Source: Pirellulales bacterium
GTDB lineage: Bacteria; Planctomycetota; Planctomycetia; Pirellulales; Lacipirellulaceae
DNA: 64,000 bases
Direction of reading: 5' to 3'
Assembly (NCBI GenBank): GCA_019636345.1
Contig: JAHBXQ010000007.1
Span: forward strand, 62,001-126,000
Shown: piece by piece, positions 1 through 64,000 of the stretch
Layout: each line of letters begins with the position of its first letter
Numbering within the stretch: the first letter of the stretch is position 1
Translations under genes and position numbers: made by a program
Notes under the pieces: generated by a model
What the model was told of the DNA's origin: nothing
Database searches by the model: none
What the model saw: only the letters and a program-made list of their open reading frames with translations

Positions 1-41
1 AGCAGGACGGCGAAAAATCGCACAATATTCCGTGCTGGCAT
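1..41 (-). CDS. 5' end of a probable secreted protein gene (partial)
   Basis: Only the first 13 codons lie in the window; the gene continues to the left of base 1. The ATG at 41 opens a peptide MPARNIVRFFAVLL, a short basic start followed by hydrophobic residues, which looks like the beginning of a signal peptide or membrane anchor. A strong ribosome binding site, AAGGAG on the minus strand (52-57), lies 10 bases before the ATG. The gene is divergent from the NlpC/P60 gene at 469. Nothing can be said about its function from so short a fragment. Confidence 0.45.
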   Translation of the reverse strand, partial: MPARNIVRFFAVL

Positions 42-128
42 GACGAATCGGCTCCTTGGCGACGGCCCTGAATTGACTCTGGCAGGATACTGCCGGTGGC
101 GCCCAGCGGCAACCAAGCTCGCCGGACG

Positions 129-259
129 GTCGTGATACCATTTGCGATCTTGAAAGGGTGGCTGGGGTCGCAGCGCAGCGGAGCCCCCAGGGGATCCCCT
201 GGGGGCTCACTTCGTTCGATCCCAGCCACCCCCGTCAAATTGGCAAATGGTATCACGAC
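129..259. repeat. Large nested palindrome, possible MITE/REP-type element
   Basis: Three nested inverted repeats share one centre. The outer arms are a perfect 17-bp pair (129-145 GTCGTGATACCATTTGC and 243-259). The middle arms are a perfect 11-bp pair (156-166 GGGTGGCTGGG and 221-231). The apex is a perfect 28-bp palindrome (181-208) centred on GGATCC. A single strand could fold into one long interrupted hairpin of about 131 bases. No convincing gene lies inside it. It sits in the divergent gap between two genes; a small non-autonomous transposon-like or REP-type repeat is the most likely explanation. Confidence 0.75.
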
Positions 260-468
260 TTGCCGGACGAGTTCGATTCTCCGCAGCCGCTTCTCGCACC
301 TGCGCAGCAATCGCCGTCGCCGGCTGGCATCGCCGACGACGGTGATCTAGTCTGAACCGCGTTCTGGTTCGGGCAAGTCGAATCGGTCGTCGCACCGACC
401 GCGACCAGCTCCGTTCGCTCCGCCAAGACCGTTCGCAGGTGAACGATCCGTTTGCACGTTGAGTTGCC

Positions 469-1626
469 ATGAGAGACCTTCCGTTGTTGGCTCTGATGTT
501 GCTTGTCGCGGCTCTGATTCGAGAAGAGGCCATGTCGCAGGTTGTTCCGCCTCCCCCGTCGACGAGCGGTCTGGAGCGTTTCGCCAAGCAGATCGAACCC
601 GATCTCCAAGGCCGGCCCGAGCGATTGCCGCAGTACGTCGCTCACTTTCGCGCGCAGGCGGCCAACGATCCGCGTCTCGTCGCTTTTCGCGTTGAACCCA
701 CGATTGCGGACGACGGCCGCGTGACGCTCGTCGGGTTTGTCGAGTTTCCCGAGACTCGCAGCGGATTGCAGGAGTATCTCGAACTGCTGGGATTTGCAGA
801 CATCGACAACCGACTGGAGACGCTTCCTGCGGCGACCCTTGGCGACAAACGGTACGGCGTCGTCAAGACGACGCACGCGCTCAGTTACGATCGCCCGCAA
901 CGGCCGCGCGAGGTCGTCACCGATTGTCTCTTCGGCGAACCGCTCTACCTGCTGCGGGAGGACGGGGACCACGTGTTGGTTCACAGCGGCGAGGGCTACT
1001 TGGGTTACGTCGCCGCCGCCGCGATCGAGTGCGTCGGGCGGGATGAATTTGATGCGTACGTCGCGGGGCCGCATGTGCGAATGATCGCCGACCACGCGGT
1101 CGACAAAGGGCTGACGCTGCCCGTCGGCGCGATTCTCAAGGTCCAACCGGGCGACGCCGGCGTCTGTGAATTGCCGACCGGAGCGACTGTCGCCGTCCCG
1201 GCGGAAAAGCGACAGCCCGTCGAGCCCCCTGCCGCCGAGATCGAGCAGGCGATCGCCGCGGCCGTTCGACTGCTGGAGACTCCCTACCATTGGGGAGGCA
1301 AAACGGCCGCGGGAATCGATTGCTCGGGGCTTGTTCAGATCGCCTTCGCCTCGATCGGTTTTCATTTGCCGCGCGACGCGAACCAGCAGTTCTATCTTGG
1401 CCGCCTGACCGCCACGCGCTGGCATCGCGCAGGGTTGCGCCGCGGCGACACGCTGTACTTCATCAGCCCCGTCGGAAAGATCTCGCACACGGGCCTGTAC
1501 CTAGGCGACGATCGATTCGTGCACGCCGAACTGCCGCAGGTGAAGATCAGCAGCTTCAATCCCGAGCACGACCAGTACGACCCCAAACGCGACGCGTCGT
1601 TCGCGTTCGCCAAGCGGTTATGGTAG
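469..1626 (+). CDS. NlpC/P60 family cell-wall hydrolase (C40 peptidase)
   Basis: A secreted 385-residue protein predicted to cleave peptide bonds in peptidoglycan stem peptides. Residues 1-25 form a hydrophobic signal-like start. The middle (about 130-245) resembles tandem bacterial SH3-like domains, a layout common in gamma-D-glutamyl-diamino-acid endopeptidases of the YkfC/Spr type. The C-terminal NlpC/P60 domain carries the catalytic Cys285 in DCSGLVQ, His340 in KISHTGLY and a third polar residue, His352, in RFVHAE. All three expected residues are present, so it should be active. The ATG at 469 was chosen because it gives the signal peptide; only a weak Shine-Dalgarno is visible. It ends 25 bases from the convergent DUF819 gene. 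Confidence 0.9.
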   Translation: MRDLPLLALMLLVAALIREEAMSQVVPPPPSTSGLERFAKQIEPDLQGRPERLPQYVAHFRAQAANDPRLVAFRVEPTIADDGRVTLVGFVEFPETRSGLQEYLELLGFADIDNRLETLPAATLGDKRYGVVKTTHALSYDRPQRPREVVTDCLFGEPLYLLREDGDHVLVHSGEGYLGYVAAAAIECVGRDEFDAYVAGPHVRMIADHAVDKGLTLPVGAILKVQPGDAGVCELPTGATVAVPAEKRQPVEPPAAEIEQAIAAAVRLLETPYHWGGKTAAGIDCSGLVQIAFASIGFHLPRDANQQFYLGRLTATRWHRAGLRRGDTLYFISPVGKISHTGLYLGDDRFVHAELPQVKISSFNPEHDQYDPKRDASFAFAKRLW

Positions 1627-1651
1627 CGAGGCGGACTTGACCGCCGACGGC

Positions 1652-2821
1652 TCAAGAGACCAGCCAGCAGAGCAGCGCCGCCAGATAGCCGGCGAAGTTG
1701 CCGATCGCGTAGCCCAACAAGGCCATCAGCACCGCGGCCGGCACGAGGGATTCCTGGTGGTGCGAGGCCACGATCGTGGCTGACGCCGCTCCGCCGATGT
1801 TCGCCGCGCTGGCGATGGCCGCCGTATGGACGTCGACCTTCAGCAACTTGGCGCCCAATAGGCAAAACGCCCCGTGGATGAAGATCCACACGCTCGCCCC
1901 GAGCAGGAAAGGCAGCGCCTGCCCGGCCGCCTGAGCCAGATCGGCCGTGGCGCCCATCCGCGCCACGAACAAATAGACCAGGGCCATCCCCAATTCGTGG
2001 CTCCCGCGAATCGTTCGCAGCGGGGTGTAAGACAGGCTGATCCCGATCGCCGTGATAAGCAGGATCCGCCACGTTGATGCGCTGAGGTACGGTTCAGCGA
2101 CCGGCAATTTCTCAGCCGCCGCTTGGGCGATCCAGGTCGCTGCGAAGCCGGTGAAGAGCAATGCGAGATAGTCGGCCGCCGCGGGGGCCGATTTGTCGGT
2201 GCGGACCGTGGCGGCGGCGGTCGTCATGTTCGCCAGCCGATCCTTCTCGACCCCGGTGAACGAGCCGAACCGCTCGGCCCAGTGCTTCGAGGCCAACAAC
2301 AGCGGCAGCCAGAGCAGATAGATCGTCGAGTCGCCGATCACCGCCAGCCCCACGTCGGCGCCGCTGGCGTCGATCATCTGCGCAACGGCGGCCATGTTGC
2401 CGGTGCCGCCGATCCAACTCCCGGCGAGAGCCCCGAACGCCTTCCACGAGTCGGGCCCCAGCCAGTGCTTGACGAGCAGAAACCCGATTGGCGCCCCGAC
2501 CACGACTCCCAGCGTGCCGAACAACATGACTCCCACGCCTCGTCCCAACACGCTCGCCGCTCCCCGCACGTTCACGTTGAGCAACAGCAACACCAGCATC
2601 ATGGGCAGGACGAAATCGCCGATCGCGTCGTACGCCGGTGAACGGGTCGTCAGCAACCCGGCGGCCGAAAGGAGCACCGGGACAAGGTAAATGAAGATCA
2701 GCGGCGGAACGTATTGCGACAGCCGTCGCAGCAACCCTCTCTCCAACCAAAAGAACAAGGCGCACACGCCGCACAGCGTCGACAGCACTCCCAGGTCGCT
2801 GGAAATGGGAAAAGAGGTCAT
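1652..2821 (-). CDS. DUF819 family multi-pass membrane protein
   Basis: A 389-residue integral membrane protein with about ten hydrophobic helices and a short polar loop near residues 185-215. The start (SSDLGVLSTLCGVCALFFWLE) and the conserved glycine-rich stretch around residue 140 (GSWIGGTGNMAAVAQ) match the DUF819/YjcL family. The family is thought to contain transporters because of weak likeness to sodium-dependent carriers and permeases, but no substrate is established. It is convergent with the NlpC/P60 gene and reads in the same direction as the MarC gene upstream, with 164 bases between them, so the two are not clearly one operon. Confidence 0.85.
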   Translation of the reverse strand: MTSFPISSDLGVLSTLCGVCALFFWLERGLLRRLSQYVPPLIFIYLVPVLLSAAGLLTTRSPAYDAIGDFVLPMMLVLLLLNVNVRGAASVLGRGVGVMLFGTLGVVVGAPIGFLLVKHWLGPDSWKAFGALAGSWIGGTGNMAAVAQMIDASGADVGLAVIGDSTIYLLWLPLLLASKHWAERFGSFTGVEKDRLANMTTAAATVRTDKSAPAAADYLALLFTGFAATWIAQAAAEKLPVAEPYLSASTWRILLITAIGISLSYTPLRTIRGSHELGMALVYLFVARMGATADLAQAAGQALPFLLGASVWIFIHGAFCLLGAKLLKVDVHTAAIASAANIGGAASATIVASHHQESLVPAAVLMALLGYAIGNFAGYLAALLCWLVS

Positions 2822-2967
2822 GGAAACGCTCGTCGAGAAAGGTTCGGCTCGCCCGCTCGAGCCTCGCCTCGATCGGCGATCATGGCTGGCGGAGTGTGTC
2901 TCGACAGAGCATAGTTCTCAGCCGCGCTGCGACGCAACCGGCATTGTACGGTTCGTCGCAGAGGGGC

Positions 2968-2987
2968 GAGCCGCCTTGCGGCGGCTC
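2968..2987 (-). terminator. Hairpin at the 3' end of the MarC gene
   Basis: A perfect 8-bp stem (GAGCCGCC/GGCGGCTC) with a 4-base loop overlaps the MarC stop codon. No T-run follows on the minus strand, so it may slow polymerase or protect the 3' end rather than act as a classical intrinsic terminator. Confidence 0.35.
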
Positions 2988-3615
2988 ACTGGAAGAAGTT
3001 CCTCAACCCTCCCAACAGCATTTGGACGCCGAACGTCGCCAACAGCAGCCCTCCCAATCTGGCGAGCAATGCCATCACCGTCGGCTTCACTTGGGCGACC
3101 AGATGGCCGAGCCAAGCGAAGGTGAGAAACGTGGCGATGACCACGATCGCGACGCTGATCAGCGCCGCTAACAACCCCCACGGCGCCTCGCGCTGCGAGG
3201 TGATCGAGATCGTCGTCGCAATGGCGCCCGGCCCCGCGATAAGCGGGATCGTGAGCGGAATCAACAGCGCGTCGTCGCCCATAGGTCCTTTTCGCCGCAA
3301 TCGCTGTCCTTGAGCTAGACTCGCTGCGCCGCCGTAGAGCATTTCGAAGCCGATCAGGGCGATGATCAATCCGCCAGCGACGCCGAACGCATCTAGATCG
3401 ACCCCCAGCAGATCCAGCAAGTGCCGACCTGCCAGGGCCGAACCGCCGAGCACCAGCGCCACATACAGCGACACCGTCGCGGCCGCTTTGATCCGGCGCT
3501 GCGGCTGGGGGTCGATGGCGTGGTTGAAGAACAGCAGATTGACCGGATCGGCCGGCCACGCGATCACCATGAGCGAGATCACTGCTCGGATGCAGAAATC
3601 AAGATGATTGTCCAA
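2986..3615 (-). CDS. MarC family integral membrane protein
   Basis: About 209 residues with six predicted membrane helices. The motif WPADPVNLLFFNHAID near the N-terminus, the conserved second half GDDALLIPLTIPLIAGPGA and the length match the MarC/UPF0056 family (usually 200-220 residues). MarC proteins were once linked to multiple antibiotic resistance, but that role is not supported and the transport substrate is unknown. The frame stays open to 3918, but the upstream part is arginine-rich and unlike the family. I chose the TTG at 3613-3615 because GAGG sits six bases before it and it restores normal length. The gene is divergent from the PAS-phosphatase gene; the 342-base gap must hold promoters for both, but I see no clear consensus there. 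Confidence 0.85.
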   Translation of the reverse strand: MDNHLDFCIRAVISLMVIAWPADPVNLLFFNHAIDPQPQRRIKAAATVSLYVALVLGGSALAGRHLLDLLGVDLDAFGVAGGLIIALIGFEMLYGGAASLAQGQRLRRKGPMGDDALLIPLTIPLIAGPGAIATTISITSQREAPWGLLAALISVAIVVIATFLTFAWLGHLVAQVKPTVMALLARLGGLLLATFGVQMLLGGLRNFFQ

Positions 3616-3957
3616 ACCAGACCTCGCCACGAGAAAGATGTGCCCAGCGTGACGACCGCCGGCATGTCGATCAGTGCGAATTTCGTACCGCAGGCTTGTC
3701 CCGTCTCTTCTTCCCGTGACATCGAGAGGATGGCTAGGGAACCCGAACCGAAGCCCGAGAAACAAGCCGACCCGACGCTCCGCGAAGCAGGGGCGAGAAC
3801 CTGTTTGCGGAGCCTCGTCGCGGCGCAGAATGTGCACTCCGCTTGAGGTTGCAAGATAGCTCCTTGCGAGGCCGCCGAAATTCCCTGCGGCGATCGCTGC
3901 CGATGTGCGAATTTGCACGCTCCTTTCGCTGCCCTCCTCCTACATGTCGAGCGCACC

Positions 3958-5067
3958 ATGGACCCGCAATTGGCCGCCTCAAGCGTCATCCTCGACTCCC
4001 TGGCCGAGGGTGTCTACGTCTGCGATCGGGATCGTCGGATCGTGTACTGGAACAAACCGGCTGAGCGGATCACCGGCTGGAGCGCCGAGGAGGTGGTCGG
4101 CCGTCGCTGCCTCGACAACCTCTTGTGCCATGAGGACAAGGACGGTCGTCGGCTTTGCGGCGAGGAGCACTGTCCGTTGCACCGCTCCATGGCGACAGGC
4201 GCGGCGAGCACCGTTCCGTTGATCGTCTTCGCCCAAGCAAAGGACGGACAGCGAATTCCCATGCAGGTTACGGTCGCGCCAATTTATGATGAGGCGGGAG
4301 TGGTCGTCGGCGGCGTTGAGACGTTTCGCGAGATGTCGACGGTCCTCGGCGATCTCATGCGGGCGAAACAGATCCAGGAACTCTCGCTTGAGCATGATCT
4401 GCCGCATGATCCGCGGATTGCGTTCACAACGGCCTACTCGCCCCACGATATCGTGGGGGGCGACTTCTACGCACTCCAGCGGCTCGACGCCGATCGCTAT
4501 GGATTTCTCTTGGCCGACGTCATGGGGCACGGGGTGGCGGCCGCTCTCTACACGATGCATCTCAGTTCGTTGTGGAGTCGACGATCCGCCGATCTGCTTA
4601 TGCCGGCCCAATTTGCGGCGGGAGTCAATCGCGAGTTGAGCCGGATCGTCCGGGACGAGTCGTTCGCCACGGCCATTTGCGGAACGATCGATGCGTCGTC
4701 GGGCTGCGTGCGATTCGCCTCCGCGGGAGGACCTCCAGCGATTGTTTTTCGCAGCGACGACTCGGTCGAGGAGATCGAGGCATCGGGTGTTCCGCTGGGG
4801 ATGCTCGAGGACGCCGACTACGACGAAGTGACTGGCGAACTCCGACCTGGCGACGCCATGCTGCTGGTCAGCGACGGAGCGCTGGAGGTCATTGCGGCCG
4901 ACGGAGCCATGTTGGGCGTCGACGGCTTGGTCCGCATCCTCCAGACGTACGGTTACCCCCGAAGCCCGCTCCCCATCAAGGCAGTCGAAGCAGAACTTCT
5001 TCGCTTCTCTAATTCAATCCGCTTGCAAGACGACGTGACGCTGATCGAGATGCGGTTCCTGACCTGA
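3958..5067 (+). CDS. PAS domain - SpoIIE-type PP2C serine phosphatase
   Basis: A soluble signalling protein of about 369 residues. The N-terminal third is a PAS domain (DSLAEGVYVCDRDRRIVYWN, then AERITGWSAEEVVGR) with the typical YDEAGVVVGGVETFRE exit. The C-terminal half is a SpoIIE/RsbU-like phosphatase, with metal-binding acidic residues in GGDFYALQRLDADRYGFLLA and LADVMGHGVAAAL and the late LLVSDGALE motif. Such proteins dephosphorylate anti-sigma-factor antagonists in partner-switching pathways that control stress sigma factors; no partner gene is adjacent. The ATG at 3958 is preferred over 3913 because the PAS domain starts soon after it. Its last 54 bases overlap the convergent dehydrogenase-like gene. 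Confidence 0.88.
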   Translation: MDPQLAASSVILDSLAEGVYVCDRDRRIVYWNKPAERITGWSAEEVVGRRCLDNLLCHEDKDGRRLCGEEHCPLHRSMATGAASTVPLIVFAQAKDGQRIPMQVTVAPIYDEAGVVVGGVETFREMSTVLGDLMRAKQIQELSLEHDLPHDPRIAFTTAYSPHDIVGGDFYALQRLDADRYGFLLADVMGHGVAAALYTMHLSSLWSRRSADLLMPAQFAAGVNRELSRIVRDESFATAICGTIDASSGCVRFASAGGPPAIVFRSDDSVEEIEASGVPLGMLEDADYDEVTGELRPGDAMLLVSDGALEVIAADGAMLGVDGLVRILQTYGYPRSPLPIKAVEAELLRFSNSIRLQDDVTLIEMRFLT

Positions 5068-7032
5068 TTGCGGAGTTTCGTCGTCGTGTCCGAAGCCCTC
5101 GGAGCGCTTGCCAGTCACGCGGCGGCGCATGAAGCCGAGGGTGGCCCCGCCCAGGAGCGCCGCGACCAGCGACCCTGGCTCGGGGACCGTCGTCGCCGAG
5201 GACGCGGCCGGCGCGTACTGCTGATTCCAGAACCCCAAATCAGCCGCACCGATCCGCCCGTCGCCGTCGGCGTCTCCCTGCGCCAATCCCCCGGCGGCTC
5301 CGGCGTTTCGTTGCCAAATCAGAAAATCGCGCCCGTCCACGGCCCCGTCGCCGTCAAAGTCGGCCGTCCCGACCGCCTCGACGATCCGGCGCATCATGCC
5401 GTCGCTCTTGCTGAGGATGTACAACTCGCCGTCGGCGTCGACCTGCAGACGGATGTCCGCTCGGCCATAGGAGCCGGTCGTTTGCGCGCCGCCGGGGAGA
5501 TTCGGATCCAGGCCTCCCCGGTCGTGATAGGCGATCTCGATGATCTGATGCAGCGGTCCCCGCGTTGCGCCGCCGGTCGTGAGCATCGTGAAGAACTGCT
5601 CGCCCGACTCGCCGGGAGCTTCCCACAGCAGGTCGATCGAGTGGATCGTCGCAAGCGTCGCGGGGTTGCCGTCGTCGGCGGCCAGAACGTCATCGTAATC
5701 GGCCCACATCAACTGCCCTGTCGTGATGTCGCCGAAGATGAACTTGCCCTGAAGCGAGGGGATGTTCGTGCCCCGATACACGAAGCCGCTGCTGATCGCA
5801 TCGCCGACGGGCAGACCTTGGCCGCTCAGCCCGTGGCCGTACTGCACGACCGGGTAGAGCGGGGTGGTCGTCCCCAACGGAGTCGAGGAATTGAGATAGT
5901 AAGTGACTTGGTCGGGCGCAGGAATCGGAGCGCGGCCGTAGAAATTGTCGAGCTGTTCGTTCCCTTCCCGGGCCGGGTAGCCGTAGTTTCCGCCTGAGTG
6001 GATCAGGTTCACCTCCTCCCAGGAATAGAGCCCAATGTCGTTGACGATCAATTGCCCCGATTCGGCGTCCCACGTCATGCGATGCGGGTTCCGCAGTCCC
6101 AAGGCGTAGATCTCGTCGCGAACCGCGGATTGCGGGAGGCTGGTGAACGGGTTGTCGGCAGGGATAAAGTACCGACCGTTGGGGCTGGCGGTCAGCGAAG
6201 TCCCGGCGTCGACGTTGTCGGGTCGAATGCGAACGACTTTCCCCGCCAGATTGTCCAATTGCTGGGGAGTGTTGCGAACGCTGGACGATTCGCCGTTCCC
6301 GCCGTCGCCGATCGAGACATACATCATCCGCCAATCGGGGTCGCCCGGATTGGCGTTGGGATTGAACGAAATGTCCCCCATGGGATGGATCCGGGTTCTT
6401 TGCCCGATGCGGAACAATTCCCGCGCCGTGCCTTCGAACACCGAATTGTGCGGATTCGTATCGGTCCATTCGACCAGCACGTTGTGAAACCCATTTGCCG
6501 CAGTGTACCCCGGGGCGTTGATCGAGGAGGTCGTCGTGTAGCCGGCCGTGTTGAAGCCCGGAAACGACGAGGCGTCGGGCGAGGTCGAGGCCCCGCCTTG
6601 TTCGATGTGGATCGTATAAAACTTGCCGTTGTTGGCGTAGTCGGGATCGAATTGAAACGAGACGAGCCCCGTCGCGTAACCCGCCTCCGTGTAGAGCCGC
6701 GGAAAGATGCCCGCCGCCGATCCGCGACCGTTGAAGTTGAGATACTCGGTGAACTCTTTCGATTGTTTGTCGAGGATGTACAGCGGACCGTTCAAGTCGT
6801 TGACGAACATCCGATCGGACGACAGGGGATCGTCGGCCAGGAAGTTCAGCCGCGCCAAGTAGGCGCTGTTTGCCGTTGCAGACGGATACGCGACGGAGCC
6901 CGTCATCGGAGCCGCGGCAAAGTCCTGCAGTCGCAGGGTCAACTCGGCGCGGGCGGCGACGGTCGTGGCGACGATCGCCGCGGCGGACAGCATCTGCACG
7001 ATTCGCGCAGCAGGAGCGGGACGTCGATTCAT
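5014..7032 (-). CDS. Secreted PQQ-type glucose/sorbosone dehydrogenase-like protein with dockerin-like repeat and PEP-CTERM
   Basis: About 672 residues. A signal peptide (ARIVQMLSAAAIVATTVAARA) is followed by a six-bladed beta-propeller of the glucose/sorbosone dehydrogenase type (QFDPDYANNGKFYTIH; GDGGNGESSSVRNTPQQLDN; ALGLRNPHRMTWD). Near the C-terminus lies a dockerin-like pair (DGDGAVDGRDFLIWQR, then DGDGRIGAADLGFW) and a PEP-CTERM sorting signal (VPEPGSLVAALLGG, a helix, then MRRR). Family members oxidise sugars with PQQ, but many relatives are non-catalytic, so the activity is uncertain. The frame continues about 30 residues past the basic tail, which is unusual for PEP-CTERM, and overlaps the PAS-phosphatase gene by 54 bases. 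The ATG at 7032 is chosen; a TTG at 7044 is also possible. Confidence 0.85.
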   Translation of the reverse strand: MNRRPAPAARIVQMLSAAAIVATTVAARAELTLRLQDFAAAPMTGSVAYPSATANSAYLARLNFLADDPLSSDRMFVNDLNGPLYILDKQSKEFTEYLNFNGRGSAAGIFPRLYTEAGYATGLVSFQFDPDYANNGKFYTIHIEQGGASTSPDASSFPGFNTAGYTTTSSINAPGYTAANGFHNVLVEWTDTNPHNSVFEGTARELFRIGQRTRIHPMGDISFNPNANPGDPDWRMMYVSIGDGGNGESSSVRNTPQQLDNLAGKVVRIRPDNVDAGTSLTASPNGRYFIPADNPFTSLPQSAVRDEIYALGLRNPHRMTWDAESGQLIVNDIGLYSWEEVNLIHSGGNYGYPAREGNEQLDNFYGRAPIPAPDQVTYYLNSSTPLGTTTPLYPVVQYGHGLSGQGLPVGDAISSGFVYRGTNIPSLQGKFIFGDITTGQLMWADYDDVLAADDGNPATLATIHSIDLLWEAPGESGEQFFTMLTTGGATRGPLHQIIEIAYHDRGGLDPNLPGGAQTTGSYGRADIRLQVDADGELYILSKSDGMMRRIVEAVGTADFDGDGAVDGRDFLIWQRNAGAAGGLAQGDADGDGRIGAADLGFWNQQYAPAASSATTVPEPGSLVAALLGGATLGFMRRRVTGKRSEGFGHDDETPQSGQEPHLDQRHVVLQAD

Positions 7033-7371
7033 GGGGCAAGACAAAAGCGAGGAGACGAACGATCCCGCCTTGATGCGCAGCGGGTCCGGCGATCCGTTCA
7101 GGATAACTCCCCGTTCGTTCCTGAGCGAGAGGACGGCCTGGGCGCCGAAGCGAGCCCGCGCAGCCCCAGTGCGAAAGCTCCGGATCGAGATCGGGCCCCG
7201 ACGCCTCGAAAACGCGGCTGCTTCCGGCAGAATTGCTGTCTTCGGTCTCAGAGCCCGCTATGCTGTCCCCGGCGACGAGAGTCGTCAGCATCTGCGCGGT
7301 TGCGGACTTAGGGAAGTGTCTTGCGGCAATTCGACCCGACTTCCCGCGTTGTCACGCCGCGACGACTGAGT
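7033..7371. other. Intergenic region upstream of the dehydrogenase-like gene
   Basis: This 339-base gap between two minus-strand genes should hold the promoter and leader of the dehydrogenase-like gene. I see no convincing -35/-10 pair, no RNA structure and no repeat in it. Confidence 0.3.
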
Positions 7372-8727
7372 TCAAGGCGTAGCCTGCCGAGCCGAGTTCG
7401 GGTCCCCGCCTTCCGTCGTCGTCGTCGAACTCGCTCGTCGTTCGCGGGGCTGGTCGCCGCCGACGCGCCACTCGTACACAGCCAGGGCGTGAAGCGCATG
7501 CCCCAAGGCTCCGCGATGCCAGTCGGTTTTCTCCTTCCCTTCCAACAGGCCCGCCACATAGGCCAGTCCTCGTTCGAGCCGCTTGTCGTCGAGTTGCTCG
7601 GCCGGCAGCGACATGACCAGCCACTCGAGAATATGCCCGCTGGTCGTCAACCGGCGAGTCGCATCGGCGCGACTCTCGCGCGAGTCGAGCCAGGCCGTGC
7701 TGAAACTGCCGTCGGCGTTCTGCATTTCGAACGCTCGGCGCTGGTACGTGCGGGTCCGCTCCCGCGCCGTTCGCCACGGCTCGGCGAGCGGTTTCCCCGA
7801 GACTTCCCGGCGGTCGGCGGCCGAAGAGATGGCGTACAACCGATGAAGTCCCCCGCACGTCGCAGTTCGATCAATCGGTTCTTGCAACTCCTCGCGCAGG
7901 AGCCGTTCGATCGACCATGGTTCGCCCTGCTGGTTCTTCCAGGTTGCGTCCAACTCCTCGTAATGAGCCAGCCCGATGAGTTTGAACGTCAATTCACGTC
8001 CCGAGCGGCAGGTCCGCTTCTCGTGTTCGACGAGGTCCGCCACGACCAGCGTGCGCTCGCCCACGCGCAGCTCATAGTCGCGCTTGACGCGCGACTGGGC
8101 GAGCATCGCCAGGAACTGCCCGTCATGCCCCTGCCTGCCCGGCCCGACCGGCAGCTCTATTCCCGAAGCGACCGGAGTCATCAACTGCATGCCGGCCGAG
8201 GGATAGTTGAAGCATAGCCAGCCGATCGCCGTCACCGGTTCGCCGTCCGGTCCCCCGGAACGCACGGTCGCCTCGACGCCGTATGCGATCGACCAATGCA
8301 GGACCGACCACGGGGCGTCGTCGCGCGTGTTGAGCGGGTGGCGATAGTATGCATCCAACACCCGCCGCACTTGCGTGAGAAGCTTCGAGTCGACGGTCCC
8401 CGGCATCGGGTTGCCGACCTTGTCGGTCATTGCGGGCCGAGACGATTCCGCTGCCGAGGATTTCGTCGCGGACACGCCGTCGACGGCGGCGACCGCGCCG
8501 GTCGCGACGCTGCGCGGCTGAGAGATCGCGCCGTCCCCCGTCGCCAGAGTTGCCGCCGAGAGGTACGTCAAGCCGATCAAAACCGGAGGAAACGCGGAGG
8601 GGGACAAGGCAATGGCTCCGATAGCGGACTCGGCGGAAAGGCTGCCGCGACCGCGCTTCTTGGCGACGCAAGCAGGGTTCCCTGCGCATCGGTGCAATCG
8701 ACGAGCCAAACCGCGGGATGCCTCCAA
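7372..8727 (-). CDS. Uncharacterised exported protein, alpha/alpha-toroid-like
   Basis: A 451-residue protein with no family that I can name. A hydrophobic segment (about residues 37-60, SAFPPVLIGLTYLSAATLA) suggests an N-terminal membrane anchor or signal. The body contains tryptophan- and glycine-rich helical repeats such as QNADGSFSTAWLDS, TTSGHILEWLVMSLP and HRGALGHALHALAVYEW, which resemble the alpha/alpha toroid of prenyltransferases and terpene cyclases. No catalytic Asp-rich motif is visible. I believe similar proteins are common in planctomycetes. The frame opens with TTG at 8727 and lacks a clear Shine-Dalgarno, so the true start may lie further in. The C-terminal 25 residues are low-complexity. 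Confidence 0.7.
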   Translation of the reverse strand: MEASRGLARRLHRCAGNPACVAKKRGRGSLSAESAIGAIALSPSAFPPVLIGLTYLSAATLATGDGAISQPRSVATGAVAAVDGVSATKSSAAESSRPAMTDKVGNPMPGTVDSKLLTQVRRVLDAYYRHPLNTRDDAPWSVLHWSIAYGVEATVRSGGPDGEPVTAIGWLCFNYPSAGMQLMTPVASGIELPVGPGRQGHDGQFLAMLAQSRVKRDYELRVGERTLVVADLVEHEKRTCRSGRELTFKLIGLAHYEELDATWKNQQGEPWSIERLLREELQEPIDRTATCGGLHRLYAISSAADRREVSGKPLAEPWRTARERTRTYQRRAFEMQNADGSFSTAWLDSRESRADATRRLTTSGHILEWLVMSLPAEQLDDKRLERGLAYVAGLLEGKEKTDWHRGALGHALHALAVYEWRVGGDQPRERRASSTTTTEGGDPNSARQATP

Positions 8728-8774
8728 AGTCAGGGGCTCTGAGGAGATCGACCTTGCGTTCCACGTGAGTGCGC

Positions 8775-8814
8775 GAGTCGAGACCGCACACCGGCGGCTG
8801 TGCGGTCTCGACTC
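8775..8814 (-). terminator. Strong hairpin downstream of the DUF2339-DUF3999 pair
   Basis: A perfect 16-bp inverted repeat (GAGTCGAGACCGCACA at 8775-8790 and its complement at 8799-8814) has an 8-base loop. It lies about 100 bases after the DUF3999 stop and before the next minus-strand gene, so it could end the operon transcript. No T-run follows, so a factor-dependent or RNA-stabilising role is also possible. Confidence 0.5.
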
Positions 8815-8855
8815 CCGAGTGATTCGGTTGGGGGAGCAGGCATGTCCTTCCGCCT

Positions 8856-8898
8856 AGCGCTTTGGCACGGTCCAAAAAACCCGAACTGACAAAGCGCT
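8856..8898. repeat. 43-bp dispersed repeat, copy 1
   Basis: The sequence between AGCGCTTTG (8856-8864) and its inverted copy CAAAGCGCT (8890-8898) matches 45755-45797 at 34 of 43 positions without gaps. Copy 1 begins 13 bases after the end of the DUF3999 gene. Its terminal 9-bp inverted repeats could form a hairpin with a 25-base loop. Confidence 0.6.
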
Positions 8899-8910
8899 GG
8901 CGTCAGAAAT

Positions 8911-10443
8911 CTACTCCCGCGGGAGCTGATCGACTCTTTGCATCGCCCGATACAGCCCGAAAGCCAGCAGCACGACGAGCACGCCTGTGGCGAGGGCGAG
9001 GAACAGGCCGCTGTCGAGCAGTCGTAGCAAGAGCGACTGCGGTTTCTCGGCAACCTCGGCCAGCGGGGCGATCGGGCCGAGCGTCGCCACGACCGGCTTC
9101 ACGTCCGCCGCCAGCAGCGCATCGATCGCCGCGGCGTCGTAGCGGGGCTGTTCGACCTCGGGGTTGCCGTACGCAAGTCGGTACGCCCCCTGCGGCTGGC
9201 CCAAGAAGATCGCCTCGTACGCGGGTCCGCGGGCCGTGACGCCCGTCAGGTTCAGCGGCGGGCTGTCGCGATTCTCGACAATTACGCGCAGCCGCTTGGA
9301 GCGCGTTTCAGGAAACTCGATGCGGACGTGCTGCCGGCGCAGGTCACGAAACTCCAGTCGGGAGAGAACTCCCTGAGCAATCGAGCGCCATGCAACGGCG
9401 CTCCCGGGGCGTTCGCTTTCGGCCTCGACGCGAACGGTGCGGCTAAAGTTGCGATCCGCAACGACCAGTTCCAGCGACGAGATCGGCTGCCGCTTCGTCG
9501 AGACCATGACGATGGAGCGCTGCTGGTCGTCGTTCAGTTCGTCGACTTGAAAGTCGACCGCGTAGTCGGCCAGCCGGGGGCCTTCGGCGCGTTGACGGAC
9601 GGTTTCGCGCCACAATTCAATCCGGTCGATGCGAAACGGGGTCCGGCGCACCAACACGCTTTCGGTCCGCTCCGCCTCGTCGCCGCTGCGAAGCTTGCGG
9701 GTGAGCTCCATCAGTTGCGATTGTTGCTCCTGCGTGACTTCCTTCACCACGATGCGAAACCGGCGATGCACGACTCCCTCGGGAAGCTCGGCCAGTCGCA
9801 ACGAGTCGTCGCGGGCGTCGATGAGTTGCGAGTAGTCGTAGAGCAGGCCGTTTTCGACCCGCGGGATCCACTCGGCGTCGTCGGCCGAAGAGTCGACCTC
9901 GATCCGCCGCTCGAAATCGACCAGCGGCGAGACGATCCGCAATCCGTGGGGCGCGGGGTCGCGCTCGTCGATCTCGAACGCGATCTCGGCGCCGCCGTCG
10001 TCGGTCAGAACGACGACGGGTTTCGGGGCGGGCCAGGAGCTGCGCTCGACCTTGTCGCGGGTGATTGTCGCCCGGCGGAGGACCATGGCGACCTCGGCGT
10101 CGTCGGAGTCGAGCACGCGGAGATCGGGCATGCCTTCGTTGAGTTCGGCGTAGGCCTCGTCTGGCAGATCGATCTGAATCAGTTCCTCCCGGTCGAGCGG
10201 CTGGGCGAACGCGATCGGTTGAGCAAAACGGAGCGGAATCGCCGCGGCTTGATGCGCAGCGGTGGCGGCGATCGCCGTCGCCCCGGCCAACAGGACCGAC
10301 GCGCCGCCGAACCGCACGGGGCGCAACGACGCACCGATTCGAGCCGACAGACTCGCCGCTCGGTGCGCGACGCGCGCAACGGGCGGCGAGCATTCGGACA
10401 GAACGATTGAGCGGAACACGGTCGCCTCCATAGTTCGTCTCAC
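8911..10443 (-). CDS. DUF3999-like exported/membrane-anchored protein
   Basis: A 510-residue protein. A hydrophobic segment near residues 46-68 ([21 protein letters not shown]) looks like a signal. A long beta-rich region follows ([22 protein letters not shown], and repeated strands with [12 protein letters not shown]). A C-terminal membrane helix ([21 protein letters not shown]) comes just before the end. This layout and the location right after a DUF2339 gene match DUF3999 proteins, whose role is unknown but likely at the cell envelope. The GTG at 10443 is well supported, since GGAGGA lies six bases before it inside the upstream gene, and the start overlaps the DUF2339 stop, implying translational coupling. 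Confidence 0.8.
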
Positions 10444-13022
10444 GTTTCGTCCTCCGGCGAAGCTCCGCGCTTGGCCAGTTGGAACGTCTCACGGTACTTG
10501 AGATACACGAACGACCCGGCGATGAGCAACACGCCGAGCACCACGAACGCGACGATCCGGTAGAACTGGTCGAGCTGCGCGAGATCGACGAAAAACACCT
10601 TCCATGAAACGACCGCGAACAAACCCAAACCCAGGTAGCGCAGGCCGGCGACGTTGCGAGCGATCCCCCGGCCGATCAGCGCCAGGGCGAACAGCGACCA
10701 CAAGATCGACACGCCCCCCGGACGCAGGCCGTCCATGTAGCTGCGCAGGAACGTGTTGACTTCGAGCGTCAGATAAACGAACAGCATCGCCAGCCCCGCG
10801 CCTCCCAGGACTGTGCGGATCTTGGCGGCCGACCGGCGTCCGGCCAGCAGCGCGTACGCCCCGCCGAGATAGCCGACGATGGCCGCAAAGTCGATCGCGC
10901 GCATCGCCGCATCGCGGAACGAGTATTCGCCGTCGTACAGGAACCAAGTCGAAGTGCGCCACGACGGGAGATCGAACAGGGCTAGCTTGGCGACGAGCAG
11001 GCCGGCGATTGCCACAAGCGCCGACTGCAGGAACTTTGACTCCCACGCGAGCGCAGCCGTCAGGACGAGCCCTCCCAAAGCCGCCAACAGCACGGTCAGC
11101 ACCGGCAGCCGAGCCGGCGGGTAGAAAAACCCGACCGTCCGGTTGAGCTCCAGGAACAGATACCCTCCCAAGGCGACGGCCGCCGCGGCCAGCAGACCGC
11201 GACCAGCGGCGGTCGTCGGAACCCACGCGGGAACGTCGTTGGCCGCAGCGACGGGCGGGGCGCCCACGGCCTCCGTCGTCGTTGCGGACTCGGCCGTCGG
11301 GCGCGGCAGCATCCGATACGCCAGGCCGAAGCAGCCGACCGGGATCCCGAACGCGACGACTCGCTCCGCCAGCGCCCGGACGTAGTCTTGCCACGGCAGG
11401 TCGCGCAGCGCGACCCTGCCCGGAAGAAACTCGCGGGACAAATCGAGCAGCAGAAACCGGCCCAGCACCACGGCGAACAGCAGGTAACCAAGCTGCCGCA
11501 CGAACTGGCTCCCCAGCCGATCGGCGGCCCACAGGAAGACGACGGCCTGAATCGCCCAACTCGCGGTGATCCACTGCCGCGACAACGCCAGGGGCATCGC
11601 CACCGCCGAGAAAAACGCCGCTAGGCTGATGAACGAGATTAGCAGGTTGCGATCGACGAATTTGCGCCGCAGGAAATGCCAAGCGTGAGCGACGTAAAAC
11701 GCCGCCAGCGCCACCGCGAGCACGGCGACCCATCGGCGGCCGAACCGCTCGTCCACCAGCCCGCCGCCGAGGATGAAGAACGTTCCCGCGTTGGCGACCA
11801 GCGCCAGCAGGTCGAGCAAGTTGGCCGGCGCGTGCCGGACCAGCTTGTACAAGAACGTCATCGTCGAGAACAGGATGAAGAACCCGACGAGGAAGGGAAA
11901 GACGTCGCCAAAGGGCCGCGTGGTCGCGCCCTCCAGCGCCGCGATCGTCAGTCCGTAGGTCCCCAGAAAGCTGAGCAAGTTCACCAGCGGCCAGTTCTTC
12001 CAGTAACAGACCGCCAGCACGCCGATCCCCAAGACCAGCAGGTACCCGAGCAACACCGGCAGGTTCGGCGGCCCCGAGCCGAGCATAAGCGGCGTCAAAT
12101 ACCCGCCGATGATCCCCAGCACGGCGACCAACATCGAGTCGAACCGCACGGCGACCCCGCCGGCCAGCGCGGTGACCAGTCCCATCAATCCGAACGCGGG
12201 CCCTTGGCCGATCAGTTGGAACAGGTTCGCCGCGGCGTAGACGGTGAAGTACAGCGTCGCCAGCCCCGCGCCGAGCAGCCCCTGCCCCAACAAGTGATAG
12301 CGCCGCCCCAAGATGCGCGTCCCGGCAATCAGCATCGCGAAACCGGTCAGGGTCGACAGCGCCACGCGAGCCTGCGGGCCGAGCCAGCCGTGATCGATCG
12401 AGTACTTCAAAAAGAACCCCACGCCCACGACCAGCACCAGCACGCCGATCCGCAGCAGCCATTGGCTCGCCACCGCGAACTCCATCGACACCCCTTGGGG
12501 GCGATGCTCTTCGCCGACGACGATCCAGTTCCAAATCTTCTCGAGCGCCTCGCGCGCGGCGACCTCGAACCGGCTCAGCTCGCGCGGCGGGGGGAGCGGG
12601 CGCTTTGTCGCGCCAGGCTCTGCGGACGCGGCGAACGTCGACGCCGGGACCGGCCGCGGCGGAACCGCGGACGCCCGTTCGCCGGCAGCCGAAGCGAGCG
12701 TCGGCTCGGGCGGAGTCGGGCCGACGCCGCGGAGGGGTTCCTCGGCCTCGGCCGTCGCGCGGGGTTCATCGAAGGGGGCTCTTGTCGCGAGCCGAGGCGC
12801 CTCGGCGGCTGCTGCACGCCGCGCCCCTTCGTCGTCGGCTCGCTCGTCCGGAGCGACCCGCTCCAGCCGTTCCAACGCCCGTCGCAACTGCCCGGCCATC
12901 GCATCCTGACCGCGCTGCAGTTCCCGCAACCCGGCGAGCAGCTTGAGCGGGGCGATCACAATCGCACCGATCAGGCCGCCGATGACGGCCAGCAGGACGA
13001 GCAAGGAAAACAAATCGTCCAT
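10440..13022 (-). CDS. DUF2339 family large membrane protein
   Basis: About 860 residues. One N-terminal helix ([20 protein letters not shown]), then a long disordered Ala/Pro/Arg-rich stretch (about 60-175), then more than twenty membrane helices. The conserved opening of the domain ([20 protein letters not shown], then [20 protein letters not shown]) identifies DUF2339. Function is unknown; the steady pairing with DUF3999 in many bacteria suggests a shared envelope complex. The ATG at 13022 is chosen because GGGAGG lies seven bases before it. The frame is open upstream to 13100 but that part looks non-coding. The next gene, DUF3999, overlaps its stop codon. Confidence 0.88.
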
Positions 13023-13363
13023 CGCGCGCCTCCCCCAGGCCCGGAGGCCAACTCGCTCCTGCCGACGCCCGAGAACGAGCGACTGCGAGATCAGGAGCAA
13101 GCTAGCTCAGGGGTGGATTATCCACCCTTGGCGATGCGGGGACAAGCAGGCCTGAGAGGAGGGTGCCGGAGAGCGACGACGAGCCCGCCAATTGGGAGGA
13201 GCAACGGCCTTGTCGATGCAGATCTTGTGGGTTGTTCCCACTCACCGGAGTTCGAAATCCCGAGTTCCTCGAATTATTCGAGTTCACAAAGTCTAGCCGC
13301 TACCCGACCTCGCGCGACGAATCGCGATTCAGAACGGGCATACGACACTGCCGCATTGCGAAC
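13023..13363. other. Intergenic region upstream of DUF2339
   Basis: The gap holds a small perfect hairpin (GGGTGGA TTA TCCACCC, 13111-13127) about 90 bases before the DUF2339 start. This could be the 3' hairpin of the upstream PEP-CTERM gene or a leader structure. No gene was recognised. Confidence 0.35.
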
Positions 13364-14113
13364 TCAACCCCGCGCAATGAACCGAGCGAACTTGCTTCGT
13401 GCGGAACGGCGGGAAAATGCCAGCGCCGCGATTGCACCAGCGAAGAGGAAGGACGAAGCCTCGGGAACGGCCGTGTAGGTATGAAAGTTGGTGAAGCTGA
13501 TCGTGCCGCTATCCCCAGGATTGCCGACACCGACGCCCGCTCCGTAAGCCTCGTCCGAGCGCCACGCAGTCGTCGAAATATAAGTCCCCACGAAACGCAT
13601 GGCGCCGCCGGGGACGAGGCCGATCGAGGCCATCGAAGTGCTGAAAGTGTGTGTTGAGGCTCCCGAGTTGCCTGTAGGACTCAGCCCCACGCTGTTGACG
13701 AATCCGTGCGATCCACCGGAGGTCAGCGACCACAAACCTCCGAACCCGGCGTCGAAGGCAATCGCGTAGTCGGCGGTCATCCCAGTCGCAAAATTAACCG
13801 TCGTACGCGTTCCGCCCGAATTGTTCGTGCCGCTAATAGCGTTTCTCAGCCCGTCGCCCGAGTCGGTGAACGAACTCGTACTACTGAATCCGCCGGCCGT
13901 CGTGTCCAGGTAAAGCACCAACGCATCGTTGAGGTTCCCGCCGCCCCGACTGAACGAGAAGTAGACGTTCACTCCGTCGTCGGTAATCACAAGCGAGCTG
14001 CCGCCGACCGTTCCCCCAAACCCGCTGTTGCCGTTGCCGGAGTACAACGTTCCGAAAGCGATCTGGCTACCCGCCAGGACGAGCGTACATGCGACCACGG
14101 ATGCACGAATCAT
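13364..14113 (-). CDS. PEP-CTERM sorting-signal protein of unknown function
   Basis: A 249-residue exported protein. Signal peptide: IRASVVACTLVLAGSQIAFG. The mature part is glycine-, serine- and threonine-rich beta structure (SLVITDDGVNVYFSFSRGGG; LVLYLDTTAGGFSST). The C-terminus has the tripartite sorting signal: VPEASSFLFAGAIAALAF, then RRSARSK. Proteins with this tail are normally processed by an exosortase and anchored or released at the cell surface; no exosortase gene is in the window. No catalytic motif is visible. The last residues run slightly beyond the usual short basic tail. Confidence 0.8.
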   Translation of the reverse strand: MIRASVVACTLVLAGSQIAFGTLYSGNGNSGFGGTVGGSSLVITDDGVNVYFSFSRGGGNLNDALVLYLDTTAGGFSSTSSFTDSGDGLRNAISGTNNSGGTRTTVNFATGMTADYAIAFDAGFGGLWSLTSGGSHGFVNSVGLSPTGNSGASTHTFSTSMASIGLVPGGAMRFVGTYISTTAWRSDEAYGAGVGVGNPGDSGTISFTNFHTYTAVPEASSFLFAGAIAALAFSRRSARSKFARFIARG

Positions 14114-14605
14114 AGGAGTGTTTCCTTGCAGTACTCAGCGCCATGCGACGTTCAGCGGTCTGTCGCGACTCGGTTCCCCTGAGGGGCGACCTCGTCATTC
14201 AGTTCGCAAGAACGCGTCGTTGGCAGTTGCGGGGAGGAGTCGAATGGCGGTTGCTTGCAGATCGAGATTGACGAACGCAGAAAAGTTGGCCCGTGCGAGC
14301 GGGCTGGATAAGTAAGGTCGCCAGTTGCAGATTTTGGTATCTGAATCGCAAAAAATCAACAAAAACAAGAGTATCTGGCCAGTTCCGAGCGGTATTCCCT
14401 CAGCCAAACGGCCCTCCCACACCAAGCTTGGTTGCTCGATTTCTGAGGGTCGACTCGGCGGGGCAACGAGCCCAAGTCGCATTGGTAGCGGAGTTTACGT
14501 CCTATGCCGACTGATGCGAGACAGCTGCGACACCGTGCAGGGAGCGAAGGTCTGACCAAATTCTGGCCAACAGCGCCCCGTTCCGCCCCTCACGCTTGTT
14601 GCCGA
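14114..14605. other. Intergenic region with an AT-rich patch
   Basis: This 492-base gap lies between the PEP-CTERM gene start and the end of the GH3 gene, both on the minus strand. An AT-rich tract at about 14325-14380 stands out in the GC-rich background and is a likely promoter region for the PEP-CTERM gene, but no good -35/-10 pair with correct spacing was found. The small open frames here do not look like proteins. Confidence 0.3.
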
Positions 14606-17023
14606 TCACTCGCCCTTCCCGCCAGGCACAAGTTGAATGTTCGCCGACAGCTCCACGCGCGAGTCCCCCCCGACTCCCAGGCGAAACTCGCCCGGTTCGA
14701 TGAGGAACTGTTCGTCCTCGTTGAAGAACCCCAGTTGCGGTCCGCTGAGGGCGAACTCGACGACTTGCGATTCGCCGGGCGCCAGCGTGAGCCGGCGGAA
14801 GTCCTTCAGCTCGCGCACCGGCCGCGCGATGCTGGCGGCGACGTCGCGCACGTAGAGCTGGACGACTTCGGTCCCGGGGCGATCGCCCACGTTCGTCACC
14901 CGCGCCCGGACCGCGAGCGTCTGCCCCGCGGCGATGCTCGGCCGCGACAGTTCGAGCCCGTCGTACGCGAATTCCGTATAGGACATCCCGTACCCGAACG
15001 GGAACAGCGGAAACGGATCGCTGTCGACGTAGTGCGAACGGTAGCGGGTGTCGTTGTCCAGGTCGGCCACGGCGGCGAGCGTCGGCGGACGGTATCCAGG
15101 CGCCGCCGGCCGTCCCGTCGCCAAGTGGTTGTAGTACAGCGGAACCTGCCCGACGGATTTCGGAAACGAGATCGGCAATTTGCCCGAGGGGCTCTCGGCC
15201 CCCAGCAGCACCTCGGCGATCGCCGCGCCCCCCATCGTCCCCGGGTGCCACGCGTAGAGCACCGCGTCGACGACGTCGCACTCGCGCCCGATCGCTAGCG
15301 GCCGCCCGGACAGCACAACCATAACGACCGGGGCGTCCGTCGCGGTCAGGGCCTCGATCAGTTCGCGCTGCGACCCCGGCAGATCGAGCGTCGTGCGACA
15401 ATGCGCCTCGCCGCTCAGGGCCGCCTCCTCGCCCACCAGAGCAATTACGACGTCGGCGGTGCGGGCCGCCTCGGCCGCTGCGGCGATCTCGGCGTCGCTG
15501 GGGCCGTATTTGCTCGCCGTGCAGGGAACATGGACGACTTCGACCCCCGGCCCCAACGAACTCTTCAGCGCGGCCAGCGGGGTGACGGAATCCTCCGCTC
15601 GGCCGTCGAGCGTCCAGGTCCCCAGTTGGTCGAGCGGCGCCTCGGCCAGCGGTCCGACGACCGCGACTCGCTTGAGCTTCGTGCCGTCGAGCGGCAAGGT
15701 GCGTCGCTCGTTCTTCAGCAGCACGAGACTTTCCAGGGCGGCCTGCTGGGCGATGCGACGATGCCGCTCGTTGAGCAGCGCCGGCTTGTCCGCGGCGGCG
15801 TACGGTTGCGTGAACAGTCCGAGCCGGACCTTGGCTCGCAAGATCCTCGCGACCGACTCGTTCAGGCGGTCTTCGTCAACGGCGCCGGAGGTCGTCAGCG
15901 TTTCTAAATGGTCGGCGAAGCAATCCGAACTCATCTCCATGTCGACCCCGGCCCGGACGGCCGCCTCGGCCGCCCCGCGGTCGTCGGCGGTGAAGCCGTG
16001 GACGGTCATTTCGGCAACCGACCCCCAGTCACTGACCACGAACCCGTGAAAGCCCCACTCGTGCTTGAGGACCCCGCGCAACAGGCGTTTATGGCCCGTG
16101 GCCGGGACGCCGTTGACGGTGTTGAAGGCGGACATCAGGGTCACGGCCCCGGCGTCGATGCAGGCCTGAAACGGCTGCAGGAACACGTTTCGCAACTCGC
16201 TGCGGGAGACCATCACGCTGTTGTAGTCCCGCCCCCCCTCGGCCAGTCCGTAGGCCACGAAGTGCTTCGGGCAGGCGGCGATGCCGTCGGCCAGGGTTCC
16301 GCCGTCGGGCTGCTGCAGCCCGCGCACCATGGCGGCGCCGAGCCGACTCGCGACCACGGGATCTTCGCCCAAGCCCTCGGCGATCCGACCCCACCGCGGG
16401 TCGCGGGCGACGTCGACCATCGGCGCGAAGGTCCAATGGATCCCCGCGCGGCGCGACTCGTGCGCAGCGACGGCGGCCGCTTGCTCGACCAGTTCCTCGT
16501 TCCAGGTCGCGGCTTGCCCCAGCGGGATTGGCGCCACGGTGCGAAACCCATGGATGACGTCGCGCCCCACGATCAGCGGCACGCCGAGTCGCGATTCCTC
16601 GACGGCGATCCGTTGGGCCTGACGAACTTGCTGTTCGTCGCCGGCGTAGAAGATCGACCCCAGTTCGCCCCGACGAATCTGGTCCCGAAAGTCCGGCGTC
16701 AGCGGCGGTCCGGGCGGGAACGCCTGTCGCATCTGGCCGATCTTCTCGACGAGGGTCATCTCGGCGATCAGCCGCTCGACGAACCCGTCGATTTCGGCGA
16801 CGGTCGCGTCAGCCGCCGGCGGCGCCGGCCGCTCTCCGCGCCGCGGCACAAGCCGTTCCGCCCGCGCCGGCGCGTTCGTCGTCACCGTCGAGGCGGGGCG
16901 CGCCGGTCCCGTGGGCGACTCGTCGGCAGGCGTTCGCGCGGCCGCGACGAGCAAGATCCCGAATACGGCGGTTCCCGACAGGGCGACGGGACCGATCCCG
17001 CCGGCACGAATGGTTCTCTTCAT
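14606..17023 (-). CDS. Glycoside hydrolase family 3 beta-glucosidase, exported
   Basis: About 805 residues. Residues 1-40 hold a signal peptide (GPVALSGTAVFGILLVAAA) followed by a Pro/Thr/Ala linker. The GH3 N-terminal barrel starts at VEKIGQMRQAF and carries the substrate-binding KHFVAYG and the catalytic nucleophile Asp332 in FVVSDWGSVAEM. The alpha/beta sandwich domain (LLKNERRTLPLDG; GEEAALSGE) and the C-terminal fibronectin-III-like domain (GTEVVQLYVRDV) follow, as in BglX. It should release glucose from the non-reducing ends of beta-glucans in the periplasm. The start ATG at 17023 overlaps the GH16 stop (ATGA), so the two are translationally coupled. The frame is open for a further 83 codons upstream, which are a shadow of the GH16 gene. 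Confidence 0.92.
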   Translation of the reverse strand: MKRTIRAGGIGPVALSGTAVFGILLVAAARTPADESPTGPARPASTVTTNAPARAERLVPRRGERPAPPAADATVAEIDGFVERLIAEMTLVEKIGQMRQAFPPGPPLTPDFRDQIRRGELGSIFYAGDEQQVRQAQRIAVEESRLGVPLIVGRDVIHGFRTVAPIPLGQAATWNEELVEQAAAVAAHESRRAGIHWTFAPMVDVARDPRWGRIAEGLGEDPVVASRLGAAMVRGLQQPDGGTLADGIAACPKHFVAYGLAEGGRDYNSVMVSRSELRNVFLQPFQACIDAGAVTLMSAFNTVNGVPATGHKRLLRGVLKHEWGFHGFVVSDWGSVAEMTVHGFTADDRGAAEAAVRAGVDMEMSSDCFADHLETLTTSGAVDEDRLNESVARILRAKVRLGLFTQPYAAADKPALLNERHRRIAQQAALESLVLLKNERRTLPLDGTKLKRVAVVGPLAEAPLDQLGTWTLDGRAEDSVTPLAALKSSLGPGVEVVHVPCTASKYGPSDAEIAAAAEAARTADVVIALVGEEAALSGEAHCRTTLDLPGSQRELIEALTATDAPVVMVVLSGRPLAIGRECDVVDAVLYAWHPGTMGGAAIAEVLLGAESPSGKLPISFPKSVGQVPLYYNHLATGRPAAPGYRPPTLAAVADLDNDTRYRSHYVDSDPFPLFPFGYGMSYTEFAYDGLELSRPSIAAGQTLAVRARVTNVGDRPGTEVVQLYVRDVAASIARPVRELKDFRRLTLAPGESQVVEFALSGPQLGFFNEDEQFLIEPGEFRLGVGGDSRVELSANIQLVPGGKGE

Positions 17024-18705
17024 GGTCCGGCCGCGCGGACCGTGTGCCGCGAAAGAAGCAGGCGTGTTTCGTAAATTCCGATTAAGGCGGCGATCGCCAA
17101 GACCGCGGTCGAGGGTTCGGCCACGACGGCGCTCGCCGCCGCGCCGACCGGCGCCGGTCCGCCAAATTGTCCGTGCCACAGGGCCAGATCGCCGCCGTCG
17201 GTGCGGCCGTCGAAATTGAAGTCGCCGACTGCCGGCGCCGTCGCGTCCGTCGAACCGTAGCCGCGCTGCCACTGCAGAAAGTCGGCCCCGTCGATCGTGC
17301 CGTCGCCGTTGGCGTCGGCGGGCATGGCCAAATCGAGATTCTCGAACCGCACCTCGTCAAAGTGAACGGCGCCGGAGCCGTTGTTGCGCTGGCGGAACAG
17401 CAACACGACTCGCGCTTCGACCGCTTCGTTTGGCGCCACGGTCGACAACGAGCGCGGAAGCCACACGTCCTGCGGCGAGGAGCCGTCGGCGACCGTCTGC
17501 ACCAGCTCGCTGATCATGTCGGCCGAGCCGTACTTCCCGCCGAACTTGCGATAGAACTCGATCTTGAGCAAGGCGTCGTTGTTGGTGCCGACGATGCTGT
17601 CGCCCGAGCGGATGAAGGCGTTCACGTCGGCCTCGACCCGATTGCCCGCGACCACGGTGATCCCTTGCGAGACGCCGGAGTAGTTCTCCTGGATGATGGA
17701 CTGGCCGAATAATTTCAGGGAGCCGCTTCCGTCGAGGTGCGCTTCGGCCGCAACTTGCACGTTGGGATTGGCGGCCAGCGTGTTGCCGAACGTGCTCCAA
17801 CCGGCCAGTCCTCCTCCCGCCTCGTCGAACCCAGGATTCCGAAAGACGACCGGCGGGGGATTCTCAGCCCGCTCATACACGCGGACATAGTCGACCAGCA
17901 TTTGCTGCGGCCAAACGCTCGAGCTGTTGGGCTGTGCGGTCCCCAGAAAATCGCCGCCGACCGCAACGTTGAGCACCGTTTCCATTTCCGCAGTCGTCGA
18001 ACTGAGGAATCCGCCGACGTCCTGATTGTGAAGCGTCAAGTAGTTCACGTCGTCGACGAAGAATCGCAGCTTGTCCGCGTCCCACTCCACGGCGTAGACG
18101 TGAAAGTCGTTGTGGTAGTTCGACAAGACCCCGTTCACGCTGGTCCGCTGCTGGCCCCACTTGTACTGGTGAGCGGCGACGCTGCCGCCGTAGTGGTACG
18201 CGCTGCTCGTGAGATGGGGCTCGGTGCCGCGATTTTCGAGGATGTCGATCTCGCCCTGCGTCGGCCAGCCATGCACGGTCGTATCGGGCAGCAGCCAAAT
18301 CGCGGGCCACGTGCCGCGGGTCCCCGGCAGTTTGGCTCGAATCTCCCAACGCCCGAACTGCTGCGTGATCTTGCTCTCAACCTTGCCGGAGGTATACGCC
18401 TTGCCTCCCAGCGGCGTGTTGTCGGCCGTCAGCACGAGATGGCCGTCGGCCACCGTAACGCGCGACGGGTGGTAGGCCTGCCGTTCGTTGTTGTAGGGGG
18501 TGAGCCAGAGGATCGGATCCCACTTCGTCGTATCGAGCGTCGTGCCGTCGAATTCGTCGCTCCAGGTCGGAACCCATCCGGGAGGCGCGGCCGGGGTTGA
18601 ACTAGTCCCCAGTCCGAGCGTCGTGAGCACGGCGAAGACAGTCCGCCAGCGGCGAAGATTCTTGCCGGGGCTGCAGCGCGGCGGTCGTGAACAGGGGAAA
18701 TGCAT
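17020..18705 (-). CDS. Glycoside hydrolase family 16 (laminarinase-like) with dockerin-like repeat and PEP-CTERM
   Basis: 561 residues. After an N-terminal signal segment, the GH16 domain (about 45-270) opens with WSDEFDGTTLDTTKW. The catalytic motif is EIDILE, with nucleophile Glu152 and acid/base Glu157, in the spacing typical of beta-1,3-glucanases and related enzymes. A second beta-rich module (about 285-440, NPGFDEAGGGLAGWSTFG) looks like a carbohydrate-binding domain. A dockerin-like pair follows (DGTIDGADFLQWQR, DGRTDGGDLALWHG), then a PEP-CTERM-like tail (AEPSTAVLAIAALIG). The exact glucan cannot be read from sequence; laminarin is most likely given the coupled GH3. No Shine-Dalgarno is visible at its ATG. 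Confidence 0.9.
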   Translation of the reverse strand: MHFPCSRPPRCSPGKNLRRWRTVFAVLTTLGLGTSSTPAAPPGWVPTWSDEFDGTTLDTTKWDPILWLTPYNNERQAYHPSRVTVADGHLVLTADNTPLGGKAYTSGKVESKITQQFGRWEIRAKLPGTRGTWPAIWLLPDTTVHGWPTQGEIDILENRGTEPHLTSSAYHYGGSVAAHQYKWGQQRTSVNGVLSNYHNDFHVYAVEWDADKLRFFVDDVNYLTLHNQDVGGFLSSTTAEMETVLNVAVGGDFLGTAQPNSSSVWPQQMLVDYVRVYERAENPPPVVFRNPGFDEAGGGLAGWSTFGNTLAANPNVQVAAEAHLDGSGSLKLFGQSIIQENYSGVSQGITVVAGNRVEADVNAFIRSGDSIVGTNNDALLKIEFYRKFGGKYGSADMISELVQTVADGSSPQDVWLPRSLSTVAPNEAVEARVVLLFRQRNNGSGAVHFDEVRFENLDLAMPADANGDGTIDGADFLQWQRGYGSTDATAPAVGDFNFDGRTDGGDLALWHGQFGGPAPVGAAASAVVAEPSTAVLAIAALIGIYETRLLLSRHTVRAAGP

Positions 18706-18774
18706 GGCGGCTGGCTCGGGAGGGGCGGCAAGTCAGGGGCGAGTCGCTGCGGCCGAGGGAACGCTGCCGATTGG

Positions 18775-19254
18775 TCAGCGCCCATTCGCGGCGGTCGTCG
18801 GCGAGTTCTTGGCGGTCAGTTCAATATTGATCGTGTTCGAGCCCCTCTCGACCGTGTATCGCAGCCCAGAGGTCCCTTCGACGGCATAGTGGCGCGGCGT
18901 GATAAATGCCCCCGGCATCGGGGGACCGCCGCCGGCCGGTGTTTCGCCAGGCTCGCGCGCGACGACCGTAACGACGTACTCGCCGACGGCGAGCCCGGAT
19001 TCGCGATTCGTCCGCAGCGTGTAGCTGCCGTCGCTCTGGATGGCGCCGGCGGCGCGTGGTCCCCCGGCGGTCGGCGCGAATCCGACCACGCCCCGTTCCA
19101 GCGGCTTGCCGTCGAGCGTAACGACTCCCGAGACCGAGGCCGGGAGCCCCCCGCAGCCGACGAAGGTCGTCAGCACCAGCGAGAACGCGGCCGATCGACG
19201 GCCCAGAGCGGTCAGAAGGCGCAAATTCACTCGACGAACGCCGACGTGTGGCAT
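18775..19254 (-). CDS. Small lipoprotein with transthyretin/carboxypeptidase-regulatory-like fold
   Basis: 159 residues. A signal segment ends in FVGCGG, a plausible lipobox with the lipidated cysteine near residue 34. The remainder is one beta-sandwich repeat, VSGVVTLDGKPLERGVVGF, SDGSYTLRT and GEYVVTVVA, of the carboxypeptidase-regulatory/transthyretin-like type very common in planctomycetes. Role unknown; it may bind or scaffold surface proteins. It lies 69 bases after the DUF1559 gene and 69 bases before the GH16 gene, all on the same strand, so the three are likely co-transcribed. The lipoprotein at 53750 occupies the same place in a second cassette. Confidence 0.8.
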   Translation of the reverse strand: MPHVGVRRVNLRLLTALGRRSAAFSLVLTTFVGCGGLPASVSGVVTLDGKPLERGVVGFAPTAGGPRAAGAIQSDGSYTLRTNRESGLAVGEYVVTVVAREPGETPAGGGPPMPGAFITPRHYAVEGTSGLRYTVERGSNTINIELTAKNSPTTAANGR

Positions 19255-19323
19255 GATGGGCAGGGTCCTTGTTCGCGATGAGAAGGCGACGCAGCGCGCC
19301 CGCTCGGCGGGTGGCGCTGCAGA

Positions 19324-20385
19324 TTACGGCAGATTGGCGACCTCGCCCCCGTTGCGGGTCGAGAGCGCGCGATACAGTTGGTGATCGATTCCTTCGCTAA
19401 GGAATTGTACCGAGGCGTCGGCCATGGCGAAGTGGACGCCCCCGGGGTGCAGGCTGCGGAACCCGCGAACGTCGTACCACTGTTGTCGCACGAGCTCGGG
19501 ATCCCCCAGCAGGAAGTAGTTGAGCTGCATGTTGCAGGAGGCCCAGTCGCCGTCGGAGAAATACGCCATCGCATGCAGGTCCTGATCAGCGACCGCCTCG
19601 CCGATCATGAGCGTGTTGCTCAGTCCGTCGGAAATCTGCTTGAAGTTGATCGGCTCGTAGTAGCTCATCTTCCAGAACAGTCCGTTGCAGCCGAGCGTCT
19701 CGAAGCAGTCGGGAACGCTTCCGTAGGTGCTGTTGCTCCACAAGCCGCCGGCGCCGAAGACCTCGCCGAGAGCCGTGTCGCCGACGACTCCCTTGTAACT
19801 GGTGACCGCCGTCGTGACTTGCTCCCAGTGGTAGTTGCCCAGGCGGGGAGTCGCGGAGGAATCCGAGGGACAGGTCAGCACGGGAAGCTGATCGTCGAGG
19901 AATTGGCGAATTTCAGGCCTGCCCATCCCGCGGCCGTTCGTGGCAGTTGCGATGAATCGCATATCGGCGCCCGGATTGTCGAAGCCGGGCTTGAGTCCGT
20001 CGTACATCGCCTGCTGTTCGAGTTGCGGCAGCACGTCGACGATCCACCCTTTGCCGTTGGTGTTCCGGCCGGACACGTATTTAGAAGGGGTGGCTTCCTC
20101 GACGCCGCCCCCCGGCAAGCGATATTGTTCGCGTCCGTAGCTCGTGTTGTAGTTGATGCCGAACGGCAGACGCCGCTTGGAATCGTGATGATTTTGCACG
20201 GCCAATGCCACGTTCTTCACGTTGTTGGCGCACGACATCCGTCGGGCCGCTTCCCGAGCAGCCTGGACGGCCGGCAGCAGCAGGGCCACCAGCACGCCGA
20301 TGATCGCGATGACGACCAGCAACTCGACCAACGTGAACGCCGGTCGCTGGCCTAAGGAACGAGCGGGGCGGGAGAAGGGCTTCAT
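19324..20385 (-). CDS. DUF1559 pseudopilin-like protein
   Basis: 353 residues. The N-terminus is a type IV pilin/type II secretion-like signal: FTLVELLVVIAIIGVLVALL with the conserved Glu at +5, followed by PAVQAAREAARRMSC. The DUF1559 (SBP_bac_10-like) C-terminal domain has the typical markers LPYLEQQ-like QLEQQAMYDG, SDGLSNTLMIGE and the final HPGGVHFAMADASVQFL. The family is hugely expanded in planctomycetes and is thought to form surface fibres or secretion pseudopili, but function is not proven. The ATG at 20385 was chosen because it places the pilin signal at the N-terminus. It lies between a dockerin/PEP-CTERM gene and the lipoprotein gene. Confidence 0.92.
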   Translation of the reverse strand: MKPFSRPARSLGQRPAFTLVELLVVIAIIGVLVALLLPAVQAAREAARRMSCANNVKNVALAVQNHHDSKRRLPFGINYNTSYGREQYRLPGGGVEEATPSKYVSGRNTNGKGWIVDVLPQLEQQAMYDGLKPGFDNPGADMRFIATATNGRGMGRPEIRQFLDDQLPVLTCPSDSSATPRLGNYHWEQVTTAVTSYKGVVGDTALGEVFGAGGLWSNSTYGSVPDCFETLGCNGLFWKMSYYEPINFKQISDGLSNTLMIGEAVADQDLHAMAYFSDGDWASCNMQLNYFLLGDPELVRQQWYDVRGFRSLHPGGVHFAMADASVQFLSEGIDHQLYRALSTRNGGEVANLP

Positions 20386-20474
20386 CACGTGCGTCGTTTC
20401 CTGTGATGAGGACGTCGTCGCGGCAAGCACGCCGGTTCGGCGACCTAAGAAGGGAATCCTGTAAAGCGGGCCTC

Positions 20475-20510
20475 GCGCGGCGCGAACCGACGAACCGGTT
20501 CGCGCCGTGC
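20475..20510 (-). terminator. Hairpin downstream of the dockerin/PEP-CTERM gene
   Basis: A 14-bp stem with one G-U pair (core GGCGCGAACC/GGTTCGCGCC, 20479-20488 and 20497-20506) and an 8-base loop starts 12 bases after the stop codon at 20522. No T-run follows. Confidence 0.45.
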
Positions 20511-20521
20511 GGCGACCAAGA

Positions 20522-21763
20522 TTAGCTGCGCGAACGGACGAGTCGTCCCGCGCCCGACAACAGGGCCAACAGCAGGAGCGAAATCGTCGTCGGTTCGGGG
20601 ACGGCGCCAATCGTCGCGACTGCCGGCCCGACGCCCGTGCCGTATTGCGTCTTCCAGAACCCGAGATCGACCCCGTCGACGTCGCCGTCGTAGTCGGAGT
20701 CCCCCATGGCGGTCGTCGCTCCGGAAGTCGTGCCGAAACCTCGCTGCCAGATCAAAAAGTCCGTGCCGTCGACGCCGCCGCTGGAGTTGAAGTCGGCGAC
20801 CGGCATTTCGCTCAACGCCGGGTCAGGGTTCGTATTGGGCGTCACGGCCCCGGCGTTGGCGAACACCTCGACCAGCGCATTGTCGAACCACAAGCTGCCG
20901 CTCACCGCGCCCCCGGCGAAATCGCCCCAGAACATCACGGCTCGCACCTCCTCGACGTCGGCGACGGTGTAGACGTCGTCGCCGATGCCGAACCAGTCGG
21001 AGTCGTTCACCGTGTAAGTGACCTCGATCCGCGTCCACGCGGTCGTCGTGACCGTTCGGATGCGTCCTTCGCTTGCCGCGAAGGGATCGATCACCGAGCC
21101 GTTCTTGTTGACGTCGATCCAGATCCCTTGTCCGAGGTGTTGATCGGTGTCGACGATCTTGTCGCCCCAGAGCGGTTGAAGTTGTCCGCCGTTCGTGTCG
21201 GCGGACGTGCTGAGCGCCTGCTTCCAGAACTCGAACTTCAGCACAGGTTCAATTTGCGGCGCCGCCGTGATCGGGTTGTTAGGATCCTCGCGGACCCACA
21301 TCGAGTATCGCAGCACGTTGCCGTTTTGCAATTTGGCGACGTTGCCGTGAAGCGGGTCGGAGACCGCCGTGTTGCCGATCGTCGCGAAAACCGAGTTCGG
21401 CGGGGTCGTGTTCGGCGGGTCGTCGTTTTGGTCCATATTCGTGGGGCCGTCGAACGTGACGTCGATGCCGTTCTCGCCGTTGGAGACCGGAATTGAGATC
21501 CCGGCGCCCGATCCGGCGCCCGTATTCTGGGTCTGCACGAGGATGTGATTGCCGCGATACACCGCGGTGTCGTCGTTGCCGAAGGCGCCGAACGCGAAGA
21601 CGTCGGTCAGCCCGAAGCCCAGACCGTCGGCGTTCATGTCGGTGTCGAGCACGGTGGCGTTGGCGGCGGCGACTCGCTGCGGATTTGCGGGGCCGAGCCA
21701 GATCGCGGCGGCGGAGAGCGCGAGCAGGCTCGCGCACTTCATCATGTGGAAACCGGGGGCCAT
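20522..21763 (-). CDS. Exported PEP-CTERM protein with dockerin-like repeat
   Basis: About 413 residues from the ATG at 21763, which has GGGAG upstream. A signal peptide (CASLLALSAAAIWLGPA) precedes a jelly-roll-like region of about 270 residues (FDGPTNMDQNDD; WTRIEVTYTVNDSDW; GSLWFDNALVEVF) that resembles carbohydrate-binding modules. Next comes the dockerin-like pair (SSGGVDGTDFLIWQRGFG, DYDGDVDGVDLGFWKTQYG) and the sorting tail VPEPTTISLLLLALL ending in RSRS. No enzyme motif is visible. Probably a surface glycan-binding protein of the adjoining beta-glucan locus; this is inference from position. Confidence 0.82.
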   Translation of the reverse strand: MAPGFHMMKCASLLALSAAAIWLGPANPQRVAAANATVLDTDMNADGLGFGLTDVFAFGAFGNDDTAVYRGNHILVQTQNTGAGSGAGISIPVSNGENGIDVTFDGPTNMDQNDDPPNTTPPNSVFATIGNTAVSDPLHGNVAKLQNGNVLRYSMWVREDPNNPITAAPQIEPVLKFEFWKQALSTSADTNGGQLQPLWGDKIVDTDQHLGQGIWIDVNKNGSVIDPFAASEGRIRTVTTTAWTRIEVTYTVNDSDWFGIGDDVYTVADVEEVRAVMFWGDFAGGAVSGSLWFDNALVEVFANAGAVTPNTNPDPALSEMPVADFNSSGGVDGTDFLIWQRGFGTTSGATTAMGDSDYDGDVDGVDLGFWKTQYGTGVGPAVATIGAVPEPTTISLLLLALLSGAGRLVRSRS

Positions 21764-22082
21764 ATCGACGTTCTCCCTCTCATGCAAAGCCGCCTCGAAC
21801 CTCGATGGACGAGCTCGGCGACGCGAACAGAATTGTTGACTCGGCAGCAGAAACAAGGCCACGAGGCGCCCTGGACGGTGGGTCGCGGACCGCAGCCCCG
21901 TCCGCGTGGCGCTCGATGACGAGAACGCGACGCCGCACCGCCCCCAGCGTCAATCTTCGCTGCGTGCGGCGTCGCGATTCCCGATACCTGCAAGCGCCGT
22001 CCTGGACGGGCTTGCAGCGACTCAGACCGACTCGCACGGCCGACGAAGCAGGCCGGCCGTGCGAGCTCGCTATCCTGTTCAA
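21764..22082. other. Intergenic region between two PEP-CTERM genes
   Basis: This 319-base gap holds the hairpin at 22031-22065 and presumably the leader of the gene starting at 21763. No promoter consensus was recognised. Confidence 0.3.
22031..22065 (-). terminator. Hairpin downstream of the short PEP-CTERM gene
   Basis: A perfect 11-bp stem (CTCGCACGGCC/GGCCGTGCGAG) with a 13-base loop begins 17 bases after the stop at 22083. It has no T-run. Confidence 0.4.
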
Positions 22083-22739
22083 TCAGGCCCGGCGACGACG
22101 AGCGAAGCGGACCACGCCGATCAAACCGATTCCCGCCAGCAGCACGCTGCCCGGCTCGGGGACCTTGAACGAGAAGTCGTCGATGAACAACGTCCCGCTT
22201 CCTCCGGTGGAAAACGTTTGTCCGGCATAGACGGCCCGTGCGATCGTCGCCCCGGCGGGCGCCGTCGCGACGAGGTTGAACATCGTGTAGTCGGAAGTCA
22301 GCGCGGGGACCAGATTGGGAGTTCGACCGATCTCGCTCGTGTCGTCGCGCCACTCGATACGGACCTCGGGGCCTACGTTGGTGTTGCTGCCGACCGCCTT
22401 GTGCCAGCCCATGAAACTCCATGTGCTGCCGCCGGTCACCGGCACGTCCTGGAACACGCCGGCAAAGCTGTTAGGGCCGCCCAGGGTCAGGTCGATGTGC
22501 GAGGCGCCCGTGCGGGGCATCACCGTGCTGACCAAGGTCGAGGTGCCGGCGGCGCCCCCGGAAAAGCCTTCCCAAGAGCCGACGAACGGAGGGCCGTCGT
22601 AGGTGATGGGGTCTTCAAAGCTCGGATTCGCAAACTGGTTTGCATTGGCCTGCGAGCAGCAGGCGATCACGATCGCGCTCAGAGCGATTGCGACCGACGC
22701 CGCGCGGGTCGGACTTGGCTTTCTCAGTGTTGACAGCAT
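22083..22739 (-). CDS. PEP-CTERM protein with a lectin/CBM-like domain
   Basis: 218 residues. The ATG at 22739 has GGAG nine bases upstream; the longer open frame is non-coding. After the signal peptide (VAIALSAIVIACCSQANA) the protein reads NQFANPSFEDP, GSWEGFSGGA and GASHIDLTLGGPNSFAGVFQDV, a layout seen in many PEP-CTERM proteins with a CBM-like jelly roll. The tail is VPEPGSVLLAGIGLIGV then ARRRRA, a canonical sorting signal. It is the first gene downstream of the LacI gene on the same strand, and a candidate LacI operator lies between them, so it is probably induced by the locus sugar. Confidence 0.82.
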   Translation of the reverse strand: MLSTLRKPSPTRAASVAIALSAIVIACCSQANANQFANPSFEDPITYDGPPFVGSWEGFSGGAAGTSTLVSTVMPRTGASHIDLTLGGPNSFAGVFQDVPVTGGSTWSFMGWHKAVGSNTNVGPEVRIEWRDDTSEIGRTPNLVPALTSDYTMFNLVATAPAGATIARAVYAGQTFSTGGSGTLFIDDFSFKVPEPGSVLLAGIGLIGVVRFARRRRA

Positions 22740-23227
22740 GAGCGTTTCTCCAGAGGGACTACGACAAAACAACAACGCGACGAACGAATGCCCATGGAAC
22801 GGGCCGACTCTTCTCGCCAGACAGTTCTTGAAACCAGCGCCCAGCAGTTCCGTCGCTCGGATCGCAGCGGAGCAACGAAATCCAAGACTTCGTGGGAAAG
22901 GAGCAGAGAAAAGACGAGTTACGGAAACAAAGGAACCGCGAGCTTGGCTCGACGCCTCACCCGATGAACTTTGACGAACCGATCGCGGGTGCGAACGCAA
23001 CAAAGGATTTCGAGCGACGCGGGCTCGGAGAGCAAGACGAGTGAGAATCGCAAGTGAAAAGAAAACGTTCTGTAACAGTTACTATATTGACGATCTAAGA
23101 GCCCGGCGTCAAGTCAATTCCGGGAAAATCGGCAGAATTCGTGAAATCGGAACTCGCGCTGCGACACCACTTGCCTTGCGAAGAACGGGGGAGCACGACC
23201 GCGAGACTGCAGAATCGAGGCCCTCGC
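22740..23227. other. Regulatory gap between lacI and the PEP-CTERM gene
   Basis: This 488-base gap contains a candidate LacI operator (23072-23082) that directly abuts a minus-strand -10-like TATAGT (23080-23085 read in reverse). A -35-like TTGACG lies about 20 bases further upstream, slightly too far for an ideal promoter. About 340 bases then separate this site from the start codon. No gene was recognised. Confidence 0.4.
23072..23082. promoter_or_regulatory. Candidate LacI-family operator 2
   Basis: GTAACAGTTAC is a perfect odd-centred palindrome. It differs from the site upstream of lacI (GAAACAGTTTC) only by a compensated change of one base pair. The two share the 13-base form TGWAACAGTTWCT, including the non-palindromic flanking T at each end. 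It overlaps a minus-strand -10-like element, which suits a repressor site. Confidence 0.55.
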
Positions 23228-24256
23228 TCAGCGTTCGCTCGTGGCCGGCCGGCGGGACGCCGTCGGAGCAGGCCCGGCCGTACGATGGATCTCCAGCCAG
23301 GCCTCTCCCCGCAGCGTCATGTTCCGAGCCAGCGGATTCGCGGCAGCCGTCTCCGCAACGAACTCGAACGCCCGGCGACCCAGCTCGCGCGAGTCCTGAC
23401 AGACCGCAGTCATTTCCGGAAAGACCGTGTTGCGAATGTCGGCGTCGTCGAATCCCACGATCGAGATCGTCTCGGGGATCAGGACCCCCAAGCTGTGGGC
23501 CTCGTTGATCGCCCCGACCGCCACCAACGGGTCGGCAATGAACACGGCCGTCGGGGGGGAAGGGAGGCTGATCACCTTCCGCATCAGTTGGGTGCCGTCC
23601 TCTTGCCGAGCCGGCAATTTGAAGACGAAGCGCTCGTCGTACAAATCGTGCGATTGCAGCACCTCGCGGTACGATCGGTACCGATCGAGGTGGTCGCCGT
23701 CTTCGCGCTCGCTCGACGCAAAAGCGATTCGCCGATGGCCCAGGGAGACGAGATACTCGACGGCCTCCAAGCTCGCCGCCCGGGAGTCGTTGTAGACGAA
23801 CCTCAACTGCGGGGCGTCGAAATGGTCTCCCAGGACGACCAACGGGAAGTCCTCTTCGGCCATCTGAGCGACCAAGTCCCGCTCGGCCGCCGTGCAGCGG
23901 ATGATCGCCCCTTCGATCCCCTTGCGCATAAAGAACTGAGCGAACGTTTCGTCGGCCCGTTTGTCCCGCCGCAAATGGACGATCTGCAAGTCGAAGGGGG
24001 AGTCCTGCATGGCGGCAATCATGCCGTCGAAGCAGGCCGCGTCGTAGGGGGAGCCGGCCGTAAACTGGCCCGTGTAGACCAGGGCGATGCAGCCTTGCGA
24101 TTTTCGACCCACGGTGGGTGAATAACCGCAACGAGCGACCGAGGCCATGACCCGGTCCCGCAATTCCGGGGTCACCGAACCGCTGCCGTTGACCACACGC
24201 GAAACCGTGGCGATGGAAACGCCTGCGTCTTCTGCCACTCGGCGGATCGATGACAT
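23228..24256 (-). CDS. LacI family transcriptional regulator
   Basis: 342 residues. The N-terminal helix-turn-helix SIRRVAEDAGVSIATVSRVVNG is classical LacI/GalR and is followed by the hinge (YSPTVGRKSQ). The rest is a periplasmic-binding-protein-like sugar-sensing domain with FDGMIAAMQDS, DRYRSYREVLQSH, PTAVFIADPLVAVGA and ISIVGFDDADI. The ATG at 24256 was chosen because it places the helix-turn-helix at residue 3. It likely represses the minus-strand beta-glucan locus that follows and perhaps the divergent transporter; a candidate operator lies 25 bases before its own start, suggesting autoregulation. Confidence 0.92.
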   Translation of the reverse strand: MSSIRRVAEDAGVSIATVSRVVNGSGSVTPELRDRVMASVARCGYSPTVGRKSQGCIALVYTGQFTAGSPYDAACFDGMIAAMQDSPFDLQIVHLRRDKRADETFAQFFMRKGIEGAIIRCTAAERDLVAQMAEEDFPLVVLGDHFDAPQLRFVYNDSRAASLEAVEYLVSLGHRRIAFASSEREDGDHLDRYRSYREVLQSHDLYDERFVFKLPARQEDGTQLMRKVISLPSPPTAVFIADPLVAVGAINEAHSLGVLIPETISIVGFDDADIRNTVFPEMTAVCQDSRELGRRAFEFVAETAAANPLARNMTLRGEAWLEIHRTAGPAPTASRRPATSER

Positions 24257-24280
24257 GAAAAACCCGAGGAAATAGCCAGT

Positions 24281-24291
24281 GAAACAGTTTC
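24281..24291. promoter_or_regulatory. Candidate LacI-family operator 1
   Basis: GAAACAGTTTC is a perfect palindrome around a single central base, in the divergent region between lacI (start 24256) and the MFS transporter gene. Its near twin lies at 23072-23082. Position and form fit autoregulation by the LacI protein. Confidence 0.55.
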
Positions 24292-24502
24292 TTATCTGTA
24301 TCCTGGCCTCCCGCTCCGGCAAAGTCAATCCTCTTTGGGTTCCGGCCAGATGACGAAGTCCTCGACTTCTGTCACTCTGGGGCTTTGCGAGGGCATACCG
24401 GGCGTCAGGGCCGCTGGCCCGCGGCAAACCGGCGGTCCTCTCGCAACGGCCGATTCTGCCGAGGCTGTCGCCGCTGACTCATCGCTCGAAGCCGCCTTGT
24501 TC

Positions 24503-25825
24503 ATGCCCCACGCCGAACCCGAGCATCGTTCGTCCTTGGGGCTGATGTTGCGTCTCTCGGCGATGATGTTCCTCCAGTATTGGTCCTTCGGCGCCTGGGC
24601 GGTGACCGTGGGGACGTACATCGCCGCGAACACGGGCGAGGAGGGGGCCGCCATCTTCTCGGCAGGATTCATCGGATACAGCTCCGCAGCGGGCGCCATC
24701 GGCAGCCTCCTGTCACCGGCCATCGTCGGAATCCTCAGCGATCGGTACTTTTCCGCCCGGCGACTCTTGGCCGTCACGCAACTCGGCTGCGCCGCGGCGA
24801 ATTGGGGGATGCATCAAAGCCGCAGCGAGTGGACGTTTTTGTTGTGGCTGCTGGCGTATTTCCACTGTCTCTTCCCGGCCATTGCGATGACCAATGCGAT
24901 CGGGCTCAGGAATCTTCGCAATTCCCAGGCCGAGTATCCCGTCGTTCGCGTGGCCGGGACGCTCGGCTGGATTGCGGCGGGGTTGTTCGTCGGCATGGGG
25001 TGGCCGTGGGCGACGGGCGTCTCGATCGAGGCGACGCGAATCCCGCTGGCGATCGGGGCGGCCAGCAGCCTGCTTCTGGCGATCTTCGCCCTCGCATTGC
25101 CCGCGACCCCTCCGCCGCAGCGTCAACCAAGCATGGCGATCACGGCCACTTCGGTCTCCGGCGGCGCAACGGGGGTGGGGCGTCCGCTGGCGATGTTTCT
25201 TATTGCTTCCGTGTTCGCCTGTCTGTCGAGCGTCGCTTACAACAGCTACGCCAACCTGTACCTCAACCAGCGCGGATTCCCCAACCCGGCGGCGCTGATG
25301 ACCATGGGGCAGGTCTCCGACGTCGTATGCCTGTTCGCAACGCCATGGCTCGTGGCGCGGGTCGGACTGCGAGCGCTCTTCGCCGCAGGGATCGCCGCCT
25401 GGGCCGTTCGCTACGGGCTGTTGGCCGGGGGAAGTCGGCTGGCCGGCGACTGGCCCGTTTACGCGGCCATCGTCGTTCACGGTCCGTGCTTCGTGTTCGT
25501 GTTCGTCGTCGGCGTGATGATCGTCGACAAATTGGCAGGTGAAGCGTATCGCGGAGTCGCGCAAGGGCTGTTCACCGGCGCTTCGACGGGGGCGGGGAAC
25601 CTGCTCGGCGCTTTCGCCATGGGGTTGGCTCAGACGCGGTTCCTGACTCCTGCGGGGGAGTCGCCCCCTCCGTATCGCTGGTCGGAGTTTTGGCTCGTCC
25701 CGGCCGCGATGAGCGTCGCGGCCGGGATCATTTACGTCAGCGTCTGGAAGTCGTTGCGCCCGCGCGGCGAAGCGCAGCCTGCCGGCGAGCGACGCGAAGC
25801 GCAAGGCGAATCGTCGACGGTCTGA
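24503..25825 (+). CDS. MFS transporter of the nucleoside:H+ symporter type
   Basis: About 440 residues and twelve predicted membrane helices. The first helix MMFLQYWSFGAWAVTVGTYI and GFIGYSSAAGAIGSLLSPAI-type second helix match the NupG/XapB-like branch of the major facilitator superfamily. In planctomycetes these often lie in sugar-utilisation loci, so a sugar or oligosaccharide is a plausible substrate; the family itself imports nucleosides. It is divergent from lacI. The frame is open from 24335; I prefer the ATG at 24503 because the upstream part is unlike the family. No strong Shine-Dalgarno was seen for any start. Confidence 0.8.
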   Translation: MPHAEPEHRSSLGLMLRLSAMMFLQYWSFGAWAVTVGTYIAANTGEEGAAIFSAGFIGYSSAAGAIGSLLSPAIVGILSDRYFSARRLLAVTQLGCAAANWGMHQSRSEWTFLLWLLAYFHCLFPAIAMTNAIGLRNLRNSQAEYPVVRVAGTLGWIAAGLFVGMGWPWATGVSIEATRIPLAIGAASSLLLAIFALALPATPPPQRQPSMAITATSVSGGATGVGRPLAMFLIASVFACLSSVAYNSYANLYLNQRGFPNPAALMTMGQVSDVVCLFATPWLVARVGLRALFAAGIAAWAVRYGLLAGGSRLAGDWPVYAAIVVHGPCFVFVFVVGVMIVDKLAGEAYRGVAQGLFTGASTGAGNLLGAFAMGLAQTRFLTPAGESPPPYRWSEFWLVPAAMSVAAGIIYVSVWKSLRPRGEAQPAGERREAQGESSTV

Positions 25826-25865
25826 GTTGCGCTCGCCGCATTCACTGTGCCGTACCGGGTCTCTT

Positions 25866-28175
25866 TCACGGGCCTCCGACGACGGGGGACTTGGCGACGA
25901 CGTCGGCCAAGTCTTCAAGGAGGTTGCTGCCGTAGCTGTCGGGGAGCAGGAACTCGATGTGGCCCGTCGTGACGTCGTACATGGCGCCGACAATGGCGAT
26001 GCGATCGGCGTCGACCAAGCCGCGCAGCGTGCGGCTGCGCGCGTAGATCTCCGCGACGGTGCGCTGGACGTTGCGGCGGGCCACTTGATCGACGAACGCC
26101 GCGCGCTCGCGGTCGCCGGAACGCCGGTGGAAGTCGTCGATGCGACCGGCGATCGAGTGGTTGATCTCCTCGACCACTTCCCCCAAGTGATTGCAGGACG
26201 CCAGCAGCGGGTCGATCGGCTCGCCCCGGGCCGTAGCCGCGGCGAGTTGCACCGACGAGGAGACCGCCCCGCACTGGGTGTGGCCGATCGCCAGCACGAC
26301 CTTGGCCCCGGCGACCGAGCAGCCGTACTCCATGCTCCCCAGGATCTTCGGGCCGACGATATTTCCCGCGATGCGGATGCAGAAGATGTCCCCCAACCCC
26401 AGGTCGAAGACGATTTCGGCGGGCATCCGCGAGTCGACGCAACTCAGCACGACCGCCAGCGGATGCTGGCCGTGCGCCGCCGCGTGCCGTTGGCGGCGGA
26501 AGTCGTACTCGAGGTGACGTCCGGTGCGAAATCGTTCGTTCCCTTCATGCAGGAATCGGAGAACCTGCGCGGGGGACGATTTCGACTGCAGCTCGCGCGT
26601 CGAGTAGTCGACGTAGCGAATCTCGTCTTCGAGCTGATAGCTGCTGCGGAAGCCCCGCAGGCTGACCTCGACGCCAAAGGCCGGGGCGATCTCTTGCTTG
26701 TATTCGCGAACCAGGCTGAGGATGTCGGGATCGATGTAGTCGGAATGCACCGCGTCGATCAACAGATGGGATCCGGGGGGCGTGTTGCGGAGCGTCTGGC
26801 TCAACGAGGCCCGGTTGAGGAAGCTCACTTGATTGGCCAGTTGCAGGTGGACCACTTCCCCGCTGGCGTGTTTCTCGACGACGCGCTGAATCGGGCGCCG
26901 CAGGTTGCTGTGGAGGATGAACGTCAGGCTGACGCCCAGCCCGATGAGGACGCCGGTCAACAGGTCGGTCAGCACGATCGCCGCCATGGTGATCACGAAC
27001 GGCGCAAATTGGTAACGGCCCTGACTCCACATTTTCCGGAACAGGTCGGGGTTCGCCAGCTTGTATCCGGTATACAGCAGGATCGCCGCCAGACAGGAGA
27101 GCGGAATGTGATTGAGCTGCGTCGGGAACAGGGCCACGCACACCAACAGCAGACCCCCGTGGATCACGGTCGCCAGCTTGGTGCGCCCGCCGGCCAGCAC
27201 GTTGACCGAACTGCGGACGATGACCGACGTCATCGGCAATCCGCCGCACAATCCGGCCGTCACGTTGCCCGCCCCCTGGGCCAGCAGTTCGCGGTTGGGA
27301 GGAGACTGCCGGCGCTGCGGATCGAGCTTGTCGACCGCTTCAAGATTGAGCAGCGTTTCAAGCGAAGCGACGATCGCGACCGTGATCGCCGCCATGTACG
27401 CGGCCGGGTTGGTCCACTGCGTGAAATCGGGGAATGCGAGGAAGCCGACGAACTCGCGCACGCTGCCGGCGACAGGCACCTGCACGAGGTGGCTCGATTG
27501 AATCAACCATTCTCCCCCCAGCCGGTCGAACCACAGTTTCAGCCCCGCCCCTGCGAGCACGACGACCAACGGCATCGGCACGAGCGAACCCTTCAGCGGC
27601 TTCCATTGCGACACGATCATGAGACCCAGCGAGATCAGCCCCACCACGATCGCGCCTTCGTGAATTTCGCCCCACAGATGCAGCAGCTCGGTGAAGGTGT
27701 TTCGCTTGTCCGGCTGGAGGAAGGTCAAGCTCCCGGTCGGATCGGCGTCGCGGCCCAAGAGGTGGGGGATTTGCTTGAGGATGAGGATCACCCCGATCGC
27801 CGACAGCAGACCGTGGATGACGCTCGTGGGAAAGAACGCGGACAAGTTGCCGGCGCGGAGCAAACCGAGCACGATCTGCAAGGCGCCGGCGACGGTCACG
27901 ACGAATAGGAACGCCTCGAACGAGCCGAGCCTTTCGATCTCGAGCGCCACGACGGCCGTCAATCCGGCGGCGGGTCCGCTGACGCTGGTGTGAGACCCGC
28001 TGAGGAGTCCGACCATCAGCCCGCCGAGGATTCCCGCGACGATGCCGGAGAACAGAGGCGCCCCCGAGGCGAGCGCAATCCCCAGGCAGAGCGGCAGCGC
28101 CACCAAGAAGACGACCACGCCGGCGACCAGATCCTGGTGCAGACGATACGGAGACGCCGCCGCGGATTGGGTCAT
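25866..28175 (-). CDS. SulP-type anion transporter fused to beta-carbonic anhydrase
   Basis: 769 residues. Residues 1-420 are a SulP permease (DLVAGVVVFLVALPLCLGIA; SGPAAGLTAVV; GGLPMTSVIVRSSVN). About 430-545 is a STAS-like domain (VVHLQLANQVSFLNRASL; GSHLLIDAVHSDYID). The C-terminal 215 residues are a beta-carbonic anhydrase with the zinc and dyad residues Cys579, Asp581 and Arg583 (SCVDSRMP), His632 and Cys635 (GHTQCGAV), so the enzyme should be active. The likely role is bicarbonate uptake with interconversion of CO2 and bicarbonate at the inner membrane face. Such fusions are known in several phyla. It is convergent with the MFS gene and 41 bases from it. Confidence 0.95.
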   Translation of the reverse strand: MTQSAAASPYRLHQDLVAGVVVFLVALPLCLGIALASGAPLFSGIVAGILGGLMVGLLSGSHTSVSGPAAGLTAVVALEIERLGSFEAFLFVVTVAGALQIVLGLLRAGNLSAFFPTSVIHGLLSAIGVILILKQIPHLLGRDADPTGSLTFLQPDKRNTFTELLHLWGEIHEGAIVVGLISLGLMIVSQWKPLKGSLVPMPLVVVLAGAGLKLWFDRLGGEWLIQSSHLVQVPVAGSVREFVGFLAFPDFTQWTNPAAYMAAITVAIVASLETLLNLEAVDKLDPQRRQSPPNRELLAQGAGNVTAGLCGGLPMTSVIVRSSVNVLAGGRTKLATVIHGGLLLVCVALFPTQLNHIPLSCLAAILLYTGYKLANPDLFRKMWSQGRYQFAPFVITMAAIVLTDLLTGVLIGLGVSLTFILHSNLRRPIQRVVEKHASGEVVHLQLANQVSFLNRASLSQTLRNTPPGSHLLIDAVHSDYIDPDILSLVREYKQEIAPAFGVEVSLRGFRSSYQLEDEIRYVDYSTRELQSKSSPAQVLRFLHEGNERFRTGRHLEYDFRRQRHAAAHGQHPLAVVLSCVDSRMPAEIVFDLGLGDIFCIRIAGNIVGPKILGSMEYGCSVAGAKVVLAIGHTQCGAVSSSVQLAAATARGEPIDPLLASCNHLGEVVEEINHSIAGRIDDFHRRSGDRERAAFVDQVARRNVQRTVAEIYARSRTLRGLVDADRIAIVGAMYDVTTGHIEFLLPDSYGSNLLEDLADVVAKSPVVGGP

Positions 28176-28854
28176 CGGCGCACCTGCGTGTTGCTGACGA
28201 GTCGGACAAGCGGCTCAGCGAACGCCGAGCGCGAGAGAGGACGGCAGCCCCGCTCTCATTTTTGCGTTGGGGACGCTGCTAGTGCAACTCCATCGGGCGG
28301 AGTTCGGCGTTCTCGAGTCCAGAACGACGAGTCGTTCCAAGACCGACGGGATGGGCGGATCCGCTCATCAGCGAGCGCCGGGTCGCCATCCCACCGAGGC
28401 TCGCAGGACACGCGACTCGCGTGACGGAGATCGCGGAAATCGAAAGCCCGGAGATCAATGCCGCTTGGCGGGGGCGACCGACAAAGTCACCGAGTTGCGA
28501 ACAGACCCTCGCGCAGCGGCCCCGAGGGCGTCGAGCCGTCGCAGCGGCGACTCCAGACCTCGGCGACGCTCACCGTGCTGGTGCGGACTCAGTGTCAGGC
28601 GTTGTATTGAATCCTCGCCTCATACGTCCGAGGGGCGGAGAACGCGTTGTCATTTTGCCGGCGAGCAAAACTCCATCACTATCTCGTGCAAAACTCCGGT
28701 CTGCGGGGCGGGGGAGGATTTTCCGAACGTGTTGGGGGTCAACGTCTTGCGCGCCGGGACGGCGGTCGCGGGGCGACTGGTTTTGCTAGCAAAACTCGCG
28801 GCGGGCGAGCAAAACTCGCGACCCGTCGCGGCTCGCGCCGGCGCGCGATTGCGT

Positions 28855-28967
28855 CGCAAGGGCAGGTGAAGCGTGCGGTTGGCAGGATCTGTTCTACGCG
28901 ATGCGGCGGCCCATTTTCCAGTAAGAATCCCGCGGGAAATTGAGCGGACGATTCCGGCCTTGTCGCG
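28855..28967. repeat. Direct repeat D1
   Basis: A segment of about 113 bases is closely repeated at 29255-29364. Long shared blocks include CTACGCGATGCGGCGGCC and AATCCCGCGGGAA. The two copies flank GC-hairpin copy A, suggesting a segmental duplication or an element inserted between repeats. Confidence 0.7.
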
Positions 28968-29130
28968 CCCCCCGGGTAGCACCGGTTGTCCTCAAGGGTG
29001 TGCGCAAGCAAGAAGCATCTCTCCTGCGGCTGCGCCGCCCCCTGAGGGTCTTCGAGACCAAGTTTCGGGGCGTGCCATGCTCTCGTCCTCGTGAGCATGC
29101 GCCGCGTGGCGAGGGGATGCTTCCCGCGCG

Positions 29131-29248
29131 CAGGCAGCCCCGGCCTCTGGCCGGGGGTCGCGCACCGAAGGTGCAACGCTTGCTCCAACGGAAATTTACC
29201 CCCCGGCAGAGCCGGGGGCTGATGTTGCCATTGGCAACGTCGCGCGCG
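29131..29248. repeat. GC-hairpin repeat, copy A
   Basis: About 118 bases with two GC-rich hairpins, CCCCGGCCTCTGGCCGGGG and CCCCCGGCAGAGCCGGGGG, separated by about 40 bases containing GCAACGCTTGCT, and ending in a third small inverted repeat (TTGCCATTGGCAA). The two hairpins are also related to each other in inverted orientation. Close copies lie at 31893 and 33650. Confidence 0.85.
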
Positions 29249-29254
29249 CTGTGC

Positions 29255-29364
29255 CGCAAGCGCGGGCGAAGCGCGCGGCTGGCAGCATCTGCTCTACGCG
29301 ATGCGGCGGCCTATTTTCTACCGGAATCCCGCGGGAACTGAGCGGACGGTTCCGGCCTTGTCGC
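29255..29364. repeat. Direct repeat D2
   Basis: Second copy of D1 (28855-28967), same orientation, about 400 bases downstream, with scattered substitutions and a few length differences. Confidence 0.7.
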
Positions 29365-29722
29365 CGGGCGCTCCTCGCTGGATTTTCGCTTCGGGGCGGG
29401 CGTGGGCGGCGTCATCGGTGGGTGGGCGGCGACAATTGAGCGGGCTGATTCTGGGGGGTCGAGGCTGGTTTCAGGGTGGGATTGGCGAGGGTTTCTGGCG
29501 GCGCGATCATTTGTACCCCACAGACGGTTCCTGTTCGCCGCTGCGCGGCGGGCGGAAAATCGGTCGTGGTGGCTGGTTGACGGCGATTATCGAAGGTTCA
29601 AAGCGACAATTTCAGTCGCTGCTGTCGGCTGGTTGGTCTTGGATTGGCGGCTGGTTTTCTGGGGTTTTGGTTGGCGACGACTTTTTGCGCCCTACGGTCT
29701 TGGCAGTGCGATTTATTGCACG

Positions 29723-30229
29723 CTACGGCCACGACTCTACTAATTCCCAAGTCCGAGTGAATCTGGCCCTAAAGAATTCGAATCGAAGGCATGAAACGTT
29801 ACCGTAAGATGATGATTGCAGCTTGCATTCCAACTGAAACATTACAGCCCCAACAGTTCCCTCGACACGTCCTTGCACAGGCTTGGGCGGCAGGACGTTT
29901 AGCGACTCAACGAATGACCCTTCATACGGAAATCTAGTCCCAGCAAAGGCAAGGCTATCAATCGATGAGAAATCGGCTTGAAGTGACTCAACCAAAGCGC
30001 GCTCTTTGGAATCTAGCGTTGCTTGCTGAATCACGAGCTTCAAAGAAGCTGTCCCGAAAACGCATGCGTGCATGACTTCATTACCGTCATCCACAAAACG
30101 CCACGGCAAGGTCATATTCAAAGAGGTAAGTACCGCATCGTGAAGAGGGCCCAGCCATTCCTGCAATTCGCTTGCGTGAGACAACTCATACAATTCAAAA
30201 TCATCTGGTGGTCTCCTAGTCATAGCCAT
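29723..30229 (-). CDS. Small protein of unknown function, AT-richer than its surroundings
   Basis: 168 residues with normal amino-acid balance, no signal peptide, no membrane helix and no motif I recognise (ELYELSHASELQEWLGPLHD; WRFVDDGNEVMHACVFG). The alternation of acidic and hydrophobic residues looks like a soluble globular domain. The gene is visibly richer in A and T than neighbouring genes, and it lies between repeats and an IS3 element, which suggests recent acquisition. It ends beside a repeat-rich zone and starts about 115 bases from the left end of the IS. A second ATG at 30223 is equally plausible. No good Shine-Dalgarno is visible. Confidence 0.55.
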   Translation of the reverse strand: MAMTRRPPDDFELYELSHASELQEWLGPLHDAVLTSLNMTLPWRFVDDGNEVMHACVFGTASLKLVIQQATLDSKERALVESLQADFSSIDSLAFAGTRFPYEGSFVESLNVLPPKPVQGRVEGTVGAVMFQLECKLQSSSYGNVSCLRFEFFRARFTRTWELVESWP

Positions 30230-30366
30230 TACTCAAAGTCCCGATGGTGGATCTGGCTGCCCGGGCAACGGCGGAATACACCCGCCAAATAGCCGAGGAG
30301 AACGGACGCATAGGCAGCTTGGCGGCGTCCTGGTTCAGCGTGAACTGGAATTCCGGCCTTCGGACG

Positions 30367-31514
30367 TTAGCGGGTTGAAAGGTTGAATTGACGGTTCAGC
30401 ACCGACGATTTGCGGAGCGGCTGTCGCCGGGGGGAGTTTGTTGGGCGTTCACGCAGACCGGGGGGCTCATCGCCGCCCCCCGGGACCCCCGCTAGCCTTT
30501 CTCTGTGTTCCGTTTTGCAGGCGGCCGACGCAGCCGCTTCCTGGCGCCGCGTCGCGCGGCGCTCTCGGGCCTCGGCGAGCTTCCGCTCGCGCCGGGCGTA
30601 GATCTCCTCGTGCCGCCCGGCGAGCCGATCGGCGGGGGTGACGTAGCCCAAGGCGGAGTGAAGCCGCGCGTGATTGTACTCCTGGACGAACTCGGCGACG
30701 AGTCGGCGCGCATCTTCCAGCGACAGCGGGACGTTCGGGCGGATGCAATCGCGCTTGAGCGTTCCATGCCAGCGCTCCAGCTTGCCGTTGCTCTGCGGAT
30801 CGTACGGGCTCGTGCGGACATGAGTCATGCCGCACAAGCGGATGAACTCCTTGAAGTCCTTGGCGACGAACTGCGGGCCGTTGTCCGAAATGATCCGCGG
30901 CGTCGCGCCGGGGAACTTTTCTCGCGCCCGCTGGATCACGATCTCGACGTCGGCTTCCTTCATCGACTCTCGCAACTCCCAATGAACGAGGTAGCGGCTG
31001 CACCCGTCGAGGACGCTCGTGAGGTAGTAAAACGTCCCGCAGACGTTGACGTAGCTGACGTCGACGTGCCAGTGTTCGTGAGGTTGCAAAGGCTGCACGA
31101 AGCCGGTTCCCTTCGACGATTCTCGGCGATTCCAGCGGTCGAACCGGCCCGCCTCGTTCAGCACGCGGTAGACGGTCGCCGGGCTGGCGGCGACCAGGTC
31201 GGCGTCGAGCATGAGGTACGTCAGCCGACGATAACCTTCGAGCGGCCGCTCGGCGTCGAACGCCCGGATCGCCTCCTTCTCCCACGCCTCCAGCCAGTGG
31301 TCGCGCGGCACGGGGGCGTTGTGCTCATTGACCTTCCCGTACCGCGCTTGCCAGTCGTAGAACTTGCTCATGCCGATCCCCAGCCACTGGACTAACTTCT
31401 TCGCGGGAACTTCCGTCCGCTGGTGCTTCGCGCGAACGTAGTCGACGACCTCGTCACGGACGTCCGGCTCGACCCACCGCCCCTTCAGGGGAGGCCAGGC
31501 GCTTTTTTTAAGCG
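30367..31514 (-). CDS. IS3-family transposase OrfB (DDE integrase domain)
   Basis: The catalytic part of the transposase, made as an OrfAB fusion by -1 frameshifting. It begins in frame at the slippery run (reading LKKSAWPPLKGRW) and continues through an HTH_21-like region (LEGYRRLTYLMLDAD; SPATVYRVLNEAGRF) to the rve integrase core. The catalytic triad is visible: Asp in HWHVDVSYV, Asp in RIISDNGPQF, Glu in NGKLERWHGTLKRD. The C-terminus has a long basic tail of about 70 residues that is unusual for the family. No independent start with a good ribosome site is evident, as expected for a frameshift product. The frame is open further upstream to 31710, antisense-free but overlapping orfA. Confidence 0.9.
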
Positions 31515-31823
31515 GACGTTCTCCTCGGTCAGCTCGGCGATCACCTCGTTCTTCACGGCGAGCCGCTGTTCGAGATGGGCGACGCGCCGTTCCACGGGAG
31601 ACGGCCCGGCCGGCTTGCCCGGCTTCTTCTCGAACGCCGCGGCGGCGCCTTCGAAGAGTTGCTTCTGCCACTGGTAGAACTGCGTCGGCGTGATCTGCGC
31701 CTCGTCGCACAGGTCCGACACCGCCACCCCCTCGAGCAAGTGACGCTTCACCAGCGCCACCTTCTGCTGGGCCGTAAAATGACGCCGCTCACGCCGCGGC
31801 GAGTCCTGAGAATCGATGCTCAT
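31485..31823 (-). CDS. IS3-family transposase OrfA (helix-turn-helix)
   Basis: 112 residues. It begins RRERRHFTAQQKVALVKRHL and contains a helix-turn-helix (VSDLCDEAQITPTQFYQWQK) followed by a leucine-zipper-like stretch (VERRVAHLEQRLAVKNEVIA), the normal OrfA plan for binding the terminal repeats and for dimerisation. GAGG lies close upstream of its ATG. The last codons run over TTA AAA AAA G, where ribosomes can slip back one base into orfB. Confidence 0.92.
   Translation of the reverse strand: MSIDSQDSPRRERRHFTAQQKVALVKRHLLEGVAVSDLCDEAQITPTQFYQWQKQLFEGAAAAFEKKPGKPAGPSPVERRVAHLEQRLAVKNEVIAELTEENVRLKKAPGLP
31505..31512 (-). promoter_or_regulatory. Programmed -1 frameshift site (A7 run) in the IS
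   Basis: Read on the minus strand, CTTAAAAAAAGCG gives Leu-Lys-Lys-Ala in the OrfA frame and Leu-Lys-Lys-Ser in the OrfB frame. An A-rich heptamer at the orfA/orfB junction is the standard frameshift signal of IS3-family elements. Confidence 0.8.
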
Positions 31824-31874
31824 GGGGAATTCCTCCTGAAGGCGTTATGCTAACGCCCGTCAAGCAGAATTCCA

Positions 31875-32265
31875 CTTCCGACTGAGGCAGGACAGGCAGC
31901 CCCGGCCTCTGGCCGGGGGGTTGCGCACCAAAGGCGCAACGCTTGCTCAAACGGCAATCGACCCCCCGGCAGAGCCGGGGGCTGATAGTGCCATTGGTAA
32001 TGTTGCGCGCGGCGCGTGGCAGTGGGATGCTTCTTGCGGCTGCGCCGTGCGAGGTTGAGGACAACCTGGGCTACCCGATGTGGGGGGGCAGCGCGGACGC
32101 CCCGAGGGGCTGAGGGCGACGGGGGAGATGCCGGTAGAGTATTCTTGATTTCGCGAGACGGCGGCGCGACGATGTCGGCATGACGCGGCAAGAGGCCGAG
32201 CAGGCGGCGGAGACCATCGCAGCTGTCGCGCGAGGGGGAACGTCGCTCCTTCCTCACATCTACGC
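31875..32265. other. Intergenic region with repeat copy B
   Basis: Apart from GC-hairpin copy B, this stretch has GAGGTTGAGGACAACCTG near 32050-32067. In reverse complement this matches a piece flanking copy A (CCGGTTGTCCTCAA, about 28981-28994), so parts of the island are shuffled and inverted. No gene was recognised. Confidence 0.45.
31893..32012. repeat. GC-hairpin repeat, copy B
   Basis: Same two-hairpin layout as copy A (CCCCGGCCTCTGGCCGGGG and CCCCCGGCAGAGCCGGGGG, spacer with GCAACGCTTGCT). It lies immediately outside the right end of the IS3 element. Confidence 0.85.
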
Positions 32266-33558
32266 ATGAACCAATTTCGCCACTGCCGCTTTCGCTTCAA
32301 CACGCGCCAGGCGCTGCTGCTAACGCTGGCGGTCGCCGTGGGGATGACGATCGCCTCAGGTTGGCACTTTGGATTGCTGGCCGTCGTTAGCGTGATGGCA
32401 ATTGCCGGGCTCTTGAGCGATGTTCGTGCCCTGCGTCGTTACGAGCGAGTGGGCCTGCTCGCTGACAATGACCTCCGTTTTTCCCTGCGGTTCGCCGTCA
32501 TCTGGCGTCTGACCCTTGCAGCGATACTCGCCTTCTCCCTCACCGCCAAAGTGCTCTTGGTTCGCGGCCTCATCGACCTTCCCAAGGATGAATTCCGGTT
32601 CTACGAAGACCCTCTCACCGGCTATCTTCTCTGGTTGGCCCTTGGGTTGGCTCTGGTCGTCGAGTTAAAGGCTCCGCAGTCCAGAAGAACAGCAGTGTGG
32701 AGGACTGCAATTGACGTGACTGTGGTCGCGGCTGCCGTTGCGTTGGGTCGATACATAATCGAGGACGCCTGGTGCGTGCCCTACCTTGTTCACCTCATTT
32801 GCGAAGATGTGGACGCTGCGCTGATCAATGCCACGCATCGTTATGGAGTGACGGCGCTTTCTGACCGCCGGCTCTATGACGCCGCTTCGTTCGTACTCGC
32901 AATTGCGGTAGTCGCCGCGGCGCTCGCTTGGGTCGGGGCCGAGAAGTTGCCTAGGAACCGTCGAGGCTGGAGGGCAACGCTCGGCATCGTCGCGGGCGCG
33001 TTTCTCGCCGTCGCCGCGACGATCTCGTACTGGTTTTACTTTCTTGCGTTTCCGAAGCTCTCGCCAGACGCTGCGGAAGCCGGGCTGTGTTCTTCGTGGT
33101 GGCGTCGATTGGGCGGTTTGGCGATCGGGGCGCTGCTGACGGCGGCAATCGCTCACCGGGGATGCACAGGTCCCACGGAGAACGAAGCCCCTCCGCTTGA
33201 GATCCCTGTTCCGCGCGCCTTCCATCGATCGTTACTTGCGGGGCTGCTGCTCTCGCTCTCGTCCCTGTCCTTGTTCGCGCTTGCTGCTCGTGAGTGCATC
33301 GACAATGGCTGGGAAAGCGGGGCATATTTTCTCCTGGATTCAGACAACTACCTGAGTTTCGCTCTGCTCGTACTCGGTCTCTGTATCGTGTGGCGCCGCC
33401 TCTGCCGTGCGGACGATGAAGTCATCGAAGTTCGCCCGCTGTCGGCCCGAGCCTTCTTCCTCGCCTGGGGCGCGGCCGCACTTTGGCTGATCGTCGCCGT
33501 GCCGAGCCTTGCCGCGTCGGGATGCCTCTCGTGGCACGGGACGTGGTTTCTTGAGTGA
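32266..33558 (+). CDS. Multi-pass membrane protein of unknown function
   Basis: 430 residues with roughly ten hydrophobic segments (ALLLTLAVAVGMTIASGW; LLWLALGLALVVELK; LVLAIAVVAAALAWVGAE-type stretches; ALWLIVAVPSLAASG). Two short charged loops separate them, with one longer extracytoplasmic-type loop around residues 165-205 (IIEDAWCVPYLVHLICEDVD). I recognise no family. It stands alone between two GC-hairpin repeats with no same-strand partner, and no Shine-Dalgarno is visible before its ATG. It could be a cargo gene of the repeat island or a lineage-specific orphan. Confidence 0.7.
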   Translation: MNQFRHCRFRFNTRQALLLTLAVAVGMTIASGWHFGLLAVVSVMAIAGLLSDVRALRRYERVGLLADNDLRFSLRFAVIWRLTLAAILAFSLTAKVLLVRGLIDLPKDEFRFYEDPLTGYLLWLALGLALVVELKAPQSRRTAVWRTAIDVTVVAAAVALGRYIIEDAWCVPYLVHLICEDVDAALINATHRYGVTALSDRRLYDAASFVLAIAVVAAALAWVGAEKLPRNRRGWRATLGIVAGAFLAVAATISYWFYFLAFPKLSPDAAEAGLCSSWWRRLGGLAIGALLTAAIAHRGCTGPTENEAPPLEIPVPRAFHRSLLAGLLLSLSSLSLFALAARECIDNGWESGAYFLLDSDNYLSFALLVLGLCIVWRRLCRADDEVIEVRPLSARAFFLAWGAAALWLIVAVPSLAASGCLSWHGTWFLE

Positions 33559-33649
33559 AGCGGGGAGCACCGGTTGATCGCAAGGGAGTGCGTGGGCAAG
33601 GAGCATTCACTCCAACCGTGGCCCCCAACTGGACCGCCGCTCAGATCCC

Positions 33650-33765
33650 TGCAGCCCCGGCCTCTGGCCGGGGGTTGCGTACCGAAGGCGCAGCGTTTGC
33701 CGCAACGAGAATCTACCCCCCGGCAGAGCCGGGGGCTGATGTCGCCTTTGGCAACGTCGCGCGTG
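33650..33765. repeat. GC-hairpin repeat, copy C
   Basis: Third copy of the two-hairpin repeat, with a slightly diverged spacer (GCAGCGTTTGCC) and ending GTCGCGCG, a few bases before the doxX stop codon. Upstream (33567-33615) is a diverged version of the sequence that precedes copy A (GAGCACCGGTTG, then GCAAGG). Confidence 0.8.
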
Positions 33766-33770
33766 AGGCG

Positions 33771-34187
33771 TCATTCGGCGGGGGTCGCCGCTTGTCGGGC
33801 GTCCCAGCTTCCTCGTCCGGCTCCGTTTGCGATGAGGAAGACCATCGTCCCCATGAGCGCGAGGTTCTTCATGAATTGGATCATCTGCATCTGCCGGTCC
33901 TGGCCCTCGAAGGTCCAGAAGTCGTGGAAGTAGTAGGTCGCCAGGGCCAAGAACGTCAGCAGCAGCGCGGCGCCGATGCGCGTCTTGTAGCCGACGATCA
34001 CCGACAGCCCGCCGACGATGAGGAATGCAATCGCTCCGGCGAGCATCACCTGCGGCGCAGGGACTCCCTCGGCCGCCATGTACCCGGCGACGTCGTTGAA
34101 CTGGGGGATCTTGTTGCCGACCGCGCTGGAGAGAAAGATCACGGCGATCATTACGCGGCCAAGCACGGAAGCTGCTGACGATAGCAT
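33771..34187 (-). CDS. DoxX family membrane protein
   Basis: 138 residues with four membrane helices. It opens LGRVMIAVIFLSSAVGNKIP, the usual DoxX entry, and has GAIAFLIVGGLSVIVGYKTR and AALLLTFLALATYYFHDFW. DoxX-type proteins are small membrane proteins linked to redox homeostasis and quinone or thiosulfate metabolism; the precise reaction here is unknown. It is the last gene of a tight minus-strand operon marR-pirin-doxX (42 bases after pirin). That context suggests expression under oxidative or electrophile stress. Confidence 0.9.
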   Translation of the reverse strand: MLSSAASVLGRVMIAVIFLSSAVGNKIPQFNDVAGYMAAEGVPAPQVMLAGAIAFLIVGGLSVIVGYKTRIGAALLLTFLALATYYFHDFWTFEGQDRQMQMIQFMKNLALMGTMVFLIANGAGRGSWDARQAATPAE

Positions 34188-34229
34188 GGTAGAGTTCCTA
34201 TGGGGTTCGTGAGAACGGGGGGAGCGGGA

Positions 34230-34934
34230 TCAGGCGAGGTCGAACGCCATGACCTCGGTCTCGCCGTCGCCGTCGGCGACGAGGGTCAGTTCAGGCTCGT
34301 CGCTGACGGCGGCCCCGTCGCCGGCGGCCAAGGCGACGCCGTTGAGCGAGATGCGTCCGCGGAGGACCTGCAGCCAGGCGTGCCGCTCGACCGCGAGGGC
34401 GTGCCTGACTTCGCGGTTCGGATCCAGGGTTGCCAGAGAAATCCGTGCATCCTGATGGATCCTCAGCGAGTCTTCGGCCCCGTCGGGCGAGGCGGCGAGC
34501 TGCCAGCGATTGCGGCGCTGTTCTTCCGGAAATCGCTTTTGCTCGTAGCTCGGCTCGATCCCTTTGCGCTCGGGGAACAGCCAGATTTGGTAAAGGTGGA
34601 CCGGCTCGGTCGCCGAGGGGTTGAATTCGCTGTGGGTGACGCCAGTGCCGGCTGACATCCGCTGGAACTCCCCGGCGCGAATGACCTCGCCATTGCCCAG
34701 CGAGTCCCGATGTTCGAGGGCCCCGGAGAGGACGTAGGTGACGATCTCCATGTCGTGATGGGGGTGCGTGCCGAACCCCTGCCCGGGGGCGACGAAGTCT
34801 TCGTTCATCACCCGCAGCGCCCGGAACCGCGTGTGGCTCGGATCCTGGTAGGTTGCAAAGGAAAACGTGTGATACGTCTTGAGCCAGCCATGATCGGCAT
34901 GGCCGCGGTCGCGAGCTTGACGAACTTGAATCAC
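34230..34934 (-). CDS. Pirin family protein (YhhW-like quercetinase type)
   Basis: 234 residues, a bicupin. The N-terminal cupin has the metal-binding motif GTHPHHDMEIVTYVLSG and the later GTGVTHSEFNP, supplying three His and one Glu. YhhW-like pirins oxidise flavonols such as quercetin in vitro, though many act as redox-responsive regulators. The frame is open to 35006, but I chose the GTG at 34934: GGAGGA lies six bases before it and the length then matches the family (about 231). It lies 68 bases after marR and 42 before doxX. Confidence 0.92.
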   Translation of the reverse strand: MIQVRQARDRGHADHGWLKTYHTFSFATYQDPSHTRFRALRVMNEDFVAPGQGFGTHPHHDMEIVTYVLSGALEHRDSLGNGEVIRAGEFQRMSAGTGVTHSEFNPSATEPVHLYQIWLFPERKGIEPSYEQKRFPEEQRRNRWQLAASPDGAEDSLRIHQDARISLATLDPNREVRHALAVERHAWLQVLRGRISLNGVALAAGDGAAVSDEPELTLVADGDGETEVMAFDLA

Positions 34935-35002
34935 GGCGAGTCCTCCCTGTACGGGGAATGCGAGTCGGCGATCTGCGAGTCGGAGGGGAACTGCTTCGAG
35001 CG

Positions 35003-35485
35003 TCACGGGTCGTCCGTCGCGACGCTCTGGCGAGCCTTCTCCAACAGTCGGCTCAGTTCTTTGAGCTCGGTTTGCGTGAGATGGCCCAGCAACCGCTGGT
35101 GAAGTTTCTTGACGGGGTGGTCGAGTCGTGCCAACAGCTTGCGGGCCTTGGGGGCGAGTTGAACGTACACGACCCGCCGGTCCTTGGCGGATCGTCGCCG
35201 CGTCACGAGCCCCTGCTTCTCAAGCCGATCGACGAGTCCGGTCATCGCGGGGACGACCTGCACCATCCGCTCGGCGATTTCCTGGCAGGGGAGCGGCTCG
35301 CCCTCCCCGCGCAGGATCCGCAGCACGTTGTACTGCGACGGAGTGAGTCCGTATTCGCGAAACAGCCGCCCGACCCGGTTTTGGAACTGGTCGCTGGTTC
35401 GCAAGAGATTCAGATGGGCCGCCTGTTCGAGCGAATCGAACGGCATCTTCTTCCTGAGTTCGTGTTGCAGTCCGGTCTTGGCCAT
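35003..35485 (-). CDS. MarR family transcriptional regulator
   Basis: 160 residues with a winged helix-turn-helix: GLTPSQYNVLRILRGEGE, EIAERMVQVVPAMTGLVDRL, then the wing QGLVTRRRSAKDRRVVYVQL. The C-terminal helices support dimerisation. MarR proteins usually repress their own operon and respond to phenolic or oxidising compounds. It heads the marR-pirin-doxX operon. The ATG at 35485 has GGAG seven bases upstream and is preferred to 35509. A near-consensus promoter is visible just upstream. Confidence 0.93.
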   Translation of the reverse strand: MAKTGLQHELRKKMPFDSLEQAAHLNLLRTSDQFQNRVGRLFREYGLTPSQYNVLRILRGEGEPLPCQEIAERMVQVVPAMTGLVDRLEKQGLVTRRRSAKDRRVVYVQLAPKARKLLARLDHPVKKLHQRLLGHLTQTELKELSRLLEKARQSVATDDP

Positions 35486-35509
35486 CGAGAATCTCCAGTT
35501 CACGCACAT

Positions 35510-35538
35510 ATATTACACGTCAAATAATGTCATGTCAA
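35510..35538 (-). promoter_or_regulatory. Near-consensus promoter of the marR-pirin-doxX operon
   Basis: On the minus strand a perfect -35 TTGACA (35533-35538) and a -10 TAATAT (35510-35515) are separated by exactly 17 bases. The -10 lies about 25 bases before the marR start codon. The spacer holds repeated TGACRT hexamers (three in 20 bases), a possible MarR binding area, which would place the repressor over the promoter. Confidence 0.75.
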
Positions 35539-35908
35539 TAGAGTGCGCCGAGATTCCTGGCCGGTGCGGCCGCTGCGGGATTTCGCCCGGGAAGGCTCGG
35601 CCTGACGAGAAGCCGTGCCGTCGCTGATGCGGCGGATCAATTCTCTCCGGCGGCGGGACGCCTTTGCGGAGCAAGGCGCCGCGGGTGCGAGAATTGTCCC
35701 AGGGGACCGAGCTATCGCATGTCGCAGCGCCGTAGCGAGGCTCCTGGTCCTGATTGCGCCGCTCGAATACTCGAAACGGTCCTGCCCGGGCGTCGTCTTC
35801 GGCTCTTGTTTCGCGCGTGACAGAGCGTCATGCTGAACTGGCCGCCTCGGACTTGGATCGCCAGGTTTCCCGAGACGACGACTCTTCCCTGTCTCCTGCG
35901 AGGTTCCG
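35539..35908. other. Divergent gap between marR and the arylsulfatase gene
   Basis: Upstream of the marR promoter lies about 370 bases of ordinary GC-rich sequence that must hold the arylsulfatase promoter. No clear consensus, hairpin or repeat was seen. Confidence 0.3.
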
Positions 35909-38431
35909 ATGGCGTGCATGCGAAGCGGATGGTTGGCGGCAAGCGTCGTGGCGGTCGGTGCGGCGTGGGCCGGATTGCTTTCGGCAGGGGACGCCCAAGA
36001 AACGACCGGCGCCCCGGGGTCGCCCGGCGCCACGACGACGATCAGCGGCAAGCAGTTGCCGCCGCCTGATCCGGCCTTCGGCGGGGTCGTCGCGGAGGGC
36101 GCGCTGCAATCCAAGGCGTGGTGGGCGCCGCGCGTGACTCCTCCCCAGGGAGCGCCGAACGTCCTGCTGATCATGACCGACGATTCAGGCTTCGGCGTGC
36201 CGAGCACGTTCGGCGGCGTCGTGCCGACTCCGACGATGGATCGCATCGCCCGGGCCGGGCTGCGCTACAACAACATCCACTCGACCGCGCTTTGTTCGCC
36301 GACGCGGGCCGCCCTGATCACGGGACGCAATCACCACTCGGCCGGTTTCGGCGTCATCTCCGAACAGTCCACCGGTTTTCCCGGATACAACAGCATCATC
36401 GGCAAGGACAAAGCGACCATCGGTCGGATCCTCAGAGAGCACGGCTATGCGACCTCGTGGTTCGGCAAGGACCACAACGTCCCGGCGTTCGCAGCGAGCC
36501 AAGTCGGTCCGTTCGACAACTGGCCGGTCGGCCAGGGTTTTGAGTATTTCTTCGGTTTCATCGGCGGCGACGCGAACCAGTGGCAGCCCAACCTGTTTCG
36601 CAACACGACGCAAATCTACCCGTTTACGGGAAAGCCCGAGTGGAATCTGGTGACGGGCATGGCGGACGACGCGATCGACTACCTCCACCGCGTCGACCAG
36701 ATCGATCCCGGGAAGCCCTTCTTCTGTTACTATGTGCCGGGCGCCACGCACGCTCCGCACCACCCGACGAAGGAGTGGGTCGACAAGATCCGCGCCTTGC
36801 ACCTGTTCGACGACGGCTGGAACAAGGTTCGCGAGCGGATCTTTGCGAATCAGAAGCGGCTGGGAGTCGTTCCCGCGGACGCCGAGTTGGAGCCTTGGCC
36901 GGCCAAGCTGATTAAGAATTGGGACGACTGCACCGCGGAGGAAAAGCAGCTGTTCATCCGGCAGGCGGAGATCTTCGCCGCCTACGCGGCCTACACGGAC
37001 CATGAGATTGGTCGCGTCATTCAGGCCATCGAGGACATGGGCAAGCTCGACGACACGATCGTCATCTACATCAACGGCGACAACGGGACGAGCGCCGAGG
37101 GGGGCCCGCTGGGGACCCCCAACGAAGTCGCCTTCTTCAACGGCGTCAACATGATGCCGGTCGCCGAGCAGATGAAGTGGTACGACGTCTGGGGCACCGA
37201 GCAGACGTACAATCACATGTCGGCCGGGTGGTCGTGGGCCTTTGACACGCCGTTTTCCTGGTTCAAGCAGAACGCCTCGAAGCTCGGCGGCATCCGGCAG
37301 TGCATGGCGATCTCCTGGCCGGCCCGCATCAAGGACCAGGGAGGCCTCCGCGAGCAGTTCTGCCATGTGATCGACGTCGTTCCGACGCTGCTGGAGGCGA
37401 GCGGAATTGCGGCGCCCGAGACCGTCGACGGCATCCCCCAGGCGCCGATTGAAGGAACGAGCTTCGCGTACACGTTCGACGCCGCCAACGCCAAGGCCCC
37501 GTCGCGGCATACGACCCAGTACTTCGAGATGATGGGGCAATGGGCGCTGTATCACGAGGGGTGGCTGCTGAGCACGAAGGTGAACCGCGCTCCGTGGGAG
37601 GCCTTCGGCGCCGCCAACCCCGATCCGCTGGACAACCAGGTCCTGGAACTTTACGACCTGAACACGGATTTCACCCAAGCCCGGAACATCGCCGATAAGC
37701 ATCCTGCCAAGGTGCAAGAGCTCAAGCAGATGTTCGTCGCCGAGGCGAAGAAGCACCACGTCTTTCCGCTCGACGCTTCCGTGGCGGCGCGGATCGTCGC
37801 CCCGCGTCCGAACATTACTGCGGGCCGGACCGAGTTCGTCTACACTCGGCCCATGATCGGGCTGCCCCAAGGCGACTCGCCGGTGCTGCTCAACTGCTCC
37901 TACTCGGTCACGGCCGAGATTGCCGTTCCCGAGGGGGGCGCCGAGGGGATGATTCTTACCTCCGGCGGTCGGTTCGCCGGGTACGGTTTTTATCTCCTGG
38001 GGGGGAAGCCGACATTTCTCTGGAATTTGATCGATCTGGAGCGCATCAAGTGGGAAGGTCCCGCGCCGCTCGCGGCCGGGGACCACACGCTGGAGTTCGA
38101 CTTCCAGTACGAGGGACTGGGGGTCGGCACCCTGGCGTTCAACGATCTCAGCGGACTGGGGCGATCCGGCGTCGGCACGCTCAAAGTCGACGGTCAGGTC
38201 GTGCAGACCCGACGGATGGAGCGCACCTTGCCGATGATTCTGCAGTGGGACGAAAGCTTCGACATCGGGTCCGACACCCTGACCGGGGTCAACGACGCCG
38301 ACTATCATCCGCCGTTCCCCTTCACCGGGGAGTTGCGGAAACTGACGATCAAGGTCGACCGTCCGGAATTGTCGGAGGCGGACGTCCGGCGGTTGGAGGC
38401 GGCCCAGCGCGAGAATCCGCTGAGCGAGTAA
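35909..38431 (+). CDS. Exported Cys-type arylsulfatase
   Basis: 840 residues. Signal peptide: MRSGWLAASVVAVGAAWAGLLSAG region, residues 4-27. The sulfatase domain begins NVLLIMTDDSGFG, with metal-binding Asp-Asp. The active-site motif CSPTRAALITGR supplies Cys129, which must be converted to formylglycine by a sulfatase-modifying enzyme encoded elsewhere. Conserved DNGT-like IYINGDNGTSAEGG completes the metal site. It belongs to the long arylsulfatase group (about 780 residues) with a C-terminal beta-rich region (about 650-840). It removes sulfate from aromatic esters or sulfated glycans in the periplasm. No neighbour shows which substrate. The start may be 35909 or the ATG three codons on. 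Confidence 0.93.
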   Translation: MACMRSGWLAASVVAVGAAWAGLLSAGDAQETTGAPGSPGATTTISGKQLPPPDPAFGGVVAEGALQSKAWWAPRVTPPQGAPNVLLIMTDDSGFGVPSTFGGVVPTPTMDRIARAGLRYNNIHSTALCSPTRAALITGRNHHSAGFGVISEQSTGFPGYNSIIGKDKATIGRILREHGYATSWFGKDHNVPAFAASQVGPFDNWPVGQGFEYFFGFIGGDANQWQPNLFRNTTQIYPFTGKPEWNLVTGMADDAIDYLHRVDQIDPGKPFFCYYVPGATHAPHHPTKEWVDKIRALHLFDDGWNKVRERIFANQKRLGVVPADAELEPWPAKLIKNWDDCTAEEKQLFIRQAEIFAAYAAYTDHEIGRVIQAIEDMGKLDDTIVIYINGDNGTSAEGGPLGTPNEVAFFNGVNMMPVAEQMKWYDVWGTEQTYNHMSAGWSWAFDTPFSWFKQNASKLGGIRQCMAISWPARIKDQGGLREQFCHVIDVVPTLLEASGIAAPETVDGIPQAPIEGTSFAYTFDAANAKAPSRHTTQYFEMMGQWALYHEGWLLSTKVNRAPWEAFGAANPDPLDNQVLELYDLNTDFTQARNIADKHPAKVQELKQMFVAEAKKHHVFPLDASVAARIVAPRPNITAGRTEFVYTRPMIGLPQGDSPVLLNCSYSVTAEIAVPEGGAEGMILTSGGRFAGYGFYLLGGKPTFLWNLIDLERIKWEGPAPLAAGDHTLEFDFQYEGLGVGTLAFNDLSGLGRSGVGTLKVDGQVVQTRRMERTLPMILQWDESFDIGSDTLTGVNDADYHPPFPFTGELRKLTIKVDRPELSEADVRRLEAAQRENPLSE

Positions 38432-38474
38432 GCCCCGCGGCGGTCGCGCCGAGCGAGCCGGTTCAAGCGGCGCG

Positions 38475-39374
38475 TCACGAGTCACCGGCAGCGCGGCGGG
38501 CCGCGGCCGTGCGCCGCAGGCATTCGCGAAACGCCTTGAGCAGCCGGCTCTGAAACCGGTCGGGATTCCAGGCGACCGCGACGGTGCGCATCGGCTGGCG
38601 GCCGGCGAACGACCGATAGACGCGGCGGTCGCTCTGGTCGAGTCGCCGCGCCATGGCCGGGATCATCGAGACGCCGTGCGCCAGGGAGACCAGTTCCTGC
38701 ACCATCGCCAGTTGACTCGTCCGTTCGACGGCCACCGGCTGAAAGGAACGCTGTCGGCAGAACGTCGCAATGTTGTCCGACAGGCAGTGCGCTTCGTCGA
38801 GCAAGACGAACTGGTAAGGTTCCACGTCTCCGAGGCGAATCTTATCCTTGCCCGCCAGCGGGTGCCCCGGCGGGAGCACCAACAGCAGCTCCTCGTCGAA
38901 CAGTTCCTCGACGGCGAGTCGCTTGGCGGGCAGCGGCAACGCGAGTACTGCCAGATCGAGTTCGCCTTGCAGGCAACGCTCGACGAGCGCGTCGGTGGTG
39001 CTTTCCTGCACGACGACGGTCGCATGCGGATGCTCTTGCGAGAACTGACGCAGGACCTCGGGGAGCAAGTACGGGGCGATCGTCGGAATGGCTCCGATGC
39101 GCACCCGCCCGCTGCGTCCGTCGTCGGCGATCTCGGCCTTCGTGTCGTCGAGAAGGGCAAGCACTTGCTGCGCCCGGGCTTGCAACAGGATGCCGGCGTC
39201 GGTCAGCGAGACGGATCGCGTTTTTCGTTCGAGCACCGGCTGGCCGAGTTCCTCTTCGAGTTTTTGGATCGAGCGGCTCAGCGCGGGCTGCGAGATCGCC
39301 AAGTCCTCGGCGGCGCGGGTGAAATTCCCGCGGTCGGCGACGCGCAGAAAGTACCGCAGTTGATCCAGTTCCAT
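38475..39374 (-). CDS. oxyR: LysR-type regulator, OxyR-like
   Basis: 299 residues. The N-terminal helix-turn-helix [38 protein letters not shown] is LysR-type. The sensing domain has the redox pair of Oxy[14 protein letters not shown] gives Cys197 and Cys206, nine apart and almost at the E. coli positions 199 and 208. Peroxide would form a disulfide that switches DNA binding. It is divergent from katG, the classical OxyR target arrangement. I chose the ATG at 39374 because it starts exactly at the domain; the frame is open to 39416. The symbol is given on the Cys pair plus context. Confidence 0.88.
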
Positions 39375-39393
39375 ACGCCGGCCCGGGGAGGCA

Positions 39394-39408
39394 ATGCATA
39401 AAATGCAT
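39394..39408. promoter_or_regulatory. Tandem ATGCAT palindromes in the oxyR-katG gap
   Basis: ATGCATAAAATGCAT, two identical 6-bp palindromes nine bases apart, lies 20 bases before the oxyR start codon. It may be a regulator site or part of the promoter. ATAG boxes at 39420 and 39438 are present, but their 18-base spacing does not fit the OxyR consensus. Confidence 0.35.
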
Positions 39409-39441
39409 GAGTGCAATCAATAGAATGAATTGGAATTATAG

Positions 39442-41958
<2,517 letters not shown>

Positions 41959-42136
41959 GCTCAGGCCGTCGAGTTCCGAGGGCGAAGATCGCCTGCCGGG
42001 AACCGCGAGCGAGAGCGCCAGGGCGCCACGGATGGCGCTGATTGTGCGGAGCGAGAGTTCACGACGTCGCCGGGCGCCTGTTGCCAGGGTCCGGCGCCGT
42101 TTGCGCTCCCGTTTGCGCACGAGAGCAATCCGATCA

Positions 42137-44437
42137 TCAGTCCGCCAGGACGGTCGTCTCTTTCGCCTGGGCGAAGTCCATTTCCCCGGTGGACTGGGCG
42201 ACCGGAATCACAGGCACGCTCGCGCCGGCGCGAATCAGCAGCGCAATCGGGACCGGCGTCGCCGCGACTGTGCGCCAGCCCCCGCCTTGATGCGACTCTC
42301 CTGTCTGGACGTTCACCCAGTCGCCCGGGGGGAGATACATCGACCGGCGCGGCTGCGAGTCGGATTTGTTCACCGCGGCTGCAGTCTGCTTGCCGCCCGA
42401 GTCGCTTGAGCGAAACAGCGGGCCGACCATCAGTTCGCTGCCGAAGAAATATTGGTCGTCGACGGTCCAGGAACCGGGATCCTCGGGGAACTCGAAAAAC
42501 AGCGACCTGAGCATCGGATGCCCGGCGGCGGAACAGGCTTCGGCCTGGGCTGCGATGTACGGCATCAGCTTGTATCGCAGTTCGACGGTGCGCCGGAAGT
42601 CGTCTTCGAACTCCGCGCCGTACTCCCAGGGTTCGCGCGGCGGCGCCCCGTGGCAGCGCGTATGACTGGTGAGAACTCCGAAGGCGAGCCAGCGGCGATA
42701 CAGGTCGGCGTCGGGGCGACCGACAAAGCCTCCGGCGTCGTGGCTCCAGAAACTAAAACCGGACAGCCCCAGCGACAACCCGGCTCGCAGCGTCGCGGCC
42801 ATGGCCGAGTCGGTGTTCTCAGCGTCGCCTCCCCAGTGGAGCGGGTAGCGTTGACTGCCGGCCCATGCGCTTCGGGCCCAGATGATCGACTCGCCGGTCG
42901 TTTCGCGGGTGAGTTCGGCGACAGTCTTGTTGTATCGCAACGGGTACAGGTTGTGCTCGTACCAGCCCGTCCGCCCCGAAGCATAGACCCCAGCCAGAGG
43001 GGCGTCCTCGCCGAAGTCGACCTTCACCGCCCCGACGCCCAATTTCAGCAACCCGGCGATTTTGTCCCGATACCAGGCAACCGCGCCCGGATTGCTGAAG
43101 TCGAGCACCGCGTCGAGCGCCGCGACCGATTCGCCCGCCCCGCGAACCGCGTAGCCGTTCTCGACGATCTCGCGGTAGAGCGAGTTTTTGCGCGTGAAAT
43201 ACGGCAACTGCCACAGGCTGATGCGGAATCCCTGTTCGCGCAGGTCGGCGATCATTTGCCGCGGGTCGTCGAAACGCGACGGCGAGAACCGATAATCGCA
43301 TTGCCAATCGGTTTCAAACCAGCCGGTGTCGAGATGGATCACGTCGCAGGGGATTCGATCCTTGCGCAGCCGCGCAGCGACCGCGCGGACTTCCGCCTCG
43401 CTCTTGTAAGTGATCCGGCTCATCCATAAGCCGAACGACCACAGCGGCGGGGTCGGACTGCGGCCGGTGACCGCCGTGTACTCGGTGAGGATCTGCTTGG
43501 GCGTGCCGACGAATACGAACAGGTCCAAGTTCTCGTCGCCGGTCGAGACGACGGCCGCCTCGTCGAAGTCATGGCCGAAGTCGCAGGTCGTCGGGGCGCT
43601 GGTATGGACGAACATTCCGTAGCCGCGACTGGACATGAAGAACGGGATCGGTTTGTACATCCGCTGCGACTGGGCGCCCATGCCGTCGCGCGTGACGAGG
43701 TGAACGACCTGCCCCCGTTTGTTGAACCGCGTGAACGATTCGCCGCAGCCGAAGAGCATTTCGTCGGGAGCGAGCTGCAGCGCGGCGGCGACGCTACGGC
43801 CCAAATCGCGAGAGCGGCGAATGAACGAAAACGGAACGGGGGCGGAATACGTCGGCGGGTCGTCGAGCGTCCGCGTCCGCGTGACGAGTCGACCGTCGGC
43901 GTCGTAGATTTCGATCCGCCACGGGTTGCGCCGCAGGCGGACCTCCGCGGCCGCGCTGCGGAAGACGAACGCGTCCTCCTGCTCGATCGCGGTCCAGGAG
44001 GCGTCGCGCGCCGGAGGCCGGGCCAACATCAGCGACTGGTCGTCGCCTTCCGCTCCCACGGGTCCGTCGGCGCGCGTTGCGAATCGCAACCGAATCGCCC
44101 GAGGCGAGACGAACGTCACCGAGAACGGCAACGAGGGATCGCGCTGGTATTCGCTGGCGGGGAACTCGTTGGCGTCGGCGCGGGCGTAGGCGACGTCGAC
44201 CTTGCCGAACGACATGTTCGAGCGACGCACGTAGCGGTCCCACCGGAGCAGGCCTTCGCCCGAAGCGAGATCGAGCGCCTCGACGGCCGCGGGCACAAAA
44301 TGCACGGCCGTCGGGTCGCGAAAGTCTTCGCTCGCATCAATGGCGCCGCCGGCAGCGGCGGGCGAGGCCCCCGACGCTGCGTGCGGAGACAAAAAAAACA
44401 GGATGGCAACAGCAAGCGACGACGGGCGATTGGACAT
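42137..44437 (-). CDS. Glycoside hydrolase family 31 (alpha-xylosidase/alpha-glucosidase-like), exported
   Basis: 766 residues with a signal peptide (SSLAVAILFFLSPHAASG). The N-terminal beta domain is followed by the GH31 barrel: WSFGLWMSRITYKSE, then the nucleophile Asp474 in VGAVKVDFGED and the acid/base Asp538 in HWGGDAENTD. The DFGE form and GLWMSR resemble YicI-type alpha-xylosidases more than starch alpha-glucosidases, so xyloglucan-derived or related oligosaccharides are plausible. C-terminal beta domains end the protein (LFFEFPEDPGSW; YLPPGDWVNVQTGE). It is convergent with katG and stands alone. Confidence 0.93.
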   Translation of the reverse strand: MSNRPSSLAVAILFFLSPHAASGASPAAAGGAIDASEDFRDPTAVHFVPAAVEALDLASGEGLLRWDRYVRRSNMSFGKVDVAYARADANEFPASEYQRDPSLPFSVTFVSPRAIRLRFATRADGPVGAEGDDQSLMLARPPARDASWTAIEQEDAFVFRSAAAEVRLRRNPWRIEIYDADGRLVTRTRTLDDPPTYSAPVPFSFIRRSRDLGRSVAAALQLAPDEMLFGCGESFTRFNKRGQVVHLVTRDGMGAQSQRMYKPIPFFMSSRGYGMFVHTSAPTTCDFGHDFDEAAVVSTGDENLDLFVFVGTPKQILTEYTAVTGRSPTPPLWSFGLWMSRITYKSEAEVRAVAARLRKDRIPCDVIHLDTGWFETDWQCDYRFSPSRFDDPRQMIADLREQGFRISLWQLPYFTRKNSLYREIVENGYAVRGAGESVAALDAVLDFSNPGAVAWYRDKIAGLLKLGVGAVKVDFGEDAPLAGVYASGRTGWYEHNLYPLRYNKTVAELTRETTGESIIWARSAWAGSQRYPLHWGGDAENTDSAMAATLRAGLSLGLSGFSFWSHDAGGFVGRPDADLYRRWLAFGVLTSHTRCHGAPPREPWEYGAEFEDDFRRTVELRYKLMPYIAAQAEACSAAGHPMLRSLFFEFPEDPGSWTVDDQYFFGSELMVGPLFRSSDSGGKQTAAAVNKSDSQPRRSMYLPPGDWVNVQTGESHQGGGWRTVAATPVPIALLIRAGASVPVIPVAQSTGEMDFAQAKETTVLAD

Positions 44438-45006
44438 GAGCGTATGAGACTCGGCCAGCCGAGTCGTTCCAGGAGAAGCGGGAAAGGCCTCAGCGTCGGA
44501 GAGGCGTCATCAACGAGAACTTCGAGTCGAGGGTCTGGAGTCGAGGGATTCGAACGCGCGATCCCGCAAGTCGGGAATCGCCGTGGCCGACGGCGGTACG
44601 CCGCGCGGCTTGATGAACGGCCTGCGGGGAAGAGAAGCTGGAGGACGAACTGCCGTGAGAAATCATGGCAAGACTCAGATTCCATCAAACTGCAACCGGT
44701 GTCAGTTGTCAAGGCGCGCGCTTGGTCATTGGGCGTTGGAGGCCGAGAAAAATAGCCATTGCCGCCTGGGTGCGTTTCGCCACCGATGGCCTTTCCCTGG
44801 GGCGGCATCCCGGACCCCGGCGACATCGTTAGGCTCGTCCAAACCGCGGGATGAACTTCGGAGGCGCCCCCCTAGCCGCCGTTTGGGTCGCGGGGAGCGG
44901 CGGGCATCGTAAAAATTGACGCCGCCGGGGGCGGGGTCTAGACTGCAGCCGCAGGGTGAAAACGCCCGCACCTGTTCTCTTCTCTCAGCTTGCCAGGTTT
45001 GACGTC
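44438..45006. other. Divergent gap between GH31 and a PEP-CTERM gene
   Basis: A 569-base gap with one good promoter candidate for the rightward gene (44916-44944). The GH31 promoter on the minus strand was not located. No gene or tRNA was recognised. Confidence 0.35.
44916..44944 (+). promoter_or_regulatory. Promoter candidate for the PEP-CTERM gene at 45007
   Basis: TTGACG (44916-44921) and TAGACT (44939-44944) are separated by 17 bases and lie about 60 bases before the ATG. The spacer is very GC-rich, so this is a moderate match only. Confidence 0.45.
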
Positions 45007-45732
45007 ATGTCTCAGGTCTTGATTCGCGCCGGGATTCTCTGCGCACTGGCTGTGACGTCGAGTTCGATGAAAGCCGCCCTCGTCGTTGACGGCAGCATCT
45101 TCGAGGTGCTCAATTCTTCGGGCACGCGCATTGGGAGCACCGTCGACCATTGGCGCTTCAAGGTCAATAGCCCGGGGGTCGTCACGATCGACGTCCTTTC
45201 GTGGGAGGTTGATTTCCAGGATTGGGATTCGGATTTGAATTATTTGGAAGTGTTCGACGTAAACGGCGACGGAGAGATTGCATTCTTCGATTCCGTGATT
45301 TGGCTGTTCAACGACGACGGCGTTCTCGACGCGGGGGATGCGATTGCTACCAACGACGATTCCGGCAGCACGTTTGGAGACGGCTCGATCATCACTTACG
45401 ATTCCTATCTCAGCCTCAATCTCGCTGCAGGAAACTACGTGTTGGCTATTGGCGCGTTCTCCTTGGATGTGAATGAAGCGATTGCCGGGCTCAACAATTC
45501 GACCCAATTTCCTTGGACGGCGAACGGCGTGAGCAATCCCACGCCGAATATCGACCACGGCGATTACCGAATCACCTGGACCGGCGATCTGGCCATTACC
45601 GGCTCTCCGCACGCGAGCATTCCGGAATCGAGTTCGCTGCTGTGCTGCGGGATCGTGGCCTTGGGGCTGCTGGTCCGAACGTGTTCGAGGAAGCGGCTGG
45701 CGATCGGGTTTCCCTTGGTCAGCAACCGTTGA
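45007..45732 (+). CDS. Exported PEP-CTERM-like protein, DVUA0089-type
   Basis: 241 residues from the ATG at 45007 (a GTG at 44956 is in frame but less likely). Signal peptide: SQVLIRAGILCALAVTSSS. The mature part resembles the DVUA0089 family of extracellular beta-sandwich proteins: HWRFKVNSPGVVTIDVLSW, SDLNYLEVFDVNGDGEIAF, SYLSLNLAAGNYVLAIGAF. Acidic DVNGDGEI could bind calcium. The tail SIPESSSLLCCGIVALGLL with CSRKR is a somewhat degenerate PEP-CTERM signal, and it is followed by 12 extra residues. Function unknown. It is preceded by a promoter candidate and followed by a palindromic hairpin and a dispersed repeat. Confidence 0.8.
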   Translation: MSQVLIRAGILCALAVTSSSMKAALVVDGSIFEVLNSSGTRIGSTVDHWRFKVNSPGVVTIDVLSWEVDFQDWDSDLNYLEVFDVNGDGEIAFFDSVIWLFNDDGVLDAGDAIATNDDSGSTFGDGSIITYDSYLSLNLAAGNYVLAIGAFSLDVNEAIAGLNNSTQFPWTANGVSNPTPNIDHGDYRITWTGDLAITGSPHASIPESSSLLCCGIVALGLLVRTCSRKRLAIGFPLVSNR

Positions 45733-45740
45733 GCCGACCC

Positions 45741-45756
45741 CGAGATGTGCATCTCG
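45741..45756 (+). terminator. Small hairpin after the PEP-CTERM gene
   Basis: CGAGATG/CATCTCG is a perfect 7-bp stem around two bases, nine bases after the stop codon. It adjoins dispersed-repeat copy 2. Confidence 0.4.
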
Positions 45757-45797
45757 TGCTTTGGCACGGGCCAAAAGACTCGATCTGACAAAGTCTT
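45755..45797. repeat. 43-bp dispersed repeat, copy 2
   Basis: Matches 8856-8898 at 34 of 43 positions with no gaps; the core TTTGGCACGG and CTGACAAAG are identical. Both copies are in 3' gaps just after genes. Confidence 0.6.
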
Positions 45798-45863
45798 AGG
45801 CCGTACCGGACGTCAATCTCGTGGCTCCGCAAAGAGCGTCGGCCGTTGCGTCACCCTGGGACC

Positions 45864-46763
45864 ATGACCTGCGCTCCGTTGAAACTGGTCCGTGAAGCCA
45901 AGATCCGCGATCTGCTCCCCGATGCGAACGCACGGAGGCGGTTCGAGGCGAGTGGGGTCATGGCGCATCGCGGCGAGTTGTTCGTCGTGTTCGACGACGG
46001 GACGGCGGTGGCGCGGTTGGCCGCGGATCTTCGCCCCTGCGAGTCGAACGCGCTGGTCGGCACGGCGCCGCTGGATCAGGGCTACGAAGGGATCGCCTTC
46101 AACCCTCGCAAACGGCGGTTCTGTCTGCTTGTCGAGAGCGTCCCCGTCGACAAGGGGGGCGGCGTCCACCAGGCCGAGATTGTCGAGTACAGCGCCGCCC
46201 TCAAATTCGTGAGGCGGCGCCCGCTCGAGTTCATCTTCGAGTCGCGCAACAAAGGGTTCGAGGCGCTCGCCTTCGTGCGCCGGGGAAACAGCGACTACGC
46301 CCTGGCCCTTTGCGAGGGCAACAAGTGCTGCGGCGGCAAGCGCGGCCGGCAGCCGGGGGGCGGACGGATTCAGCTCTTCGAGAAGAAACGGACCAAGTGG
46401 GCCCACGTCGGGACCGTGAAGCTGCCCAAGTCGTTGCCGTTCGTCGACTTCTCGGGGATGAGCCACGCCGAGGGGCGCCTTGCCGTCGTCTCGCAGGAGA
46501 ACTCGCAGTTGTGGGTCGGCGCGTTCCAGGAGTCGACGTGGCAGTGGCGCGACGAGGGACGAATGTACGAGTTTCCGCGATCCCCCCAGGGCAAGATCCG
46601 CTACGGCAACATCGAGGGGGTCGCCTGGATCGGCAAACGCCGGATCGTCGCGGTTTCCGATCGGCGCAAGCGGGACCAACCCCGGCGGTGCGCGGCGCAG
46701 GACCAGTCGATCCACGTCTTCGAACTGCCCCGCTCACGATCGGCCGGCGCGGGCGGAGCGTGA
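45864..46763 (+). CDS. Beta-propeller-like protein (SdiA-regulated/esterase-like phytase type)
   Basis: 299 residues, no signal peptide. Repeated strand pairs (ELFVVFDDGTAVARLAADL; GYEGIAFNPRKRRFCLLVES; GFEALAFVRRGNSDYALALC; DFSGMSHAEGRLAVVSQENS; NIEGVAWIGKRRIVAVSD) suggest a beta-propeller with the recurring EG/EA(I/L/V)AF pattern of the SdiA-regulated and esterase-like-phytase families. No catalytic residues can be assigned. The Lys/Arg/Gly-rich C-terminus may bind nucleic acid or membrane. ATG at 45864 preferred; a TTG at 45846 is in frame. It reads into a 170-base gap before the DUF4105 gene. Confidence 0.7.
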   Translation: MTCAPLKLVREAKIRDLLPDANARRRFEASGVMAHRGELFVVFDDGTAVARLAADLRPCESNALVGTAPLDQGYEGIAFNPRKRRFCLLVESVPVDKGGGVHQAEIVEYSAALKFVRRRPLEFIFESRNKGFEALAFVRRGNSDYALALCEGNKCCGGKRGRQPGGGRIQLFEKKRTKWAHVGTVKLPKSLPFVDFSGMSHAEGRLAVVSQENSQLWVGAFQESTWQWRDEGRMYEFPRSPQGKIRYGNIEGVAWIGKRRIVAVSDRRKRDQPRRCAAQDQSIHVFELPRSRSAGAGGA

Positions 46764-46932
46764 GGTCCCGATTCCGCGTTCTGCTTGGCTCCAGCGAGTC
46801 GGACTTTTGCTTCGACCGTCCTGGCCGAACGGACAGAAGTCGAGCTGCGCTCCTGCTATAATGCTTCCTTGGACGGCGTCGAGCGTCTTTTCGTCGAGTG
46901 CGTCCCCCCTCGGAGCGATTCGCCTCGTCGCC

Positions 46933-47958
46933 ATGGATTCTCTGTTAACGGCCTTGATGGTCTTTGCCGGCGTTGCGATCCTCCTCTGGACGGCCGGGGC
47001 GATTTACTTCGATCTCGTCGGGGCGTCGACGTCGGGCAGATTGGCGGCGATCGCGTGGGTCGGCGCCTGGTTGGCCGCGTTCGCGCTATGGCAGCCCCCG
47101 GGGCGGCCGTTGCTGCTGCTGGCGGCGGCGTTCGTCGCGCTGGTCGCGTGGTGGTTCCGCCAACGACCGTCGCAACAGCGAAACTGGGATCCCCACTTCG
47201 CCCGCGTCGCACGGGCCGCGGTCGACCGCGATCTCGTGACGATCGAGAACGTCCGCAATTCCGAGTACCACGGTCTGGGAGACGCGACGGCCCGGTTCGA
47301 GACGCGCTGTTATCGGCTCTCCGAGTTGTGCGGGATCGACGCCTTGATACTCGCCTGGGGCTCGCCCTGGATGAGCCATCCCATGTTCGTGTTCGATTTC
47401 GGCCCTGACGGCCGGCTTTGCATTTCGGTCGAGGTCCGCTATCGCGTCGGACAGAAGTTCAGTCTCCTGCGGAGTCTCTATCGGCAGCAGGAGCTCGCGT
47501 ACGTCCTCGCCGACGAGCGCGACGCGATCCTTCGCCGGACGAAGTTTCTGGCGGGGCACGACCTGTTTCTCTACAAGCTTCAGGCGGACGATCTGGCGAT
47601 GCGGCAGTTCTTCTTGGAATACCTCGTCGCCGTCAATCGGTTGGCCGTCGAGCCGCGGTGGTACCACGGGCTGACGACCAATTGCACGACCAGCGTTTAC
47701 GCCCAGGGCCGGGGGCACATCCGCTGGAGCTGGCGAATGCTCCTCAACGGCCGGCTCGACGAGCTGCTTTACGAGCGAGGACTCTTCGATCGACGGTTGC
47801 CGTTTGCGCGTCTGAAGGAACTGAGCCGAATCAACGACGTTGCGAACGAGGCTCCGACCGACGGGTTCGGCGATTATTTGCGCAGTCGCGTGCCGGGCTA
47901 CGCCCAGACGGCCTCGACGGCAGCCGACGGGAAGGGGTCTAGCAGTCGGTTGCAATAG
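46933..47958 (+). CDS. DUF4105 (Lnb N-terminal periplasmic) domain protein
   Basis: 341 residues. Two or three N-terminal membrane helices (SLLTALMVFAGVAILLWTAG; AAIAWVGAWLAAFALW; LLLLAAAFVALVAWWF) anchor a soluble domain. That domain (NWDPHFARVARAAVDRDLV; MSHPMFVFDFGPDGRLCISV; WYHGLTTNCTTSVY) matches DUF4105, with the conserved TNCTT cysteine motif and an earlier His, as in papain-like peptidases of this group. Reaction unknown; a membrane-linked amidase or peptidase is possible. The ATG at 46933 gives the first helix; the longer open frame upstream is a shadow of the preceding gene. Confidence 0.85.
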   Translation: MDSLLTALMVFAGVAILLWTAGAIYFDLVGASTSGRLAAIAWVGAWLAAFALWQPPGRPLLLLAAAFVALVAWWFRQRPSQQRNWDPHFARVARAAVDRDLVTIENVRNSEYHGLGDATARFETRCYRLSELCGIDALILAWGSPWMSHPMFVFDFGPDGRLCISVEVRYRVGQKFSLLRSLYRQQELAYVLADERDAILRRTKFLAGHDLFLYKLQADDLAMRQFFLEYLVAVNRLAVEPRWYHGLTTNCTTSVYAQGRGHIRWSWRMLLNGRLDELLYERGLFDRRLPFARLKELSRINDVANEAPTDGFGDYLRSRVPGYAQTASTAADGKGSSSRLQ

Positions 47959-48227
47959 GGGACAGGCTCGCTCGCGGAGCGCCGCTGTCAGGGAGGCGGT
48001 ATCGGTCCGCGAGCCAGCCCCCTCTTTCAACGGCCGGTGCGCGAAGGCTCAAGCGACGTATCCCGTGCTCGACCCGATCCAGCCGCCAGTCGCCATTGGA
48101 ATCACTGCCGGCAAATCTTAGACTTCAAGAGCGGCAGCGAGCGACTTGATGCAGTGCTCGCAGAGACGCGCACCGCCCGCAGCGGGGTTCTGGCTCGCTG
48201 GACCGTCGTTTGCCCCTGCTCGGCGCC

Positions 48228-49595
48228 ATGCCCAAGTCGTTTGGATTCTGGACATTGTCGTTCCTGGTCGTCGCCAACATGATTGGCGCCGGGGTGTTCA
48301 CGACGTCCGGTTTTAGCTTGCGCGATCTCGGGACTCCGCAAGCGGTCGTGTGGGCGTGGGCGATCGGGGGGAGCGTCGCGCTGGCCGGCGCGACGAGTTA
48401 CGGCCTGCTCGTACGAGCGATGCCCGAGTCGGGCGGGGAGTACCTGTTTCTCTCGCGGGCTGCTCACCCCGTGTTCGGCTTTATCGCCGGATGGGTGTCG
48501 CTGATCGCCGGGTTCTCCGGGGCCATTGCTTTCGCGGCCACGGCGTTCGAAGGCTATGCGTTGCCAAAAGAGTTTCGTCCCGCGTGGCTTCCCGAGCGAT
48601 CGGTCGCCGTTGCGATCATTGTGCTGGCGGGTTTGTTCCACGGGGTGCAAGTGCGAGTCGGGGCGCTCGTCCAGAACGTGCTGGTGGCGCTCAAGCTCGT
48701 GCTGCTGGCGGCGATTCTGACGTTTGCCGCATCGCACTTGCCCGGCGGGGAGCCGGCGCGCGGAAAGCCGGTCGACTCCGGACTGTCGGGCTGGGGGCTC
48801 GCCTCCGCGCTGGCTACGAGTCTCGTCTGGATTTCGTTGAGCTACTCGGGGTTCAACGCCGCGGTCTACGTGGCCGACGAGGTGCGCGACGCCCGCCGCG
48901 TCGTGCCGCGGGCCCTGCTCGCCGGAACCTTGGCCGTGACCGTGCTGTACGTCCTGCTCAATGCGGCGTTCGTTTTCTCGGCCCCGCCAGAGCAGCTCGC
49001 CGGCATGGCCGACGTGGCGGCGATTGCGGCCCGGGCGGTGGGGGGCCCCTCGTTCGAGGCGTTCGTGCGCGGGACGATCGCCTTGTGCCTGCTGACGTCG
49101 GTGTTCAGCATGCTGATGGCCGCGCCCCGCGTGTACGCGAAGATGGCCGGCGACGGCTTGCTGCCGGCCTGTCTGCGGTTCGACGGAGCCGCTCCCCGTG
49201 CGGCGACGCTGGTGCAGGCGGCGCTGGCGATGGGATTGGTTTGGGCGTCGACGCTGCAGGGGCTGTTGTCGTACCTGGGGCTGACGTTGTCGTTGTCCGC
49301 GGCGGGGTCGGCCTGTTGCCTGTTTCTGCCGAGCGTGCGCACCAAACCGTTGTGCCATCCCGTACATCTGGCGCCGGCGTTCTACGTGACGGCGACGCTC
49401 GCGGCTGCGGCGATCATGACCTGCTTCGATCCGCGGCAACTTGTGGGCACGGGGCTGACGTTCGCCGCGGGGGCGGCCGCCTACGCGGCAAGGCGACGAG
49501 TCGTCCCACGCGACCAGCGGCTGCGATCGTTGCTCAGCCCGGGCGCTGTCGCTGGCCCCGGCACTTCGGCATCGGATGCCGCGAAGTCGGAGTGA
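48228..49595 (+). CDS. APC-superfamily amino acid permease
   Basis: 455 residues with twelve predicted membrane helices. The first helix LSFLVVANMIGAGVFTTSGF carries the G-A-G motif of substrate binding, and SLVWISLSYSGFNAAVYVADE is the typical sixth helix of the amino acid-polyamine-organocation family. Substrate not predictable. The C-terminal tail (about 30 residues) is hydrophilic. ATG at 48228 preferred over 48210. No neighbour reads with it closely. Confidence 0.88.
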   Translation: MPKSFGFWTLSFLVVANMIGAGVFTTSGFSLRDLGTPQAVVWAWAIGGSVALAGATSYGLLVRAMPESGGEYLFLSRAAHPVFGFIAGWVSLIAGFSGAIAFAATAFEGYALPKEFRPAWLPERSVAVAIIVLAGLFHGVQVRVGALVQNVLVALKLVLLAAILTFAASHLPGGEPARGKPVDSGLSGWGLASALATSLVWISLSYSGFNAAVYVADEVRDARRVVPRALLAGTLAVTVLYVLLNAAFVFSAPPEQLAGMADVAAIAARAVGGPSFEAFVRGTIALCLLTSVFSMLMAAPRVYAKMAGDGLLPACLRFDGAAPRAATLVQAALAMGLVWASTLQGLLSYLGLTLSLSAAGSACCLFLPSVRTKPLCHPVHLAPAFYVTATLAAAAIMTCFDPRQLVGTGLTFAAGAAAYAARRRVVPRDQRLRSLLSPGAVAGPGTSASDAAKSE

Positions 49596-50135
49596 CCTTC
49601 CTCGCGACCATGCGGAGCGGCACGTTCCGGCGGTCGTCTGCGATCAGTTCCTGTGCGGGGCGTTCGGCATTACGTCGGCCATCCAGGAGCGGTCGCGCCC
49701 GTTCCTGGCCTGCGGGCTGCTGGCGACCCTCTGCCCATTGGTGGCGCTTATGCTGCGGCCCCCTCGGCTGCGGCAGATCCGCCTGAGCGAGACCTCGCCG
49801 GTGCGCCGGCGGCTCGTCGCAGTGCGTTTTTGAGCGATTTGCATTGCAAAATCTGTTCGTTGTGAAAGCTGCAATCCCAGTCGATAATTGAAGAGTGCAA
49901 GCCTGCTGCGGAAAATCGGGCCGTTCCTCAGGCGGGGCCGCCTTTGATCGCAACGGCTCGCTTGTTCCTTGACGCCTCGTGCATTCGCACCGAGGCGAGG
50001 TTCCCGCCACGGCGGCGATCGCCCCGGGCGACGTCCCTCGTCCTGCGTGACTCCTATTTCTAATTCTTGATTAGCAGGACTGCGGGGCGGCCCCATTCGG
50101 CGTCGCGACGGTCGCTCAACTTTCAGAGACGTTTC
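49596..50135. other. Intergenic region upstream of the pectate lyase gene
   Basis: A 540-base gap. An AT-rich tract around 49825-49900 includes the palindrome at 49838-49850 and is the probable promoter region. No gene was recognised in the short frames here. Confidence 0.35.
49838..49850. promoter_or_regulatory. Odd-centred palindrome upstream of the pectate lyase gene
   Basis: TTTGCATTGCAAA is a perfect 13-base palindrome around one T, in an AT-rich stretch about 290 bases before the pectate lyase start. Its form suits a LacI-type operator, but the sequence is unlike the two sites near lacI, so a different regulator would be needed. Confidence 0.35.
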
Positions 50136-52577
50136 ATGCCCCAGCACCATGTTTGCCGACTCCTCGGGGCGTTCGCGACGTTCGTCGTCGCGAATTTGAT
50201 CTTTGCCGTCCCGGGCTTGGCCCAGATCAAGGCCTTTCCGCAGGCCGAGGGCTTCGGCGCCGCCGCCTTGGGGGGCCGCGGGGGCGACGTCTACCGCGTG
50301 ACGAACCTTAACGACAGCGGCGTCGGCAGTTTGCGGTACGGGCTCGAGAACTCTCCGTCGGCCGGGCGCACGATCGTGTTCGACGTCGGCGGGTGGATCC
50401 AACTCAACAGCAAGCTGGGGCTCACCCGCAATCGCATCACGATCGCCGGACACACGGCGCCCGGGGGGATCGGCGTCCGGGGGGCGCAGTTTTCCGTCGG
50501 CGGGGACGACGTGGTCATTCGCCACATGCGATTTCGCCCCGGCAAGGCCGCCGGCAGCGACCACGACTCGATCAACACCAACGAAAACGCCCAGCGCGTC
50601 ATCTACGACCACATCTCGGCCGAGTTCAGCACCGACGGCGGGTTCGACCTGCAAGCGGATCAGGTGACCTTGCAATACAGTTCGGTGTCGTTCGGGCTAT
50701 TGACCCATTCGACCGGCGGGCTGATTCAATCCCCCTCCGGCGGGGCCGCGGGGAAGCTGTCGTTTCATCACAACATGTTCGCCCACAACCAAACGCGCAA
50801 TCCCAAGGCCCGTTCCGAGTTGATCGATTGGCGCGACAACGTCATCTACAACTACCATAACGGGTTTCTCGCCGGCGAGTCGGAGACCGACGTCAACCCG
50901 AACTGGCGGGCGAACTTCGACGGCAACACTTACATCTCGAACGTCGGCGGCAACGCCGGCAGCGGCGGCCGGCCGATGATGACCGGCGGCCGGACCCAGA
51001 ACTACGACCTGTGGTACGGCGTGAACGCCCTGGACCGCGACAGCGACGCGCAAGACGACCCGATCGTGTACGCCCGCGCCCAGGCGCAGGCCAACCAGCA
51101 GATCGTCAGCAGCGCCTACAACTGGTTCGCCGATCCGTTTGACGTCGGCGTCGCCGAGGTGTGGCAGAACGGCAGTCCCGGGGCGGCGTACACGCGCGTG
51201 CTCGAGGAGTTCGGCGCGACGCCCTGGGCGCGCGACGCGGTCAATCAACTGATCCACGATCAAGTGCTCAGCCGCACCGGCGTGCGGATCACCCGCGAGA
51301 GCGACCTGGGCCTCCCCAACGCCGGGTATCCGAATCTCAACCCGCTCAATCTGTCGGCCCCGCTCGATTCCGACGGCGACGGCATCCCCGACGCCTGGGA
51401 GATCAAGCACGGACTCAATCCGTTGGTCGCCAGCAACAACGGCGACTTCGACGGGGACGGCTACACGAACCTGGAGGAGTACCTCAACGATCTCGGGGCC
51501 TTCAAGGCGATCGGGCCCCTCGAGTTCGACGGCACGGGCCGCTACGCCGACTGGGGCAACTGGACCCGCCGTTGGGAGCCGTCGCGGCTTGACGACGTTT
51601 ACATCCCGACCGGCACGGCCGTGGTCGACGCCGTCGGTCAGAAGGCGGGGCTCTTGCGGGTCGGCTCCAAGGCGGGCGACGCGGGCGCGCTGGCCGTCAC
51701 GAGCGGGTGGATTGAGATCACTTCGGACTTGCAAGTGGGAGTTAGCGGCAGCGGCGTCGTCAACCAGACGGGCGGCGAGGTCCGCGTCCTCACGGGGGGC
51801 GTCTCGCTCACGGGGGGAAACTACAACCTCTCCGGCGGCTCGCTCGTCGCGCCGCAGGTGACGCAGTCTCCCGCGGGGAGCCTCAATCTCACTGGCGGTC
51901 GCCTGAGCGCCGGAACGATTCACGGCGACGTCGTCAACAACGGCTCGACGATCGCCCCCGGGGCGAGCCTGGGGTTGACCACCGTCAACGGCAATCTCAC
52001 TCTCGCCAGCGGCCGTCTGGAAATCGAAATCGCCGGCACGGGCCTCGGGCAGTTCGATCGCATCGCCGTGACGGGCGCCCTCGCCGCCGGCGGCGTTCTC
52101 GACGTCAACTTCCTTGGCGGCTTCTCGCCGCAGGCGGGCGCATCGTTCGACCTCCTCGACTTCGCCAGCGCCAGTGGAGCCTTCACCCTCGACTTGCCCG
52201 CGCTGGCCCCGGGGTTGGCGTGGAACAGCTCGGCTTTGCTCGCCACGGGAGTCCTCTCCGTACAGGCCGCCGCCCTGGAACCGGCGGACTTCGACCAGAA
52301 CGGCGTCATCAACGGGGTCGATCTCGGCGTGTGGCGCGCCGGATTCGGCGCCACCGGGCAGACGAGCAACAGCGCCGGCGACGCCAACGGCGACGGACGC
52401 GTCGACGGCGCCGATTTTCTTGTCTGGCAACGGGCGCTGGGCTCGGGCAGCTTCGCCGCGGCCGTCCCCGAACTGGCCGGCGACGTGCTGGCGGCCCTCG
52501 GCGGCGCCGTCGGGCTCCTCGTTCGCGGTTGGTTGACGACGCGCACGAGTCGCCCGAGCGCGTCGCTCACGCCTTGA
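50136..52577 (+). CDS. Exported pectate lyase-like protein with dockerin-like repeat and PEP-CTERM-like tail
   Basis: 813 residues. Signal peptide: LLGAFATFVVANLIFAVPG. Residues 30-400 form a right-handed beta-helix of the PL1/pectate-lyase type (QAEGFGAAALGGRGGDVYRV; GRTIVFDVGGWIQL; ISAEFSTDGGFDLQADQVTL). A calcium-type repeat DSDGDGIPDAWEIKHGLNP follows, then a parallel-beta autotransporter-like repeat region (about 480-680, GSGVVNQTGGEVRVLTGG). The C-terminus has a dockerin-like pair in reversed order (INGVDLGVWRAGFG, then DGADFLVWQR) and a weak PEP-CTERM-like tail (VPELAGDVLAALGGAVGLL). It would cleave pectin or another polyuronate. The ATG at 50136 is preferred over 50067. Its last 11 bases overlap the convergent gene. 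Confidence 0.85.
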   Translation: MPQHHVCRLLGAFATFVVANLIFAVPGLAQIKAFPQAEGFGAAALGGRGGDVYRVTNLNDSGVGSLRYGLENSPSAGRTIVFDVGGWIQLNSKLGLTRNRITIAGHTAPGGIGVRGAQFSVGGDDVVIRHMRFRPGKAAGSDHDSINTNENAQRVIYDHISAEFSTDGGFDLQADQVTLQYSSVSFGLLTHSTGGLIQSPSGGAAGKLSFHHNMFAHNQTRNPKARSELIDWRDNVIYNYHNGFLAGESETDVNPNWRANFDGNTYISNVGGNAGSGGRPMMTGGRTQNYDLWYGVNALDRDSDAQDDPIVYARAQAQANQQIVSSAYNWFADPFDVGVAEVWQNGSPGAAYTRVLEEFGATPWARDAVNQLIHDQVLSRTGVRITRESDLGLPNAGYPNLNPLNLSAPLDSDGDGIPDAWEIKHGLNPLVASNNGDFDGDGYTNLEEYLNDLGAFKAIGPLEFDGTGRYADWGNWTRRWEPSRLDDVYIPTGTAVVDAVGQKAGLLRVGSKAGDAGALAVTSGWIEITSDLQVGVSGSGVVNQTGGEVRVLTGGVSLTGGNYNLSGGSLVAPQVTQSPAGSLNLTGGRLSAGTIHGDVVNNGSTIAPGASLGLTTVNGNLTLASGRLEIEIAGTGLGQFDRIAVTGALAAGGVLDVNFLGGFSPQAGASFDLLDFASASGAFTLDLPALAPGLAWNSSALLATGVLSVQAAALEPADFDQNGVINGVDLGVWRAGFGATGQTSNSAGDANGDGRVDGADFLVWQRALGSGSFAAAVPELAGDVLAALGGAVGLLVRGWLTTRTSRPSASLTP

Positions 52578-53607
52578 CGCCGTCAAGGGGCAGCGTGAAT
52601 TGCTGCTGGTCGTCGGTCTTGAACGCACGGGTCGAGGGGCTGTAGGTCCGCACCAGGATCGACTTGTCGTCCGGCGGGAACTCCAGCAGCCGCAGATATC
52701 CCTCGCCGCCGTCGGCGCGATTCTGGTAGTTGGCGAGCAGTTGGTGGACCAAGTTGCCCCCGTCCCCTCGGCTGGCCAGCCGGCCGGCGCCGTCTTCGAG
52801 CACATGGCCGTTGAGCGTCAACAGAAAGTTCGCTCGACGACGCACGAGCCGCTGCCACAATTGCTCGCCGTCGTGACACCCGCCGCTCTTGCAGTTGCCG
52901 TAGACGTGCGGGTTCCAGTGCTGCGCGGTCCCTTTCGCCTGCCAGTCGTACCGCGTGTCGTCGTAGTACAAGTAAGCGTGCGTCGCGAGGATCAGTCGAC
53001 AGTCGCCGTGCTTGTCGGCGACGTCGTTGGCCCAGGCGACCGTCGCCTCGCGCGGTCCCCATTCCAGCGCGAGAACGAGGTGCCGCCGCCCCCCCGCCTC
53101 GAAGACGTGGTAGCTGTTTTCCAGGCGTCCGGGCTCCATGACCCCGCCGAACGTCGGCCACCGAGCGCAGGCCTCGGCGGCAAAGTAGTCGTTGAGCAGC
53201 GTCGTCCGATCGTTGGCTGAACCCCCTTGTCCGTAATCGTGATTGCCGGGCGACAGCGAGTAAGGGACGACGCCGTCCAGAAGTTGCATGGCCGCTTGGG
53301 CGACCTTCCACTGTTCGTGGAGGTTGTCGTTGACGATGTCCCCCTCGTGAATCACGTACTTGATGTTCAGCCGCTCGGCGTTCTCGGCGATCCACCGGGT
53401 TTGATTGAAGAAGTGCCGATGCCACTCGGGCCGCGTCGTGTAGATCTGCGTGTCCGGCAACACGGCCAGCATGAACGAATCGGGATGCGTAAGCTCGACG
53501 GTCTCGCCGCGATCCGCCGCGTCGGACTCGCCGCGACAGATTCCGCCGACCAGCGGGGCCGCCAGAGGGACGGTCGCCGCGTAGCCGAGAAAGCGCCTGC
53601 GATTCAT
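52567..53607 (-). CDS. Tat-exported metallophosphoesterase
   Basis: 346 residues. The N-terminus NRRRFLGYAATVPLAAPLV is a twin-arginine signal (RRxFLG). The calcineurin-like fold has all metal ligands: Asp52 and Gln54 (VLPDTQIYT; the usual His is replaced by Gln), Asp90 (HEGDIVND), Asn122-His123-Asp124 (SPGNHDYG), His in LATHAYL and GH in TLNGHVLEDG. It should hydrolyse phosphomono- or diesters in the periplasm. The ATG at 53607 is chosen for the signal; the long open frame upstream is a shadow. It is the terminal gene of the second PEP-CTERM/DUF1559 cassette, 142 bases after the lipoprotein gene. Confidence 0.9.
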   Translation of the reverse strand: MNRRRFLGYAATVPLAAPLVGGICRGESDAADRGETVELTHPDSFMLAVLPDTQIYTTRPEWHRHFFNQTRWIAENAERLNIKYVIHEGDIVNDNLHEQWKVAQAAMQLLDGVVPYSLSPGNHDYGQGGSANDRTTLLNDYFAAEACARWPTFGGVMEPGRLENSYHVFEAGGRRHLVLALEWGPREATVAWANDVADKHGDCRLILATHAYLYYDDTRYDWQAKGTAQHWNPHVYGNCKSGGCHDGEQLWQRLVRRRANFLLTLNGHVLEDGAGRLASRGDGGNLVHQLLANYQNRADGGEGYLRLLEFPPDDKSILVRTYSPSTRAFKTDDQQQFTLPLDGVKA

Positions 53608-53749
53608 GGTCGTTTCTCCGTCGTTGCGAGTATTCGAACCAAGACGAAACGCCCGACCTGCGGTCGCAACTCGACGACGGCCATTCTGGCGCGGCGGCCG
53701 GTCGACGCCAATCGCTGTTCGACGACGTCGAGTCGCGAGCGAGCCGGTC

Positions 53750-54178
53750 TTATTCGCCCGGCGCTTGCTTTTCCGTCGGCCGGGGCACCTTGATTTCAAT
53801 CGGCAGGACGTCGGTCGAGACGACCAGCGGCGTGGTCGACGCGTGGGCGTAATCCTTGGGAACGAGCAGCTTACCCTGGGCGTCGGTCGCGTAGTAAATG
53901 GCGACTTTGTGTTTTCCCGGGATGAGGCCGTCGCCGGGGCGGTAACTGGTGGCGCTCGAAAAGTCGCCCGCAGCGTTGACCACGGCCTCGGCCGGCCGCG
54001 GATGGGCGCCGTTCCGCGGTTCGACGTCCTGAACGGCAAACCCCAGGCGAATGCCGCTGGCGGGGATCGGCTGCCCGTCCTCGTAAGTCAGCCGACCGCT
54101 GACCGGGATGTATTGGAACGGCGCCTGGGGACCGCAGCCCAGGGCGGCCAGAACGCACACAAGACTCAAACGATGCAT
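53750..54178 (-). CDS. Small lipoprotein with transthyretin-like fold
   Basis: 142 residues. Signal peptide SLVCVLAALGC is a clear lipobox, with lipidated Cys near residue 15. The domain (VSGRLTYEDGQPIPASGIRL; AGDFSSATSYRPGDGLIPGK; HKVAIYYATDAQG) is the planctomycete carboxypeptidase-regulatory-like beta sandwich. It is positioned after DUF1559 like the lipoprotein at 18775, with which it shares the fold but little sequence. A scaffold or sorting role is only inference. The ATG at 54178 is preferred over 54277. Confidence 0.8.
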   Translation of the reverse strand: MHRLSLVCVLAALGCGPQAPFQYIPVSGRLTYEDGQPIPASGIRLGFAVQDVEPRNGAHPRPAEAVVNAAGDFSSATSYRPGDGLIPGKHKVAIYYATDAQGKLLVPKDYAHASTTPLVVSTDVLPIEIKVPRPTEKQAPGE

Positions 54179-54225
54179 CACGCCTTCCAGACGAGTAGCG
54201 GGGCGGAGCGCGGAGCGGCTCACGA

Positions 54226-55329
54226 TCAGGGGACTTCGAACGTCATGCCGTCGGCGGAGATGTTCAGCCGCTGCCAAACTCCCAACGAGCTGGGGGACGG
54301 GGGGGCCGTTCTGCCGACGAAGGCTTCGTACACGATCGGCCCCGAGTCGACGAAGTCAGTGATGAAGCGTACGCTTGCGTCGGCCAATGCGACGAAAGCC
54401 CCGCCCACGTGGACGCTGCGAATCACCGACTGGCCGCTGTCGACGGAGGCGGCGTCCATGCATTCGTTGATCAAAGTCGCGGCGCCCAGCTCGTCTTTCA
54501 CGGCCTGGATTCCGTACGTGTCGTCGACGCCGGTCTTGCAGTCGTTGGGCTGAGTGGCGCCGTTCCAAGCATGCCGGCAGTGGAAATTCGAGCCGCACAT
54601 TCCCATCGCCCAGACGCCGCGGCGGTCGAATCGGTGCAAGCCGACGCGCATTTCGCCGAGCATGATCGTGTTGGTGGTCCCGTCGGAGATCCGCCTCAGG
54701 CTCCACTTGGTCGTCGTCGGGCTGGAGACGATTCCCATGCCGACGTTGAAGTCGATCATCGTCGGCAGATCGTTCCCGCCGGAGCCCGCCCGCACGCCGG
54801 CGGCCTGCCGGTTCAGGTCCGAGTTCGGCCAGAACTGGAAGCCGTTGAGTCCGTAGTTGCCCCGGGCCCAATTCGTCCCTTCGATCGCGCCCTCGAACGG
54901 TTCGTTGAACCCCGCGTCGCTCGGGCATCGCATCACCGCCAGCGGCGTGCCGCGCGGCACGGCGTTCACCGCGTCCGAAAGGCGGGTCGTCGCGTTGATC
55001 ATGAACGAGTCGAACAGGGCCTGTTGCTCCAGGTACGGCAAGACGTCGACGGCCCAGGAGCCGAAGAGCCGCTGCGGATAGAGGGGCTCCATCGCCAAGT
55101 CAGGCAACGTCACCGGCGGAGGGAGATGCCCCTTGGCGTCGTTGAAATGGACGACCGCCAGGGCGACGTTCTTCAAGTTGACCATGCACTGGGAACGCCG
55201 CGCCGCCTCGCGGGCCGATTGAATCGCCGGCAGGAGCAACGCCACCAGCGTGCCGATGATCGCGATGACGACCAGCAGTTCCACAAGCGTAAATCCGGCA
55301 CGCTTCTTTCTCGACCCACGGCAGGTCAT
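54226..55329 (-). CDS. DUF1559 pseudopilin-like protein
   Basis: 367 residues. Prepilin-type N-terminus GFTLVELLVVIAIIGTLVAL with Glu +5, then AREAARRSQCMVNLKNVALA. DUF1559 markers follow: LPYLEQQALFDSFM, SDGTTNTIMLGEMRVG and the end HVGGAFVALADASVRF. GAGGA lies nine bases before the ATG at 55329. It is followed at 47 bases by the lipoprotein gene and preceded by a dockerin/PEP-CTERM gene, the same order as at 19-21 kb. It probably needs a prepilin peptidase encoded elsewhere. Confidence 0.92.
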   Translation of the reverse strand: MTCRGSRKKRAGFTLVELLVVIAIIGTLVALLLPAIQSAREAARRSQCMVNLKNVALAVVHFNDAKGHLPPPVTLPDLAMEPLYPQRLFGSWAVDVLPYLEQQALFDSFMINATTRLSDAVNAVPRGTPLAVMRCPSDAGFNEPFEGAIEGTNWARGNYGLNGFQFWPNSDLNRQAAGVRAGSGGNDLPTMIDFNVGMGIVSSPTTTKWSLRRISDGTTNTIMLGEMRVGLHRFDRRGVWAMGMCGSNFHCRHAWNGATQPNDCKTGVDDTYGIQAVKDELGAATLINECMDAASVDSGQSVIRSVHVGGAFVALADASVRFITDFVDSGPIVYEAFVGRTAPPSPSSLGVWQRLNISADGMTFEVP

Positions 55330-55431
55330 GATCGGCGTCCTCGCAGTCCGTTGATTTGTTGGGTCCGTCGTTTTCATGCCGGCAAGCAGCCAGGCCGACC
55401 TCCACGGAACATCGCCGTGGGAGCCGACTCG

Positions 55432-57108
55432 TCATTGTCGGCGTCGCTTGCGTCGCGCGAGGATCGCCGCCGTCCCCGCGGCGGCGATCGCCCAGGCGCT
55501 CGGCTCAGGCACGGCAGACGCCGCTGCGACCGACAGGGCGCTGTTGCCGAATTGGCGTTGCCAGACGAGGAAGTCGCTGCCGTTAGTCAGGAGATCGTCG
55601 TCGGCGTCGCCCGCGCCGGTCGTTCCGTACGCGCTCTGCCAAATCGCCAAGTCGTCGCCGTCGACGGCCAGGTCTCCGTTGAAGTCGGCGTCCAGCGCGA
55701 TGCGGGTCAGCAAGCGAAAGTTGTCGATCTGATAGACGGCGCCCGCGTCAGTGCTGGTGCTAATGCCGATTTCCAGCTCCGTCGTTCCCACAAGCAATCC
55801 GTCGACGGCAAGGTTCTTCGTGCCTCCGCCCGGGGCCTCGTTGAACGCCGAGAGGGGGATCTGCATCGTTCGCCGCGTGCCGGGGAGAGCGCCGTTGATG
55901 TTGAAGTTCGGCGCGGCCGCTTGGTAGAACGCTCCCGTGCTGTCGGCAAAATGGACGGCGAAATTCGTAAACGAGGGATTGAGCGGAAACTGATCCTCGT
56001 ACGTAACGTCGAACGCCACGAACTCGGCGCCGTTGATCTTTGCGACCAAGTCGTCAATCTGACCTTGAACTCCCGGCGTCAGCGTTTCGGACAGGCCGAA
56101 CTGGCTTCCCCAGGTGAATCCGCTCGGCAACGATCGCCGGTCGATCTGCAACGCGTACGAGCCGTCGCTGGCTCCGGTCGTCGTGATCGAATGGACGTGT
56201 CCTGGCTGCAGCGTCGCGCCCGGGGGAGGCGAAGGAACGTCGACGGTCGTCACCCACCCCTCAAAGCGTTCGTCGACCCCAGGGGTCGCGGGATTGTCGG
56301 GCGTTTCCCAGGAGAACAACGTGTCGGACTTGTAGGTCGGCACGCCGAGCATGCGAAAGTTGTCAAACGCGTAGCTCAGGGAACCGGTGACGCCGCTGCT
56401 CGACTGAAACCCGAAGCTGAAGAAGGTCGAGGCGTTGGAGAGCGTCAGTCCGCGGGGAGTTCCCTCGGGCGTGGCGGCCAAATCGGCGCCCATGGGAATC
56501 ACGGCGCGATACGTCCCTCCCCCCAGCGAGGTCAAGGTCACCCCGTCTTCAAGAGACGACACGTCCAAGGACGGATACGTGGAGCCGACGTTGCCCACGA
56601 TGAACCGCCCCGTCCCGTATTGCCGAAAACCGCCTCCCCCGGCCGTGCTGCTGTTGACCCACACGCCGATCTGCAAGTAGGGGTTCGTTTCGGCGTTCGT
56701 GACGCCAGACAGGTCGGGCGTGAAGTCGAATTGGATCTTAGGATGCTTGCCTTGCGCGATCATCGCGGCGGCTTGCTGGAAAACGAGGAACGTCTCCTGA
56801 AAGCCCGCGGTTGCGGAATTGAAGGTGGGAACGATTGCGATATTGTTGACGAAGCCGCCCGGAATATTGCCGACCAGCAGCGCGTGCGACCCGTCGGTCG
56901 CGCCGACGGTCGTCTGAGACAAGGTCACTCCCGCGACCGTGTTCGCGGTCCAGCCGTCCGTGCCGTCTTCAAAGGACCACAGAACGACGCCGTGGGCGAC
57001 GCCGGAGACGCTTGCGCCGCAAACCGCCAGGACGATCGTTGCGAGGCCAAACGTGCGCCGCCGGAGACTCATGGCCTCTCGTCGCTGTGCTTTCTTGCCC
57101 TCTCGCAT
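55432..57108 (-). CDS. Exported PEP-CTERM protein with dockerin-like repeat and two jelly-roll domains
   Basis: 558 residues. The ATG at 57108 has GAGGAA about ten bases upstream. The signal segment (FGLATIVLAVCGASVSG) is followed by two related domains of about 200 residues, VLWSFEDGTDGWTANT to SSGVTGSLSYAFDNFR, and FSWETPDNPATPGVDERFEG to AVYQIDNFRLL, each opening with a (F/W)SxE block and closing with a DNFR strand. This suggests an internal duplication of a CBM-like jelly roll. The dockerin-like pair is reversed (VDGDDLAIWQS, then NGSDFLVWQR), and the tail is VPEPSAWAIAAAGTAAILA then RRKRRRQ. The gene at 57329 encodes a single-domain paralogue. Confidence 0.83.
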   Translation of the reverse strand: MREGKKAQRREAMSLRRRTFGLATIVLAVCGASVSGVAHGVVLWSFEDGTDGWTANTVAGVTLSQTTVGATDGSHALLVGNIPGGFVNNIAIVPTFNSATAGFQETFLVFQQAAAMIAQGKHPKIQFDFTPDLSGVTNAETNPYLQIGVWVNSSTAGGGGFRQYGTGRFIVGNVGSTYPSLDVSSLEDGVTLTSLGGGTYRAVIPMGADLAATPEGTPRGLTLSNASTFFSFGFQSSSGVTGSLSYAFDNFRMLGVPTYKSDTLFSWETPDNPATPGVDERFEGWVTTVDVPSPPPGATLQPGHVHSITTTGASDGSYALQIDRRSLPSGFTWGSQFGLSETLTPGVQGQIDDLVAKINGAEFVAFDVTYEDQFPLNPSFTNFAVHFADSTGAFYQAAAPNFNINGALPGTRRTMQIPLSAFNEAPGGGTKNLAVDGLLVGTTELEIGISTSTDAGAVYQIDNFRLLTRIALDADFNGDLAVDGDDLAIWQSAYGTTGAGDADDDLLTNGSDFLVWQRQFGNSALSVAAASAVPEPSAWAIAAAGTAAILARRKRRRQ

Positions 57109-57328
57109 CACGGTGATTCCTCTGTTCGTGTTGGGCGATCGATGGGGGAGACGTCGGAGGACGAGTCGACTGTCCGGCGGGAGCATGCAACATCGCTCGG
57201 GCAGGCGACGTTGAACGGCAAACAGCGTCTCGTCGACGAGGAATGAATCGAATCTTGCGCCGACGTTGGCGGGAGTTCCGCGAACGTCGGCGCTCGGCGA
57301 TTCGACGAGCTCGAACGGGACGTCTGGC

Positions 57329-58102
57329 TCAGGCCTGGAACCGACGCCGCACGATCGCGATCCCGGCCAGCGACGCGAACGTCAAGACCAGTGCGCTCGG
57401 TTCGGGGATGTTGTTGAATTGAATGTTGTCGATGGCGACGTCCACCGTGCCTTGCCAACCGCCGTTGGTCTGAAACGCCAGGGTGTAGAACGTCGACGCG
57501 GGGCTGAGCGACAGCGACTTGCCGATGCCGGTCGGGATTTCGAAACGATATTGGTTCGGCCCGAGCGTCGTCATCGTGACGCCGTCGTTGGTCGCCGCGA
57601 CGCCGAGACCGAGCGGGGAGTTCGTGTTGCCGGTGACGAAGGCGCCCGTTCCATACTGCCGAAATCCGCCGACGGAGCCGACCGTATTGCTGTTGAACAG
57701 CGGGCTGATTTGGAAAAACCCGTTGGCCGTCACGTTCGAGAAGTCGAAGGTCAGGTCGAACTGGAGCGTCGGGTGGAGTCCCGCCGCCATCGCCGACCCG
57801 GCTTGGCTGAAGATCGGGTAGACCGCCGTGAATTCCGCCGTCGCCGCGTTGAACTGCGGCGTCCGGGCGGGGTACTGCTTGGTCCCCGGCGTCAAGTTGT
57901 CGATGAGCAGAGCCTGCGTCCCGCCGGTTGCGCCGAACGCCGAAGTCGTCGTCGTGGCGACTCCCGCAGTCGCAAACCACCCTTCCAGTCCTGTTTCAAA
58001 CGAGGCGATCAGCGCACCGCTGGCGCTGAACGGTAAGCACCCGATCGCCCACGCCGTCAGCGCAGAGCGAATCGCCGAGTTGCCGCCAAACCACAGTTTC
58101 AT
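57329..58102 (-). CDS. PEP-CTERM protein, single jelly-roll domain
   Basis: 257 residues. Signal: ALTAWAIGCLPFSASG. The domain starts LIASFETGLEGWFATAG and ends GTVDVAIDNIQFNNI, matching each half of the neighbouring 558-residue protein (shared blocks include GGFRQYGTG and FEDGTDGW/FETGLEGW). The tail VPEP-like IPEPSALVLTFASLAGIAI then VRRRFQA is a canonical sorting signal. Probably a carbohydrate-binding surface protein; no enzyme motif. It reads toward the larger paralogue with 220 bases between them. Confidence 0.8.
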   Translation of the reverse strand: MKLWFGGNSAIRSALTAWAIGCLPFSASGALIASFETGLEGWFATAGVATTTTSAFGATGGTQALLIDNLTPGTKQYPARTPQFNAATAEFTAVYPIFSQAGSAMAAGLHPTLQFDLTFDFSNVTANGFFQISPLFNSNTVGSVGGFRQYGTGAFVTGNTNSPLGLGVAATNDGVTMTTLGPNQYRFEIPTGIGKSLSLSPASTFYTLAFQTNGGWQGTVDVAIDNIQFNNIPEPSALVLTFASLAGIAIVRRRFQA

Positions 58103-58931
58103 GAGACGCCTCCGTCAATCAGGGGTGAAAAGCCAATCGCCAGAATCGAAGAGCTCGATGCAACCCCGGCGGCTTTCCGCGGGCAGAAGACGATTGCTGT
58201 CGCCGTCAAACCAGACAGTCCGGTCGTTGCATCCGGTCGTGAAAGGTCGTAATCGTCCCGCGATGTCGCACAGAATCGAGAAGTCGTTGACTTAGCCGAT
58301 CGGTTTGCCGCTTGCTTGAAACTGTGCACGAGCATGACGCCGCATCAGCCGCAAACACGCAATCGCCGACATGCCGCAAACAAATCACTCCGCCCGAGGG
58401 TTGCACTGGACAGGCACGGCCGGACGGCTGCACGCAAGACTGCCTGAATCTCGTGCAGCGGGCGCGGACGCCAGTTTCCCTCGCCTTATTGCTGCTACTG
58501 TTCGTGGCACGGCGCCGTGATCGCGCAGCAACGTTTCGGCAGAGAAGGCCCTTTCTAGTGCGTTCCCGAGGAGAAGTGAGACAAGCGCCGCAGCAAGATT
58601 CGTTGGTCGCCGGACTGTTCGAAAATCCGCACGACTTTCCCCATTCTTGTTTCAAAAACGGCTAAGTCAAGTACTTTCGCAAGGCGTTTTAAGCGTTTAT
58701 GTGAAAAGTCTGGCTGTCGTGAGAAAAAGAGCAGAATCTCCTAAAAGCGCAAATCGCTAGCGCCGGCACGCATTGGGTGCCCCCTGAAAGTCGCGTTCCC
58801 AGAGAACAACGCGCGGGAAGCGGGCCGTCGAAGGCCGCGCCGCAGGCAATGCGCCCCCGGCGCTTTGGCGGCGATCGCGATTCAAGTTGGATTCGTCGCG
58901 TGGTCGGGCTTCGCCTTGCCGCGGCGAACGC
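58103..58931. other. Long intergenic region
   Basis: About 830 bases between two minus-strand genes. It holds a pair of 12-bp inverted repeats (see 58287-58670) and an AT-rich tract at about 58640-58760, the likely promoter region for the PEP-CTERM gene. The short open frames on both strands are poor as proteins. Confidence 0.35.
58287..58670. repeat. 384-bp segment bounded by 12-bp inverted repeats
   Basis: TTGACTTAGCCG (58287-58298) is exactly repeated in inverse at 58659-58670. The ends are followed inward by related GAAAC-containing sequence (TTGAAACT at about 58316; GTTTCAA at 58649). It could be a small non-autonomous element or simply two binding sites. No target duplication is evident. 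Confidence 0.35.
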
Positions 58932-61900
58932 TCACCAAGTTTCCCAAAACGCTTCAGACAAGATATCGGACTTGAGACTCGACGAAGCGTGTACCTTGCG
59001 AGCTGCGCGAATCGAGAGGACTTCGTCATGGTCCGACAGGGACGCGTCCTGATCATCCCATCGCGGTCGCGGGGCGGTCGCCCAGGAGGTGCGCTCCAGG
59101 CGGTTGACCGCGAAGGCCGCGTCGACGTGCTCGACTTGGAACTGTCGGCGGGGTCGTTCGTGCGTCGGCTGCTCTGAGGACTCCGCGACGAGGAACCAGC
59201 GCGGGGAGGTCGCCGAGTCGCCGGCGTCGGCGAGCAGCAGCGGCTCGTTCGCAGGTTCGACCAGCGCCGCCGCGATCGCCAGCGAAACGCTCTCGCCGTA
59301 GTTGGCCGCCCAGAGCCCGCGATCGGCGGCGTCGACGTTGCGGTCGCCGTCGGCGTCTCCCGCGGCGGCGGAGCCTTGCAAGGCGGGCGTGCCGAAGCCT
59401 CGTTGCCATGCCAGGAAATCGCCGCCGTCGACGCGTCCGTCGCCGGTGAAGTCGCCGACGATTGCGGGCGCCTCGCCGGAGGTTCCGGGCGAGCCGCCGA
59501 CGTAGTAGCTCGCCCGCCAGTTCGCGGGGTCGGAGGGGTCCCCCAAGGGATCGATGATTTCCAGCGACTTGCCGCCGCCGTCGGCCTCGAGCGGCCAGTC
59601 GGCGGCGTCGTCGTAAACGAAGTCCTGCAGCACCTCGCCGAGCGGCCCCAGCAGCGCGATCCGCTCCCCGCCGTTGCTCAGGTTCTGGTCGAAGTATCCC
59701 GTGACCGCGACGTTGAGCCCGGGGCCGTAGGCTTGCAGGAAGACGCTCGGCGAGCGGGCGACGACGATCCGCTCGCCGGCTGCGAGCGTGAGTCCCGTCG
59801 GGAACGTATAGCCCGTATTCGAGAACTCAGTGATCCGCACCCCGTCGAGACTGATCGGGGACGCGCCGGTGTTTTGCAACTCAATGAACTCGAGATTCTG
59901 CGTGTCGGTCACGCCGGGCAGCGACGCCGGGTTGTAGTGGAGCTCGGTGATCCGCAGCGGGAAGGGAACGTCGAGGAGGAACGTCGCGTCGATTTCCGCG
60001 CTCCAGTCGTTGGCGACTCCCGCTTGGGCGGCGTCGAACACGCGGGCCCGCACGCGCACCCCTGCGTTGATCGCGAGCGTGGTCGAACCGCCGGGCGCCG
60101 CGATCGCGCCGGGCGCCACGCCCCCGCCGGCCGTGCGCGGGTCGCTGCCGTCGAGGGTGTAGTAGAGGATGCCGCCGGCCGGCGAGCCCGCCGGCTTGGC
60201 GATCGTCACTTGCGTTTCCGCTGCCACCGTGCCGCCGTAGTTGGTGAAGGTCGGCGCCCCGAGCGTCGTTCTCCATCCGCGATTTGAGAACTGATTGAGG
60301 ACAATCCCCGTGCGAGCGGGGAAGTAGCTGGTCAGCAGCGAGTTCTGACGAGCGAGCCATTCGGCGCGGGTGTAGGGATTCCCCGCGCCGACCGGGTCGG
60401 ATGCCGTCGTGTGATTGTCGCCCCAGCGGGCGCTCTCGCCGACGATCGCCCGATCGATTTCGTCCATGCGGGCCTGATAGACGCTTGCCGCACCGGCGGG
60501 AGTCAGCAGGCCGCCGTTAAAGAAGTGCTTCTGGGCAAGATCGTTGAACCGCAGGCGGAATTCCGTGTTCGCGATCAGGCGCTGGAAGACCTCCGTCGGG
60601 CCCCCGGAGTTGTTGAGGTTCGTGCTGTCGCGGTTAACGTCTTTGAGGACGTTCTCGGCGTCCCAACTGTGGTACCGCCATTTCCCCTCGGGGTCGACCC
60701 GATTGAACGAGGCGTACCAGTTCTGGTGGGCCCAATCGTCGTTGCCGACGTAGTAGTTGACGAGCATGTAAGCGATGAAATCGTCGACGTCGATCTTCGC
60801 GGCGGCGGCCAAGTAGTTGGCGTGGACCGACATGTCCTGCCGCACCAGATTGAGCATCGCCGCGTAGTTCGTCAGCGCCGAACTGGGGTTGTTCACGTCG
60901 GTCGAGACGACGGTCGCAGCGTTGTGTTTGATGACGTCGTAATCGTCGTCGTCGCCGCCGAGGTAGGATTCCGCGAAGTGCTCGTCGGGCCGCTCGTGCA
61001 TGTCGTACAGCCCCCAGTAGAGGCCGTTGACGTAGAGATGCACGAACCGGCTGTGGGGCGCGGCGCCCCCGGCGAGGTTCTGCAGATCGGCGACGTAGGC
61101 GTCCTGGACGTACATCGCGCGGGACCGCTGGTCGACGGCGTTGATCGTGCCGCCGTAGGCCCAGGTGTAGCCCATGTGGGCGTCGAGCACGAACGTGTTG
61201 AACTGGACCGCAGCGCCGGCGTCCCGCTCGCCGTTCGTGTAGACCGTCGCGTCCAGTTTTTCGGGGCCGTAGGGCTCGGTGAACTTCACGCGCATCGACA
61301 GCTTGTCCATCTTCCAGCGGTCGTCGCTCGTGCCGCCTTGGATCTCGATCCCCGCGTTGATCTGGAACTGATTCGTCCCGTCGGCGGTGATGTACTCCAT
61401 CGAGACGGCCCGCTCGATCTCCGAGGCCGTCGGGTAGATGCCCTGGCCCCCGCCGCCGAACCAGTCGTTCCACGGCATGACGAGCGAGACCGTGGGGACG
61501 GCCTGAAGATCGTTCTTGATCGTGCCGGAGTAGAGCGGATTGTTGACGACGTCGGGGTCCATGGCCCAATCGGGGCCGGCGTACCCCCAGTTGGCCACCG
61601 GCGGCAGCCCCGCCCCCGATTGTTGAATCACGTCGTCGAGAAAAATGTACGTCTGGGTGTCGACGTTCGTCGGGGTGAAGCCGGTCTTGAAGGCGGCGGC
61701 CCGCAGCGTGGTGGTCTTGTTGATCAGCGGCGGATTGGCCGGGTTGTAGATCAAGCCCGTGGTCGCCGTCGGGACGCTGCCGTCGGTCGTGTAGCGGATC
61801 TCGGCGCCTGAGGTGGCTGACGTGATCGCGACCGTGAACGGGGCGGAGTAGAAGCCGCGGTCGACCGAGAATTTCGTGTCGGCCACGATCCCCAGCGTCC

Positions 61901-62978
61901 CCTCTTGGTTGGCCCCGCCCGGGGACGGCGCGACCATGTAACCGGTCACAGCCGTGCTGAATCGCGTGGCCACCAACAGCGGCGCAATCAAGAAGTCGCT
62001 GCTCGAGGCCGGGCGGTTCAGGCCGTGAATGGCCAGCATGTTCTCGCCGGCGACCAGCAGGTGGCGATACGCGCTCAGGTCGAGTTCTTCGTAGACAACG
62101 GCCAGATTGTCGGAGTGAAATTGCGTAGCGATCGAATCGTAGCTTAAGGTCGCCGGGGCGTTCCGCTGCCCCGCCGCCGCCGGAAGCAGCGTTCCGTTGA
62201 GATAGACGGCGAACCCGTCGTCGTACCTCATCCGCAGGACGAGCGCCGTGACGTCGTCCGGATTGACGACCGGAAACCCGTACCGGAGATACGCCGACCC
62301 CCGCACGTTGTACATCTGCGGGCCGACGTCGACATTGAAGTACGGCAGATACGTCGTGTCGTTGTCGTAACCGACCCCTCCGACGCCGCTCAGCCAGCTC
62401 GAGTCGTCGAAGCCGGGGACGTACCACGTCGTCGATGTGCCGGCGTCGGGGACGAGCGCCTTGACCGGCGCCTGATCGCCCACCAGATTTTCGTTGATCA
62501 GCGCCTGTCCCCCGCGACCGTACGAAATGTCGGCGAGTTGGGCGGGGAACGGATCGAACGCGTCCACGACGGTGACGCCGTCGGGCTGCACAAGCGCGAG
62601 ATACTCGCCCTCCGAGCTGAGCGCGAAGTTCGTATGGAGATTCTGTCCGGGGACGGCGCGGTCTTTGCCCGAGGCGAACACGACCAAGTATCCGTTCGCC
62701 GGAATCTCGACCGCCGGGAAGGTCCACCTCGTCAGATTGTCCTCGTTGTCGGTGAGATGCCAGCCGGCCAAGTCGATCGCCGCGTCGGTCGTATTGCGCA
62801 GCTCGATCCAGTCGGCCCGGAAGCCGTCCTCGTCCTGGAGCCCCGACTGGTTGACCGCCAGGAATTCGTTAATCACCACGCCGGTCAGCGCCAGGCGCGG
62901 TTCGAGCCGCTCGATGCTGAGCGTGAGGGGAGTCGCGGAGCGCGCCCCGGACGGGCGTCGTGTCAGGCGGTCGATCAT
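58932..62978 (-). CDS. Giant exported protein: LEPR motif, lamin-tail domains, CotH-like kinase, dockerin-like repeat
   Basis: 1348 residues. The N-terminus carries IERLEPRLALTG, the planctomycete LEPR export-associated motif. A lamin-tail domain (VINEFLAVNQSGLQDEDGFR, ADWIELRNTTDAAIDLAGW) follows, then beta-sandwich regions (to about 350), a chitobiase/beta-hexosaminidase C-terminal-type domain (EIRYTTDGSVPT), and a CotH-like kinase region (about 500-840, HSRFVHLYVNGLYWGLYDMH). A second chitobiase-type repeat (LYYTLDGSDPRTAGG), a second lamin-tail domain (NLEFIELQNTGASPI) and a dockerin-like pair (DGRVDGGDFLAWQR; DRNVDAADRGLWAAN) close the protein. A 95-residue charged tail replaces a PEP-CTERM. 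It is likely a cell-surface or extracellular protein; CotH proteins phosphorylate extracellular proteins in spore-formers, but that role here is inference. Confidence 0.85.
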   Translation of the reverse strand: MIDRLTRRPSGARSATPLTLSIERLEPRLALTGVVINEFLAVNQSGLQDEDGFRADWIELRNTTDAAIDLAGWHLTDNEDNLTRWTFPAVEIPANGYLVVFASGKDRAVPGQNLHTNFALSSEGEYLALVQPDGVTVVDAFDPFPAQLADISYGRGGQALINENLVGDQAPVKALVPDAGTSTTWYVPGFDDSSWLSGVGGVGYDNDTTYLPYFNVDVGPQMYNVRGSAYLRYGFPVVNPDDVTALVLRMRYDDGFAVYLNGTLLPAAAGQRNAPATLSYDSIATQFHSDNLAVVYEELDLSAYRHLLVAGENMLAIHGLNRPASSSDFLIAPLLVATRFSTAVTGYMVAPSPGGANQEGTLGIVADTKFSVDRGFYSAPFTVAITSATSGAEIRYTTDGSVPTATTGLIYNPANPPLINKTTTLRAAAFKTGFTPTNVDTQTYIFLDDVIQQSGAGLPPVANWGYAGPDWAMDPDVVNNPLYSGTIKNDLQAVPTVSLVMPWNDWFGGGGQGIYPTASEIERAVSMEYITADGTNQFQINAGIEIQGGTSDDRWKMDKLSMRVKFTEPYGPEKLDATVYTNGERDAGAAVQFNTFVLDAHMGYTWAYGGTINAVDQRSRAMYVQDAYVADLQNLAGGAAPHSRFVHLYVNGLYWGLYDMHERPDEHFAESYLGGDDDDYDVIKHNAATVVSTDVNNPSSALTNYAAMLNLVRQDMSVHANYLAAAAKIDVDDFIAYMLVNYYVGNDDWAHQNWYASFNRVDPEGKWRYHSWDAENVLKDVNRDSTNLNNSGGPTEVFQRLIANTEFRLRFNDLAQKHFFNGGLLTPAGAASVYQARMDEIDRAIVGESARWGDNHTTASDPVGAGNPYTRAEWLARQNSLLTSYFPARTGIVLNQFSNRGWRTTLGAPTFTNYGGTVAAETQVTIAKPAGSPAGGILYYTLDGSDPRTAGGGVAPGAIAAPGGSTTLAINAGVRVRARVFDAAQAGVANDWSAEIDATFLLDVPFPLRITELHYNPASLPGVTDTQNLEFIELQNTGASPISLDGVRITEFSNTGYTFPTGLTLAAGERIVVARSPSVFLQAYGPGLNVAVTGYFDQNLSNGGERIALLGPLGEVLQDFVYDDAADWPLEADGGGKSLEIIDPLGDPSDPANWRASYYVGGSPGTSGEAPAIVGDFTGDGRVDGGDFLAWQRGFGTPALQGSAAAGDADGDRNVDAADRGLWAANYGESVSLAIAAALVEPANEPLLLADAGDSATSPRWFLVAESSEQPTHERPRRQFQVEHVDAAFAVNRLERTSWATAPRPRWDDQDASLSDHDEVLSIRAARKVHASSSLKSDILSEAFWETW

Positions 62979-63312
62979 CGTGGGTACGTTTAGCGTTTGC
63001 AGAGCAGTGTGAGAAGCTGCGAGGTCGTCAGCAGTCGCGGAGGTCGGCCGGCGGAACGGAATGTGAGCGTCGAACCTCGATCAACCTCTTACTATGACTG
63101 CCCCCTGCGCGTTCGTCGAGCCGACGGCGCGGGGGCGAGGTCGCTCGGCGAGTTCGCACGCAGCTAGGGTCCCTAGAAGCGCCCCCCTGCAGGATGCTGG
63201 AGGATTCGCTGTACGACGCCCTAGGGGCGGCTATGGGCAGCACAGTGCGATATCGCAATCGCGTCAGAAGGGGATGCGTGCGAGATTGCAGCGCGACCCG
63301 CGCCGGGAGCGA
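62979..63312. other. Intergenic region upstream of the giant protein gene
   Basis: A 334-base gap. It contains the odd-centred palindrome CTAGGGTCCCTAG (63164-63176). A -10-like CATAGT on the minus strand lies near 63094-63099, but no matching -35 was found. No gene was recognised. Confidence 0.35.
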
Positions 63313-64000
63313 TCAGGCGCCGACGGCGGCAGGGTCTTTGGCGGGGAGCGTCGCAGGGCCCGATGCGCCGGCGGCCGCGACGGACGCCGGCGATCCGGAT
63401 TCGGCGACCGAAGACATGAAGGAGGCGACAGACTCCCCGGTCGGCGCCAGTTCTCGCACGATCCGATCGATCTCGTCGCTGAGCGGCTCCAAGAACAGGG
63501 CAAGCAGTTCCGGATCGAAGTGCTCGCCGGTCGGCGTCGGCGCGCCGAGAATCGTGAGTTTGCCGATCGGCTCGGCGCCATGCCGCAGCGGAAGAACCAT
63601 CCGCCATGGTTCGTCGGCGGCCGCGGAGTAGTCGTCGCGAACCCGCCAGTTTCCGTAGAACGATTCGTGGAGCCGCGGGATGTTGATGTTCAGCCGCAGG
63701 CCGCAGAGGCCATGCTTGGGGGCCGTCTCGCGGAGCGCGGTCCACAGATCGTTCCAGGCCCGGCGACCTTGGATGTTGATCTCGTGGTTCGTGTCGGCGG
63801 CGACCACGGCGTTGCGGCGGACGCGCCGCCAGAGCCCGGCCCACCCGGACCGGGCGTGAGAGGCGACCAACTGGGCCTCGGCATGTCCGAAGACCCGCAA
63901 CGTCGCCAGCCCGACCACGACCAAGGCCACGGCGACCAATCCCGGCCAGTCGTGCCCCGTCGCGTAGCTGGCCGCGGCGCCGGCGCAGGTGACGGCGGTC
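63313..64000 (-). CDS. Probable WecA/TagO/MraY-like sugar-phosphate transferase, C-terminal part (partial)
   Basis: The frame is open to the window edge, so the 5' part is missing; about 229 codons are present. A membrane-helix pair (about AVTCAGAAASYATG, then LVAVALVVVGLATLRVFG) is followed by a soluble domain of about 150 residues (INIQGRRAWNDLWTALRETA; GLRLNINIPRLHESFYGNW; GEHFDPELLALFLEPLSDEI). I recall this C-terminal extension on planctomycete undecaprenyl-phosphate GlcNAc-1-phosphate transferase-like enzymes, but the catalytic membrane part is outside the window, so the call is tentative. The end is Ala/Pro/Ser-rich. Confidence 0.45.
   Translation of the reverse strand, partial: TAVTCAGAAASYATGHDWPGLVAVALVVVGLATLRVFGHAEAQLVASHARSGWAGLWRRVRRNAVVAADTNHEINIQGRRAWNDLWTALRETAPKHGLCGLRLNINIPRLHESFYGNWRVRDDYSAAADEPWRMVLPLRHGAEPIGKLTILGAPTPTGEHFDPELLALFLEPLSDEIDRIVRELAPTGESVASFMSSVAESGSPASVAAAGASGPATLPAKDPAAVGA

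Follow-up and report, generated by a model that had tools for sequence, protein, structure and literature searches.

The window analysed here (64,000 nucleotides; positions 62001–126000 of contig 7 in a 5.18-Mb genome of 15 contigs) contains a segment that a preliminary description had read as a gene-poor island built around a three-copy hairpin repeat. Two ORFs outside insertion sequences lie in it. The first (29723..30229, minus strand) encodes 168 aa, has a GC content of 48.7% vs 64.9% for the window, and gave no match in Pfam, NCBIfam, PADLOC or PHROGs at the limits used and none to plasmids, in line with its earlier reading as an AT-richer orphan gene. An IS3-family element follows, also on the minus strand (about 30327..31891); it had been recognized before and is recovered by NF033516 at 175.8 bits (cut-off 160). 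Its left end was set by a match to another such end, located on contig 2, and its right end by eye from the inverted ends, at which no clear target duplication was seen. The second ORF (32266..33558, plus strand) encodes a membrane-protein-like product of 430 aa with patchy, distant homologues, present in 8 of 396 sampled genomes of the order, its own included; it had been called an orphan, which fits the small number of homologues but is too strict, as the other seven genomes hold matches at 24–27% identity. A DoxX ORF (33771–34187) is convergent with it. Because the two ORFs and the IS3 ORF span still cover 58% of positions 28176–33770, the segment is gene-poor in part only. This island is probably for the most part a cluster of small repeat debris, ordinary as such. 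RNA family, phage, plasmid and defence origins were tried as candidates and rejected, with no accepted match to any.

A repeat search recovered a 113-nt unit at 29134–29246, 31897–32009 and 33651–33763, the second and third copies being 79% and 89% identical to the first. As had been described, all three share two hairpins and a spacer, with hairpins 1 and 2 starting at 29138/29200, 31900/31963 and 33655/33717; six of the seven perfect hairpins with an 8-bp stem and a 3-nt loop in the window belong to these copies. The cores, all on the plus strand, occupy 29131..29246 (copy 1: hairpin 1 at 29138–29156, spacer, inverted hairpin 2 at 29200–29218), 31893..32009 (copy 2: hairpins at 31900–31918 and 31963–31981) and 33651..33763 (copy 3: hairpins at 33655–33673 and 33717–33735). 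A small third hairpin, GTTGCCATTGGCAAC, lies downstream of the two. Hairpin 1, GCAGCCCCGGCCTCTGGCCGGGGG, is mirrored by the other strand of hairpin 2, TCAGCCCCCGGCTCTGCCGGGGGG, and comparison of the cores with their own reverse strand gives about 64–71% agreement over about 88 nt; the core of about 115 bp therefore consists of two related repeats facing opposite ways, foot outermost. The foot is GCAG or TCAG in this genome and not GTAG, the stems are like CCCCCGGC/GCCGGGGG, the loop is TCT, and the DNA folding z-score of the core is −5.1.

Ten full copies of the element were found genome-wide by blastn, and a covariance model (R1) returned the identical ten, on eight contigs (1, 2, 4, 5, 6, 7 with three copies, 8 and 10). 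The model added two weaker dimers and a third at E 0.25, and hairpin 1 with up to two mismatches occurred at 14 genomic places (reversed control: 0). Mean column identity in the alignment of the ten cores was 89%, with one spacer type in eight cores and another in two. Base pairing was assessed on 37 hairpins chosen by hand, three from the window's genome and 34 from the 65 distinct ones of relatives, picked so as to limit near-duplicates. The eight stem pairs were formed in 98.0% of cells and 34 cells were altered on both sides, values that none of 500 shuffles reached. The covariation score was 0.362 vs 0.102 in shuffles, none of the 500 coming as high, and all versions of the alignment slid out of register scored far lower; four pairs changed on both sides, a number equalled by 72 of the 500 shuffles. 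The inner stem is thus under pairing constraint, and with two inverted REP hairpins separated by a spacer the core is a REP dimer, or REPIN.

A second repeat adjoins nine of the ten cores and encloses two. One half reads GGGTAGCACCGGTTGTCC..., its inverted partner ends in ...GGACAACCTGGGCTACCC, and together they make an outer dimer that measures about 145 bp and is bounded by GGGTAG...CTACCC (GGGTAG-CACCGGTTG...CAACCTGGGC-TACCC). Here the foot is GTAG, degenerate in several copies. At copy 1 the left outer REP (28973..29024, plus strand) has the GGGTAG foot, the CACCGGTTG... stem and the start of the outer spacer. At copy 2 the left outer REP is absent, replaced by the IS3 end, and the inverted right one remains (32009..32077, minus strand); at copy 3 the left outer REP, with degenerate foot (33561..33650, plus strand), begins 2 bp past the stop codon of the 430-aa ORF. 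Judged by eye, nine of the ten cores have a left outer REP and three an inverted right one, while the contig 5 core has a direct-oriented outer REP on its right. The two outer halves stand together without a core at five places, spanning about 145 bp (in one case about 185 bp), and there fold into a single long hairpin (DNA folding z-score −6.3). At two places, on contigs 4 and 6, the core lies inside the outer dimer at the same part of the spacer, and on contig 6 a short stretch of outer spacer is found on both sides of it.

The length of about 145 bp and the imperfect terminal inverted repeats might also suggest a MITE, that is, the remnant of a DDE insertion sequence with GGGTAGC...GCTACCC termini. 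We consider this very improbable: the ends are REP-like, with stem-loops behind a GTAG foot, and visual inspection of the two filled copies that are complete revealed no target duplication. The outer-REP pattern (up to three mismatches) matched at 19 places in the window's genome, at none in the same-genus genome and at one or two places each in eleven other genomes. Since control matches occurred in ten genomes, the outer REP is at background level outside the window's genome except in one relative (G020), whose two places carry 0 and 1 mismatch and where, at one of them, GCAAGAAGCA comes next, as in the window's genome. The outer dimer is nearly confined to the window's genome.

Larger blocks recur around these composites. 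A repeat of about 335 bp, module A, stands directly left of the outer REP at copy 1 (28632..28971, plus strand) and at five further places, and at a sixth, on contig 8, with module C between; a second partial copy lies at 29242..29366 (plus strand), and there are more copies elsewhere in the genome. Module C, a 74-bp block (29036..29109, plus strand), sits between outer REP and core and is also found near the contig 8 copy. The flanking blocks that had been noticed in shuffled (28850/29250 and 28973/33561) or inverted form (28973 vs 32055–32077) were confirmed. Several additional repeat families occur in the same islands. As the outer dimers and the cores are nested, the shuffled blocks can be understood as a mosaic in which two nested REP families are mixed with other repeats and the IS3 element. 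When the 300-bp flanks of the ten composites were compared (twice, the first comparison, with longer seeds, having missed some matches), module A was common to window copy 1 and the copies on contigs 5, 8 and 10, and 30–98 bp of another repeat to those on contigs 1, 2 and 6, whereas window copies 2 and 3 and the contig 4 copy shared nothing with the flanks of the others. Flanks are thus unique in three of ten cases and shared in seven, so that a minority clearly spread as single composites and others are likely to have travelled within longer blocks.

These observations bear on the suggestion that homologous recombination between repeats amplified and shuffled the blocks with no transposase involved, the island being a recombination hot spot. 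Modules A and C and the outer REPs do recur in altered order and orientation, and the repeat pieces in the flanks of seven composites and the further repeat families sharing the islands point the same way. However, the flanks of window copies 2 and 3 and of the contig 4 copy are unlike those of any other, and recombination leaves the inverted, foot-outward pairing across genera (see below) unexplained, which makes it rather unlikely as the whole explanation. The hot spot of the preliminary description is plausible on the indirect grounds of the shuffled blocks, the shared flank repeats and the IS3 end (placed by eye) at copy 2; no rearrangement was traced.

Some copies are placed closely with respect to genes. 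The space separating the 430-aa ORF from the convergent DoxX ORF is taken up by copy 3, whose core stops 7 bp short of the DoxX 3′ end. The TAG of the foot terminates an ORF at the contig 6 copy, and a further dimer on contig 2 is located about 2 bp past one ORF and 18 bp ahead of the next. One ORF runs through the entire composite on contig 2, with what we take to be a PEP-CTERM-like segment. None of the ten composites overlaps an ORF that passes a crude codon-GC filter, and for most of them the nearest such ORF is 70–800 bp away, so no general preference for gene 3′ ends is established. The convergent gap filled by copy 3, the contig 2 dimer and the stem covariation would suit hairpins selected at gene ends as RNA-level attenuators or stabilizers of mRNA 3′ ends, their spread being secondary. 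Set against this are the distance of most composites from a filter-passing ORF, the lack of a T-run after the stems (by eye) and the absence of the hairpin (up to one mismatch) from 25 of 43 genomes of the family. Rfam gave no match above gathering score in 28600–34000, and the best overlapping one, epsC over copy 2, reached 26.2 bits vs 42. We therefore consider a primary RNA role quite unlikely.

With up to one mismatch, the inner hairpin was present in 18 of the 43 family genomes, the window's own included; the reversed pattern gave no match in 42 genomes and one in the remaining genome. Three genomes of one genus (g11) had 162, 317 and 256 places, ten others 5–87, four 1–3 and the window's own 16; numbers are patchy even within a genus, from 0 to 317 across g11. 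Model R1 matched in at least 15 of the 43 genomes (own included) and at least 5 of 14 genera, model counts in relatives being lower bounds, with 86 candidates scored per genome and some places counted on both strands. The only other genome of the same genus, 72% complete, has one hairpin and no inner dimer. In a relative with 87 places (G015), 24 of 27 neighbours within 150 bp faced foot-outward, none foot-inward and three were direct. After removal of one overlap artefact and six repeated spacers, 37 dimers in relatives left 30 distinct spacers of 29–58 nt, variable in sequence and commonly with complementary ends. GTAG was the foot of 15 of the 65 distinct inner hairpins in relatives, all selected by a filter that required AGCC. 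A scan of named genomes, in which records of the window's own genome may have been left out, found the strict hairpin 1 pattern on three contigs of a MAG labelled Pirellula sp. Anatomy and sharply differing numbers in relatives support the family of mobile hairpin elements proposed earlier, with the reservation that movement itself was not seen, nor any empty chromosomal site.

The possibility of an old functional locus whose order is conserved across distant relatives had also been considered. Window ORFs of at least 110 aa (positions 18000–48000) were compared with about 10 kb upstream of the SulP–carbonic anhydrase gene in seven relatives (E up to 1e-8), a one-sided comparison, and only the SulP gene itself matched; an earlier comparison had used the 1.5-kb flanks of eight relatives and six window proteins. 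In the same-genus genome, the contig ends at this region. With no other window gene found there in the seven relatives, the outer REP no commoner in other genomes than control matches, the two G020 places excepted, and no supporting evidence found, an old conserved locus is almost certainly not what lies here.

A RAYT-mobilized REP system would include a Y1 transposase (RAYT) gene flanked by its cognate REP. Y1 genes were found in 42 of the 43 family genomes. We examined 66 Y1 loci: the 30 best of the profile matches listed, 33 more (31 from hairpin-bearing relatives and two from the same genus) and the three of the window's genome. A hairpin with AGCC foot was found at 32 of them, in both orientations at 22; two controls each gave 5 and 1 of 66. 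Relatives' Y1 genes are thus flanked by REPs of similar build. The inner hairpin itself, within three mismatches, was at none of the 66, at least 39 of which come from genomes holding it, and no Y1 gene flanked by its cognate inner REP was therefore among them. This speaks against the genes examined as its source, both the relatives' and the three of the window's genome. Of these three, only L019 matches nearly the whole profile; L020 (23.7 bits) is just above and L021 (22.5 bits) just under the cut-off of 23. L019 instead has inverted ends (ATGGACCTGTCCCCTTTT; GGACCTGTCCCC) that contain GGGGACAG. A longer hairpin starting AGCCCCCGGTTC was seen at locus L167. With the hairpin at 0 of 66 loci, the link between inner REP and Y1 enzyme is one of analogy; mobilization by such an enzyme in trans is most likely.

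Judged by their build, the repeats are of the paired palindromic REP/REPIN kind, two kinds being nested in a BIME-like mosaic. The anatomy with its inverted pairs, the covarying stems, the occurrence of outer dimers both with a core and lacking one, the many inner REPs of relatives and the similarly built REPs beside relatives' Y1 genes lead us to consider it probable, by analogy with known REPs, that the nested dimers spread by a Y1/RAYT-type transposase acting in trans, with additional shuffling by recombination. We infer that a single insertion placed the inner REPIN in the middle of an outer one, after which copies of the composite arose at further sites, some of them at gene 3′ ends. Ends of copies would have been lost by decay, recombination and IS insertion, and longer blocks may have been shuffled by recombination between repeats and also by IS. 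The engine would be single-strand transposition by a RAYT-type Y1/HUH transposase, perhaps no longer encoded in the window's genome. Against transposition, a REP family would usually have more copies (10 full and two weaker dimers here, up to 317 hairpins in one relative), and the flank repeats of seven composites also fit spread by block recombination; these shared flanks shift weight from transposase-led spread towards recombination. Transposition and its rivals are not mutually exclusive. A narrower version is possible though doubtful: that the inner REPIN entered the outer palindrome once and the composite spread as one non-autonomous unit, served in trans by a Y1 enzyme whose gene either bears other ends or is no longer in the genome.

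The part worth keeping is the nested pair, which occurs both with its core and lacking it: because outer dimers of both kinds occur in one genome, the order of events is partly readable. With this locus, a planctomycete family whose members range from none to hundreds of copies gains a clear example of REP dimers, and two questions gain a natural system: can REPINs carry cargo, and can REPs be moved by a Y1 transposase whose own gene is accompanied by different ones? For those who read genomes, it accounts for a puzzling gene-poor island as largely repeat debris.

REP dimers as such are a known kind; the nesting of one in another is the unusual trait, and the part of the open-access literature that was searched held no mention of a nested two-REP pair. 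REPINs (PMC3116915) are inverted REP doublets that form hairpins, with compensatory stem changes and a spacer constrained mainly in length and pairing; for those of Pseudomonas, deep sequencing served to look for reads that omit one precisely. The elements described here share the inverted pair with spacer, the compensatory changes and the spacer limits, and differ in their low copy number, a cognate RAYT not found among 66 loci, the nested core and the GCAG/TCAG foot. The GTAG-tagged super-family has head-to-head dimers and 24 published families, and R. baltica is among the species with several REP families (PMC3733652). The outer REP, with GTAG outside at both ends, is set beside it by foot and build; in some relatives GTAG is also the foot of the inner REP, and an ORF may stop at the TAG of the foot in that super-family, as it does at the contig 6 copy. 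The same source (PMC3733652) describes TIRYT, a group of Y1 transposases whose flanking inverted repeats contain GGGGWSAS. The inverted ends of L019 with their GGGGACAG resemble these repeats and are unrelated to the hairpins studied. TnpAREP/HUH class 3 is reported mainly from Planctomycetes (PMC6006769), and planctomycete Y1 genes are accompanied by repeated secondary structures there as here. IS insertion at REPs, as described in PMC1525189, has a single parallel in the IS3 end (placed by eye) adjoining the copy 2 core. Like BIMEs (bacterial interspersed mosaic elements), as outlined in PMC2817692, the composite is built of REPs that alternate in orientation and are separated by recurring motifs; here it consists of two distinct REP types, one lodged in the other and recurring together.

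Repeats other than the hairpin composites (an inner REP-dimer core beside or inside an outer REP dimer) are also found in the same surroundings. One family, with members 70–95% identical at the extracted loci L234 (4795–5019), L237 (4609–4830), L230 (948–1106) and L232 (2217–2391), is common to the same repeat-rich islands. A further short repeat (L233, near 2892–2921; L234, 5175–5271; L237, 3775–3872) adjoins three composites, its side varying between them. Module A, the ~335-bp repeat directly left of the outer REP at copy 1, contains a short block (window 28891–28935; L191, 1278–1319) that was found alone at 12 places in the genome (E up to 0.005). The only genome of the same genus has it too, with a Y1 transposase gene about 0.5 kb away; this block probably constitutes another small repeat family. 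The window gene at 25866–28175 encodes a fusion of a SulP-type permease with a carbonic anhydrase domain, and a second gene, 52% identical, lies on contig 1 of the same genome.

In the hairpin pattern scan of the family genomes, all five exact inner hairpins of G003 lay on one and the same strand, in contrast to the paired hairpins of other genomes. Longer hairpins at the Y1 loci L167 (G036), L174 (G027) and L177 (G028) of relatives have AGCCCCCGG in common with the inner REP, in L167 in the form AGCCCCCGGTTC, and are possibly a sister type of it. In the own genome, a Y1 transposase gene (L019, 1204–1878; contig 2, near 429749) has inverted ends, ATGGACCTGTCCCCTTTT and AAAAGGGGACAGGTCCAT, which match GGGGWSAS, the motif published (PMC3733652) for TIRYT, Y1 transposases flanked by inverted repeats.
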